From assembly GCA_022181065.1 (NCBI GenBank), contig BQMY01000125.1, forward strand, positions 1-49,542: a stretch of DNA of 49,542 nt, in the 5' to 3' direction. The DNA is from Melioribacteraceae bacterium. GTDB taxonomy: Bacteria > Bacteroidota > Ignavibacteria > Ignavibacteriales > Melioribacteraceae. Shown in pieces: positions 1-49,542 of this stretch (positions are counted from its first letter, which is position 1; each line of letters begins with the position of its first letter). Position numbers and translations under genes: made by a program. The notes beneath the pieces were generated by a model. That model was not told the DNA's origin, searched no databases, and worked only from the letters and a program-made list of their open reading frames with translations.

Positions 1-32
1 CACTCTTTCCCTACACGACGCTCTTCCGATCT
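1..32 (+). other. Illumina read-1 adapter (artefact)
   Basis: The first 32 bases match the Illumina TruSeq read-1 adapter (CTCTTTCCCTACACGACG, then CTCTTCCGATCT), lacking only its first A. This is untrimmed library sequence, not genome. The contig edge is therefore an assembly or library end, and the genomic sequence starts at base 33. Confidence 0.98.
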
Positions 33-138
33 CTAACTAATATTTTTAACATAATTTCCCGAATCAATAATAATTACCAAATAATAAATATAGGCAAAAT
101 TGGAACAATGATAAATGCCAAAGGAAGGGTGGTTATTG

Positions 139-1134
139 CTATTCCACTTTTAATGTAGCTACTATTGTGAGTCCGTTTGAAACGAATGTCTCATCCCCGG
201 ATGCATACGTAGCAACAGCATTGTATGATTTTCCTGTACTCACATCCTTGATTTTCCATCTGAATGCCTCACCTGTGGAAAAGCCGTCTTTTTCGGATGT
301 TGTATTATCGTTACCCCATGCTGTAACGGGGATATTGTTCCCTGTCCAGACCGAGTATCCCGCACAAGCGTCAACCCCGCTTGAATCGTAAAAAACACCA
401 ATCAGATCACCCGGCTGGATAGCCGCGCCTTTAATAGTTGGCGCTACACTCGAAGGAACAGAAATTGTATGGTTTGTTCCTGTGTTATCAAATTCCCAAA
501 TAGCGGTTACAGTATCCTCGGGTGTTGGAGGAGCTTCTCCGGTGTAATTCAAATAAAAGTTCGCGACAGAAGTTACTCCCACCTCGGCAAGAATTCGCAG
601 CGACATCGTGTCGTAGCCCGCCTTGGTGGCAGACAGATCATAATACCCGGGTTCGAGGTATTGGATATGATAATTTCCTGTAATATCGGTGAGATAAAGA
701 CTATCACCTGTGGAAATTATTACACTATCGATTAGTTCTGTGGTAGAGATATCCCTGACAAACCCTTTAATTGCGCCAAAATCTTCCAGAGTCGCTTTTT
801 CAGTCAGGAAAAAATTAGCTCGGGATGTATCGCCAGCGTTCACATAAACTTTGACCGATGTAGTATCATATCCCGGTTTGAATGCCAGTAGCGAATACTC
901 CCCTTGCTCAAGTCCGAGAATGGAATAGTTACCATCACTATCTGTTGTAACGGTTGTTTCATCAAGCACAACAGTAGCCAATGAAATATACGCCATACTA
1001 CTGCTTTCCCGCACATAACCTTTAATTGATCCCTTGTTTACTTCATCGTTTTCAACAGGTGTATGCTTACATGCAAAAATTGATAAAACTAATAGTGTAT
1101 ATATTAAATAATTTTTTATCGGGTTCGAATTCAT
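139..1134 (-). CDS. Lipoprotein with two carboxypeptidase-regulatory-like domains
   Basis: This is a predicted lipoprotein of about 331 residues. A hydrophobic N-terminal stretch ends in a Cys (FACK), so it is probably lipid-anchored in the envelope. Two tandem beta-sandwich domains of the carboxypeptidase-regulatory-like type follow (each with G-x-IKG-[YF]-VR, then TD-x-x-GNY, then G-Y-DT), at about residues 37-112 and 122-198. The last 120 residues form a different domain (GDLIGVFY, VTAWGND, GEAFRWKI) that also occurs twice in the downstream-facing T9SS protein. An upstream in-frame GTG at 1138-1140 exists, but the ATG at 1132-1134 gives a normal signal peptide and is preferred, although neither has a strong ribosome-binding site. 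No enzymatic motif is visible. The role is probably surface binding or structural, which is inference. Confidence 0.8.
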   Translation of the reverse strand: MNSNPIKNYLIYTLLVLSIFACKHTPVENDEVNKGSIKGYVRESSSMAYISLATVVLDETTVTTDSDGNYSILGLEQGEYSLLAFKPGYDTTSVKVYVNAGDTSRANFFLTEKATLEDFGAIKGFVRDISTTELIDSVIISTGDSLYLTDITGNYHIQYLEPGYYDLSATKAGYDTMSLRILAEVGVTSVANFYLNYTGEAPPTPEDTVTAIWEFDNTGTNHTISVPSSVAPTIKGAAIQPGDLIGVFYDSSGVDACAGYSVWTGNNIPVTAWGNDNTTSEKDGFSTGEAFRWKIKDVSTGKSYNAVATYASGDETFVSNGLTIVATLKVE

Positions 1135-1168
1135 TAACACATCACTGAGCTGATGAAAGTTAAAAGAA

Positions 1169-1188
1169 AGCCGGTAAACTCACCGGCT
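1169..1188 (-). terminator. Hairpin terminator, outer copy
   Basis: A perfect 7-bp stem (AGCCGGT / ACCGGCT) with a 6-base loop is followed on the minus strand by a T-rich tract (TTTCTTTTAACTTT). It could end transcription from the T9SS gene upstream. A near-identical hairpin lies at 1392-1411, on the other side of the palindromic repeat. Confidence 0.55.
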
Positions 1189-1193
1189 GAGTT

Positions 1194-1386
1194 TGTTGAA
1201 AACCTGATTGTTTATTTCCAAGTCCCCCTTCCGAAGGGGGAAATCACTCCGCCATCGGCGAATTTTGTGATGGGGGATGACCAAAAGTCATGAAACAAGT
1301 AAAAAAAATCATCCTCCGTCTTCCGACATTCGTCGGAATCCACCTCCTTCAAAGGAGGACCTTAGAACGAAATGACTTTGTCAACA
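1194..1386 (-). repeat. Palindromic MITE-like repeat, copy A
   Basis: This non-coding element of about 193 bp has short imperfect terminal inverted repeats (TGTTGAAAA at 1194 and TTGTCAACA ending at 1386). It holds internal hairpins: CCCCCTTCCGAAGGGGG, TTCCGACATTCGTCGGAA and TCCTCCTTTGAAGGAGGA (the last read on the minus strand). The same series of blocks, in the opposite orientation, forms the element at 12704-12914. With no reading frame and only structured palindromes, it resembles a miniature transposable or large REP-type element. Confidence 0.75.
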
Positions 1387-1391
1387 GTCTG

Positions 1392-1411
1392 AGCCGGTAT
1401 ACTCACCGGCT
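1392..1411 (-). terminator. Hairpin at the end of the T9SS gene
   Basis: The stem AGCCGGT / ACCGGCT with loop ATACTC overlaps the TAG stop (1410-1412) of the T9SS gene. It matches the hairpin at 1169-1188 in 19 of 20 positions but has no T-tract, because the repeat element follows directly. The functional terminator may be the outer copy. Confidence 0.45.
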
Positions 1412-4400
1412 ATTTTAATAACATCATTTTTTTAATACGTACAAAGTTTGCCGCTTCCAATCTGTAGAAATATACACCGGATGAAAGTTCAGAACCATTG
1501 AAATTAACTTCATGGTAACCGGGGTTGAATTCTCCCTCAACCACTTTGGCGACTTTCTGTCCAAGCAGATTGTAAACTGAAATTTTTACATTCGATTTTT
1601 CTGGTAATCCAAATGAAATTTTTGTTTCAGGGTTAAATGGATTGGGATAATTTTGCGAAAGCACAAAATCGTCCGGGATATTTTCGCCGACAACTTCAAT
1701 TTTGGATAAAACTGTAATACCATTGTTCGAGTACGCAAATTCACCAGAAGATATTTCAACTTCAACTACAGCTATCTCTTCCTCTTCAGCGGCTGACCAA
1801 ATTCTTAGTCGGTATGGTTCACCTTCAATAAAACCGCCGCTTTCAGAATTGTACTGTCCCCAAACGGTAACAGCCATATTGTTATTATCATAAACTGTAC
1901 TGCCGCATATTTCGCCGTTACTTCTCACGACCGCGATTTCATCTCCCGGTGAAAGAAATTCCTCAACAACAAATTTAGGAATACCTATAACCGATGAATT
2001 TGTTGAGTTGAAATCAATATTGAAATATCTCTTACCGAGTGGTTCGTTACTTACACTCAATTTCGAAATAACACTGTTCGGAGGATATGTTAGGATATCC
2101 GCGGTTCTAAGCTTTACAAGATACGCCTGACCTACAATCAGATCACCTACCTCATTAATTCCCTGATCAGGCCAGTAAACCTCACCATCCTGATTTTTCA
2201 GGATAATAATATTATCAATAATTGAGTTTAGAGCCAATGTAAGCGGCATATTGTTTTTCCGTAGGTAAGGAATCAAGTTCCAACCTAATGAAAGCTGCAA
2301 CGGTTCATTTTCCGGTACCAATTCCGTTCCCGATAATTGAAGCGTATCAAGATTTTCAGAATTGTTGAAAAGCATGTAGTAACCTTCCTTGTAATTCCAG
2401 GAAGTCAGATCAGCGGTAATTTCAGGATTGTTGGGATCACTTACATCTGTAATCCAGTAAACGTTACCAACTGCGTTTTTAAGCATGATAAAATCTGTAA
2501 CTTCGGGGAATATTCCCTGATTTATTCCACCGCTCGATTCAGGAACCGGAGGTGAAAGAATATTATCATCACCTGTTACAGAGAACGCCAGATTTGTTAC
2601 GTCAGGTTTGATATAGCTTGATACATAGCTCCAGCCGTTTCTTGAAGCGATTTTGTGAACACCGTCAGGATTTACTATAACCGGGTCTTCACTCTCACGC
2701 TGATAAGTGAGTTTTTCAATTTCGTAAGCACCATTCAGAAAATAAACTATTGGAGTAAATGATGGTATCGCGCTTCTATCGTTTATATCAGCCGGATGAA
2801 TTTCATCCTCGGGATCATCCTGCGACCATACCGTACGCCAAATCTTGAATATCAGACTTTTCCCTTCGGGCACACCTTCTGTCACATCCGAGGTAGTAGG
2901 ATCATCACCCCATACTGTTAGTAAGACTGAGTTGGTCGAGTCAAAATTAAATCTGTGATATTTATATCCAACACAGGTAAGTCCTTTTGTATTATCAAGA
3001 TAAAAAGCGCCTACATAAATATCTTCGTCTGCTGTAATTATGTTATTCGCCGGATTCTGATCATCAACTACATTGATGTCGTTGAACATTACTGTCATAT
3101 TATGACCGGTTTGATTATTGTATGCCCATGTTCCACCGGATGTGCGAGGAGGAGTTGGACGTATGGTAAACAAATCAGAAATTGCCGGAGTCATAACACC
3201 CGCAGTATCAATCACCTGAATTCTGGCAGTATTGTAAGCCGTAACCATATTCGGTACGTAATACTTGAAATACCCAAGATCTGAAGTTAATGCTTCGGCA
3301 CCTTCAATGGTTTCCCAAGTCCAGTTATTAGGGTTTGCGTCATCACCGTCGAGCGCAATCTGCAAAGATATCACTGTGTCAGCAGGAGCAAGCCATTTAA
3401 TATTGAGGGAATCACCACCCAATACTACCGGCCCCCCAATCGGAGTTAAAATTTGCAAATCGGTTGCAAAGTCAATAGAGATTTGGGATGAACTCACATC
3501 CCCCTCCGGATATGATTTAATTAAAATTTTACGTGTGGTTGTATCCGATTTGAATGTATAACTACCGGTATTTGCGACGACTTTACTTTTTTCAGCAACG
3601 AGAACATCACTTGCGTCACGAATTTCAACTTGAATATTTTGTATAAGTCCTCTACTAACCCATTGCAGCTGAATTTGCTGACCTTCGATAAAAATCGCGC
3701 CATCCTCCGGGTCAAATATCGCGAGAGATTTGGTAAAGCTCGGACTTGTAGATGATACTGTACCATTGAGCCGCCAGTTCGTGTAATCAATAGAACCGGG
3801 TATTGTAAAAGAAACCAGATCGGCTATTCCGGATGTTTGTCCCCACCAATTTTGAGTAAAATCAGCCTGGGGTGTCGCGGGAGCTGTCGATGCTACCTGA
3901 ATATTATTGGCAAAATCATTTCCGTAAATATTGGAATTTATAAATTCAACCTCCGGCGTCGCGTCTTCAATTACACCAACAGGATTAAACATATCACTAT
4001 CAAGTCTTTCTGACATTATAAAGAAGCCACGACCGGTATTACCGAGGCAATTCACATAAGAAGCCAACGTAGTTCCGTCGCCAGCCGCAATAAACCCAAG
4101 AGAATCGTTATTTGAAATTTCACTTTGCTGAATCCAGAGATAACCGCTTGAATTCACGACTCCGTGAAAAGCATTTCCCGAGAACAAACAATTGTGCACT
4201 CTGTTTATTGAGCCGTCAAGATTAAATAATCCCGACTTATCACAATCTTCAACTATGGTATTCTGAATTTCTACATCAGTACCGGAAGCACTATTGAAAA
4301 TCCCGGTACCATTAATATTTTTAATCTCGCACCAATCGATAGAAACATTATCGGCGTTAATTTCAATTCCGCTTGTTACGGCACTATCAACAATAGTATG

Positions 4401-4973
4401 CTGAACGGTAGTATTACTCTGGTTGACTATTATCCCTTTACCGGCAAGATCTTTAGCAAGCACACCGGAGATAAAAAATCGGGATTCTGAACTGAAATCT
4501 TCAACAGTTATTCCTGTGACACCATTCTGAATTGTTACTCCGTAAATACTTCCAGGTCGACCAATAGTAAAACCGTCCCATGAATTGAGTATTTGGAAAT
4601 TATAGAGGCTGTCGCTCGATGTGGCGCTGGAATCAAGAACAATTCCTTGCCAATGCTTATTTTCGCTGCCTTCAGGAGCAGGATCGCCTACAGGCGTAAA
4701 GATTACCGGGCTATCGGTTTTTCCCCTGATAACAATCTTACCGCCATTTTTTACCTGAAGTTTGAAATCTCCAAATCCATCCGCATTGATATCAGCCCAA
4801 TGAAATCCAACAGTTACTCCGGATTCAATGATCAATTTACCACCCGATTCAACAATCACATTTGTATTGAATGTTTTATCGGCTGACCATGTTTCAGTTT
4901 CACTGATAACATAGGAGGATTGGGAATATATTGCTGAAAATAAAAGTAATAAAAACGTAATTGTTTTTTTCAT
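1410..4973 (-). CDS. Secreted beta-helix protein with T9SS sorting domain
   Basis: This is a protein of about 1187 residues, counted from the Met that opens a clear signal peptide (MKKTITFLLLLFSAIYSQ); an upstream in-frame ATG at 4995-4997 would add eight residues. Residues below count from that upstream Met. About 35-400 is a right-handed parallel beta-helix of N-G-x-G-I and N-T-x-V-type turns. About 430-610 looks Ig-like or FnIII-like. A W-G-D-D domain occurs at about 622-765 and again at 990-1103, and a GWNLIPY-type domain lies at 785-965. About 1111-1195 is the T9SS type A sorting domain (NYPNPFNP, YNLLGQKVA, LSSGVYFYRL). The protein is expected to cross the outer membrane by type IX secretion and be released or anchored at the surface. 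No catalytic residues are identifiable, so the ligand is unknown. Confidence 0.88.
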   Translation of the reverse strand: MKKTITFLLLLFSAIYSQSSYVISETETWSADKTFNTNVIVESGGKLIIESGVTVGFHWADINADGFGDFKLQVKNGGKIVIRGKTDSPVIFTPVGDPAPEGSENKHWQGIVLDSSATSSDSLYNFQILNSWDGFTIGRPGSIYGVTIQNGVTGITVEDFSSESRFFISGVLAKDLAGKGIIVNQSNTTVQHTIVDSAVTSGIEINADNVSIDWCEIKNINGTGIFNSASGTDVEIQNTIVEDCDKSGLFNLDGSINRVHNCLFSGNAFHGVVNSSGYLWIQQSEISNNDSLGFIAAGDGTTLASYVNCLGNTGRGFFIMSERLDSDMFNPVGVIEDATPEVEFINSNIYGNDFANNIQVASTAPATPQADFTQNWWGQTSGIADLVSFTIPGSIDYTNWRLNGTVSSTSPSFTKSLAIFDPEDGAIFIEGQQIQLQWVSRGLIQNIQVEIRDASDVLVAEKSKVVANTGSYTFKSDTTTRKILIKSYPEGDVSSSQISIDFATDLQILTPIGGPVVLGGDSLNIKWLAPADTVISLQIALDGDDANPNNWTWETIEGAEALTSDLGYFKYYVPNMVTAYNTARIQVIDTAGVMTPAISDLFTIRPTPPRTSGGTWAYNNQTGHNMTVMFNDINVVDDQNPANNIITADEDIYVGAFYLDNTKGLTCVGYKYHRFNFDSTNSVLLTVWGDDPTTSDVTEGVPEGKSLIFKIWRTVWSQDDPEDEIHPADINDRSAIPSFTPIVYFLNGAYEIEKLTYQRESEDPVIVNPDGVHKIASRNGWSYVSSYIKPDVTNLAFSVTGDDNILSPPVPESSGGINQGIFPEVTDFIMLKNAVGNVYWITDVSDPNNPEITADLTSWNYKEGYYMLFNNSENLDTLQLSGTELVPENEPLQLSLGWNLIPYLRKNNMPLTLALNSIIDNIIILKNQDGEVYWPDQGINEVGDLIVGQAYLVKLRTADILTYPPNSVISKLSVSNEPLGKRYFNIDFNSTNSSVIGIPKFVVEEFLSPGDEIAVVRSNGEICGSTVYDNNNMAVTVWGQYNSESGGFIEGEPYRLRIWSAAEEEEIAVVEVEISSGEFAYSNNGITVLSKIEVVGENIPDDFVLSQNYPNPFNPETKISFGLPEKSNVKISVYNLLGQKVAKVVEGEFNPGYHEVNFNGSELSSGVYFYRLEAANFVRIKKMMLLK

Positions 4974-5110
4974 AGGCAATCCGGAGTTTTGATTCATTAC
5001 AAATCAATTTCTATGGTTCAATTCACTCTTAATATAACCAATTATTTAGCATAATTCATTATTTTTATTTATAAATTAGAATGCGAATTCATCTAATTTT
5101 GGAGTAAGTT

Positions 5111-5959
5111 TTGTTATCAAAATTCAACATTTTTTATATTTCTTTTGTTTTACTGGTTATCAGCTTCACAACATCCTCGGCACAGGATGATTCTTCCGAT
5201 ATTGAGCTCTTTTTAATAGATTCGTACGTAACACAAGAAAGACCTCATATATTCAAACTTACATTTTTTACAACTGAAGCAGTAAAATCTGAAGTTGAGA
5301 TTGATGACAACCTAACTTATATCGTCGCTGATACCCTTGCGGAGGACCATAAAGGTGAATTTGATGTAACCAATGAGAGTTTTTCTTCATCTACGGTTGT
5401 GATGTATATCACACTGACGAAGGGGGATGGTTCTGAGATTAAAAAAGGTCCGTACGAGGTTATCCTCCCGCAACTTGAAGCACTTATCGAAACCGATCAG
5501 GATCTGAATCTTCTCACAGTTTGCTGCTTTGGGGGTGTTATTTTTGGTTTACCGTCACCAACCGCAGTATTTTACGACGGAGAAACAAAATGGGCTCTTA
5601 GCAAAGAAATCCCTCTCTTATCCTACTATACTTCAGGGTTTAACTATCCCGCGCATTATCTCAGTTTTGAGTATCAATACGTTAGTGATATTCCCAATAA
5701 CCACCTTTACAGACTTGGGTACAAGTACATTAAAACGTTACCCTTGATTGAATATTTATCCGCCGGAGCAAATGTATTTACTGATTTAAAGGGTAATAGC
5801 GGCATATCACCCGAATTTACCGTTGGTGTTTACAAATTTTACAATGTATTTACTGTTTATACCCGGTATCGCTACAATTTTGAGTTTGATAATTCCAATT
5901 ACAAATTCCATGAATTATCAATCGGGTTGTACTCAAATTTCTTCTCATTGAATTTATAA
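5111..5959 (+). CDS. Exported protein, probable outer-membrane beta-barrel C-terminus
   Basis: This 282-residue protein is of unknown function. A signal peptide (residues 1-25, ending SSAQ) is followed by a beta-rich N-terminal half. The C-terminal half has alternating aromatic strands (HYLSFEYQYV, LYRLGYKYI, FTVYTRYRYNF) and ends in an aromatic/hydrophobic strand (SIGLYSNFFSLNL), the usual signature of a small outer-membrane barrel. The start is TTG at 5111, chosen because GGAG sits at 5101-5104 with six bases of spacing; no ATG gives a signal peptide. The gene is divergent from the T9SS gene and its last six bases overlap the converging methyltransferase gene. I do not recognise a named family. 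Confidence 0.75.
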   Translation: MLSKFNIFYISFVLLVISFTTSSAQDDSSDIELFLIDSYVTQERPHIFKLTFFTTEAVKSEVEIDDNLTYIVADTLAEDHKGEFDVTNESFSSSTVVMYITLTKGDGSEIKKGPYEVILPQLEALIETDQDLNLLTVCCFGGVIFGLPSPTAVFYDGETKWALSKEIPLLSYYTSGFNYPAHYLSFEYQYVSDIPNNHLYRLGYKYIKTLPLIEYLSAGANVFTDLKGNSGISPEFTVGVYKFYNVFTVYTRYRYNFEFDNSNYKFHELSIGLYSNFFSLNL

Positions 5960-7177
5960 AAAGGACTGGTTTACTAATTTTGCCAGAATTGCTTCATAAC
6001 TTTTATCGACCAAAATTATAAATAAAAAATAATTTCCGCCGTTTTTCATTTTTAGTGAAGCTGTAACTTCGGCGGGTTTTATACTGATACCTTTAGCTTT
6101 AACATTGATCTGATTTACTCCACTCTCAGTGAGTTCCTTTTTGATTTTTTTCACATTGTATGGAAGAGCTTTAAATACTTCAAATACTTTTCCGGGGAAA
6201 TCGCCATGAAATGCAGTGGAATAAAAATAATAGTCGGATAAACCCGCGGCATTCAGATTAAAACTTGCCGCTGCTGTAAAATCCAGTCCTGATTTTGAAA
6301 TACCACAATATGATTCATACAAGTATCCCGATGAAATCGCATCTGTCTGCTTTATCTCGCTAACCCTTTCGGCATCACATATACTAACAGATACAGGTTC
6401 GCTGTCAGCTCGTAACTCCACACCCGAAATAGTGCATTCTTTTATATTCCCCGGTACGATAGCAAGCAGCAGTTCCCGACATTCGTCATTAACCGAAACC
6501 ACCATTACCTTTGATATACCAGGAAACAGCTTCATTGCCTCTCTGATATCAAAAGCCGGACTGAGCTTAAATAACAACTTGCGCGCTTTGCTTTTCAGGA
6601 ACTCATAGTTTGTGAAAATATCAGGTTTCAGATAATTTATATCAACCGAACGGCGGTTGTCATCCCTTCTCGCCGGATCGACGTAAAGCAGATCAAAATG
6701 CTTGTCGGGGAAATTATTCAACATCGAAATGGAATCACCCTGAACAAAATTTACGTTTGTTCTATCGGCAATTGAAGCGTTGTGTTTTGCTATTTCGGAA
6801 AGGACTTCCGATTGTTCAAAGTGATAAACTTCCCGGAATTGATCAGAGAGAAAAAGTGTATCAATTCCGAGACCACCGGTTATATCAACAGCCCTGATAC
6901 CACGATAGGAATTAAATTTGTACTGCGCTGTCAATGTTGAAGATGCCTGCTCCAAAGGGATGGTATCAAACAACATTTTCTCAACCGGTAAACCTGAAAG
7001 TTTCTGTGCAGCTTTTTGTCTGCATTTGAGGAGAGTAGCTAAAGCAGGAACGGGAAGTTTAATCTTCCCGCTCAGCTTTAAGGAAAACTCTTGTGGCGAT
7101 AAGTCTGCGTATTTTGTTAATAACTCACATGCCTCTGCAGACTTAAGAAATTCTATATCTTCCAAAGTTATAGACAA
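5954..7177 (-). CDS. THUMP-like class I SAM-dependent methyltransferase
   Basis: This 407-residue protein resembles the Bacteroidetes THUMP-like methyltransferases. The Rossmann methyltransferase core lies at about residues 90-250, with the SAM-binding motif VDITGGLGIDTLFLS and the catalytic-type motif YVDPARRD. The C-terminal part (about 310-407) corresponds to the small THUMP-like domain seen in this family. RNA methylation is expected from the family, but the substrate is not known. The start is TTG at 7175-7177, 15 bases after the phoH stop, so the two genes are probably co-transcribed. The 3' end overlaps the convergent exported-protein gene by six bases. Confidence 0.85.
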   Translation of the reverse strand: MSITLEDIEFLKSAEACELLTKYADLSPQEFSLKLSGKIKLPVPALATLLKCRQKAAQKLSGLPVEKMLFDTIPLEQASSTLTAQYKFNSYRGIRAVDITGGLGIDTLFLSDQFREVYHFEQSEVLSEIAKHNASIADRTNVNFVQGDSISMLNNFPDKHFDLLYVDPARRDDNRRSVDINYLKPDIFTNYEFLKSKARKLLFKLSPAFDIREAMKLFPGISKVMVVSVNDECRELLLAIVPGNIKECTISGVELRADSEPVSVSICDAERVSEIKQTDAISSGYLYESYCGISKSGLDFTAAASFNLNAAGLSDYYFYSTAFHGDFPGKVFEVFKALPYNVKKIKKELTESGVNQINVKAKGISIKPAEVTASLKMKNGGNYFLFIILVDKSYEAILAKLVNQSFL

Positions 7178-7192
7178 AACTACACCAGAATT

Positions 7193-8161
7193 TTAATCCA
7201 TTTCTTTATCATCGCCACCATTAAATTTTTCGTATGCGTCAATAATATCTTTAACCAGTTTATGCCTTACAACATCCTTCTTCTCGAAGAATACAAAACC
7301 AACACCATCCACATTGCGAAGTATTCTCTGCACATGTACAAGACCGCTGGTGGTTTTCGTCGGTAAATCGACCTGTGTATCATCACCGGTAATTATCGAT
7401 TTTGAGTTTGGACCCAATCTCGTGAGGAACATCTTCATTTGTGTCATCGTTGAGTTCTGGGCCTCGTCAAGAATTACAAAGGCGTTATTAAGAGTTCTAC
7501 CCCGCATATACGCGAGCGGTACAATCTCAACTATACTTTTTTCGATGTAACCTTTTAGCTGCTCGGCAGGAATCATATCCTGAAGAGCATCGTAAAGAGG
7601 ACGCAAATAAGGATCGATCTTCTCCCTGAAATCTCCGGGCAAAAAACCCAGTGATTCACCGGCTTCAACCGCGGGTCGGGCAAGCACAATTTTTTGTACT
7701 CTACCCTGCTTGAGTGCAGCAACCGCAAAAGCGACAGCCATATAAGTTTTACCTGTACCCGCAGGGCCAATAGCAAAACAGATGTCGTTTTTACGAACTA
7801 CATCAATATAAACGGCCTGATTGGGCGTTTTGGCTTTGATCACATCTTTACGAGTGTAAAGAATAATATTGTCATATTCATTACTGGCAATAATTTCCCG
7901 TCCCTGAACAGTAAGGTCAATAATAGTCTGAACATCATCAGGACGAAGTTTACCGCTGGTGTTGAGAACATAAACCATCTCTTTGATTATTTTCTCAACA
8001 GATTCGACCTCTTCACGAACACCTTTAATGTAAACGTTATCACCTCTGACTGTAACAGTGGTGTTAAAACTTTCTTCAACAGGCTTTAAGTTTGCGTCGT
8101 TAAAACCAAGTAACGCCAGTAAATCGACGTTTTCCAGTGTTATAATTTTTTCTACTTGCGT
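7193..8161 (-). CDS. phoH: PhoH family ATPase, apparent ACG start
   Basis: The cytoplasmic PhoH-family P-loop ATPase has Walker A (GPAGTGKT), FVILDEAQN as Walker B and the conserved TGDDTQVDLP. It is associated with RNA metabolism and stress in other bacteria. The first in-frame ATG is at 7976-7978 and would remove 61 residues of recognisable PhoH N-terminal domain (ENVDLLALLGFNDANL, TVTVRGDNVYIKG). That extension is open back to an in-frame TAA just before an AAGGAG ribosome-binding site (8170-8175). No ATG, GTG or TTG lies in between. An ACG eight bases after the site (8159-8161) gives 322 residues, the usual family length. Either ACG is the start or the base is an assembly error for ATG. 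Confidence 0.85.
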   Translation of the reverse strand, partial: TQVEKIITLENVDLLALLGFNDANLKPVEESFNTTVTVRGDNVYIKGVREEVESVEKIIKEMVYVLNTSGKLRPDDVQTIIDLTVQGREIIASNEYDNIILYTRKDVIKAKTPNQAVYIDVVRKNDICFAIGPAGTGKTYMAVAFAVAALKQGRVQKIVLARPAVEAGESLGFLPGDFREKIDPYLRPLYDALQDMIPAEQLKGYIEKSIVEIVPLAYMRGRTLNNAFVILDEAQNSTMTQMKMFLTRLGPNSKSIITGDDTQVDLPTKTTSGLVHVQRILRNVDGVGFVFFEKKDVVRHKLVKDIIDAYEKFNGGDDKEMD

Positions 8162-8218
8162 AACAAATTCTCCTTAAATATTAACAGTAATAAAAACCTG
8201 CATACAAACCCAAAAGTT

Positions 8219-8260
8219 CTAAAAAAAAGCCCTGATCACGCCAGGCATGAAAAGGGCTTA
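8219..8260 (-). terminator. Rho-independent terminator after the LysM gene
   Basis: On the minus strand a stem AAGCCC / GGGCTT encloses a loop holding a second small GCC..GGC dyad and is followed by a run of eight T. It lies 40 bases beyond the LysM gene stop and separates that gene from phoH. Confidence 0.8.
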
Positions 8261-8298
8261 AAAAGAGAATATAAATTATATATTCAAACTAAACGATA

Positions 8299-8991
8299 TT
8301 AGTTAGTAGCGTTGTCTGCAGGAGCAGGTTTGTAATTTCTTCTAATTTTATCGTATTTAGCTTTTTCTTCATCTGTAAGGTTAGGAATTTTGAAAACCTG
8401 AGCAGGATAAATAAGATCAGGATTTTTGATCTGGTCGCGGTTAGCTTTGTAAATTACCGGCCATGCAAACGGGTTTCCATAATGCGCGTCTTTTTTCGCG
8501 ATACCCCACAGGTGATCACCCTTAACAACTGTATAGTTAATTTCTTTTGGAGCTTCTACCCAAGCGTCAAGCTTTCTCTGAAGTTCGTTGTGAACTTTGT
8601 TGTAGAATTCAGGAAGAGCGCTAATTTTATTCGCTTTAAGGTTATCCAATTCAGCTTGTCTGTCTGCTTTTTCAGGTTCTTTTCTGTTGATTTTACCTTC
8701 AAGAGCCTGAACTTTTTTTCTAAAGTTATCAATGTCTGCTTCTTTAGCGTCAACCATTGCATAAAGTTCTTTCATACAATCTTCATATGACTGAAGTTCA
8801 GCAAGAGTAGTTTTTGCCGCGTTAACTTCTTCCTGAAGAGTTTTGATATCTTCCTGAAGAGAAACTTTCTTTTCAGTAAGACGGTTTATTTCAGCTTGCC
8901 ATTCTTCTTTAGTCATTTCTTCTTGAGCAAATGCTGTAGCCGAAAGGAACAATAGTAGCATTATTCCAGAAAACAAATTTGCTAATTTCAT
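8299..8991 (-). CDS. Exported coiled-coil LysM protein
   Basis: This is a 230-residue envelope protein. A signal peptide (residues 1-22, ending AFA|QEE) is followed by a long charged coiled coil (about 25-130). A single LysM domain at about 152-203 (YTVVKGDHLWGIAKK, then NPDLIYPAQVFKIP) predicts peptidoglycan binding. A good ribosome-binding site (GGAGG) precedes the ATG. The neighbour upstream is a small coiled-coil lipoprotein, so together they may tether the outer membrane to the cell wall, which is inference. The terminator just downstream ends this unit. Confidence 0.88.
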   Translation of the reverse strand: MKLANLFSGIMLLLFLSATAFAQEEMTKEEWQAEINRLTEKKVSLQEDIKTLQEEVNAAKTTLAELQSYEDCMKELYAMVDAKEADIDNFRKKVQALEGKINRKEPEKADRQAELDNLKANKISALPEFYNKVHNELQRKLDAWVEAPKEINYTVVKGDHLWGIAKKDAHYGNPFAWPVIYKANRDQIKNPDLIYPAQVFKIPNLTDEEKAKYDKIRRNYKPAPADNATN

Positions 8992-9035
8992 GTAAATCCT
9001 CCGTTAGATTTTATAAACTTTTTATTCGCTATTAA

Positions 9036-9311
9036 TTATTTACCCATTTTTTTCAAATTTGCCTGGGTAGCTGCTTTTTCTTTTTCACACTGTTCCAATT
9101 TTGATCTCTTAACAGCGATTTCTCTTTCAAGCTCGGTTTTCTGGCTTTTGAGAGTATTAACTTCTTTGGTAAGCTGACCTACTTCATCTCTAAGTTCTGT
9201 AAGCTGCTGCATTTCCTCTTCACTCACACCGCTACAACCGGTAAAGCCGATCATTCCGGCTAAAAGCAAAGCTGCAATCACAGAACGGAAAAGGTTTTTA
9301 GAGTTAGACAT
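9036..9311 (-). CDS. Small coiled-coil lipoprotein
   Basis: This 91-residue protein has a textbook lipoprotein signal (LAGMIGFTGC) with Cys26 as the lipidated residue. The rest is a heptad-patterned coiled coil (LTELRDEVGQLTKEVNTL onward) ending in a Lys-rich tail (KKMGK). The layout is like Lpp-type proteins of Gram-negative bacteria, although no sequence homology to Lpp is claimed. The ribosome-binding site AGGAGG is perfect. The LysM protein gene follows 44 bases downstream and is probably in the same transcript. Confidence 0.85.
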   Translation of the reverse strand: MSNSKNLFRSVIAALLLAGMIGFTGCSGVSEEEMQQLTELRDEVGQLTKEVNTLKSQKTELEREIAVKRSKLEQCEKEKAATQANLKKMGK

Positions 9312-9363
9312 CTGAATCCTCCTAATTTGGTAAAATGTTTGTATGTTCTATCATATAAATATA

Positions 9364-9385
9364 ACACTTTTTATAAAAAAAGTGT
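9364..9385 (-). terminator. Weak AT-rich hairpin between radC and the lipoprotein gene
   Basis: ACACTTTTT and AAAAAGTGT form an AT-rich stem between radC and the upstream promoter region of the lipoprotein gene. It could be part of the lipoprotein promoter region rather than a terminator, because it lies upstream of that gene and radC ends further downstream. Confidence 0.25.
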
Positions 9386-9435
9386 AATAAATCCAATATT
9401 CATGTCATTTTTTAGATTTTTAAGTTTTTATTCGG

Positions 9436-10116
9436 CTATATAAGTCGGTTTTCTACCAGACTCGTATATTTATCACCGGCAATAATTAAATGATCAAAGA
9501 CCGAAATATCAAGTATTTTTCCCGCTTCTATCAAAGATTTTGTGATTTTTATGTCTTCATTACTTGGTTCTTCGTTTCCTGACGGGTGATTATGCACCAA
9601 AATTATATTTGCGGAATCATTATCGATAGCTACCTTAAATACTTCTCGCGGGTGTACCAAACTCGAATTTAGCGTTCCGACAGATATAATTTCAAATTTA
9701 ATAATTTTATTGGCACTATTTAAACAGACTACTATAAATTTTTCTTTAACTTCATCCCGAAGTAGCGGAATAAATATCTCTGCTATTTCACCAGGACTTG
9801 TAATCTTTTTATTCGAGTACCACTTACCCCCGCCTGAAATTCTTCTTGCCAATTCAAATGCGGCAGCTAACGTGGCTGCTTTATCCTTTCCTATTCCCGG
9901 ATATTTTTGAAGTGCCGTTACTGAACGGGTTGCCAAAAGTGAAAGATTTTCGTTTTTGAGAACAATCTCCCGCGCGATATCAATAACCGATCTGCCTTTC
10001 AAACCGGTCCTTAACAGAATTGCCAACAATTCTGCGTCACTTAACGCAGCGGCTCCTCTTAGAATCAGTTTCTCACGTGGTCGGTCATCCTGTGGAAGTT
10101 CTTTGACCTTGTAAAT
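9436..10116 (-). CDS. radC: RadC family JAB-domain protein, apparent ATT start
   Basis: RadC/UPF0758 proteins have an N-terminal helix-hairpin-helix-like region and a C-terminal JAB metalloprotease fold. Here the JAB metal motif is clear (ILVHNHPSGNEEPSNED). The historical DNA-repair role is doubtful. The conserved N-terminus (KELPQDDRPREKLIL, then ALSDAELLAILLRTG) is encoded upstream of the first in-frame TTG (10027-10029). The frame is closed by the TAA of the preceding TPR gene. Between that stop and the conserved region the only plausible start is ATT at 10114-10116, which follows an AAGGGGGG purine tract and gives 226 residues, the normal length. It is the last gene of a guaA-TPR-radC unit. 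Confidence 0.85.
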   Translation of the reverse strand: MYKVKELPQDDRPREKLILRGAAALSDAELLAILLRTGLKGRSVIDIAREIVLKNENLSLLATRSVTALQKYPGIGKDKAATLAAAFELARRISGGGKWYSNKKITSPGEIAEIFIPLLRDEVKEKFIVVCLNSANKIIKFEIISVGTLNSSLVHPREVFKVAIDNDSANIILVHNHPSGNEEPSNEDIKITKSLIEAGKILDISVFDHLIIAGDKYTSLVENRLI

Positions 10117-10125
10117 GCTCCCCCC

Positions 10126-10995
10126 TTAAACAGAGTTAAAATCTTTCAATTTTTCCTTATAAAGAATATTACCGGGATCAAGATTAAGAGCCTTGTCAAA
10201 ATAGCATTTCGCCTCTTTAATTTTCTTAACCTTTAATGAAACTACACCGAGCAAATAGAAGGTTTCCGCGTTAGGTCCCGTAAAATCGAGATACTCCTTC
10301 AACTTTCTTTCTGCTTTTTTATAATCTTCCATCTGAATTAAAATTTTGCCTGTCCATTTTATAATTTCGTTATTCGAGCTGTTCAATTCGCCGGCTCTTC
10401 TAACCTCCTCATAAGCATGGAATGACATCTCCTTGGCGTGATAAATTTTCGCGAGACAAAGATGTACTTCGCTATTATTATCATTATAATCTTTTGCGCT
10501 TTTAGCGTACCTTAGCGCTTTATCATTCGAATTCCTTCTGTATTCTATCTTGGCAAGCAATAAATAGGCTTCCTGCAGCAATACAGAATTCTGATTTTTA
10601 TAAATATATTCGAGTAATAATGAAGAAGCCGCTTCATAATTTTTCAATTTATAGTTAGCAAGACCGATCATGTAATTGATATCGGGATGTTCCTTTACAG
10701 GAATATTTGTCAAAGTATCAATAGCCAGGCTATACTGACCATCCTGGATGAAAAAATGAGCGAGAAACTTAATTACCTCATAATCGGTGTCATGGCTCGA
10801 AGTATATTGCGTGAGTAGTTTTAACGCTGAATCAAGGTTATTCAGCCTTGAATATATGACGGAAAGTTTAAGTGTTGCGGTTCTGCAAAAATCCTCATCT
10901 CCAAGCAATGACTTGTACACCTGGAGCGCATGCAGAAACTTACCCTGTTTTTCATATTCGAAAGCGCTTTTAAGCTTACTTTCCTTGGTGATCAT
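10126..10995 (-). CDS. TPR-repeat protein
   Basis: This soluble protein of 289 residues is made almost entirely of tetratricopeptide repeats (for example YEKQGKFLHALQVYKSLLG, YLLGVVSLKVKKIKEAKCYF and a final ALNLDPGN). No signal peptide or catalytic domain is visible, so it is probably a protein-interaction scaffold. I chose the ATG at 10993-10995, one base after the guaA stop, with GGGA seven bases upstream; an alternative ATG at 11008-11010 would overlap guaA. The tight spacing implies translational coupling to guaA. Its stop lies in the leader of radC. Confidence 0.82.
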   Translation of the reverse strand: MITKESKLKSAFEYEKQGKFLHALQVYKSLLGDEDFCRTATLKLSVIYSRLNNLDSALKLLTQYTSSHDTDYEVIKFLAHFFIQDGQYSLAIDTLTNIPVKEHPDINYMIGLANYKLKNYEAASSLLLEYIYKNQNSVLLQEAYLLLAKIEYRRNSNDKALRYAKSAKDYNDNNSEVHLCLAKIYHAKEMSFHAYEEVRRAGELNSSNNEIIKWTGKILIQMEDYKKAERKLKEYLDFTGPNAETFYLLGVVSLKVKKIKEAKCYFDKALNLDPGNILYKEKLKDFNSV

Positions 10996-10996
10996 C

Positions 10997-12538
10997 TTAT
11001 TCCCATTCAATGGTTGATGGTGGTTTTGAGCTTATATCGTAAGTAACTCTGTTTACACCTCTAACATTCCTGATGATTTTATTTGAAACAATTTCCAGAA
11101 AATCATAATCGAATCTGAACCAATCCGCGGTCATTCCATCGGTAGAAACGACTGCCCGTATAGCGATCACATTTTCATACGTTCTGAAATCGCCCATAAC
11201 GCCAACAGTTCTCACAGGAAGCAGCACCGCAAATGCCTGCCAGATATCATCATAAATACCATGCGAAATAATTTCTTTAATATATATATCGTCAGCTTCC
11301 CGTAAAATGTTTAATCTTTCCTCGGTAATTTCACCCAATACCCTTACCGCAAGTCCGGGACCGGGGAAAGGATGACGCCTGATAAAGTCTGCCGGAATAC
11401 CAAGCTCACGCCCGATTGCCCGCACTTCATCCTTAAAAAGTTCTCTGAATGGTTCAATAAGCTTGAGATTCATTTTTTCGGGTAAGCCGCCCACATTGTG
11501 GTGCGTTTTAATTGTGACAGAAACTCCCTTCACAGGCACTGATTCAATTACGTCGGGATATAATGTGCCCTGAACGAGGTATGCAGCGTCATCAAATTTT
11601 TTAGCTTCCTCTTCAAAGACATCGATAAATGTATTACCGATTATTTTTCGCTTTTTCTCAGGGTCAGCCACACCTTCAAGCCTGTCGAGGAATAATTTTG
11701 TGGCATCAACGTGAATGATATTCAGATTAAAATGATCATCGAACATTTTTACAATATCATTAGACTCATTTTTGCGCATAAGTCCGTTATCAACATGAAT
11801 ACATACCAGATTTTCACCAATGGCTTCATGGAGCAGAACCGCCGCAACGGAAGAATCCACCCCGCCGCTGAGCGCGCAAATCACTTTGGAATTTCCAACT
11901 TTTTCTTTTATCTCGGCAGTGGATTGAGTAATAAAGTTTTTAGGATTCCAGTTTCCGGTTAATCCGCAGATCGGGAACAGGAAATTGTTAACGATTTTTT
12001 TACCGTACTCCGAATGAATTACCTCGGGATGAAATTGAAGACCGAATATCTTCTGTTCCTCATTTTCAACAGCGCATATGGGGGAATTTGTAGTCCTCGC
12101 GGAAACCCTGAAATGGTCAGGCATTTTTGTTATATAATCACCATGACTCATCCATACAACCGAATTGTCAGGTACACCTTCAAATAATATGCTCTCGCCC
12201 AACAAATTGAGATTTGCTTTTCCGTACTCTCTGTCTTTTGCAGGTTCAACATTGCCATCAAACGCTCGCGCGACAAGCTGCATTCCATAACATATCCCCA
12301 GCACAGGTACACCAAGCTTAAATATTTCAGCATCAATAGCGGGCGCTCCTTCATCATAGACACTCATGGGTCCACCTGAAAGGATTATACCTTTGGGGTT
12401 ATAAGACTTTATTTCTTCCAGGGAAAATGTGTGTGGATGGATTTCGCAATATACAAAATTCTCTCTGACTCTTCTCGCTATCAGCTGGGTGTACTGAGAT
12501 CCGAAATCGAGTATCAGGATTGATTCGCCATGTTCCAT
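10997..12538 (-). CDS. guaA: GMP synthase (glutamine-hydrolysing)
   Basis: This complete 513-residue GuaA converts XMP, ATP and glutamine to GMP, the last step of guanine nucleotide synthesis. The N-terminal class I glutamine amidotransferase has its nucleophile in GICYGMQ and a His in QFHPEV. The ATP pyrophosphatase domain carries the PP-loop [10 protein letters not shown]. The C-terminal dimerisation domain ends in the canonical PPSTIEWE. The length is normal and the ATG start is unambiguous although no strong ribosome-binding site is seen. Confidence 0.97.
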
Positions 12539-12703
12539 ATCAGTTTTTCAGCGGATTATACTCATCATTAACTACCCCGTAAAATTCCGGGTAATCCTTT
12601 TTCTGCAGCCGGCTTCCGCTAATTCCTTACTTTTACTTTCTTTACCAAGATAATAATTTATTTTATCAAGTGCTTCATTCCTTTGGGAATAGAGCACACA
12701 GAC
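12539..12703. other. Leader region of guaA with a 48-codon frame of doubtful status
   Basis: The stretch between guaA and the palindromic repeat contains a minus-strand open frame of 48 codons (12572-12718) whose first codons lie in the repeat itself. The product (including RNEALDKINYYLGKESKSK) looks protein-like but is unrecognised. It might be the tail of a gene cut by the repeat. No riboswitch-like structure was recognised. Confidence 0.3.
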
Positions 12704-12914
12704 TGTTGACAAAGTCATTTCGTTCAAAAGTCCTCCTACGCCTGAGGCGCACAGGTTTGAAGGAGGTGGATTCCGACGAATGTCGGAAGGCGGAGGATGA
12801 ATTATTGCATTTTTTGTGACTTTTGATCATCCCCCATCACAAAATCCGCCTGTGGCGGAGTGATCTCCCCCTTCGAAAGGGGGACTTGAAAATAAAAACC
12901 CAGGTTTTTCAACA
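12704..12914 (+). repeat. Palindromic MITE-like repeat, copy B
   Basis: This is a second copy, about 211 bp, of the element at 1194-1386, in the opposite orientation. Shared blocks in order are TGTTGACAAAGTCATTTCG, the GGAGGTGGATTCCGACGAAT segment, GGCGGAGGATGA, CATCCCCCATCACAAAATCC, GGCGGAGTGATCTCCCCCTT and AAGGGGGACTTG, then TTTTTCAACA. Its extra length is a CCTGAGGCGCACAGG palindrome inside the first hairpin. It contains no gene. Confidence 0.75.
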
Positions 12915-12940
12915 ATCTCACACTTTCTACAAATAGATAA

Positions 12941-13012
12941 GTTTTCCGGGAATATATGTTGCATAATATCCTGTAAAACAACTTTACGAGAGATTACTTG
13001 TACCCGGAAAAC
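12941..13012. repeat. Long-range inverted repeat, 10-bp arms
   Basis: GTTTTCCGGG at 12941-12950 is exactly complementary to CCCGGAAAAC at 13003-13012, with 52 bases between. It lies in the untranslated region past gcvH and could form a structured RNA or be the edge of an old insertion. There is no T-tract. Confidence 0.35.
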
Positions 13013-13134
13013 TGTAGCAGAATTTTGAAAACGTCTAATCCTGAATATCAATATATTAATAGATTTCCATTTTATCGCCTGGGCGAAGGTAATCTATCTA
13101 AAGTTTTTCAACACGCAGAAACCAAAAACTTTTA

Positions 13135-13515
13135 TTACTGACCGATATGCTCCTTATAAGCATCCGCATCAAGAAGTTCATCCAGATGTGACATATCAGC
13201 TATTTCAACTTTGATCAACCAGCCATCACCATAGGGATCAGTATTAACCAACTGTGAATCATCAGCGAGTTTTTCGTTAATTTCTACAACTTTACCATTA
13301 CAAGGAGCATAAAGATCGCTAACAGTTTTAACTGCTTCAATGGTACCAAAAGCTTCTTCTTTTACAATTTCTTCCAAATCTTCATCAATATCGACAAAAA
13401 CTACATCACCCAATTCGCCTTGAGCGTAATCAGTAACACCGATAGTACCGACGTTACCTTCAATTTTAATCCATTCGTGATCTTTGGTGTACTTCAATTC
13501 TGCCGGGACGTTCAT
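13135..13515 (-). CDS. gcvH: Glycine cleavage system H protein
   Basis: This complete 126-residue lipoyl carrier protein shuttles the aminomethyl group between the P and T proteins of glycine cleavage. It can also act in lipoyl assembly. The lipoylated residue is Lys63 in FGTIEAVKTVSDLYAP, and the family hallmarks KYTKDHEWIK and GELGDVVFVD are intact. A GAGG ribosome-binding site precedes the ATG. It is the last gene of efp-accB-accC-gcvH, starting seven bases after accC. No gcvP or gcvT is present in the window, so its partner enzymes are elsewhere. Confidence 0.96.
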   Translation of the reverse strand: MNVPAELKYTKDHEWIKIEGNVGTIGVTDYAQGELGDVVFVDIDEDLEEIVKEEAFGTIEAVKTVSDLYAPCNGKVVEINEKLADDSQLVNTDPYGDGWLIKVEIADMSHLDELLDADAYKEHIGQ

Positions 13516-13522
13516 TTTATCC

Positions 13523-14863
13523 TCACCTTTTTAAAAAATGTTTATCTATAAAAGACGTATCGTAATTGCCATTTATAAAATCCTCGTTTTCAAGCACCTG
13601 CTTGTGAAACGGGATTGTAGTTTTTATTCCTTCAACCATAAATTCTTCAAAAGCGCGTTTAGCCCTTTTGATGGCATGCTCCCTGTCGGTTCCCCAAACT
13701 ATTAATTTCGCGATTAAGCTATCGTAATACGGGGGTATGGTGTATTCATCATACACATGAGAGTCAACACGAACTCCGAAACCACCCGGGAAATGCAGAT
13801 ACTCTATCTTGCCCGGTGATGGTCTGAAATTATAATCCGGGTCTTCAGCGTTAATGCGGAATTCAAAACTGTGACCGTTAGGCTCATTAGGAGTATATTC
13901 GATCTCCTTGCCCGTAGCTACAAGTATCTGCTGCTTGATCAGATCAATACCTTGTATCATCTCGGTAACAGGATGTTCAACCTGAATACGGGTATTCATC
14001 TCGATAAAGTAAAAGTTCTGGTATTTATCGACCAAAAATTCGATTGTGCCCGCGCCTTCATAATTAACCGACATGGAACCTAAAACAGCGGCCTCGTTCA
14101 TCTTACGACGGGTTTCTTCTGTGATAAATGAGGAAGGAGCCTCTTCAATAAGTTTCTGGTGACGGCGCTGAACAGTACAATCGCGTTCACCGTATGAGTA
14201 AACATTACCAAATACATCCCCCATCACCTGAATTTCAATATGGCGAGGGTTTTCTATATATTTTTCGAGATAAAGTTCAGGATTGCCGAATGCAGCACCC
14301 GCTTCATTTGACGCTGTTTGATACGCTTTTTTTAGTTCATCCGCTTTCCAGACGATGCGCATACCTTTTCCGCCACCGCCTGCAGAGGCTTTCAGCATTA
14401 CGGGATAACCAATTTCCTCGGCTATTTTTAATGCCTCATCCTCATTCTTTAGCGCTCCTTCACTACCCGGAACAACGGGTACTCCGCACTCACGCATGGT
14501 AGATTTCGCAAGAGCTTTATCTCCCATTCTTGTAATCATATCGGGAGACGGACCAATAAACTTTATACCACTGTCAGCACAAATTTCTGAAAAATCAGCA
14601 TTTTCAGCGAGAAAACCATAACCCGGATGGATCGCCTCGGCTCCGGTAATCTGCGCTGCTGAAATAATACTTGGTATTTTAAGATAACTTTCCTTACTGG
14701 ATGGCGGACCAATACAAACTGCTTCGTCGGCAAGAACCACATGAAGGGCATCCTTGTCTGCTTCCGAGTAAACAGCGACAGTACGGATTCCCATTTCCTT
14801 ACAGGTTCTTATTATCCTTAAAGCAATTTCACCTCTGTTTGCAATAAGAATTTTATTAAACAA
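13523..14863 (-). CDS. accC: Acetyl-CoA carboxylase, biotin carboxylase subunit
   Basis: This 446-residue AccC carboxylates biotin on AccB using ATP and bicarbonate, the first half-reaction of malonyl-CoA formation. It has the biotin-carboxylase N-terminal domain ([16 protein letters not shown]), an ATP-grasp domain with the glycine-rich loop [15 protein letters not shown], the catalytic region [16 protein letters not shown] and a normal C-terminal domain (FRINAEDP). The start is TTG at 14861-14863, supported by GTGAGGTGAA a few bases upstream and by the conserved N-terminus; there is no ATG nearby. It follows accB by 23 bases. Confidence 0.96.
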
Positions 14864-14886
14864 AAATTCACCTCACCCGATATTAT

Positions 14887-15369
14887 TTATTCTTTTTCGA
14901 TGATAAACAGAGGTTGATTATATTCAACCGGTTTACCATTTTCAACAAGTATCTTAACTACTTTGCCGGCGACATCACTTTCAATTTCGTTCATAAGCTT
15001 CATAGCTTCAACGATACAAAGTACATTGCCGGATGATACTTTATCGCCAACCTGAATATAAGGATCAGCATCGGGAGAAGGCGCGCGATAAAATGTGCCA
15101 ACTATCGGGGATTTAACTTCATAATGCTTATCATTGGCAGCAGGTGCTTCCTGTGCCGGTTTAGCGGATTCCTGATCCTTTTCAACCTGTTTTGCCGGGG
15201 TAGTCTGAACTGACGCGACTTCCTGTACAACCGGCTGAGTATATACCGGTGCTGAATTCGCCTGTCGTTTTGATATCCTTACCTTCAGATCACCTTCCTG
15301 AACTGAAAAATCGGTTATATCACTCGTTTCAACTACCTTGATAAGCTTTTTTAAAAGATTTATATCCAT
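14887..15369 (-). CDS. accB: Acetyl-CoA carboxylase biotin carboxyl carrier protein
   Basis: AccB (BCCP), 160 residues, carries biotin between carboxylase and transferase. An N-terminal helical domain (about 1-35) is followed by a Pro/Ala/Gln-rich mobile linker (about 36-80). The biotinyl domain (about 85-160) has biotin attached at Lys124 in the perfect EAMKLMNEI motif. The ATG lies 11 bases after the efp stop, so efp and accB are one transcript, an arrangement common in this phylum. Confidence 0.97.
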
Positions 15370-15380
15370 ATAATTTTTCT

Positions 15381-15947
15381 CTAGTTTTTGGCTCTTTCTA
15401 CATAAGCACCGGTACGTGTATCAATCTTGATCTTGTCGCCCTGATTTATAAACAGAGGTACATTGACAGTTGCACCGGTTTCCATTCTTGCCGGTTTTAA
15501 AGTGTTTGTTGCCGTATCACCTTTAAAGCCGGGTTCGGTTTCCGCTATTTCAAGGAAAACAAATATCGGCGCTTCAGCAGTAACAATCTGTTCCTGTTCA
15601 TCTAACAGAAGCTCAACTTCATCACCTTCCTTGAGGAATTTATCCGCATCACCGAAAGTTTCCTGAGGTACGGTAAGCTGTTCGTAAGTATCATTATCCA
15701 TAAGTACCATACCTACAGCTTCTCTATATAAAAATTGATATTTTCTTCTTTCAACTCTAACTATATCAACAGATTCGCCAGAACGAAAAGTATTATCAAG
15801 CACTCTTCCTGTACGCATATTTTTCAATGTTGTACGTACAAACGCGCCACCTTTGCCCGGTTTTACATGTTGAAATTCTGTAATTGTATATAAATCGTTT
15901 TTAAACTTAATAATAAGTCCATTTCTAAAATCTGAAGTATCGGCCAT
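15381..15947 (-). CDS. efp: Elongation factor P
   Basis: EF-P (188 residues) relieves ribosome stalling at polyproline. All three beta-barrel domains are present. The tip loop of domain I reads KPGKGGAFV with Lys32 at the position modified in some bacteria, and the C-terminal domain ends in [13 protein letters not shown]. No modification enzyme gene is nearby. It is the first gene of efp-accB-accC-gcvH. The preceding 110 bases hold the terminator of the gene upstream and presumably its promoter. Confidence 0.97.
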
Positions 15948-16023
15948 TACTCTCTCACTAATTGGATTTATAAAATAGTCAGCAGGTATATCAAAATCAA
16001 GAAACCGGGGTTAAATAGAGGAA

Positions 16024-16048
16024 GGGTCGTTTAATCAATTCACGACCC
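16024..16048 (-). terminator. Hairpin terminator before efp
   Basis: GGGTCGT and ACGACCC form a perfect 7-bp stem around an 11-base loop. On the minus strand it is followed by the pyrimidine-rich TTCCTCTATTT. It lies 12 bases past the stop of the TPR membrane protein. Confidence 0.55.
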
Positions 16049-16059
16049 ATGGTAAATTT

Positions 16060-16746
16060 TTATTCTAAACCTGACAAATATTTTTCTGCTTCTCTGGTTT
16101 CCTGAGCGGTTTTAAAGTCGCTTTGTAATTTTTTGTAAATTGTTTTTGCTTTTGTTGTATTACCGGCTTTATTATAATTAAGGGCAGCATGAAGATAGTA
16201 ATAAGCGTTCATCGGGTTTTCAGAAGTTTTTTCTGCCGCGTCTTCAAATAATGAAGCTGCTTTTGCTACATCACCCTTCACTTCATGAATCACTGCCTCA
16301 CCGGCAAGAGCTGTTGACGCGAAAAGAGGATCATTACCGGAATAATCTTCATAATATTCGAGAGCTTCATCATATTTACCGGCATAATATAATGCGTTTC
16401 CGGCGTAAACTTTAGCTATTTCACCCTGCTGTGTACCGCTGTATTCGTCAGCAATAAATCTGAAACCGGCAATTTCGGTTCCTTCACGACCATCCGCTGC
16501 TTCAACGTAAGAACCCTGGTCATACAATGGAAGTACTTTTGCTATCTCGGCAGCCGCTTCCTGATTCTGAGTCTCCATTCTTGTAATATAAAAACCCACC
16601 GCAACCACAATTACAGCAATCGCTCCCAAAACAATAAAGATCTGCTTCTGGTTCTCTTCAAAAAATTCTTTCGACTTATAATATCCTGTTACAACAGCAT
16701 CTTCCTGTATCTCTTTTTTGCTTATTTTTTTTGGTTTCGCTACCAC
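16060..16746 (-). CDS. Single-span membrane protein with TPR-like repeats (YfgM-like layout)
   Basis: This 228-residue protein has a short basic cytoplasmic N-terminus (KPKKISKKEIQ) and one membrane span at about residues 34-53 (QIFIVLGAIAVIVVAVGFYI). The periplasmic domain contains TPR-like repeats (AKVYAGNALYYAGKYDEALE, ASLFEDAAEKTSENPMNAYY). This matches the layout of YfgM/ancillary SecYEG-type tetratricopeptide proteins, but the match is architectural, not proof of role. GTG at 16744-16746 is the start, with GAGG nine bases upstream. It is the last gene of the dapF-led unit, followed by a hairpin. Confidence 0.75.
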   Translation of the reverse strand: MVAKPKKISKKEIQEDAVVTGYYKSKEFFEENQKQIFIVLGAIAVIVVAVGFYITRMETQNQEAAAEIAKVLPLYDQGSYVEAADGREGTEIAGFRFIADEYSGTQQGEIAKVYAGNALYYAGKYDEALEYYEDYSGNDPLFASTALAGEAVIHEVKGDVAKAASLFEDAAEKTSENPMNAYYYLHAALNYNKAGNTTKAKTIYKKLQSDFKTAQETREAEKYLSGLE

Positions 16747-16810
16747 TCCAAGACCTCAATAATTTAACAAATTAAACATAATACAATTTCGTAATATAAT
16801 GTTAAATAAA

Positions 16811-17860
16811 TTACAAACCAACCCTTATATGATTGGAATAAATCCACGCTTTTCCCTCGAGAAAAACCTCAATACGGTACGCTCCGGGCTCTTTTACAAA
16901 AAATAGAGCGTCAACATTTTCCAGTTCATCAATTACTTCTCCGTTCCTGAGAAGTTTGATTTGGGCGCCATCTCCAGGCACAGAAACTCTCAATTTCACA
17001 TCATCAGACAGAGGTACATCGTCACCCATCTGGAATATACCTTCCTCTGCTTCAGCAAAAAAACGAAAACCGAACGCATCGCCATGATAATAATTTGAAA
17101 CAAAACAGCGTCCGTTTCTCAGGGAATCATAAAGAAGAGTCTTCGCGTTTTCTACATCTTCCTTCTTATCCCCCTTAACAATCTTCTTATCTGTGAGGAT
17201 ATGTGTACGCACCGATTTGAATAATACCTTGTAAGGAAATACTTCAACTTCAAAAAAGCCAATCAAATTTACTTTATGGGCATGCGCGTCAACACCGCCT
17301 ATACCCACTATACGTCTTTTTTGAGCTATTTCATCCCATTTCGCCAGAGTTTCAGAAGGGGGACGATCGATTGATCTCAGGGGATGAATAAAATATTGAA
17401 ATTTATTCTGCTCAGTCAATCCCTCCATCCACTCACTCATGTGATTCCAGATTTCTATACCTGTAAAATCATCGGTATCCCATTCAGTCCAGGGATAGGG
17501 AGGATGTTCCTCCATTGAGCTTCGTTTTTCATGCGGGTGAGCTAAAAATCCGATTCCACCCCGCTCCTTTACCAGCTTAACGTATTCTTTCGCCGGAAGT
17601 CTTGTGGAAATAGTTTCGTTTATACCAAGGGCAAGATAATGGTTCTGTATATGTTTATCATTTATTTCACACCCTACCAGCATCAGGGTATCACCATACC
17701 AGCCTTCATACCCCTCATCCAGAGCACGCAGGGTATTATGATCGGTGAGAATGATATAATCCAGATTTACTTCATCGGCATAGCCGGCAATCTCTTTTGG
17801 ATCACCGGAACCATCTGAAAAGAAGGAATGTATGTGTAAGGCACCTGAATATTCAAACAT
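16811..17860 (-). CDS. PHP-domain metal-dependent phosphoesterase-like protein
   Basis: This is a 349-residue protein of the PHP superfamily. The metal-ligand motifs are in order: LHIHSFFSDGSGD, YIILTDHNT, GFLAHPHE and GVDAHAHK. The C-terminal ~80 residues form an added beta-sandwich (KLRVSVPGDGAQIKLLRNGE). No signal peptide is seen. PHP proteins hydrolyse phosphoesters, but the substrate cannot be deduced. The ATG at 17858-17860 is used; a TTG immediately before it could add one residue. The gene sits 18 bases after the small protein gene and shares its transcript. Confidence 0.85.
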   Translation of the reverse strand: MFEYSGALHIHSFFSDGSGDPKEIAGYADEVNLDYIILTDHNTLRALDEGYEGWYGDTLMLVGCEINDKHIQNHYLALGINETISTRLPAKEYVKLVKERGGIGFLAHPHEKRSSMEEHPPYPWTEWDTDDFTGIEIWNHMSEWMEGLTEQNKFQYFIHPLRSIDRPPSETLAKWDEIAQKRRIVGIGGVDAHAHKVNLIGFFEVEVFPYKVLFKSVRTHILTDKKIVKGDKKEDVENAKTLLYDSLRNGRCFVSNYYHGDAFGFRFFAEAEEGIFQMGDDVPLSDDVKLRVSVPGDGAQIKLLRNGEVIDELENVDALFFVKEPGAYRIEVFLEGKAWIYSNHIRVGL

Positions 17861-17878
17861 CAATAATCTTCTGCCTTA

Positions 17879-18181
17879 CTAACCATTTATCTCGAAAAGG
17901 GTTGAATAATGTGTAGATTGCTGCTTTATAAGCTCGGATAGTTGTGTCATAAGAATATCCACGCGCTCATCGGAATAATCATCAAAATTCTCATATGCTT
18001 CTTCACTTTCGAACATGTAAATCTCTTCATAACTCGTATCTTTGTTTTTCTGCTTGTAAGCCGAATAACTCTCCAATCCGTCAGCCTTCACCAAATTTTT
18101 CAACTCTTTGATAATTCTTTGATATTCCCCTTTTTTCTCCGGAATGATATCATATCTGATCGAAAAAATCACTCTTCCCAT
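17879..18181 (-). CDS. Small ferredoxin-fold (ABM-like) protein
   Basis: This 100-residue protein fits the antibiotic-biosynthesis-monooxygenase-like dimeric alpha-beta barrel pattern: a beta strand (RVIFSIRYDII), a helix (EYQRIIKELKNLV), a YSAYKQ strand and a YEEIYMFES strand with an EAYENF helix. Catalytic function cannot be assigned. The ATG is preceded by AGAGGA and lies inside the 3' end of dapF, overlapping it by 32 bases, so translation is probably coupled. Confidence 0.68.
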   Translation of the reverse strand: MGRVIFSIRYDIIPEKKGEYQRIIKELKNLVKADGLESYSAYKQKNKDTSYEEIYMFESEEAYENFDDYSDERVDILMTQLSELIKQQSTHYSTLFEING

Positions 18182-19052
18182 CTAAATCCTCTATAATATT
18201 ATTTTTTAAAATTTCTCCGCTAAAAACTTTTTTTGCGGGACCCGTTAACGCTATGTCGCAATACCCGTCAGCATCCGTAGCAAAATTTACTTTCAATCTG
18301 GCACCGCTTCTTACAACCAGATTCACCATCTCGCCCGATTTTTCAAGTGAATGCAATATTAAAGCAGCAGCAGTTGAACCGGTTCCGCAAGCAAGGGTTT
18401 CATTCTCAACCCCGCGCTCGTAGGTTCTTATATATAATAAATCATTTTTTAATTCTACAAAATTTACATTTACACCGGCAGGACTAAACTCCTTATGATA
18501 TCTCAATTTTTTACCCAATTCTCTCACGGGAACCAGATCAAGCGAATCATAAACGTTAAGGTTTTTCTCTCCGCGGTATTTTATATCCTCAACAAAAATC
18601 ACCAGATGTGGTGACCCGGTGTCGGCAAACGATCCTGTAAGCCTGTAATCGTCAACAATAAGGGAAATATCGTTTCGAATTTCCTTTACAGGCTGTAAAT
18701 CAAACTTAACAATACCATCATTAAAAGTTTCACCGCTGTAGGTTATTCCTCCGCAAAGAAAAGTTGTATTCTTAACAAAATACTCCCTGCTTCCGGCATA
18801 GCTTATGGCGCAGCGCGCACCATTACCGCAAAGTGTACCTGTTGAACCATCCGCGTTGTAATACTCCATGGAAAAATCTTTTTCACTGGCAGGGTCGATT
18901 AAAAGCAAACCATCACCACCAACCCCAAAACGCCTGTTACACAAACTTCTCACCAACCCGGGTGTAATTTGCAATTCAGACTGATTCGCTCTGTCAAGGA
19001 GAACAAAATCGTTTCCGGCACCAGTATATTTTTCGAATGAAATTTTTTCCAT
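18150..19052 (-). CDS. dapF: Diaminopimelate epimerase
   Basis: DapF (300 residues from the ATG at 19050-19052) interconverts LL- and meso-diaminopimelate for lysine and peptidoglycan synthesis. Both catalytic cysteines are present, in GNGARCAISY and LACGTGSTAAAL, and the N-terminus KYTGAGNDFVLLD is canonical. An upstream in-frame ATG at 19062-19064 would add four residues. The C-terminus runs about 20 residues past the usual end, into the next gene. It is divergent from the betaine-binding lipoprotein. Confidence 0.95.
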   Translation of the reverse strand: MEKISFEKYTGAGNDFVLLDRANQSELQITPGLVRSLCNRRFGVGGDGLLLIDPASEKDFSMEYYNADGSTGTLCGNGARCAISYAGSREYFVKNTTFLCGGITYSGETFNDGIVKFDLQPVKEIRNDISLIVDDYRLTGSFADTGSPHLVIFVEDIKYRGEKNLNVYDSLDLVPVRELGKKLRYHKEFSPAGVNVNFVELKNDLLYIRTYERGVENETLACGTGSTAAALILHSLEKSGEMVNLVVRSGARLKVNFATDADGYCDIALTGPAKKVFSGEILKNNIIEDLDGKSDFFDQI

Positions 19053-19068
19053 AACAAATACCAATTTA

Positions 19069-19123
19069 GCTTATAATAAAAAGCTATGCAATAAAAAATA
19101 GCATAGCGGCTTATAATAAAAAG
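19069..19123. promoter_or_regulatory. Hairpin between two 15-bp direct repeats in a divergent promoter region
   Basis: GCTTATAATAAAAAG occurs exactly twice, at 19069-19083 and 19109-19123, each containing TATAAT. Between them GCTATGC and GCATAGC form a perfect 7-bp dyad (19083-19089 and 19101-19107). It lies between the divergent dapF and betaine-binding genes, so tandem promoter elements around an operator are plausible. Confidence 0.45.
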
Positions 19124-19189
19124 TCTTATCTTTTTTTTAGGGTTGAAATTTTAATTTTTTCTTCACATCACAAAATTATCAGAGGTACT

Positions 19190-20056
19190 ATAAATAAGAG
19201 ATTACATTTTTATGTACTAATTGCAATTTCGTTGCTTATACTTGGATGCAACTCAAAGAAAGAACCAACCGAGAATAAAAACATTAGTATAATCTACGCA
19301 AATTGGGCAGGCACAGTTGCCCTTACTAATGTGACCAAAGTGGTTCTCGAACAAAAACTCGGTTACAATGTTAGACTCACCGAGGCTACAGTTAATGATA
19401 TATATCCTGCCCTGGCAAGAGGTGAATACGATTTTTTCATGGGTGCATGGCTTCCTAAAACACATGAACGATATCTGTATCACTATGATTACAAAATCAG
19501 AAATGTCGGGCCAAATTATCATGGTGCCCAAACCGGGTTGGCAGTCCCCGATTATGTTCCGGTTCAATCTATAACCGAACTTAATGATAACATTGATAAG
19601 TTTGGCGGCAAAATTACCGGTATTGAAGATGGGGCAGGCGTTGTCAACAATACTGAAGAAGCCAAAAGAGTTTACCAACTTGATTTCAGTATAAACACAA
19701 GCAGCACGCAATCTATGCTTCAGCAGCTCGATGACGCTGTTAAAAGAAACGAATGGATTGTTGTAACGGGATGGAGACCTCACTGGATGTTTTCGAGGTA
19801 CAACCTTAAATTCCTTGACGATCCGCAACAAATCTATGGAACAGTTGAATCAATCAATACAATCGCAAGGAAAGATCTCAGAAAAAGCAATCCACAGCTA
19901 TACAAATTTTTAAGAAAAGTTAACCTCACTCATGTTGAGATGGAGAGTTTAATAGATGATATAAATTATCTGCCGGGAAATCCTTACCAGGCGGCTAAAA
20001 ACTGGGCAGAAAAAAACAACGACGTGGTCAGTAAATGGCTACCCGATCAGGATTGA
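19190..20056 (+). CDS. Glycine betaine/choline-type ABC transporter binding lipoprotein, apparent ATA start
   Basis: This is an OpuAC/ProX-family substrate-binding protein of 288 residues. The family pattern is clear: NWAGTVALTNVTKVVLEQKL, GAWLPKTHE, IEDGAGVVNNTEE and VTGWRPHWMFSRYNLKFL, the last giving Trp residues of the usual aromatic ligand cage. The first in-frame TTG (19232) would leave only five residues before the lipobox Cys. Extending to ATA at 19190-19192 gives a textbook lipoprotein signal (NKRLHFYVLIAISLLILGC) with AGAGG four bases upstream. An in-frame TAA closes the frame further up and no ATG, GTG or TTG lies between. No permease or ATPase is adjacent. An osmoprotectant-uptake role is inferred. 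Confidence 0.85.
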   Translation: MNKRLHFYVLIAISLLILGCNSKKEPTENKNISIIYANWAGTVALTNVTKVVLEQKLGYNVRLTEATVNDIYPALARGEYDFFMGAWLPKTHERYLYHYDYKIRNVGPNYHGAQTGLAVPDYVPVQSITELNDNIDKFGGKITGIEDGAGVVNNTEEAKRVYQLDFSINTSSTQSMLQQLDDAVKRNEWIVVTGWRPHWMFSRYNLKFLDDPQQIYGTVESINTIARKDLRKSNPQLYKFLRKVNLTHVEMESLIDDINYLPGNPYQAAKNWAEKNNDVVSKWLPDQD

Positions 20057-20071
20057 GATTAACCTTGGGTA

Positions 20072-20107
20072 TTCGGGATTATTTATGTGATAATAAATAA
20101 TCCCGAA
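20072..20107. terminator. 15-bp perfect hairpin between convergent genes
   Basis: TTCGGGATTATTTAT (20072-20086) pairs perfectly with ATAAATAATCCCGAA (20093-20107) around a 6-base loop. It sits between the convergent binding-protein and thrC genes and includes the thrC stop codon and its last codons. T-tracts are weak, so termination in both directions is likely but not certain. Confidence 0.6.
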
Positions 20108-21362
20108 ATGTTGAATAATTAGCGGCTAGCGGTACAACCTTTTTTTTCTTTGAAGTAATGGCATTCAATCCCTCCGGTAGTTCAATTTTCATGTTAAGGA
20201 TCCCTTCTATTGTTCCCCCGAACTTCGCGGGGTGTGCCGTACCGAGTATAACTCCGGATTTTGCTTCCTTCGCTGCCAGATATCCTACCGCTCCATGAGG
20301 ATCAATGATATATCCCGATTTTTCATATACCTCACCGATAGCTTCCATTGTACTATTATCCGAAAATGTGAATGAAGTGATATCCTTTATCATTTCAGCA
20401 TGACTTTCATCATACATTTTCATCAACCGCTCAAAATTGCTGGGGTTACCAACATCCATTGCATTGCTTATCGTTCTTTCTGATAATCCAGGTTTAAATT
20501 CACCATTGTTAATGTATTTGGTAAAAACATCATTTTTATTGGTCGCACTAATAAACCCCTTAACCGGTAACCCCATTTTTTTTGCCATAATCCCGGCTGT
20601 AAGATTTCCCAGATTACCTGATGGAACGGAAAATCTAACCCCGGCACTATTGCCAATCTGATTGATCGCGCTAAAATAGTATAAACTCTGCGGTAATAAA
20701 CGCGCAATATTAATTGAGTTTGCCGAAGAGATATTAAGTTTTTCTCTCACTTCAGTATCGTTGAATGCCTGCTTTACCAATTTCTGGCAATCATCAAAAC
20801 TGCCATCTACTTCAATTGCGGTTACATTTCCACCATAGGTCGTGAGTTGTTTCTCCTGCAGTTCCGAGACTCTGCCGGAGGGATACAACAAATGCACCCT
20901 GATACCTTCAACATTATAAAACCCGTTTGCCACAGCGCTACCGGTATCCCCGGAAGTAGCTACCAGTATATGTAATTCCTTCTCATAATCTTTAACAAAA
21001 TAGCCAAGTACCCGCGCCATAAATCTTGCGCCAAAATCCTTGAATGCAAAGGTGGGTCCGTGAAATAATTCGAGGATGTAGTAATTATCGTAAAGGTGTT
21101 TGACAGGGGCTGGAAAATTGAAGGCATCTTTTACAATATCACCAAATTTAGCTTCCGGTATTTCATCTCCTATATAATCTTTCAGTACCTCTAAACCAAT
21201 TTCAGCCAGACTTTTATGTTTGGCAGAGTCTTGAAATGACGCATCAAGCTTGGGGATAAATTCCGGCATATAAAGTCCGCCATCATCAGCAAGACCTCTC
21301 ACAACAGCATCCCTGAAAGTGTAATGCCTGGCTCTATTTCTGGTTGAGTAATATTTCATCAT
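20079..21362 (-). CDS. thrC: Threonine synthase
   Basis: ThrC (427 residues) converts O-phosphohomoserine to threonine with pyridoxal phosphate. The PLP lysine is in FAFKDFGARF, and the phosphate-binding SVPSGNLGNL and the LVATSGDTGSA motif are intact. The two adjacent start codons (ATGATGA) overlap the thrB stop, so translation is coupled; either Met could be used. The final codons are inside a strong hairpin shared with the convergent gene. Confidence 0.96.
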   Translation of the reverse strand: MMKYYSTRNRARHYTFRDAVVRGLADDGGLYMPEFIPKLDASFQDSAKHKSLAEIGLEVLKDYIGDEIPEAKFGDIVKDAFNFPAPVKHLYDNYYILELFHGPTFAFKDFGARFMARVLGYFVKDYEKELHILVATSGDTGSAVANGFYNVEGIRVHLLYPSGRVSELQEKQLTTYGGNVTAIEVDGSFDDCQKLVKQAFNDTEVREKLNISSANSINIARLLPQSLYYFSAINQIGNSAGVRFSVPSGNLGNLTAGIMAKKMGLPVKGFISATNKNDVFTKYINNGEFKPGLSERTISNAMDVGNPSNFERLMKMYDESHAEMIKDITSFTFSDNSTMEAIGEVYEKSGYIIDPHGAVGYLAAKEAKSGVILGTAHPAKFGGTIEGILNMKIELPEGLNAITSKKKKVVPLAANYSTFRDYLLSHK

Positions 21363-22294
21363 TCTATTACTTTTGGACCAAGATTATTGATTTTTGAAAC
21401 ATAAGTCTGAACACCGTAACCCTGTTCATCAACAAATTCACCCAAAACACTCGCCAGTTTTTCTGCTTTTTTCCGTGAATTGCTGAAACAAAATAACGAT
21501 GGACCTGATCCGCTGATATTACAATTTATCGCACCGGCGGACGCAGCTTTTTTCTTCAGTTTATCGTAGAAAGGTAAAAGTCCCGCACGATAGGGTTCAG
21601 CAACCCTGTCAACGAGAGAACGCCCGATCAAATCAGAATTCCCGGATGATAATCCCGCGATTAAAGCGGCTGCGTTTCCTGATTGAGCAATTACATCTTT
21701 CATTGTGAATGTTGTTGGCAAAATTTGTCTTGCTTCACTGGTTTTAATTTCAATATCGGGATAGATTATCGTGCAATGCAATTTTTCCGGAACCGGAATT
21801 CTAATTATATCGACAGGATCGTAATCACGAATCAGCAGGAATCCGCCAAAAAGTGACGGCGCAACGTTATCCGCATGAATTGCGCCACTGGCTAACGCTT
21901 CACCTGCCAAAGCAAAGGGCAGAAGTTTTTCTGCTGACAGATTCAGATCAAGCAGAATATTCACCGCAAATACTCCGGCGACCGCGCTTGCGGCAGAAGA
22001 ACCGAGTCCGCTCCCGATACCCATCTTTTTGTGAATTGCTACATCAATCCCCTGCTTGATTTTCATCTCGTCACATAAAGCTTTAATCGCAACCGTTGCG
22101 GTATTGTTTTCGGTCTCACGGGAAAGTTTGCCGTTGTCACCGGTAATATCGGTTATAACAATTTTGCCTGAATCGTTTGTTGAAACGACGACCTCGTCAC
22201 CCGGTTCATCAAGCGCAAACCCCATTATATCAAATCCGGGACCCACATTACTCACCGAGGCAGGAGCAAATACTTTTATACTTTTTCTATTCAT
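21359..22294 (-). CDS. thrB: Homoserine kinase
   Basis: ThrB (311 residues) is a GHMP kinase that phosphorylates homoserine for ThrC. It has the N-terminal FAPASVSNVGPGFDIMG motif, the ATP-binding GIGSGLGSSAASAVAG and the C-terminal GAINCNISGSGPSLFCF. It is coupled to thrC. No thrA or regulatory leader peptide is visible in the roughly 190 bases upstream, so the first pathway enzymes are elsewhere. Confidence 0.96.
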   Translation of the reverse strand: MNRKSIKVFAPASVSNVGPGFDIMGFALDEPGDEVVVSTNDSGKIVITDITGDNGKLSRETENNTATVAIKALCDEMKIKQGIDVAIHKKMGIGSGLGSSAASAVAGVFAVNILLDLNLSAEKLLPFALAGEALASGAIHADNVAPSLFGGFLLIRDYDPVDIIRIPVPEKLHCTIIYPDIEIKTSEARQILPTTFTMKDVIAQSGNAAALIAGLSSGNSDLIGRSLVDRVAEPYRAGLLPFYDKLKKKAASAGAINCNISGSGPSLFCFSNSRKKAEKLASVLGEFVDEQGYGVQTYVSKINNLGPKVIE

Positions 22295-22485
22295 TTGTCT
22301 TTAATAATAAATCGGTCAAATTTGATGTTGAAGATATGGTATCAGGTTTTGATAAGCAATTACTAAAAAGGGGGACAGGCAGCAGTATAACAGATTATGT
22401 TTATATATTCATATATGTAATGGGGCTTGACAAATTATTTAAGATACGGTATAAATCCGCGTGATCAGGATATAAAAATTGGCAC

Positions 22486-22522
22486 AAAAAAACCCCTGAA
22501 AGCTTAGCAATCAGGGGTTTTT
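22486..22522. terminator. Bidirectional rho-independent terminator
   Basis: AAAAACCCCTGA and TCAGGGGTTTTT form a stable stem with a T-tract on each strand. On the minus strand it closes the T9SS gene that ends at 22615. The other 320 bases between that gene and thrB hold a REP-like palindrome and the presumed thrB promoter, with no gene. Confidence 0.85.
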
Positions 22523-22541
22523 AAGTTATATTTTTCTAACT

Positions 22542-22614
22542 CAGGTTGTTCCGCTCAGCCCTTCGAGAGCCTCAGGGACCTCGCCATCTTTCTGGTAGCT
22601 GAGCTATTCGAACC
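22542..22614. repeat. REP-like palindromic sequence
   Basis: This 73-bp imperfect palindrome has outer arms AGGTT..GCTCAGC and GCTGAGC..AACCT, and an inner CCCTTCGAGAGCCTCAGGG dyad. It abuts the stop codon of the T9SS gene, a usual place for REP-type elements. Only one copy was seen in the window. Confidence 0.45.
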
Positions 22615-25197
22615 TTATTTCAACAGCATCATTTTGGCGGTTTTGCTAAAATCACCTGCTCTTAATGAGTAAAGATAAACACCTGAGCTAAGATTATTTG
22701 CGTTAAATTCCACCTGATGATTTCCGGCTTCAAGAGTTGAATTAACCAAAGTAGCAACTTTCTGACCCAACAGGTTATATACTTCAAGTACTACATCCGA
22801 TTTAACAGGAATAGCAAATTTGATTGAAGTTGCAGGGTTGAAAGGATTCGGATAATTCTGCTCTAACGCATATGAAGTTACCTCAAGTGATTCAAGAACT
22901 CTGAAACTTGTAACATTCTCATCAGTAATGGTTACACTATTTCCATCTGCCAATGTTTCCTGTACACTTGAACCATTTGACAGGTAAACAATTGTAAGAT
23001 CACCGTTATTAGCCGAGATTGTTACCGGATAATCTAATGTTGAGATATTTACAACATTCTCTGTACCGGCAGATTCAACATAATTGCCGGATTTAAATCT
23101 TACATCGAAAGCTCCCGCAGGTGGTGCCGGAGGAAGACCGTAAGTTCCCGCGGAAATATTTTGCGCCAGATAAAGATTAAAACTGTTATAAGCATTATCA
23201 CTTACGGTTAGTTTTGTCCAGTTGCTGTTAACCTGTGGCAGTACAACAGGAGATTTTTTTGATGGTGCTGTATTATGTAAAATCATACCGGGGGCAGAAG
23301 TTTTAATCCAGTATCCTTTACCGGGCATTAGCATATCTGTGCTGGTATAAGATCCATCGAAGCCAAAGAAACTGGAAGCAAATATTCCTGCAGGTTCGGT
23401 GACTAAATCAGCCACAGCAACTTCCTGATCATACACACCAAAAATATTCCAGCCTTCCGCAAGAGGTATATCATCTGTTACAGGGGCACCCTGATGAGCT
23501 ATCATTTCAGGAGCGTCAAATTTCAACCAGTACCCTGCGCCATTTTCAAGAGTCTCAGCTACCTGATAACCATCGTTAAATAAAAACGCGTTTGATACTG
23601 ATGTCGGGAAGAGAACATCTTTTGTCATGTCAGATGCCATAACAGGAACTGAAATGAGGTTCCAGCCTCCATCGACATTAACTTCAGACATGATAGAAGT
23701 TGTATATTTAACCAAAAGAGTTGTAATTGAAGTATTTGTTACTTCCAGACTGTTTTGCGCTTTCATGTCAATATCGACAAGGCTTCCGCCAAACGGGTCC
23801 ACTATTCTGAACTGTCCATCTGGCAAACTTGCAGAATCCCAACTCAGTGTCATTGGAAAACCACCGTTTCCTGGCTGGAAGTATAGTTCCCACTCGGTCA
23901 TATCAGCTTCAGGGCGTATATCAATAAGTGAAGATACCGGAGGAGAAACTGGAAGAACAAAACGTGTATCGAATGCCCCTGCAGGAGGAAGAGGAGGTAA
24001 TTCTTCTTCACCCAGCATAACATCAACACCTTCGGTAGCATTCGGATGCGCTCCAAATGTAACAACATCGCTATTTTCGATACCACCGGCATCCATTACA
24101 TCTAAATCAACCAACCATCCTGCCTGACCATTATGGAAATAAACATTATCAACAAAAACTGTATTCGGTTCACCGGCTATGATGAGCTGTGCAAGGTGTT
24201 CGGTTGATAGTAAATTCGTAAAATCAGAAAGCGGTAAATCCATTGAAATCCACTGTTCGGTAACCATTGCGGGAAATGTTAAATCATTAAAGAAAAGGGC
24301 ATGTTCGGAGTCATCACCATTGCCATATACCCCGTCGGCTCCAAAATCAACAAGTTTAACCTCGAAATTCGCGGGATCATTTACCGGATCAGGTGTCCAT
24401 ATATCCATGTGGAAATGTGTCATCGCCGAAGCGTCAATTGTTTCGGATGTAAACTCAATACCGGCATACGAGAGGTTTGTATATTTCTTCATATAGTTAC
24501 CCATTACCGAATCATCAGTAACATCGGCAAGATCCCATACTGCAGACCATGTATCCACATAAACATCTTCATACACGTCACTGAAAAGAGAAATTACATT
24601 TGACTGGTGATAGGTCGGGGCAGGGGCAGGCATTTCCGGTCCGACATCACTGATAATTTGTTCCGAGAAAGTAATATTATCAAAATAAACTACGTTCTCT
24701 TCGCTTCTCTCTGTAAAATCGGGGAAAACCGCAAGAAGATTATTAGTCTCACCAATTTTACCTGAAAAATCAAAAGTCAGTTCTTCCCACTGATTTACCA
24801 AAGTATTGGCTACTTTAATGTCACCTGAAGACGCGCCGTCATATTCAAATTTTATACCGACATCACTAATAACAGATTTCCATACCATAATTTTTATGGT
24901 GCAGTTAGTTTCGTCAAAGGTGAACTCACCGATACCGGATGTCAATGTACCAGCCCATGGCATTCCCGTAGCGCGCGCTGTAAATTTCGCTACCATTTCT
25001 GAAGGATTGGCACCTGTCATATCAGGGTTTTCAATTACTTCCAATGGAGGATTATCATCATTTTCGAAAGTCTCCCATGTCCAATCAGAACCTGTACCGC
25101 CCGGTTCAAAATTTATTGGGGCATTTTGCGCAAAAAGAGTCATTGAAAGGGTTAAAAGGCAAATGATTGCCAAATTGTAAAACAATTTTTGTTTCAT
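22615..25197 (-). CDS. Secreted multi-domain protein with T9SS sorting domain
   Basis: This protein of about 860 residues starts at the ATG 25195-25197, supported by GGAG eight bases upstream and a signal peptide (KLFYNLAIICLLTLSMTLFA). The N-terminal half carries two carbohydrate-binding-like beta-sandwich regions (ISDVGIKFEYDGASSGDIKV; LVDFGADGVYGNGDDSE). Next come two PPAGAFD[TV]RF repeats flanking a GWNLISVPV/GWNIFGVYD region. The last ~85 residues are a type A T9SS sorting domain (NYPNPFNP, YNLLGQKVATLV, LSSGVYLYSLRAG). It is expected at the cell surface or in the medium; the C-terminal layout parallels the beta-helix protein at 1.4-5 kb. No enzymatic site was recognised. Confidence 0.87.
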   Translation of the reverse strand: MKQKLFYNLAIICLLTLSMTLFAQNAPINFEPGGTGSDWTWETFENDDNPPLEVIENPDMTGANPSEMVAKFTARATGMPWAGTLTSGIGEFTFDETNCTIKIMVWKSVISDVGIKFEYDGASSGDIKVANTLVNQWEELTFDFSGKIGETNNLLAVFPDFTERSEENVVYFDNITFSEQIISDVGPEMPAPAPTYHQSNVISLFSDVYEDVYVDTWSAVWDLADVTDDSVMGNYMKKYTNLSYAGIEFTSETIDASAMTHFHMDIWTPDPVNDPANFEVKLVDFGADGVYGNGDDSEHALFFNDLTFPAMVTEQWISMDLPLSDFTNLLSTEHLAQLIIAGEPNTVFVDNVYFHNGQAGWLVDLDVMDAGGIENSDVVTFGAHPNATEGVDVMLGEEELPPLPPAGAFDTRFVLPVSPPVSSLIDIRPEADMTEWELYFQPGNGGFPMTLSWDSASLPDGQFRIVDPFGGSLVDIDMKAQNSLEVTNTSITTLLVKYTTSIMSEVNVDGGWNLISVPVMASDMTKDVLFPTSVSNAFLFNDGYQVAETLENGAGYWLKFDAPEMIAHQGAPVTDDIPLAEGWNIFGVYDQEVAVADLVTEPAGIFASSFFGFDGSYTSTDMLMPGKGYWIKTSAPGMILHNTAPSKKSPVVLPQVNSNWTKLTVSDNAYNSFNLYLAQNISAGTYGLPPAPPAGAFDVRFKSGNYVESAGTENVVNISTLDYPVTISANNGDLTIVYLSNGSSVQETLADGNSVTITDENVTSFRVLESLEVTSYALEQNYPNPFNPATSIKFAIPVKSDVVLEVYNLLGQKVATLVNSTLEAGNHQVEFNANNLSSGVYLYSLRAGDFSKTAKMMLLK

Positions 25198-25429
25198 ATT
25201 GCGATCTCCGTATTTTTTAAGCATGGTTTATTTCTACTACGACCTGGTTGGGGTCAATAAGACTAATAATCCGCAATAAGGGACGTTGAATTATTTAATC
25301 TTTAAGTAGATAATACAAATTCCATACCGAAAAAACAATAACTTTGTTCTGTGAAAAAACAAAGTTTTTAAAGATACTCATTATTTGGATTATTACTTTA
25401 ATAACAGGGGTTATGAAATTGATAAGAAA

Positions 25430-25462
25430 TGGTGGCGGTGGCGGGAGTCGAACCCGCGAACT
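25430..25462 (-). pseudogene. 3' fragment of a tRNA gene (att-like)
   Basis: On the minus strand this piece reads as a T-arm (GCGGG TTCGACT CCCGC), then the 3' acceptor strand CACCGCC, discriminator A and an encoded CCA. The sequence further upstream does not fold into the rest of a tRNA, so only the 3' end remains. Such fragments mark the far end of elements integrated in tRNA genes. The surrounding 25198-25516 interval holds no protein gene. Confidence 0.7.
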
Positions 25463-25516
25463 TCTTCATTTAAAATCGGTTATTAAACATCTGCTAAAGA
25501 ATAATTTCATTAAAGA

Positions 25517-26431
25517 TCAGCTTAAAAATTCCTGTAACTTATAATAAGCTTCTTTATGTCTTTCAGCATCCATTCTTTCCAGATTCAATTGCTTCCATTT
25601 TACTGCGGGGAGTTGATCAATCCCATCTAATCCGAGTAAATTCCAATTAGGGTCTTTCCTCTTAAAGGATAACAAAAAGTGCTTCTCCTCATCTTTAAGA
25701 GAAGACATCACAGTTTCTTTTAGTGTCGCAAATGTTTTGTTTAAATCTTTCAACTGAATATCCTCTTTGGTCATTCCGCGAAACTCCTGCTCATAGATAT
25801 TGGTAATATCAATAGTGTTAGGATTAAGTAATTCCAGTATTGGGCGACCATGGCTGATTAGATAAACAATAAATGCTTTCCTGATTGCATCGGTAAATCC
25901 TCATTGACCAATAGCAAGTTCACATCAAATAAATCTCTCGGGTGCTGCCTGTCTAAAGCTGCGCAGATTTTGCCACCATATAAATCTGGTATAGATAAAC
26001 ATTTGGTTTTATATGATAGCTCAAATACTTCTTCAGCCTTTCTGCATAGTGCCCATTTGCTCTGGTTCAAAGACTGATCCTCTGATGACCGTATTGACCT
26101 CAATTTTTATTGTAGCATTCACAGTAGTTACTAGAAGACCACTTAAATTTTCCGAATTCCCCAACATACGATCAGCAATCTGCAAATTTTCAAAACACTT
26201 ACTAATATCCTTCCTAATTTTCTTCAGTTTATTTGTAAGATCAGCTAGTGTTTCGTCTCTCTCTTTTAGAGGAAGATAAACCAAATCAATATCTATGGAA
26301 AAACGTGGAAAATCCCGAACAAAAAAGTTAATTGCGGTTCCACCTTTTAACGCAAATTCATCATGTCTGTTGATAACAGGAAGTACTCGAAGCAATAGTT
26401 CAACTTGTTTGTAATAAATACTATCCTTCAT
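25517..26431 (-). pseudogene. abiEii: AbiEii-type nucleotidyltransferase toxin, split by two frameshifts
   Basis: About 305 codons of an AbiEii/AbiGii toxin-family nucleotidyltransferase are present in three frames. The first piece has the nucleotidyltransferase motif FALKGGTAINFFVRDFPR followed by SIDIDL. The second continues KAEEVFELSYKTK and GGKICAALDRQHPRDLFDV. The third continues FTDAIRKAFIVYLISHGRP to the C-terminus. One extra base near 26037 and one missing base near 25899 explain both breaks and cancel out. The family transfers nucleotides to RNA targets and is the toxin of type IV toxin-antitoxin and abortive-infection systems. It overlaps the antitoxin gene by 11 bases. Real decay (a common fate of toxins) and sequencing error are both possible. 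Confidence 0.82.
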
Positions 26432-27176
26432 AATCTCTAGGCACTGTTATTCTGTATTTTTTATCAAATGTTCCGTTCCTCACTACCATTCTTTCCCCTT
26501 TTCCGAAGTCTATCCGGGTTAAGTCAAGCTCTTTCGCCCAAGTGTGATTTACTTTTTCCGCCATCCACATAAATATACGTTTGACCTTTACCGAGTTACA
26601 GTTTTGAAGCAGATATTGCACCTTATTAGGTCTGAGTGTCATAAGATTTTCCATTATCTTCAGTGCCTCATCAAATGTCTGACCCTTCGGTATCTCAAAT
26701 AGCATTTCCAGAACCGCCAATTCAGGTATGGAGATTTTGAGTTCAATTCCCTCTATCTTTATATTTGTATATAATCCTTCATCTTCATAATTAAACAGTT
26801 TAGTTTGAGTATATTTTATGGATCTACTCCACTCCTGATTGTTAAACCATGCTGGCAGGCTTTCCTTGTAGCTCCCAAATAATTTTATTGTTTGTCCATT
26901 CTGTCTGAGGTAATGACCATATCCCTTTAATTCCAATGCACTTTTACTACCCGGATGTATATTACTTAACTTCTGCTTTTGAAGTGCCTCTATGCCGCTG
27001 TACCAGCCTACCTCATCCCCGGATAATTTGTAGGCTCCATATCCAAGAGATTCGAGCCAATTACTGTTTTTATATTTTTTGATGAGCTCTCGTTGATACC
27101 CGTTGCTTTGCAGATGAGAGGATAACTTTATAGTTCCCCTTCTCCATTCTTTGATTAACCTTTTTATTTTATTCAT
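26421..27176 (-). CDS. abiEi: AbiEi-type antitoxin
   Basis: This intact 251-residue antitoxin of the AbiEi family is encoded directly upstream of its toxin. The N-terminal region (about 1-80) has the winged-helix-like pattern of the family (WLESLGYGAYKLSG, W-Y-S-G-I-E-A-L). The C-terminal part (IELKISIPELAVLEMLFEIP and the following helices) matches the antitoxin's larger domain. In characterised pairs the antitoxin also represses its own operon by binding inverted repeats, and two dyads lie just upstream here. Confidence 0.85.
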   Translation of the reverse strand: MNKIKRLIKEWRRGTIKLSSHLQSNGYQRELIKKYKNSNWLESLGYGAYKLSGDEVGWYSGIEALQKQKLSNIHPGSKSALELKGYGHYLRQNGQTIKLFGSYKESLPAWFNNQEWSRSIKYTQTKLFNYEDEGLYTNIKIEGIELKISIPELAVLEMLFEIPKGQTFDEALKIMENLMTLRPNKVQYLLQNCNSVKVKRIFMWMAEKVNHTWAKELDLTRIDFGKGERMVVRNGTFDKKYRITVPRDYEG

Positions 27177-27199
27177 AAAACAAGCACTCTGGGTTCACA

Positions 27200-27217
27200 T
27201 TTATAATATATTATAAA
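27200..27217 (-). promoter_or_regulatory. 18-bp palindrome upstream of abiEi
   Basis: TTTATAATATATTATAAA is a perfect 18-bp palindrome 24 bases before the antitoxin start. It contains TATAAT-like hexamers on both strands, so it may be the promoter core, an operator or both. Confidence 0.45.
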
Positions 27218-27249
27218 ATTACAATGAGAATCACTTTGTTATTATACTT

Positions 27250-27274
27250 AAATGTTAACCAGAAGTCAACATTT
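27250..27274 (-). promoter_or_regulatory. Candidate AbiEi operator dyad
   Basis: AAATGTTAAC and GTCAACATTT form 10-bp arms with one mismatch around a 5-base spacer. The position, upstream of the AT-rich palindrome, suits an autorepressor site. Binding is inferred from the family only. Confidence 0.4.
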
Positions 27275-27333
27275 GCAATATATTACAAAATAATATTATG
27301 AGGTAATTTGTTGGAACTGAAATATGCAAAGCA

Positions 27334-27562
27334 ATGAATACAAAACAGGTGGCAATAAAACGGGATAGAAAGGCTTATCACCGCGATTTTTTATGGGACT
27401 TCATCAAAATGAAGCTTATGGGGTGGCAGGGTTGGTATTTTCAATTTTTCAGGTGATGTCAATCGTAGCAAACGGCAGATAGAAAATTATTTCGCAGAAC
27501 GAGGAGGTCTCAAAAAACATCCCCGATTTTCTGTAAACAACCATAACCTGGTACTTGACTAA
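27334..27562 (+). pseudogene. Unidentified broken reading frame
   Basis: An ATG-initiated frame runs about 40 codons (AIKRDRKAYHRDFLWDFIK, then MGWQGWYFQFF). After a one-base shift it continues 37 codons (GDVNRSKRQIENYF, AERGGLKKHPRFSVNN, LVLD) to a stop. The two parts read like one protein broken by a frameshift, but I do not recognise it and a third frame is also open nearby. Otherwise the 27177-27737 gap holds the abiE operator region and one direct repeat. Confidence 0.3.
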
Positions 27563-27607
27563 AAAAATGCTATTGTATATTTTGCGATTGGGCATTTCAT
27601 AAAACTA

Positions 27608-27645
27608 TTAATTCCTCACCCCTCATAAAACATATGGTCATAAAA
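27608..27645 (+). repeat. Direct repeat, left copy, flanking the lipoprotein gene
   Basis: This segment (TTCCTCACCCCTCATAAAAC, ending in TCATAAAAG) resembles 28717-28755 at about 70 per cent identity. The pair brackets the 307-residue lipoprotein gene. Confidence 0.35.
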
Positions 27646-27737
27646 GGATATCGGGGTATCGTCATATTCGCAAGCAAAAGTATAGTTTGAAAATTTGAAA
27701 TTCCCGCTGTTTTAGATCTTCTTATAAAAGGACAATT

Positions 27738-28661
27738 ATGAAAAAATTCATTTTATTCTTTGCCATTTTCCTTACCAGTTGCATCATAGCCAGACAAGAA
27801 TTGCCTGATGAATATTTACTTATTAAAAAGTCTATAACAGAGTTAAATGCGTCAAATAGTTTATTACAATCTGGTAGTTCCGCTCGCAATTCTTCTAATG
27901 TTTTAGAATTTCAACTTGAAACAAGAAATACAAAATACTATTTAGGTGAGTATATACCTTTGAAAATAAACATAAATAATCAAGGTGGTAATGAATTGGG
28001 AATCTCAGGGATAAACCTCATCTTGGAAAATAAAAACTCGGGGAAAATTGAAACTCAGGGATTACCAAATAGGGGTCAATCTGAGATGGTTATTCTTCCT
28101 GGTGAAAATTATCTGGAGATTATTCTTAATACAACAATCACATTTAGGTACTATTCTGAATATCGTTGGCCAATTGTCCCGGTTGGTGACTACCATCTAT
28201 ATTTGATACAAAATGGTGAAAAAATTAGCAATAGTGTCGATCTAACAGTGCTTCCTATTAAAGAGAAAAATATTAATGCCTTCGAAGCTTTAAATCTAAG
28301 TACGTTAACATACTTAGCGGACACAAAAATTTGTCTTCAAGCCTATGATGGTCTCAAACAGTATGAAAATTCAATTTTCCAATACGAACACTATATAAGA
28401 GCTATAAATAATTTTGTAATCCCGGTTGCGACGACGGTTCATGATCATAAGGAGTTTGTTGAATCAGCAAAAGCTATCCTAAAAAAATATTTAGAACTAA
28501 GAGAGTTCGATAACTACGCATACGATCAGCTTTTACGAATACGGGCAATGAACATGAACTTTGAAAATGATTTTTTAGATTCAATTGTTGCTGAATATGA
28601 AAAAAGAAAGGAATTGTCAAAGTATTCCGGCAATAGAATAGTTTACAGATTCAAGGATTAA
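27738..28661 (+). CDS. Unknown lipoprotein in the accessory region
   Basis: This 307-residue protein has a lipoprotein signal (FAIFLTSC). The first half is beta-rich and Ig-like (TRNTKYYLGEYIPLKINI, GDYHLYLIQNGEK), recalling domains that bind or span the periplasm. The C-terminal half is helical (about residues 180-307). I do not recognise the family and see no catalytic motif. The gene is AT-rich, preceded by an AAAAGGAC ribosome-binding site, and isolated between imperfect direct repeats in the island, which suggests cargo of a mobile element. It is not evidently linked to the toxin-antitoxin genes. Confidence 0.7.
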   Translation: MKKFILFFAIFLTSCIIARQELPDEYLLIKKSITELNASNSLLQSGSSARNSSNVLEFQLETRNTKYYLGEYIPLKININNQGGNELGISGINLILENKNSGKIETQGLPNRGQSEMVILPGENYLEIILNTTITFRYYSEYRWPIVPVGDYHLYLIQNGEKISNSVDLTVLPIKEKNINAFEALNLSTLTYLADTKICLQAYDGLKQYENSIFQYEHYIRAINNFVIPVATTVHDHKEFVESAKAILKKYLELREFDNYAYDQLLRIRAMNMNFENDFLDSIVAEYEKRKELSKYSGNRIVYRFKD

Positions 28662-28716
28662 AAGAGAAGTTAATTATTGAAAATCAGGAATACGAGTTTA
28701 CTATCTTTAAAAAAGT

Positions 28717-28755
28717 AAATTCTTAACACCCCTGATAAAACAATTTATCATAAGA
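28717..28755 (+). repeat. Direct repeat, right copy, with terminator-like hairpin
   Basis: This copy (AATTCTTAACACCCCTGATA, then AAACAATTTATCATAAG) matches the left copy imperfectly. It contains TGATAAA-ACAA-TTTATCA, a perfect 7-bp hairpin that may terminate the lipoprotein transcript. Confidence 0.4.
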
Positions 28756-28848
28756 CAATAGTGTTTAATACCACAGATTTTGAACTTGTTTGGTGTGAAT
28801 TTTGTGAGAGACCGCTCTGAGTCCCTGCTAAAAAAGGAACTTTGTGGA

Positions 28849-28861
28849 GGTGGCGGGAGTC
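28849..28861 (-). other. 13-bp tRNA-like core next to the integrase (possible att site)
   Basis: GGTGGCGGGAGTC is identical to 25437-25449 within the tRNA 3' fragment, in the same orientation, and the sequences diverge on both sides. It lies 228 bases before an integrase start. The remaining 28662-29088 interval has no gene. Confidence 0.4.
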
Positions 28862-29088
28862 CCCCCTATAATATTTTATTGTCTTTCTATGTCCATCCGA
28901 ATTCGTTGAAGATGATTTAAAGTATTTTATTACAATAGCTTACAAATTTTTTCAAATTTTTCACAATCTATTATTATCTGAATAAGATCGTTTATTATAG
29001 CATTAATTTGTGAGAATATTGTGAGAATAATTGAATAATTTTTTTTAAAAAGCGTATTTTCTAATTGAGAATTGTAAGGACATTATTT

Positions 29089-30336
29089 ATGAATATTAGA
29101 TTTTATCTTGAGAGAAAAGAAAGTCAATCTGGGCAAAAAACAATTTGGTGTTACGTGAGAGAAAAGGAAAAAACCATCTACCTAAATACCAAAGAAAAAA
29201 TTGAACCGGAGTATTGGAATAATAAATTAAAACGAGCTGATCACAAGAAAACCAAGAGCAAAGTTATTAAAGGAAGGTTACAAGGATTAAACAATTTTCT
29301 AAATCAATATGAAAGTAAAATATTAGATGTAATAAGAAATGTTAGAATCAAAAAAATTGATTCTGGTTTTAACGAAATTTCTGCTGAAATTAAGAAAACT
29401 TTTTCCGACAAAACAAGAAATTTCTTTGATGATTTTGATGATTTCATTGCAGCAAAAGCTACCCTAGTTTCTATAAGTACAATAAGAAAGTACAAGCAAA
29501 CTAAAAATCATCTCAAATCTTTTCAAGAAGATACCGGCTATAAAATTAATTATTCGAATATTAATGCACTATTTATTGACAAATTCTATCCCTATTTAAT
29601 TGAAGAAAAGAAATTTATTGATAACACGGTTAATAAAACCATTAGTTTCTTGAAAGTTTTTATGAATTGGGCAATCGAGCGAAAACTCACGAAGAATACT
29701 GATTTTAGATCTTTCAAAATTAGATACAACAAGAATGAAATAATCTATTTAACAGAAAATGAACTGATGACCTTATTCGAACTTAAGCTTACTAATGAAA
29801 GGCTAGATCGAGTACGGGATGTGTTTTGTTTTCAATGTTTTACTGGGCAAAGATATTCAGATGTTGAAAAAATAGACTTCTCTGATATTAATAACGGAAT
29901 TTGGAAATTCAGAGCTGTGAAAACCGGGGATGTTTTAGAGGTTCCTTTAAACCATTATGCCCTTTCTATTCTGGCAAAGTATAATGACTGGAAATCCCCT
30001 TTACCAATTATCAGCAATCAAAAAATGAATGAGTATATAAAGGAGCTTTGTGAAATTGCCAAAATAAACACTCCGGTTAAAGTGACTAAAGTTGTAGCAA
30101 ATAAAAGTGTCGAAAAAATCCAGCCTAAATTCAAACTCATCGGCACTCATACGGCACGCAGAACATTTATTTCATTATCGTTAAAAAACGGAATGAAGCC
30201 AGACTATATAATGAAAGTAGTAGGTCACTCTGACTATAGAATGATGAAAAGATATTTGGCAATAGACAATTTTGAGGTAAGAAATGAAATGGACAAAGCT
30301 TGGGGAAGTTCACTTAGATTAGTTAAGAAAAATTAG
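29089..30336 (+). CDS. Tyrosine recombinase/integrase
   Basis: This 415-residue integrase is of the Bacteroidetes arm-binding type. It has an N-terminal arm-DNA-binding domain (IRFYLERKESQSGQKTIWCY), a SAM-like core-binding domain (about 105-205) and a C-terminal catalytic domain. The catalytic residues are visible: Arg in FTGQRYSDV, His and Arg in HTARRTF, His in GHSDYRMM, and Tyr in KRYLAID. The ATG at 29089 is preferred over an in-frame TTG at 29065 because AAGGAC lies seven bases upstream. It probably moved the island whose edges are the tRNA-like sequences. It appears complete and may be active. Confidence 0.9.
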   Translation: MNIRFYLERKESQSGQKTIWCYVREKEKTIYLNTKEKIEPEYWNNKLKRADHKKTKSKVIKGRLQGLNNFLNQYESKILDVIRNVRIKKIDSGFNEISAEIKKTFSDKTRNFFDDFDDFIAAKATLVSISTIRKYKQTKNHLKSFQEDTGYKINYSNINALFIDKFYPYLIEEKKFIDNTVNKTISFLKVFMNWAIERKLTKNTDFRSFKIRYNKNEIIYLTENELMTLFELKLTNERLDRVRDVFCFQCFTGQRYSDVEKIDFSDINNGIWKFRAVKTGDVLEVPLNHYALSILAKYNDWKSPLPIISNQKMNEYIKELCEIAKINTPVKVTKVVANKSVEKIQPKFKLIGTHTARRTFISLSLKNGMKPDYIMKVVGHSDYRMMKRYLAIDNFEVRNEMDKAWGSSLRLVKKN

Positions 30337-30479
30337 ATAATATTTAAATGTAGTATAAATAGTTTTGTGTAATTGGTTAAAAAAGGACTTAAGATTGATC
30401 GGAGTAAAGTTTAGTGTTACGAAACTTAGTTTCTGTAAAAATCGATTTGTCTCAAGCGGTAAAATTTCACAAATTCTTT

Positions 30480-31401
30480 AGTCACCGATAGAACCACAAA
30501 GGAGAAATTAAGATAACCGTTCCCCTAGACCGTAACAGTGATTTTGATTACATAATTTTTAAAAAGTAAGAAAAGACTATCGGTCTGAACGAAGATAGAA
30601 TAATCTCTATGCTCTCTTCCGGTGGGTAAATACTCGATAGGATTGACCACCCGAGATATTCAAACCCATCATTCTTAACTCTACCGAGTAGATAAATGTC
30701 CAACTCCGGCATTTTACATAACCGGTAAGATCATTCACCTAATCGAAGAATGGCAGACAGCCCATTGGAAAAGAAATACCTAATTTTTTTCTTCGATGCA
30801 ATTCATTACAAAATCCGTGATGAAGCTCGAAAAATCACCTCTAAGGCAACCTAAACGTGTCTGGAGATATTTAAGGACATAGGGATTTACTTGGTCTGTG
30901 GATCAGAGAAGTCGAAGGAGTTATTTTTTGACTGATCGTCCTAACGTAAGAACCGAGGAGTCGAATATATTTTCATTTTCTACATAGACGAACTCAAACG
31001 GATCCTGGAAACTATAAATTCTATTTTTCCACCAACTTTGTACTACTCACCTAATAAGGGATACTATTAAATAGTTTGTTTCAAAAGATCAGAAGAAAAT
31101 AATGAAGGAAATAAAAGTAATTCACAAAGCCCTAACCGATGAAGCAGCTATACAAAATCTGGATCAACTCGAAGAAAACTGGGGGAATAAATATTCTTTG
31201 GTTGTGAGATCATGTAGAAACATCTGGGATAATCTTGCTACATTTTTCAAATATCCCGCAGAAATATGTACCTTTATTTTCATCACCAATGCCTTCGAAG
31301 CACTTCATCGGCAGTTTAGAAAGGTAACAGAATCAGAATCTCTTTTTCTCACTGATGATGCTTTAAAGAAAATGCTCTTTTTATATTATAGAGATTTATA
31401 A
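30480..31401 (+). pseudogene. Decayed IS256-family (mutator-type) transposase
   Basis: Conserved blocks of an IS256-type transposase occur in correct order but scattered over frames with many stops: KGEIKITVPLDRNSDFDYII, GLNEDRIISML, LIEEWQ, FDAIHYKIRDEA with a catalytic Asp, and KNRGVE. These are followed by a 99-codon intact tail (WGNKYSLVVRSCRNIW, FFKYPAEICTFIFITNAFEA, LHRQFRKVTES). The N-terminal third is missing. TTTGGACAGTGCC just after the end (31406 onward) resembles the terminal repeat style of this family. It is an inactive relic in the integrase island. Confidence 0.85.
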
Positions 31402-31547
31402 AAATTTTGGACAGTGCCAATTAGAAATTGTGCTGTTGTACTTTCAATTTATTCGATAAATTTTAAGGACATATTTGATGATTTTACTTAAACAAAAAAA
31501 TCATTTGTACAAATTATTTTAGAGGTTCGCTACGTATAAATAATAAT

Positions 31548-33902
31548 TTATGAAAAACTCATTCGCCTCACCACAACAATGATGAGCCCCATTGCCATGA
31601 CTAGAATACCAATCCAAACTAAACTTATGAACGGTTTTTCACTAATCCTCACAGTTAAAACATCATTTGTGAAACTGGCAAATTGGTTATTGTTATCGAT
31701 ACTGATTTGAATACTACCGGCTACATCAAAACTTACTATTTCAAAGGAAATTTTTGTTTTCTCATCATACACATGTTTATTAACTCCTTGAACAAGAATA
31801 ACATCAGTCTGTTTTGAGTATTCGCCTTTATCAATTGTAATTATTGCATGTATATCAAACTGTTCACCATCCATCATTTTCTGCATTGCATCTTCCGGAA
31901 GATCAAATTTTTCGAAAGTTACAGTTACTTCTCCAATTTGGTGAGGCATACCCTTTCTTAATAATACTGTTTCTCGATTTGCAGAATTACCCGGTTCAAA
32001 TGATAACGGTTCGATGTAAATATCTTTTATAAATCCCGTTAATATATATGGTTCGCGCATTAAACTATTATTATACTCAGCGATATACATTACCGGTTTT
32101 GCAGTTTTAAAACCGGACTCTTCTTTAATCTTAATATCAAAAGCATATTTCTTTCCATCTTCTATAGGACTATAGCCGTTAAACGAAATTGAATTTCCGG
32201 CAAATGAATATACTTGTTCTTTTTCTAGTTCCATTTCTTTTTCATAACTTAAAAGAGCACTTATCACTACACCAATTAAGAAGACTCCAAAACCGAGATG
32301 TGTAATATGACCACCCATTAATTTTAGATTTTTGGATTGGAACATGAATTCAATATTCGCGATAATAGTAAATACTGAAGAAAATAGAAGTAAAACATAA
32401 AGAAATTCCGTTATACCTGTCAGAAATACAATTATGGCAACACCAAGAGATGTAATAAGCACTGTTACAATCGTTCTTTTGAAAAATTGTATCAAGTCAT
32501 TTGATCGCCAGTTGAGATAAAGTGAAAGAGGAATCAATGCACTCATCAGAATTACGAGAGGTAGATTCATTATTGTGTAAAATTCTATTTCAACAGTTTG
32601 TCCGAAAATCGGCGCCGACGTTCCAACAAGTATCGCAACTGCCGATGCAATCAAAAGCATGGAGCCATAAAACAAACCGATCTCTCTTGAAAATAATTTA
32701 TGATCGCTTATCTCCGGAGGTTCAATTTCGCTTCTTCTATAATAAACTAATCCAATTATCGCGAGTGTGAAAAGAATTAGGAAACCAAAAAGGACATTGT
32801 AAATAAACGTACCGGGATCGGAAAATGAGTGAACGGAAGTACCGGATAATATTCCGCTTCTAGTTAGAAATGTACTATATACAACAAGAACAAAAGTAAA
32901 ACCGGCAAGAAGTAAATTAGTTTTTACAAAACTTCCCGGTTTATTTTCGCTCTTGGATTTTTTCTGAATTATCATTGTATGAAGAAGTGCTACACTTACA
33001 ATCCATGGAACAAGACTCGAATTTTCCACAGGGTCCCATGCCCAGTAACCGCCCCAGCCAAGTACACCGTAAGCCCAATAACCGCCGATTATAATTCCGA
33101 GACCCAGAACTAATATAGTTGCAATTACCCATGGCAACGCATTGTTTATCCATTTTTGATATTCGTTTTTTATTAATGAAGATACAGCATATGCAAACGG
33201 AACTCCGGCAAGCGCAAATCCGAGAAAAAGTATTGGTGGATGTATCTGCATCCAAAAGCTTTCCAGCATAGGGTTCAATCCTTTACCTTGGACAATCAGT
33301 TGATTTATTTGGATTCCACTGTATTCAATCGCCCTAATAAGTTCTTCACCAACTTTGAGAACTGTTCGTTGGTTCTCCGTATCATTAAGCAGAAAGTTCT
33401 TTAAAGCAGGTGAATTGAGTAATGTTGAAGATAAATACTTTGTATCTATGTACGATGTACTGCTCCAAATATATGCGAAGGGATCTTTTATTAACGGACT
33501 TATCATAACAAGAATAAAAGTTACGGTCGGAATAAAACCGAGCATAAGTGTTGATTCGTTAGAACCGGATTTTTGACTGTGTGACATCAGAGTTAGTCCG
33601 ATTATAACACCAAACAATGCCCATAGTAAGAAACTTCCCTGCTGCCCGGCAAAAAATGTTGAAAGCAGAAGTCCGAATGACAAATCACTGCTGCTGTAAC
33701 TAAATACATAATCGTACTGGTATTGGTGGGTAATAATTAAGTAAAGAAGAATCACCGAAGCAACAATTACAGATATTGACATTGCATGGTACCCGATGCG
33801 TGCTTTCTGAAGTGTGTGTTCTCCTTTGTAGCTTCGATAGTAATTATAAAAACTATAGAAAGAAGCCAAGAGCGCTATAACTATAAAAATACTGCCTAAC
33901 AT
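31548..33902 (-). CDS. ccmF: Cytochrome c assembly protein, CcmF/CcsA-type heme handling
   Basis: This 784-residue polytopic membrane protein belongs to the CcmF/CcsA heme-handling family. The tryptophan-rich WWD signature lies at about residues 275-298 (WAYGVLGWGGYWAWDPVENS). HPPILFLGF around residue 221 and GQQGSFLLWA around 87 are also typical, and about 15 membrane spans are visible. A periplasmic domain (about 570-755) precedes the last span. Such proteins ligate heme to apocytochrome c. AAGGA precedes the ATG. It is the last gene of the unit starting at 37319. No CcmE, CcmG or CcmH of normal type is here, although the first gene of the unit has domains that may do a CcmH-like job. Confidence 0.88.
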   Translation of the reverse strand: MLGSIFIVIALLASFYSFYNYYRSYKGEHTLQKARIGYHAMSISVIVASVILLYLIITHQYQYDYVFSYSSSDLSFGLLLSTFFAGQQGSFLLWALFGVIIGLTLMSHSQKSGSNESTLMLGFIPTVTFILVMISPLIKDPFAYIWSSTSYIDTKYLSSTLLNSPALKNFLLNDTENQRTVLKVGEELIRAIEYSGIQINQLIVQGKGLNPMLESFWMQIHPPILFLGFALAGVPFAYAVSSLIKNEYQKWINNALPWVIATILVLGLGIIIGGYWAYGVLGWGGYWAWDPVENSSLVPWIVSVALLHTMIIQKKSKSENKPGSFVKTNLLLAGFTFVLVVYSTFLTRSGILSGTSVHSFSDPGTFIYNVLFGFLILFTLAIIGLVYYRRSEIEPPEISDHKLFSREIGLFYGSMLLIASAVAILVGTSAPIFGQTVEIEFYTIMNLPLVILMSALIPLSLYLNWRSNDLIQFFKRTIVTVLITSLGVAIIVFLTGITEFLYVLLLFSSVFTIIANIEFMFQSKNLKLMGGHITHLGFGVFLIGVVISALLSYEKEMELEKEQVYSFAGNSISFNGYSPIEDGKKYAFDIKIKEESGFKTAKPVMYIAEYNNSLMREPYILTGFIKDIYIEPLSFEPGNSANRETVLLRKGMPHQIGEVTVTFEKFDLPEDAMQKMMDGEQFDIHAIITIDKGEYSKQTDVILVQGVNKHVYDEKTKISFEIVSFDVAGSIQISIDNNNQFASFTNDVLTVRISEKPFISLVWIGILVMAMGLIIVVVRRMSFS

Positions 33903-33967
33903 AATTTTTTCCTTAAATTCAGTCGAATAACAATTGGATTAAAAGAACAGACAAACCGGCGCTGCAA

Positions 33968-34675
33968 CTAAACTGCTTTGTTTTCATGTAACCGCGAAGC
34001 AGTGTAACCGGTTTGGTTTATAATCTTACCATCCGATAGTTCAATACTACTATCACCATACTTTGCATAATCTTTGTTGTGGGTTACCATAACAATAGAT
34101 TTACCAAAGCTTTTCAAATCGAAAAATATTTTCATAATTGCCGCACTCGTTTCGGTGTCCAAATTTCCGGTTGGTTCATCGGCAAGAATAATAAGCGGAT
34201 CGTTAATTAATGCCCGTGCAATTGCAACACGCTGCTGTTCACCCCCGCTTAGCTCTGTCATCAATCTTTTTGACTTGCCCGCCAAACCTACCGATGCCAG
34301 ACACTTTTCAGCCAAACTCTTCTGAGCCTTATCTTTTATCTTGGTTATTGATAACGGCAGAAGAATATTCTCTTCTACGGTTAGATAATTAACAAGTTGA
34401 AATGATTGGAAAACGAATCCGATGTATTCATGTCTGAACCTTGCAAGCTGTTTGGATGAAAGACTGTAAATATCAAGATCATCAACAATTATGGAACCTG
34501 AGGTTGGTTTACTTAAGCCGCCAAGAATTGTTAAAAGTGTGCTTTTACCGGAGCCGGACTGACCAATAATAGTAAGGAATTCATTATCCTCAATTTCCAG
34601 CGAGATATTGTTTACAGCAAGAACTCTTTCGCTGCCCGAGTAATATTCTTTAGTGAGTTCATTTATTTTGATCAT
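33968..34675 (-). CDS. ABC transporter ATPase, LolD/MacB-like
   Basis: This 235-residue ATPase has Walker A (GQSGSGKST), a Q-loop in [12 protein letters not shown], the signature [15 protein letters not shown], Walker B ([13 protein letters not shown]) and the H-loop His in [10 protein letters not shown]. It is in the LolD/MacB/FtsE family that powers FtsX-fold permeases by mechanotransmission. The permease gene lies directly upstream (19 bases). With the DUF2318-type protein it forms a trio like that beside the P19/Ftr1-type iron systems. The substrate is unproven. Confidence 0.9.
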
Positions 34676-34693
34676 GAATTTATAATCCTATTT

Positions 34694-35854
34694 TTATATT
34701 GCTCTGAATGCCACGGTGGGATCCATCCTGGTAGCTCTAATTGCTGGGTATATACCTGCAATTATTCCAACCACAACTGATATGCCGACCGCTAACGGTA
34801 AATAAATAAAATCGAACGCATTGGAGGAGTTGCCTTCCATCGTAAGGAAAGGTGTAATTATTGAAGTGGCAGGCATGCTTATGAGATAACCGACAAAACC
34901 CGATACAATACTTATGAATGCAACTTCGTAAACAATAACTTTTAATATATGTGAATCTCTAAAACCAATTGCTTTTAAAATTCCGATCTCTTTCGTGCGT
35001 TCATTTACGGAAGCGTTTACGTTGACAAATACTATCAGAATACTAATAAGCAGAATGACAAAAGAAATACCGAGAGCGAAAAGTTCAAAACTATGAATTG
35101 CGCTCATTTTGGATTCAATCGCTTGCTTAATTGGTGTTACCTTTGCACCGGGAAGCATGGCAGAAGTTTGTGCAACTATTTCTTCAATGGGGCAATCATA
35201 ACAGAGAGCAGCTACTTCAATAAAACTTACTTTATTTTGTTTATCAAAAAGGATTCCCGCTTCGGTCAAATCCATGAAAATCATTTCATCATCTTGCGAA
35301 CCGGTTTCGGTTAATATACCTGTAATTTTATATTTACTAGTACTAATCTCAATGTTACCCCCTATTGATAGATTTAATTTTTCTGCCGCCAGGTTTCCGA
35401 GAATAATTTCATTTTTAGAAATAGGGTAGTTACCGGTTAGCTTCCACCATTTTTTTAATCTTTTCTCTTCGCTGAAATTCACACCGCTAACTATTACTTT
35501 TCCTTTATCTGTCTTTGCAATATTTAGAAGTTTCGGTGCAAGGACGCTTATATTTTTGCCGTTTTTGATTTTTTTTATCTTTAATGCATCATCAGTCGTT
35601 AATTCATTTTTTTGATATGAAGTGCTGGAAATATTGATACCGGCATAATTAAAATTAACCTCGTCGGTTCGGGGTGTTACAATAATATTAGCACCGAACT
35701 CATCGAGATGTTCAGCGATGCTTTTATTCACATTGTTACCTACATTAATTAAAGTAACAACCGAACCGACAGAGAGTATTATCCCGAGGGCAAGGAATAA
35801 TGATTTTGCTTTTCTGCGTTTTATGCTTTGTAATGTAATTGTATGCAGTTTCAT
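34694..35854 (-). CDS. FtsX/MacB-type ABC transporter permease
   Basis: This 386-residue permease starts at the ATG 35852-35854, five bases after the stop of the DUF2318-type gene; the longer upstream frame only overlaps that gene. One N-terminal span (AKSLFLALGIILSVGSVVTL) is followed by a MacB-like periplasmic core domain (about 40-230). The C-terminal FtsX domain has three spans (FELFALGISFVILLISILIV, VAFISIVSGFVGYLI, LAVGISVVVGIIAGIYPA) and the family tail ATRMDPTVAFRAI. The periplasmic domain includes two Cys (AALCYDCP), unusual for generic MacB proteins, which may bind metal or heme (inference). Confidence 0.88.
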   Translation of the reverse strand: MKLHTITLQSIKRRKAKSLFLALGIILSVGSVVTLINVGNNVNKSIAEHLDEFGANIIVTPRTDEVNFNYAGINISSTSYQKNELTTDDALKIKKIKNGKNISVLAPKLLNIAKTDKGKVIVSGVNFSEEKRLKKWWKLTGNYPISKNEIILGNLAAEKLNLSIGGNIEISTSKYKITGILTETGSQDDEMIFMDLTEAGILFDKQNKVSFIEVAALCYDCPIEEIVAQTSAMLPGAKVTPIKQAIESKMSAIHSFELFALGISFVILLISILIVFVNVNASVNERTKEIGILKAIGFRDSHILKVIVYEVAFISIVSGFVGYLISMPATSIITPFLTMEGNSSNAFDFIYLPLAVGISVVVGIIAGIYPAIRATRMDPTVAFRAI

Positions 35855-35858
35855 TTCA

Positions 35859-36518
35859 CTAAACCCTTCTGCTCCAATTGGCAATCGCACTTTCGGCAAT
35901 TATTATTTTATCATCAACCAATTTGCTCGGTAAAGGATCCGGCGGATATTTACCGCATGAACCGCTTATTGCGTTTAGATTATTTATTTCCCAGGTAGTG
36001 CCACAAGCATCACAAACTAATTCATCACCGTTAATATGGAAGCTTTCCGAATTACAAGGCTCGCACATTCTTACAGCCGTAACTACCTGACCATCTTCAT
36101 TTATGTATGCAAGCAAAGGTACAGCACTATTTTGTCCCTGGTAAGTGAATGAAACAAATTTATTCTGTTTTACATCATCTAAAGATATTATAACATTCCC
36201 ATCCTGTGTGGCAGCATTTATTGGTTTCATTGTAAAATTACCGATAGGATATGAATTGCTTTCCATAATTTGCGGTTGATTGGAAATTACTTTTTCTTCT
36301 TTAGTTTTGGTTGTTGTAAAGTAAATGAATATTACACCGAAAAACAGAACAGCAACAACCATATTTACCCATTTAAATTTTGAAGAAGATGCGTTTCCTA
36401 AAACTTTATCTTTTTTTACAGACGAGCCGCCGTCAATTTGATTTCCGCAGTTATTACAAAACTTTGATTCACTATTAAGTTTTTGACCGCAATTTGTACA
36501 AAATTTATTTGATGACAT
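35859..36518 (-). CDS. DUF2318-type Fe-S/metal-binding protein with zinc ribbon
   Basis: This 219-residue membrane protein (start chosen at 36516-36518 after AAGGA) has an N-terminal zinc ribbon (FCTNCG and FCNNCG) and one span at about 50-66 (VNMVVAVLFFGVIFIYF). The extracytoplasmic domain has the DUF2318 cysteine pattern (VRMCEPCNSESFHINGDE, LVCDACGTTWE, SGSCGKYPPDPLP). In other bacteria this domain accompanies Ftr1-type iron transport, sometimes fused to it, and neighbours FtsX permeases. It is followed immediately by the permease and ATPase, so the three probably work together in metal or heme handling. Confidence 0.82.
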   Translation of the reverse strand: MSSNKFCTNCGQKLNSESKFCNNCGNQIDGGSSVKKDKVLGNASSSKFKWVNMVVAVLFFGVIFIYFTTTKTKEEKVISNQPQIMESNSYPIGNFTMKPINAATQDGNVIISLDDVKQNKFVSFTYQGQNSAVPLLAYINEDGQVVTAVRMCEPCNSESFHINGDELVCDACGTTWEINNLNAISGSCGKYPPDPLPSKLVDDKIIIAESAIANWSRRV

Positions 36519-36554
36519 TTGTTTTTCCTTCAATAATTTGATGTAGCTTTTGGT

Positions 36555-37319
36555 TTATAATTTTTTCCCGCCGTATTTAATTGCAACTTGTGACACAATT
36601 TCATCAATTGAATAAAGATTTAATGCTATCTGTGAGTCGATGTAGCCTTTAACTTCAACTGCACCGTTTTTGTGATTACATGTACAATCTTTCAATTCAT
36701 CAATTCCACACTGACCGCACGGACATTGGAATTGAGAATAAATGGCTAATCGATCATTGAAAGTAGCCACTAATTTAAAGTCGCTTTCAGGAATAATTAT
36801 ATCAGTTGGTTTAATCGACTTACCAACATTAATATCCGTTTTAAGTCCACCGTATTTTTCATTTACAGCAAAAATCACATTCTCTTTGTCTTGATTTGCC
36901 TCAAGGTAATCTCTAATAAATTGTCTTTCTTCTACCGCAAAATTGCATTTACATTCATCAAGACTCTCTTCACCACAACTACCACAACCACACACAAAAT
37001 TTGAAGCGACATCAAATACCGACGCCTCGATTGCGGGATCACTACTCTTTTGATCGAGAAAAATTTCATTTTGACCTAGTGAACGGGGAGAATTCTTCTC
37101 CACAATAGTAATAATCAATAATACTCCGAAGAATAGTGCTAGGAATACCCAAAGTGACTTGATAGATAAGATTGATTTAAATATATTTTGATTGTTTCGA
37201 TTTTTATAACGTCGTAAAGGTTTACTACCTTTTTTCAAAGAGGAAGAAAGTTTAGCTCCACAATTTTCACAATAGTTTGCATTTCTCTTATTTTGCACAT
37301 CACATTTTTCACATCTCAT
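36555..37319 (-). CDS. Zinc-ribbon membrane protein with two CxCGxC (CcmH-like) domains
   Basis: This 254-residue protein is the first gene of the unit; GGAG precedes its ATG. A zinc ribbon (MRCEKC, YCENCG) is followed by one span at about residues 56-75. Two similar periplasmic domains of ~55 residues then follow. The first is VCGCGSCGEESLDECKCNF followed by FIRDYLEANQD and VNEKYGG. The second is CPCGQCGIDELKDCTCNH followed by KGYIDSQIA and VAIKYGG. The C-x-C-G-x-C cluster, the C-x-C five to six residues on, and the helical tail ending in KYGG recall the N-terminal thiol domain of CcmH proteins, which reduces apocytochrome c. The resemblance is by pattern only. The distal ccmF gene supports it. 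Confidence 0.72.
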   Translation of the reverse strand: MRCEKCDVQNKRNANYCENCGAKLSSSLKKGSKPLRRYKNRNNQNIFKSILSIKSLWVFLALFFGVLLIITIVEKNSPRSLGQNEIFLDQKSSDPAIEASVFDVASNFVCGCGSCGEESLDECKCNFAVEERQFIRDYLEANQDKENVIFAVNEKYGGLKTDINVGKSIKPTDIIIPESDFKLVATFNDRLAIYSQFQCPCGQCGIDELKDCTCNHKNGAVEVKGYIDSQIALNLYSIDEIVSQVAIKYGGKKL

Positions 37320-37372
37320 TTAACTAAACTCCAAAATAATTTTTAATAAAAACTTGCCTGAAGGCGGCATAT

Positions 37373-37404
37373 AAAAAAGGGGAACGGTTATAACCATCCG
37401 TTCC
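37373..37404 (-). terminator. Terminator of the efflux operon
   Basis: On the minus strand GGAACGG / CCGTTCC forms a perfect 7-bp stem around a 10-base loop, followed by CC and six T. It begins about 10 bases after the stop of the second small metal-binding protein and separates the efflux operon from the CcmF unit. Confidence 0.8.
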
Positions 37405-37413
37405 AAAATTGTT

Positions 37414-37824
37414 TTATTTCACTTCGAATCCATTACTAATTAGATTTACTTTTGCTTCATTAAGTGAGACTTCTTTTAATTTCATACCGCATAATGGGCA
37501 TTCACCAGCTTTATCAGAAATTACATTCCAATCCATCATGTCTTGGAATACTTTCCCGTCGCCGTTTTCATCAATTGCCTTTAAGTCTATTGGCTCTTCA
37601 CGAACAATTGAGTTTTGCTTTGTTGAATCCATCATAGAATGATTCATCATTTTAGAATGGTCGGTTGAATCCATCATAGAATGATTCATTTTCATTGAAT
37701 TGTGTTTCATATGATTCATCTTTGTGGTATCTGTTTTTTCTTGTCCGTAAGTTGCTACTGTCAATAGCAGAACCGTTACGAAAAAACCGATCAATTTTAT
37801 TGCTGCTTTATTCAAATTATACAT
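37414..37824 (-). CDS. Small exported metal-binding protein with one EF-loop/CPxCGM module
   Basis: This 136-residue protein has a signal peptide (residues 1-28) and a Met/His-rich stretch (HMKHNSMKMNHSMMDSTDH and more, about 36-67) of the kind that binds Cu(I) or Ag(I). One copy of the 61-residue module ends the protein (about 76-136). The module has an EF-hand-like loop (DENGDGKVFQD), MDWNVISDKAG, and the metal site CPLCGMKL, then EVSLNEAKVNL. A CusF-like periplasmic metal carrier for the adjacent pump is plausible because no CusF is present. AAGGAG precedes the ATG. It is the last gene of the efflux operon. Confidence 0.8.
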   Translation of the reverse strand: MYNLNKAAIKLIGFFVTVLLLTVATYGQEKTDTTKMNHMKHNSMKMNHSMMDSTDHSKMMNHSMMDSTKQNSIVREEPIDLKAIDENGDGKVFQDMMDWNVISDKAGECPLCGMKLKEVSLNEAKVNLISNGFEVK

Positions 37825-37862
37825 TGTTGCTCCTTATTGTTTATGTAAAGTTATTTTTCTAA

Positions 37863-38486
37863 TTATTTTTCGCCGATAAACTCTTGTCCATCACTGCTAA
37901 GGTTTTTTAAGTATCTTTCCGGATCTTTAAGAAATACTTCATGATGTTTTGAACCCGCGCAGCAAAAACCTATTATTTTACCTTCGTACTTAAGAGTCTC
38001 GGCTGATTTGCTGATCTTTTTTCCGGTTACGGGACAATATTTATTCCAGATAACTGCATCATAACTTTTTGATGCAGTTGATTGGTTAAGAGCAGTTTCG
38101 GAATCAGTTTTGCCGGAATTATTTTTGTGATTAGAACTAATTACCGTAAAACCGTTACTTAGTAAGTTTGCCTTTGCCTCATCTAAAGAAACTTCTTTAA
38201 GAGTCATTCCGCATAAGGGGCATACACCAGCTTCATCAGAAATCACATTCCAATCCATCTGATCTTGAAAAACCATACCGTCACCGTTTTTGTCAATTGC
38301 GGATAAATCAATTGGACTTTTCCAAACTACATTTCCATGATCTGAATGAATCATTTCATCAGAATGGTGCATACCGTTTTTAACATGCACTTTATTGGTA
38401 TCGGTTTGAGCCTGTAATGTTCCTACAAGAATTAGGATCGTGACACCAACTAATACTTTCGCTTTACTTAGATTTAATTTTTTCAT
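37863..38486 (-). CDS. Exported metal-binding protein: His/Met segment, module and YHS-type domain
   Basis: This 207-residue protein has a signal peptide (1-27) and a short His/Met segment (GMHHSDEMIHSDHG). One copy of the repeated module follows (about 56-116: DLSAIDKNGDGMVFQDQMDW, then CPLCGMTL). A C-terminal YHS/TRASH-like domain follows (about 150-198: YCPVTGKKISKSAETLKY, GFCCAGSKHHEVFLKDPERY). Both domains bind soft metals in other proteins. Placed between the PII-like gene and the smaller sister protein, it probably buffers or delivers metal in the periplasm. The similarity of its module to that of the 136-residue protein suggests duplication. Confidence 0.82.
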   Translation of the reverse strand: MKKLNLSKAKVLVGVTILILVGTLQAQTDTNKVHVKNGMHHSDEMIHSDHGNVVWKSPIDLSAIDKNGDGMVFQDQMDWNVISDEAGVCPLCGMTLKEVSLDEAKANLLSNGFTVISSNHKNNSGKTDSETALNQSTASKSYDAVIWNKYCPVTGKKISKSAETLKYEGKIIGFCCAGSKHHEVFLKDPERYLKNLSSDGQEFIGEK

Positions 38487-38501
38487 TGTGTCCCCTTCTG
38501 A

Positions 38502-38834
38502 TTAAAAAACATTTTTTTCGCCGGTTCTTATTTTTAGCGAAGAATCTATAGTCGAAATGAATATCATTCCGTCACCAGGGTTTCCGGTTTTTCCGTACTT
38601 GGCAATTACATTAACAAGTTTGTCGGTCTCTGCGTCGTCACAAACAATTTCCAGTTTAACTACGGTAGAATATTTTTGTACATATTCTATAGAAAAACTA
38701 AAAGCATTTTTGTCAGCCCACTCAGCCAGTGCGTTGGCGTCTAATACTGTCATTCCTCTTACACCGGCGTCTTCCAATTTTTCTATAACGATGTCTGCCT
38801 TTTCTTTTCGTACATATGCTTTAATTTCTTTCAT
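38502..38834 (-). CDS. PII-like protein of the metal-efflux-associated group
   Basis: This 110-residue protein has the PII ferredoxin-like fold (MKEIKAYVRKEKADIVIEKL, EDAGVRGMTVLDA, KLEIVCDDAETDKLVNVIAK, GDGMIFISTID). The T-loop region (ADKNAFSFSIEYVQKYSTVV) lacks the standard GlnB sequence around its uridylylated Tyr. A distinct PII branch (PII-NG) encoded next to CusABC-type pumps has been described, and the context fits. It probably senses a small molecule or metal state and affects the pump. It begins three bases after cusA stops (38834/38837), so the pair is coupled. Confidence 0.82.
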   Translation of the reverse strand: MKEIKAYVRKEKADIVIEKLEDAGVRGMTVLDANALAEWADKNAFSFSIEYVQKYSTVVKLEIVCDDAETDKLVNVIAKYGKTGNPGDGMIFISTIDSSLKIRTGEKNVF

Positions 38835-38836
38835 TT

Positions 38837-41800
38837 TTATTCTCCTTCAATTTGTTTTGTATCATTTACCGATTTGGAAGAAGATAATTGCTCTACTTCT
38901 TTTTTCTTAATTATGAAAAATATTGCCGGAAATAAGGTTAACTCCATTATAAAACTTGTGATAATACCGCCAACCATTGGAGCTGCAATTCTTTTCATTA
39001 CATCTGAACCGATTCCGACACCTATTAAAATCGGGAGTAGCCCAAGCATAGTTGTCATAACCGTCATCATTTTCGGTCTTATTCTTTTAACGGCGCCTTC
39101 AAAAATTGCTTCTCTCAAATCACTTAATGAGTTTAGTAATCCTTGTTTTTTGAATTTATCGTATGCAATATCGAGATATAGCAGCATGACAACACCGGTT
39201 TCGGCGCTTATACCGAGCAGAGCGATTATACCCACCCATACCGCTACACTTATGTTATAATCGGCGAGATATAAAAACCAAATAGAACCAACCATCGAAA
39301 ATGGCAGCGCAAGTAAAATGATACTTGTTTTTAATACCGATTTAGTATTCATATACAAGAGCACAATAACGAGCAATAATGTTAACGGAACAACCATCAA
39401 TAATCTTTTTGATGATCTTTCCATATATTCATACTGACCCGACCATATTATTGAATAGCCAGCCGGTAATGTGATTTCTTCATTTATTACTTCCTGTGCG
39501 TTTTGAACATATGTGCCTACATCAATATCCTTTATATCTATATAGACCCAAGCATTCGGTCGTGCATTTTCAGATTTAATTGCCGGAGGTCCTTTTTTAA
39601 TTTGGAAATCGGTTAATTCCATTAATGGTATTTGTCCCCCTGCCGGAAGAGGAACAAGTACTCTCTTAAGAGCTTCGACATTGTCCCTGTAATCCCTCTG
39701 GTATCTTAAATTGATTGGGTATCTCTCAAGACCTTCAACGGTTTGTGATATATTCATACCACCGATAGCAGACATAATAACATCCTGAACATCGCTGACG
39801 TTTAACCCGTAACGGGCAATTGCATTACGATCAATATCAAAATCAACATAGTTTCCACCTGCGGATCTTTCAGCGTATGCAGATCTTGTACCGGGAATTG
39901 TACGGGCAACATTTTCAATCTCCTGCCCAATCTCTTGAAGAACATTTAAGTCTGGTCCAGCAATTTTAATTCCTACCGGGGTTTTAATACCAGTAGAGAG
40001 CATATCAATTCTCGTCTTGATCGGCATCGTCCATGCATTTGTTAATCCGGGAATCTGAATTGCAGCATTCATTTCCTCGATCAGGTCATCCGGGGTTATT
40101 CCTTCCCGCCATTTGGATTTATCTTTTAATTGTATAGTTGTTTCTATCATTGTTAATGGCGCCGGGTCGGTAGCGGTTCTTGCCCTCCCTATTTTGCCAA
40201 ACACCGATTCAACTTCAGGGAATGATTTTATGATTTTATCTGTCTGTTGAAGTATCTCTTTTGCTTTTGTAATCGATATTCCGGGTAAAGTTGTAGGCAT
40301 ATATAATAGGTCCCCTTCGTAAAGCGGCGGCATAAATTCGGAACCTAATTTGGAATAAGGGATAAAGGTGATTAGCATGGTCAATATTGCCAACCCGATA
40401 ACCCACCATCTTCGTGTCATTACAAAATCAACTACCGGGTGGTAAAGTCTTGTGAGAAGTCTTGTAATAGGGTTGCTTTCCTCTTTACGCATTTTACCCC
40501 TTACAAAAAACCCAATTAGAATAGGTACAATAGTTACGGCTAAAATTGCCGCCATACCCATCGAATATGTTTTAGTGTAAGCAAGAGGTTTGAACATTCT
40601 TCCTTCCTGCTGCTCTAATGTAAAGACCGGTAAAAAGGAAACAGTAATTACAAGTAATGAATAGAAAATTGAAGGTCCTACTTCTTTGGCGGACTCAAGT
40701 ACAAGCGCCCAATGAGGTTTTTGTTTTTCTTTGGGCTTTTCCTGATCGTGCACCATATGAGTGTGTGCATTCTCCACCATAATAATGGCGGCATCGACCA
40801 TAGCCCCGACAGCAATCGCAATACCTCCCAACGACATTATATTTGCATTAATACCCTGGTACTTCATAATTATATATGCAGCTAGTACAGCGGTAGGCAA
40901 TGTGAATATTGCAACAAGAGAACTCCGTACGTGAAGCAAGAAGAGTATAATGATTATCGACACAATTATACTTTCTTCAATTAATGTATTTTTAAGATTA
41001 TCGATTGCTGCGTTTATCAGATCAGAGCGGTCATAAGCAGGAACTATCCTAACACCTTCAGGTAACGAACTCTCCAACTCAGCCAATCTACCTTTAACTC
41101 TATTAATTACATCAAGTGCATTTTCGCCGAACCGCATTACGATTATACCGCCGACGGTCTCTCCTTCTCCATTCCATTCAGCTAATCCCCTTCTTAATTC
41201 GGGACCAATATCAATATTGGCTACATCTTCCAAATAAATCGGAGTACCCGTTTCAATTGAATTACCGATTACTATTTTTCGCAGGTCATCAACTCCCTTT
41301 ATGTAGCCAAGTCCACGAACCATGAATTCCATTTCACTAATCTCGAGTAGTTTTCCACCAACATCATTATTACTCTGTTTGATAGCATTTCTAACTTTCG
41401 AAAGTGAGATACCGTATGAAGCTAATGTATTTGGATCGACATTGACTTGATATTGCTTTACAAATCCACCGATACTTGCAACTTCTGAAACTCCGGGTAA
41501 TGCGGATAATTCGTATCTTAAAAACCAATCTTGAATCGAACGCAATTCTTGCAGATCATGATTATCAGATTCCAACACATACTGATAAACCCATCCTAGA
41601 CCAGTTGCATCAGGTCCAAGTTGAGGAGCTACACCTTGAGGCAATTCGTTCTGCATTGAGCTAAGATATTCTAATACTCTACTCCGAGCCCAATAAATAT
41701 CCGTACCATCTTCGAAAATTATATATGTCATCGAAAATCCGAAGAACGAATAACCTCGTACAACTTTCGCAAAAGGAACAGAAAGCATCTTTGTTGTCAT

Positions 41801-42034
41801 CGGATAAGTAACTTGATCTTCAACAATTTGTGGACCTTGTCCGGGATATTCTGTATAGATAATAACCTGAACATCACTTAAATCGGGGATGGCATCTATA
41901 GCCGTATTTCTTAACGACCAATATCCTGCTCCAATCAAAAACAGTGTAAAGATTATTACTAAAAATTTATTATTAATCGACCATTCAATAAGCTTCGAAA
42001 TTAAACCGTCTTTTTGAGTACTTTGACTTACCAT
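38837..42034 (-). CDS. cusA: Heavy-metal RND efflux pump, CusA/CzcA family
   Basis: This 1065-residue inner-membrane proton/metal antiporter has 12 spans in two halves with large periplasmic domains. Hallmarks are AIDAIPDLSDVQVIIYTEYPG near the N-terminus (a family motif), GGIAIAVGAMVDAAIIMVEN in TM4 with its acidic proton-relay residues, PVFTLEQQEGRMFKPLAYTK, and SAETGVVMLLYLDIAYD in the second half. It belongs to the HME-RND family; Cu/Ag is more likely than Zn/Co because of the Met/His-rich partners. It lies 19 bases after cusB. Confidence 0.93.
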   Translation of the reverse strand: MVSQSTQKDGLISKLIEWSINNKFLVIIFTLFLIGAGYWSLRNTAIDAIPDLSDVQVIIYTEYPGQGPQIVEDQVTYPMTTKMLSVPFAKVVRGYSFFGFSMTYIIFEDGTDIYWARSRVLEYLSSMQNELPQGVAPQLGPDATGLGWVYQYVLESDNHDLQELRSIQDWFLRYELSALPGVSEVASIGGFVKQYQVNVDPNTLASYGISLSKVRNAIKQSNNDVGGKLLEISEMEFMVRGLGYIKGVDDLRKIVIGNSIETGTPIYLEDVANIDIGPELRRGLAEWNGEGETVGGIIVMRFGENALDVINRVKGRLAELESSLPEGVRIVPAYDRSDLINAAIDNLKNTLIEESIIVSIIIILFLLHVRSSLVAIFTLPTAVLAAYIIMKYQGINANIMSLGGIAIAVGAMVDAAIIMVENAHTHMVHDQEKPKEKQKPHWALVLESAKEVGPSIFYSLLVITVSFLPVFTLEQQEGRMFKPLAYTKTYSMGMAAILAVTIVPILIGFFVRGKMRKEESNPITRLLTRLYHPVVDFVMTRRWWVIGLAILTMLITFIPYSKLGSEFMPPLYEGDLLYMPTTLPGISITKAKEILQQTDKIIKSFPEVESVFGKIGRARTATDPAPLTMIETTIQLKDKSKWREGITPDDLIEEMNAAIQIPGLTNAWTMPIKTRIDMLSTGIKTPVGIKIAGPDLNVLQEIGQEIENVARTIPGTRSAYAERSAGGNYVDFDIDRNAIARYGLNVSDVQDVIMSAIGGMNISQTVEGLERYPINLRYQRDYRDNVEALKRVLVPLPAGGQIPLMELTDFQIKKGPPAIKSENARPNAWVYIDIKDIDVGTYVQNAQEVINEEITLPAGYSIIWSGQYEYMERSSKRLLMVVPLTLLLVIVLLYMNTKSVLKTSIILLALPFSMVGSIWFLYLADYNISVAVWVGIIALLGISAETGVVMLLYLDIAYDKFKKQGLLNSLSDLREAIFEGAVKRIRPKMMTVMTTMLGLLPILIGVGIGSDVMKRIAAPMVGGIITSFIMELTLFPAIFFIIKKKEVEQLSSSKSVNDTKQIEGE

Positions 42035-42053
42035 GAAAACTTTCTCCCAATAA

Positions 42054-44000
42054 TTACTTTACTTGATAACCGTGTTCAATTAAGTTGGATTTAGCTTTTT
42101 CCAGAGAGACTTCCTGAAGTATCATATTGCATACAGGGCATCTTCCCGGTTCGTCTGAAATCACATTCCAATCCATAAAATCTTGATAAACTTTTCCGTC
42201 ATTGTTTTTATCAATTGCTTTTAAGTCAATCATTCCTGTTCTTATTAATGGTGAATCAATTCCATGCTCATTTGAATGTCCGGTATCAGAATGGGCGCCG
42301 ATTTCTTTTGCTTTAAATCCATGCTCTTCTAAATTCTTTTTAGTTTCCTCAAGAGTAAATTCTTGCAGTGTCATTCCGCATATGGGGCATTTACCCGGTT
42401 TGTCCGAAATCACATTCCAATCCATAACATCCTGGAAAACCTTTCCATCCTTGTTTTCATCAATTGCTTCCAAATCAATCACACCTTTTCTAATTAATTC
42501 CGATTCTTCAGCGTCATGAGATTCCCCTTCCATTTTCATATTTTTATCACCGCTCATTTGATCACTTTGTTTACTCATTGAATCGTCTTTATTCATCTTC
42601 ATATCCTTATCTGCTTCTCCCTTCTTTGAAGAAGAAAACTTTTTAACTGCGGCTTTCAAGTTACTTTCGGAATCAATTAAGAATTGAGCAGAAGTGACAA
42701 ATTCTGTTCCTTCAGATAAACCTTCAAGAATTTGATAATACCCATCAGCATAAGCTCCCAATTTGACGGGCTGAGGTTTGAATTTGCCTTCACCTAAAGC
42801 AACGATTACTATATCATTCCGTCCGCCTCTTAAAATTGCTTCTTCGGGAACTGTTGGATACGTGCCCAAATTCTTACCTTGAATTGTCACGTTGGCAAGC
42901 ATTGCGGGTTTTAATTCTCCACCGGTATTTTTTATATTAATTCTAACTTTTGCCGTTCTTGTTTTAGGATCTATTGTCGGGTAAATAAAATCTACTTCGC
43001 CGTTGTACGTTTTGCCGGGCATAAAATTGAAATTGATTTTAGCTTTAGATCCCAATGTGACTAACGCAAGTTCATATTCGTAGATATCTGCGTATAACCA
43101 TAGTTTATTAAGATTCGATATCTGCAGCAAACTCATACCCGCAGAAATTTTTTGACCCTCGATAACATTTTTATGCATTACCGTACCGCTATAAGGCGCA
43201 TAAAGCGACATATATGTTTTGGTCTTTCCAGTCTTTATTAAATTTTCAATATCAGTTTCGGGAATTTCCAACAACCTGAGTTTCTCCATCGCGTTTTCGA
43301 TTAGGATATCTCCACTTTCCATAATACGAGATACACTACTTGATGAAGTTGCTTTCTGATAATTTATCGCTGTAAGTAATTCCTCTTGAGTGGATACTAA
43401 TTCAGGCGAATAAATATCCAAAAGTTTTTCACCCTTTTTGACTATTTGACCGGTATAGTTTATATAAAGATTCTCAACCCAGCCGTTAACTCTTGTACTG
43501 ACTGTATAATCGGTTGATTCGTTAGTGGACAACACTGCATTGGTAGAAACTTCATTGGATAAATTTCTTGTAGTAACTTTCTCTGTTTTAACATTCATAT
43601 TATGAACAACCACAGGATCAATTTTAACTACGCCGGAAGCGCCTGCTTCATCGGCATAAACCGGTACCAAATCCATACCCATTTTTGATTTACCGGGTTC
43701 GTCATAAATTTCATTCGGGTCCATCGGCGCGCGCCAATAAAGAATTTCTTTTTCACCGGATGCAGAACTTGACTGCGTATCATTCAATGGGACTAATTTC
43801 ATACCGCATATTGGGCAGTCACCGGGTTCATCTAAAATAATATCAGGGTGCATTCCACAGGTCCATAATTGCCCTTCTTCATCCACATGAGCATGCTCTA
43901 CTGTAACACTATCCGACGAAAAAACAGACAATAACAGGTACGTTCCAACAATCCCTATTGTAAGTGAAATAACTGCGACAAGAATAATCTTCAAATTCAT
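42054..44000 (-). CDS. cusB: RND periplasmic adaptor, CusB family, with C-terminal module pair
   Basis: This is a 648-residue adaptor, longer than typical CusB proteins because of extra domains at both ends. An N-terminal span (about 5-27) is followed by a heavy-metal-binding domain (about 45-72: WTCGMHPDIILDEPGDCPIC, GMKL). A second, cysteine-free copy lies at about 88-114 (YWRAPMDPNEIYDEPGKSKM). The membrane-fusion core (about 120-455) has YTGQIVKKGEKLLDIYSPEL and APYSGTVMHKNVIEGQKI. A Met/Lys/Asp linker (DKDMKMNKDDSM) then leads to two 61-residue modules at 505-565 (CPICGM) and 588-648 (CPVCNM). The extra modules probably gather metal for the pump. GGAG precedes the ATG. Confidence 0.9.
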   Translation of the reverse strand: MNLKIILVAVISLTIGIVGTYLLLSVFSSDSVTVEHAHVDEEGQLWTCGMHPDIILDEPGDCPICGMKLVPLNDTQSSSASGEKEILYWRAPMDPNEIYDEPGKSKMGMDLVPVYADEAGASGVVKIDPVVVHNMNVKTEKVTTRNLSNEVSTNAVLSTNESTDYTVSTRVNGWVENLYINYTGQIVKKGEKLLDIYSPELVSTQEELLTAINYQKATSSSSVSRIMESGDILIENAMEKLRLLEIPETDIENLIKTGKTKTYMSLYAPYSGTVMHKNVIEGQKISAGMSLLQISNLNKLWLYADIYEYELALVTLGSKAKINFNFMPGKTYNGEVDFIYPTIDPKTRTAKVRINIKNTGGELKPAMLANVTIQGKNLGTYPTVPEEAILRGGRNDIVIVALGEGKFKPQPVKLGAYADGYYQILEGLSEGTEFVTSAQFLIDSESNLKAAVKKFSSSKKGEADKDMKMNKDDSMSKQSDQMSGDKNMKMEGESHDAEESELIRKGVIDLEAIDENKDGKVFQDVMDWNVISDKPGKCPICGMTLQEFTLEETKKNLEEHGFKAKEIGAHSDTGHSNEHGIDSPLIRTGMIDLKAIDKNNDGKVYQDFMDWNVISDEPGRCPVCNMILQEVSLEKAKSNLIEHGYQVK

Positions 44001-44032
44001 TTGTATATCTCCGTTTAGCTTAATTCAATTCT

Positions 44033-45301
44033 TTATTTAATATCTGTTCCAACTAAAAATTCTATGTTGCTGATTTCTTTATAGTACTCAGATCTTATAT
44101 TGAAAAGTTCAATTTCGACCTGTAACAATTTATTTTGCGCATCTAAAACATTTATAAAATCGATTTCATTAACTTGATATGCCGACATTGCCGCATAATA
44201 AGTCTGTTCGGTTTGAGGCAGTAGTCCGTTTGCTATCAACTCTTCTCTTTCTTCCAATTCCTGTAAAGAAGAAATTGATGACCCGAATTTTTGGAACAAC
44301 ATTTGTCTGGCGGATTCGTACTGAGATTCAAACATTTTTCGTTTTAGTTCAGCTTCTTCAACTGCGGCGGATTTTTTCCCGCCGTAATTTATCGGGAGCG
44401 AAATTCCAACCATAAAGGATAGGAAATCATTTAAATCGGTATTCGTCCGTGCAATTTCATCCCTTTGTGAATATTGAATTCTCAGATTAAAATTCGGATA
44501 AAATTCATATTCTGCAAGATCCTTCATCAGAACCGTTTGCTCTTCCCTAAGTTTTACACCCTTAAGAAAAGGTCTGTATTCTCTTGCTAATGAATCAAGA
44601 TAATTTACAGTAAATTTTTTAGCTGCAATCGCCTTGAGTTTGCTTGTATTAATGCCGGCATTGGAATTTTCAAGAATTAGCGCATTAATATTAGAAATAA
44701 GAGTTCTTTCCTTACTTTCTAATTTCTTTAATTTATCCTCTATTCTCGTTATTTCGGCTTGAACTTGTATTAAATTTTGCTGACTCGCTTTAGAAACCTG
44801 GTACTTTGTTTTAACAACTTGTGTAATACTTTCCAATAACCTTTTTGATTCTAAGGTTACTTCAATTGTCTCTCGAACGTTAGCCAGATCATAATAATTT
44901 TTAGCAACCTGCATTCTAATTTCATTTATAGTATCGTCAATTTCCTGTTGGATTATCTCGGAGTTTTTACTTTTAACATTTCCCATCGCATTTAATTTAC
45001 CTGGAAAAGGAACCGCTTGACTTAATCCCACTATTTTACCGGTCATCGGTTCTTGTGTAAATGAGAAACTATTTGTCGGCAAATTAGCCAAACCCAGGGT
45101 TAACATCGGGTCGGGTAAATTTGAGACTTGCGGCACTTCGGCTTCTGCTGCTAATTGCTTATTTTTAAGTGCTTCTAATTTTGGACTAACTTCAATTGCT
45201 TTTTCAATTAGGTTGTTTAGAGTAGCATCTTGAACTTGTGCAATAACACTGCTGTTTTGTGACATCAATATTATTGCTAACAGAATTATTACTTTTCTCA
45301 T
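44033..45301 (-). CDS. cusC: TolC-family outer-membrane efflux channel (CusC-type)
   Basis: This 422-residue outer-membrane factor starts at the ATG 45299-45301 (AAGGA six bases upstream; a longer frame would overlap the small upstream ORF). It has a signal peptide (KVIILLAIILMSQNSSVIAQ) and two TolC-type helical repeats (ALKNKQLAAEAEVPQ through SQAVPFPGK; FLSFMVGISLPINYGGKKSA). The end (INVLDAQNKLLQVEIELFNI) is typical. It completes the tripartite pump with the adaptor and RND subunits. Metal specificity comes from the neighbours. Confidence 0.9.
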   Translation of the reverse strand: MRKVIILLAIILMSQNSSVIAQVQDATLNNLIEKAIEVSPKLEALKNKQLAAEAEVPQVSNLPDPMLTLGLANLPTNSFSFTQEPMTGKIVGLSQAVPFPGKLNAMGNVKSKNSEIIQQEIDDTINEIRMQVAKNYYDLANVRETIEVTLESKRLLESITQVVKTKYQVSKASQQNLIQVQAEITRIEDKLKKLESKERTLISNINALILENSNAGINTSKLKAIAAKKFTVNYLDSLAREYRPFLKGVKLREEQTVLMKDLAEYEFYPNFNLRIQYSQRDEIARTNTDLNDFLSFMVGISLPINYGGKKSAAVEEAELKRKMFESQYESARQMLFQKFGSSISSLQELEEREELIANGLLPQTEQTYYAAMSAYQVNEIDFINVLDAQNKLLQVEIELFNIRSEYYKEISNIEFLVGTDIK

Positions 45302-45311
45302 AAATTTCCTT

Positions 45312-45416
45312 CTAGTCATTTTTTGCTTTGAGGTTTTTTTTCAACAATAGAATTATCCCGATTGTAATACCGAAATAGACTATTATTGAAGCGATATGTA
45401 TAATTAACTCATTCAT
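45312..45416 (-). CDS. 34-residue membrane micro-protein at the head of the efflux operon
   Basis: This ORF encodes one hydrophobic span (ELIIHIASIIVYFGITIGI, then ILLL) followed by a basic tail (KKNLKAKND). It is the first frame after the predicted sigma-54 promoter, and its stop is 11 bases before cusC, whose ribosome-binding site overlaps its end. No strong ribosome-binding site precedes it, and the predicted transcript start would leave a very short leader. It may be a real small membrane protein or a coupling ORF. Confidence 0.5.
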   Translation of the reverse strand: MNELIIHIASIIVYFGITIGIILLLKKNLKAKND

Positions 45417-45432
45417 TATTTTGATTCTTGTT

Positions 45433-45450
45433 AGGCAAAGAGAGTGCCAA
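45433..45450 (-). promoter_or_regulatory. Sigma-54 (-24/-12) promoter of the efflux operon
   Basis: On the minus strand TTGGCACTCTCTTTGCCT matches the sigma-54 consensus TGGCAC-N5-TTGC. The invariant GG and GC are exactly ten bases apart. Transcription would start near 45424, just before the efflux genes. The gene on the other side encodes a sigma-54 activator, which strongly supports the call. Confidence 0.75.
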
Positions 45451-45668
45451 ACGGAGAAATAGGTTTTTGGGTCAAATTGGAAAGAATTTTTTGCGGGATT
45501 TTTAAATTTCTTTAAATGATTTTAAGGTTTTTAAAAAGTATAAATTACTATTACTACTGATTATTCTATGGATCGGATTTTTACAAAATCTTTATGAGCG
45601 CTGTTGAAATATCTTAAAACAACTCTTTGTTTAATAGAGGGGAATATAATACAATCATTTTAGGCTTG

Positions 45669-45688
45669 TATAATATTATAATATTATA
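45669..45688 (-). promoter_or_regulatory. 20-bp AT palindrome upstream of the sigma-54 promoter
   Basis: TATAATATTATAATATTATA is a perfect 20-bp palindrome about 230 bases upstream of the promoter, a distance suitable for an enhancer-type activator site. Its pure AT content means it could also be a chance feature of AT-rich DNA. The rest of 45451-45747 holds no gene. Confidence 0.35.
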
Positions 45689-45747
45689 TTATTGCAATTA
45701 GCACTTTAAAGTAACTGTAAGAAAACAAAAAGCAACAACTTAACGAT

Positions 45748-47094
45748 TTACTTTTTTATATCGTAGTTTTCTATTTTACTATAGAGCGTTGGTAGGGAGA
45801 TGCCAAGTATTTTAGCTGCTTTAGGTTTATCCCATTTTAATTTAGTGAGAACTTTTTCGATGTGCATTTTTTCGATATCACTGAGTGTGTAATCTAAAAC
45901 CGAATCGAATTCATAGGATTTTTTTTCTGTGTCGTGTAAAAGAATATTTTCCTTTTCAAGAACATCGCCTTTTGAAAGAACCACAGCTTGCATCAAAGTA
46001 TTTTCCAATTCTCTTACATTGCCAATCCATTCATGGTTTACAAGCATATCCATAACGGAAGCAGGTAACTTAACAACCGATTTATGAAGTTCTTTATTTA
46101 CTTTATTCAAAAAATGATTGACTAATAATGGAATATCTTCGCGTCTTTCTCTTAATGGAGGTAAATTAATTGTAACAATATTCAATCTATAATATAAATC
46201 TTCTCTAAACTTTCCAGCTTCTACAAGCTTTTCCAAATTTTTATTTGTAGCAGCCATTATTCTTGCTTTCATTGGTATTACAGTTTCACCGCCTACTCTC
46301 TCAAATTCTTTTTCCTGCAATATTCTTAATAGTTTAATCTGAAGATTAGGCGATACCTCGGAAATTTCATCGAGAAAGATTGTCCCGTCTCCGGCTAATT
46401 CAAATTTTCCTTTTTTATCTTTTATTGAGCCGGTAAAAGCACCTTTCACATGACCGAATAATTCGCTTTCGAGCAAAGTCTCCGTTAGTGCAGTACAATT
46501 AACCGGGATGAATGGAGAGTTTTTAGTTATGCCGCTGTAATGAATAGCTCGTGCAACAAGCTCTTTGCCTGTTCCGCTTTCCCCCTGAATTAAAGCTGTA
46601 ACCCTGCTGCTAGAAACTTGTCCGATCTTTTTGAATATTTCTTTCATTACTTGTGTTTTACCGATTAGAACATTTCTCGGTTCATAAGTTTCGGCGTTCT
46701 CTTCAATAATCGTATCTAGTTTCTCGCTTAATTTTTTATTATCCAGTGCTCTTTTGATCGTAATTTTTAAACGGTCTATATCTAGAGGTTTTTCTATAAA
46801 ATCATAAGCGCCTTTTTGCATCGCATCAACAGTTGTCTGCATTTCATCAAATGCAGTAATCATAATAAAATGAATACTGCTATCTATCTCTTTTATCTTT
46901 TCGAGAACCTCAAGTCCTGTCATTTTCGGCATCTTATAATCGCAAATAACAAGATCGGGCATTTCAATTCTTATCAACTCAACACCTTTACTTCCGTCTT
47001 CAGCAGCCATAGGTTGATAACCCTGCCGTTTAAGAAAAGTTGTTAGAGTTTCTCGTATCGATTGATCATCGTCAATTACTAGTATTTTTTCCAT
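45748..47094 (-). CDS. Sigma-54-dependent response regulator (NtrC family)
   Basis: This 448-residue activator has a receiver domain with phospho-acceptor Asp52 (LVICDYKMPK) and Lys102 in EKP. The AAA+ domain has Walker A (GESGTGKE, 171-178), the sigma-54-contacting loop GAFTGS (218-223, Ser replacing the usual Ala) and Walker B (TIFLDE). A C-terminal FIS-type helix-turn-helix (about 415-448: AAKILGISLPTLYSKI) follows. It overlaps the kinase gene by 23 bases. A sigma-54 promoter lies ahead of the efflux operon, so this pair is probably its regulator. The signal is presumed to be metal stress. Confidence 0.92.
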   Translation of the reverse strand: MEKILVIDDDQSIRETLTTFLKRQGYQPMAAEDGSKGVELIRIEMPDLVICDYKMPKMTGLEVLEKIKEIDSSIHFIMITAFDEMQTTVDAMQKGAYDFIEKPLDIDRLKITIKRALDNKKLSEKLDTIIEENAETYEPRNVLIGKTQVMKEIFKKIGQVSSSRVTALIQGESGTGKELVARAIHYSGITKNSPFIPVNCTALTETLLESELFGHVKGAFTGSIKDKKGKFELAGDGTIFLDEISEVSPNLQIKLLRILQEKEFERVGGETVIPMKARIMAATNKNLEKLVEAGKFREDLYYRLNIVTINLPPLRERREDIPLLVNHFLNKVNKELHKSVVKLPASVMDMLVNHEWIGNVRELENTLMQAVVLSKGDVLEKENILLHDTEKKSYEFDSVLDYTLSDIEKMHIEKVLTKLKWDKPKAAKILGISLPTLYSKIENYDIKK

Positions 47095-49213
47095 TATCGT
47101 TGTTCTTTATTAATAATTCAATTTGAAATATTGTTTCACCTTTGCGGGATGATACTAACTCAATTGTTCCGTAGTGAAGCTCAATTATTTTCCGTGCAAC
47201 CGCCAAACCTAATCCGGTTCCGGATGATTTTGTAGTATAAAAAGGTTCGAATATTTTTTTCTTCATGTCTTCCGGAATGCCTAAACCATTATCCAATAGC
47301 TTAAACAATATTCTTCCGTCTTTCGATTTATCTACAACTGAATCAATTTTTAATTCCCCGTTCTCCTCGACAGATTCATATGAATTTTGAATAAGATTGA
47401 GAAATACCTGATGAAGCTTTTCCTTGTCGGCATAAATCTCGGCACTCTTACCATCGTAAATCACCTTAAAATTCTTATCGGCAAATTTTGCTTTATAATT
47501 TCCGATTATTTCTTCAATCAGTTCTTTTATATCAAATTGTTCTTTATTCAGATTCATTTGTTTAGCAAACAGTAGTACTTCTTTAACCAAATTGTTTAAG
47601 CGATTAATTTCCTTTTTGATAATATTCATTGATGATGCATCATCCTCGTTCAAGACCAAACTTTCTGCAAGCATATCGCTGTTCATTTTTATCGAAGTTA
47701 GTGGAGTTTTGATCTCATGAGTAAGAATAGCTGCCATTTTACCAAGCGCAGCAAGTTTTTCCGAATGAGCTAACTGAGATTCTAGTTTCTTTAAATCCGT
47801 GGTATCGATTGCAATTAGTAGGTAACCGGCAGGCTTCGCTTCGTCAATATAGAAGGGCGACATCGTAATTAAATAGTTCTTTATTTCTTCATCAAATTGA
47901 ATACTGATTTCTTCTTCAAGTTTATTTTTGCCATTAAATTTTTGCAGCAATTCAGTAAGTTCCTTTAGATTTGGAGCAGGTTCAATTATTTTGAAAATGA
48001 TACTATTATAAAGATTAGCTTTACTAATTTTCAAAATATTGGAAAATTCAGTATTCAACTCAATAATCTTACCCGATAAATTCAACACACATATTGCAGC
48101 ATTAGATTTTTCGAACGCATTTAATAGCATTTGGATTCTATTCTGTTTTAGTTCTAATTCTACACTATCAATTATTAATGTTTTTGACATTTCATTGAAT
48201 GTTGCTGCTAATTTTCCTAATTCATCATTAGAATAAATATCAACAACTGTACCATAATTTCCTCTACGAATTTCAGTGGTTTTCTCTATCAGTTTATTTA
48301 AAGGATTAGCAATCAGCTTGGTAATCATAAATGCCATTGCAGTACTGACAATTATTCCACCAAATAGACTAATAAAAAAGTAGTGTTCCCACTGTTCACC
48401 TGTTTGGATATCAAATAAAATTCTTCCCAATGGAATCTGTATCAATAATATTATAACGGGAACAACAATAACTGCTGAGAAAATAATTTTTTTATTCAAT
48501 GAGAATGATTGAATTTTCGAAATCGCCGTAGGGAAAAGATCAAACCTGGATATCGCAATTGCTGTAGTAAGAATAACACCAATAAAAAATGCGAGCGGAC
48601 TTATCTCGACTAAATAATAGAATCCAAGTATCCAAGGTAAATACAATCCGAAAACGAATGCAGTTAAATTGGTAATTATTAAACCAATAAGAACAGTGAA
48701 GATTTGTTTTCTTATTTGATTGCTTTTAGAAATAATTGCTTTCTTAACTAAGAAATAGATACTTAGCGATAATAAAAGAACATACCAAACTAAATATCCG
48801 GCATAATAAGGACTATAATGCGCCTCCAATTTTTTTGTATGAACATGTGAAGATTCTACGAGATAACCACTCCACAGAAGCAAAATTAGCGCTGCAGAGG
48901 GCACTATAAGAAATAGCTTCAACGGGAAACTCATATCCTTGCTGGAATGAAAGTAATATGAAAAGAATGTTAACACTAGTATTATTAGCAACAGAAATGA
49001 ATGACATGATTGATCGAGAATTGTTACGTCTTCGGAAGGCATTATTATAAAATGAACGAAGTGAGAAATCAAATATCCAATTACAAGTAATAAAGTTAAC
49101 ACAAATAATTTTCGTGAAATTTCTGCAATACTTCTCGAATATATTATGTAGATAATTCCAATTGCCGAAATTATTGTTGCTATCAAAAATAGAGTGTTAA
49201 AAATTTGTGTCAT
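47072..49213 (-). CDS. Membrane sensor histidine kinase
   Basis: This 713-residue kinase starts at the ATG 49211-49213; an upstream frame adds five residues. About seven N-terminal spans and an eighth near residue 280-300 form a sensor without a large periplasmic domain. A HAMP region follows (ANPLNKLIEKTTEIRRGNYG), then a PAS domain (about 365-480), the HisKA box with the phospho-His in ILTHEIKTPLTSIK, and the ATPase motifs FLNLIQNSYESV (N), DNGLGIPE (G1), FEPFYTTKSSGTGLGLAVAR (F and G2). It pairs with the downstream response regulator. Confidence 0.92.
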   Translation of the reverse strand: MTQIFNTLFLIATIISAIGIIYIIYSRSIAEISRKLFVLTLLLVIGYLISHFVHFIIMPSEDVTILDQSCHSFLLLIILVLTFFSYYFHSSKDMSFPLKLFLIVPSAALILLLWSGYLVESSHVHTKKLEAHYSPYYAGYLVWYVLLLSLSIYFLVKKAIISKSNQIRKQIFTVLIGLIITNLTAFVFGLYLPWILGFYYLVEISPLAFFIGVILTTAIAISRFDLFPTAISKIQSFSLNKKIIFSAVIVVPVIILLIQIPLGRILFDIQTGEQWEHYFFISLFGGIIVSTAMAFMITKLIANPLNKLIEKTTEIRRGNYGTVVDIYSNDELGKLAATFNEMSKTLIIDSVELELKQNRIQMLLNAFEKSNAAICVLNLSGKIIELNTEFSNILKISKANLYNSIIFKIIEPAPNLKELTELLQKFNGKNKLEEEISIQFDEEIKNYLITMSPFYIDEAKPAGYLLIAIDTTDLKKLESQLAHSEKLAALGKMAAILTHEIKTPLTSIKMNSDMLAESLVLNEDDASSMNIIKKEINRLNNLVKEVLLFAKQMNLNKEQFDIKELIEEIIGNYKAKFADKNFKVIYDGKSAEIYADKEKLHQVFLNLIQNSYESVEENGELKIDSVVDKSKDGRILFKLLDNGLGIPEDMKKKIFEPFYTTKSSGTGLGLAVARKIIELHYGTIELVSSRKGETIFQIELLIKNNDNGKNTSN

Positions 49214-49466
49214 CTTTATAAAACCCAAGCTTTATTTACTAAAATTATATTTACGTTCATTAAATATTTTAAAAAAAATTAAAGATACTTAAATTACCCA
49301 TATCAATAATTCATCTGAAACATCAAATTTTACTTAATGTTCCCCGGCATGGGATTTGTACTTATAAAAGCCTATCGGAATATAAATATTCTTAAAACTA
49401 GTGTAGCGTCCCATTAGACAGCGCACTATTAAGCTTTTAAGGGTTTGCCAGTAAAATTTGATGTTT

Positions 49467-49542
49467 AGATCGGAAGAGCACACGTCTGAACTCCAGTCAC
49501 ACTGATATATCTCGTATGCCGTCTTCTGCTTGAAAAAAAAAA
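49467..49542 (+). other. Illumina index adapter and poly-A (artefact)
   Basis: AGATCGGAAGAGCACACGTC begins the TruSeq index adapter at 49467. An 8-base index (ACTGATAT) follows at 49501-49508, then ATCTCGTATGCC and GTCTTCTGCTTG, and ten A (49533-49542). None of it is genomic. The last genomic base is 49466; 49214-49466 holds the kinase promoter region and no recognised gene. Confidence 0.98.

Follow-up and report, generated by a model that had tools for sequence, protein, structure and literature searches.

Genes and Features at the phoH Locus

The window, a stretch of 49,542 nucleotides, is one contig of a 4.9-Mb Melioribacteraceae genome; its features are listed in Table 1. A gene on the minus strand scored 314.8 bits against PF02562 (cut-off 27), which places its product in the PhoH family. 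Against NCBIfam PRK10536, the equivalog for E. coli-type PhoH/YbeZ, the same protein reached 210 bits with a cut-off of 380, and it is therefore named here "PhoH family, YbeZ-like" and not YbeZ. Scanning the window for Rfam families and tRNAs gave no match.

The original prediction was that phoH has no canonical start codon, that an ACG would fit, and that 61 codons lie ahead of the first ATG, GTG or TTG. Re-reading of the strand returned the in-frame TAA (8174-8176, minus strand, overlapping the Shine-Dalgarno sequence AAGGAG), the spacing of 8 nt, the ACG and the ATG at 7978, all with exact coordinates. The lack of a canonical phoH start codon is confirmed as an observation.

TABLE 1. Position and strand of the features discussed, numbered from the first letter of the window.
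Feature	Position	Strand	Remarks
phoH, PhoH-family ATPase	7193..8161	-	322 codons if ACG-started; Pfam PF02562, E = 2.9e-94
First in-frame ATG of phoH (codon 62)	7976..7978	-	judged a non-start; upstream codons evolve as coding
ACG, proposed phoH start codon	8159..8161	-	ACG at this codon in 48/73 family sequences, ATG in 0
U at -1 of the phoH ACG	8162	-	T in 45/48 and C in 3/48; may form a fourth base pair with A37 of the initiator tRNA
Shine-Dalgarno (SD) AAGGAG	8170..8175	-	8 nt before the phoH ACG
lysM-phoH spacer: terminator-like hairpin with U-run	8220..8259	-	inner stem found; folding z-score of -1.93 over the full 136 nt
LysM-domain gene upstream of phoH	8299..8991	-	normal ATG; control; domain named by eye
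radC	9436..10116	-	ATT at 10114-10116 as proposed start; domains PF20582 (from residue 4) and PF04002
G-rich SD-like stretch GGGGGGAG	10118..10125	-	1 nt before the radC ATT
GAGG, SD-like	19182..19185	+	4 nt before the ATA of the betaine-binding gene
Glycine-betaine/choline-binding protein gene, OpuAC domain	19190..20056	+	proposed ATA start; PF04069, E = 1.6e-64

The 61 codons ahead of the first ATG evolve as coding sequence. Across the 48 species with ACG, parsimony changes per site in codons 2-60 of phoH amounted to 6.95, 3.22 and 15.85 at the first, second and third codon positions, and codons 1-62 contained no in-frame stop. Translation from the ATG at 7978, with the 61 upstream codons left untranslated, is hardly credible: this ATG is indeed the first canonical phoH codon in the window, but the codons before it show coding-type substitution and remain stop-free in 48 species, and the strong SD precedes the ACG.

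The phoH Start Codon in the Family and the Order

We compared genomes of the Melioribacteraceae and of other Ignavibacteriales. PhoH matches were present in 57 of 58 genomes (the window's own included, the others 62-78% identical) and in 76 of 79 family genomes. The resulting table covers the order with 128 distinct phoH starts (identity of 60% or higher), 73 of them from the family (34 genera) and 55 not assigned to it. Sequences below 60% identity and identical copies were dropped, as were G065 and G100, which have no 5' end, and the fragment G018, which also shows ACG. A rapidly built PhoH tree, whose branches are weak, covers 126 of the 128 sequences, with L116 and L223 left out.

Inspection of the same site in close relatives, proposed earlier as a check, bore the prediction out. 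ACG occupies the same phoH codon in 48/73 family sequences and 22/34 genera, counts that are not independent of phylogeny, and ATG was found at this codon in none of the 73. The other 25 family sequences were placed partly by eye from the start table. Four have CTG at the codon, three have CTG one codon later (by eye; two of the genus of G008 and one other), and one (L004) has TTG at the codon together with a strong SD; less sure are one sequence with AAG or the following CTG and one with a possible ATT. The remaining 15 have ATG at other codons. A near-cognate codon is thus found at or beside the site in 57/73 family sequences, five of them placed by eye.

Outside the family, 54/55 sequences have ATG one codon upstream, mostly without an SD, and in L116 a stop occupies the ACG position. 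Together with seven family members, 61 sequences carry ATG one codon upstream of the ACG position. ATG re-arose at -1, -2, -4 or downstream in several clades, never at the ACG codon.

Thr stands at the phoH codon, with no earlier ATG, in 50 family sequences; 48 of these have ACG, and the two with ACT and ACC have CTG next. Because ACG makes up 8.2% of Thr codons in the sampled genes, its presence in 48/50 exceeds chance. Where phoH starts with ATG, codon-2 Thr was ACT in 27, ACG in 11, ACA in 8 and ACC in 4 cases. No canonical in-frame codon occurs back to the stop in 25/48 ACG sequences (in 8/48 the stop lies within five codons); the other 23 have an upstream in-frame canonical codon, which in 12 is at -4 and overlaps the SD and in 2 is a GTG at -2. 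The whole family appears to start phoH at ACG and to have kept this codon.

SD Sequence and -1 Base of phoH

GGAG or GAGG was detected upstream in 48/48 ACG phoH sequences vs. 8/61 ATG sequences. The longer GGAGG is present in 44/48 ACG sequences, and its core is separated from the ACG by 4 or 5 nt in 43/48. All 12 family ATG sequences that were examined for an SD lack one (12 bases were inspected in the -4 cases; L192, L210 and L226 were outside the list). Among these 12, the ATG at -4 in L223 hits a stop, and the true phoH start is a later ATG. One CTG sequence, L198, has no SD by the motifs used.

The base at -1 of the ACG is a pyrimidine in 48/48 sequences. Parsimony assigned three changes to -1 vs. 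15, 25, 20 and 15 changes to positions -2 to -5; the zero changes at the ACG codon itself are circular among sequences chosen for ACG. T precedes 41% of the SD-led ATGs in the sampled genes. Esposito and colleagues in 2003 reportedly described an extended codon-anticodon interaction, in which U at -1 pairs with A37 of the initiator tRNA. Position -1 has also been linked to how stably the initiator tRNA pairs (PMC5622118).

radC, the Betaine-Binding Gene and rsgA

The RadC identity was supported by PRK00024 (241.4 bits, cut-off 180). In the window, the first canonical codon of radC is a TTG at 10029, 29 codons after the ATT, and a later start would truncate PF20582, since in the ATT-started protein this domain is matched from residue 4 onward. 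The proposal that radC starts at the ATT at 10114, in the lack of a canonical codon, withstood re-reading, and the window gene has company: in 31/103 distinct radC sequences the stretch from the stop to the conserved VKELP box is free of canonical codons. At a position two to four codons ahead of the box, these 31 carry ATT (24), CTG (5) or ATC (2), as read by eye. Starts of radC are nevertheless mixed, because 69/103 have a canonical codon within nine codons of the box. Since the G-rich stretch before the ATT directly adjoins the stop of the TPR gene upstream (10126), radC may be translationally coupled to that gene.

The third near-cognate start that had been proposed is the ATA at 19190, where the first canonical codon is a TTG at 19232. 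The ATA-started protein has a lipoprotein-like signal peptide with a lipobox-like LILGC in frame (by eye). Here the anatomy stood up to re-reading, and the ATA is a putative start; no orthologue was found at E ≤ 1e-30 in 57 other genomes. A paralogue elsewhere in the genome (L063) has a normal ATG after AAGGAG.

A further gene, rsgA, surfaced in a wider orthologue comparison (see below). RsgA matches to TIGR00157 were above the curated cut-off in 69/75 family genomes, including the 30 loci that were read. A single column holds ATA (12), ATT (12) or ATC (5) in 29 of 33 family sequences and ATG in none of the 33. In 22 of these 29 no canonical codon occurs back to the stop, and 27/29 have an SD-like motif (loose, 4 bases). 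At -1, rsgA has T in 16, A in 10 and C in 3 sequences, and the phoH rule for this base therefore does not extend to it. The window genome's own rsgA (L317) departs from this pattern: its ATG lies one codon upstream. Among 30 infC loci (L280-L309), 28 were readable and 26 of these start with ATC or ATT (by eye; L305 and L306 differ); among 30 ybeY loci, the start is canonical in 24/24 readable cases. As a side observation, ybeY in L340-L369 often starts with TTG (by eye).

Extent of Putative Non-canonical Initiation

Three near-cognate starts in ∼35 genes had been taken to suggest either tolerated near-cognate initiation or a systematic sequence error. In a comparison of neighbouring genes we counted how often a canonical start is absent at the conserved N-terminus. 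The figures were 34/118 for phoH and 28/106 for radC, lower than the codon counts above because the rule also accepts upstream canonical codons. In the phoH neighbourhood they were 0/112 for lysM, 0/41 for guaA and 0/32 for the TPR gene; a lipoprotein gene gave 4/109, another cluster 6/44, and two more 1/19 and 1/21. Some clusters of ∼80-115 residues also gave high rates; on visual inspection they were excluded as antisense shadow ORFs.

The wider comparison, with a sample centred on phoH and not random over the genome, flagged 84/1231 genes in 184 orthologue clusters: 28 were phoH or radC, 2 were rsgA and 54 were others. Judged by eye, most of the 54 are either shadow ORFs or genes whose normal ATG lies 8-25 residues inside the alignment, and the clusters judged real were phoH, radC and rsgA. 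An SD-based scan ranked phoH as the top outlier both in 240 kb of the own genome, including the window (145 genes), and in 400 kb of G008 (283 genes), in the latter by a modest margin; the scan is insensitive, as radC went unlisted and the ATA gene was not above the print threshold. Most other compared genes look normal, and loose initiation throughout the genome is not supported. A general tolerance, as the three cases in the window might suggest, is likewise not supported.

A special initiator tRNA reading ACG was also considered and rejected: the own genome contains one standard initiator anticodon stem-loop, GGGCTCATAACCC, and no version with a CGT anticodon, a weak result with nine matches vs. 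six in the control.

Separately, in G008 an open frame in L181 (∼13642-15118, plus strand; ArgRS-like by eye) has its first canonical codon at residue 79. Its orthologues align from its first residue, which points to a frameshift or an odd start.

Hairpins Upstream of phoH and rsgA

The window hairpin lies farther from the phoH start than usual and was unscored by the hairpin script. A hairpin followed by a T-run was found within 90 nt upstream of 36/48 ACG phoH sequences, ending 16-24 nt away in 34, and, likewise within 90 nt, upstream of 56/61 ATG phoH sequences. Across the order such a hairpin usually ends 16-24 nt ahead of phoH. For rsgA the count was 17/27, with 12 hairpins within 25 nt. 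SD-led ATG control genes gave 4/231, but part of this contrast reflects standing behind a terminator, because the controls include operon-internal genes. The short distance from hairpin to start leaves little space to fit a promoter, so phoH and rsgA mRNAs probably arise by terminator read-through, which would also fit low expression. A role of the hairpin as a read-through attenuator is possible.

Comparison With Known Systems

The classic case is infC, the translation gene for initiation factor IF3, which starts with AUU, AUC or AUA and is autoregulated by IF3; like phoH it combines a conserved near-cognate codon with an SD-like motif upstream. The two differ in that infC has a mismatch at the third position of the codon, whereas the ACG of phoH is mismatched at the second. 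Control by IF3 has been described for E. coli infC (PMC13009471).

In Staphylococcus aureus, cvfC1 starts with AUU, and ccpN and citZ start with AUA; such starts gave ∼10% of the AUG yield in poor medium, and ccpN up to 30% in rich medium (PMC13009471). The non-canonical starts of cvfC1 and ccpN are conserved and have a strong SD, like that of phoH, and are the closest published precedent that we found. They concern other genes, a Firmicutes species, and AUU and AUA only (PMC13009471). The text of this source has no mention of "ACG start", "rsgA" or "phoH".

Three marks of infC, cvfC1 and ccpN are found here as well. In many sequences a canonical start is absent at the homologous N-terminus of phoH, radC and rsgA. 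The codon is one base away from ATG and conserved, in radC mixed with canonical codons. A strong SD at normal spacing was counted in 48/48 phoH and, with the loose motif, in 27/29 rsgA sequences; in the window's radC the G-run stands only 1 nt before the ATT.

GUG and UUG starts go with stronger SDs, and positions -1 to -3 are coupled to the start codon (Belinky et al., 2017; PMC5622118). That work concerns GUG and UUG with selection for AUG, whereas in phoH a non-canonical codon is kept against ATG. Chloroplast genes resemble phoH in their bacterial-type ribosomes and in conserved non-AUG starts, which there tune yield; they differ in belonging to an organelle, where ACG is commonly edited to AUG (PMC9845219).

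In the open-licence papers searched we found no report of ACG starts of bacterial phoH or of non-AUG starts of rsgA, and none that takes the start codons of Ignavibacteria as its subject. Conserved near-cognate starts as such are already known; here the codon is an unusual one, and for the genes involved these papers gave no such report.

Selection for a Weak Start as the Preferred Reading

We consider it very probable that phoH starts at ACG, that the SD and the U at -1 compensate for the mismatch, that the weakness of the start is selected to hold PhoH low, and that radC and rsgA use the same device. The ordinary initiator tRNA would initiate Melioribacteraceae phoH at ACG. The second-position mismatch would be offset by the strong SD 4-5 nt away and probably also by a fourth pair between U at -1 and A37. 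Selection would keep the weak codon since PhoH synthesis thereby stays low. Because the tested sequences show either a strong SD with a weak codon or an ATG without an SD, we infer that a low rate of phoH translation is selected, and the two arrangements would be two routes to a similar rate. The starts of radC (ATT, CTG, ATC) and rsgA (ATA, ATT, ATC) would work as the same low-yield device. These starts are also expected to be sensitive to IF3, which serves accurate start-codon selection (PMC11497404).

The SD of phoH may, on the other hand, merely be required by the ACG, with ATG-started phoH never having had one. This would explain part of the SD/codon pattern, but it leaves the absence of ATG at the phoH codon unexplained.

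A more far-reaching proposal joins phoH, rsgA, infC and perhaps radC in a translational regulon that would sense the fidelity of initiation. Under a shortage of IF3, or with immature 30S subunits, weaker discrimination against near-cognate codons would yield more 30S-maturation factors; if true, start codons would encode a feedback from ribosome quality to ribosome assembly. RsgA is a 30S-maturation GTPase, and PhoH/YbeZ is a partner of YbeY, which is described as acting in 16S rRNA maturation. We regard such a regulon as doubtful. The ybeY starts are canonical in every readable locus, phoH misses the YbeZ cut-off, the window genome's own rsgA uses ATG, and RadC is, to our knowledge, not a ribosome factor.

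Neutral drift, in which near-cognate starts are tolerated since little PhoH and RadC is needed and their weakness is unselected, seems unlikely to us. The codons of radC are mixed across the order, the phoH start has moved repeatedly, and radC may be coupled to its upstream gene, all of which would suit drift. Against it, ATG is one transition away from ACG and absent at the phoH codon throughout the family table, and it is equally absent at the rsgA column; ATG does arise at neighbouring phoH codons, there without an SD; and the phoH SD and U at -1 are strongly kept. The original prediction had offered tolerated near-cognate initiation as one of two explanations. Near-cognate initiation itself is supported for phoH and radC by conservation across many separate assemblies, but "tolerated" is too weak a word for phoH: its ACG has been retained jointly with the strong SD and the U at -1, and no sequence has ATG at the codon.

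We know of no bacterial mRNA editing of the C-to-U kind that would turn the phoH ACG into AUG after transcription, and ATT and ATA at the like sites of radC and rsgA could not be made AUG by it. Although ACG-to-AUG editing occurs in chloroplasts (PMC9845219), this explanation is highly improbable for phoH. The other explanation offered at the outset was a sequence error, here a sequencing or assembly error masking a genomic ATG. In its favour, all three window cases are single-base variants of ATG, but it has a practically negligible chance for phoH: the same ACG recurs in 48 family sequences of separate genomes, other near-cognates occur in further ones, and CTG is the apparent phoH start codon in the single-contig genomes G008 and G089. 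Conservation in separate assemblies refutes systematic error for phoH and radC, though not for the ATA gene.

Selection for a weak start thus remains the preferred reading. Since a single mutation would give ATG, the retention of a weak start suggests selection for low or fidelity-dependent synthesis, and the non-canonical starts probably keep PhoH, RadC and RsgA scarce. With its conserved ACG and a pyrimidine at -1 in 48/48 species, phoH also offers a natural test of an extended codon-anticodon interaction. Gene finders in common use recognize ATG, GTG and TTG as starts, and genes with near-cognate starts are consequently annotated too short; the window phoH would lose 61 codons in this way.
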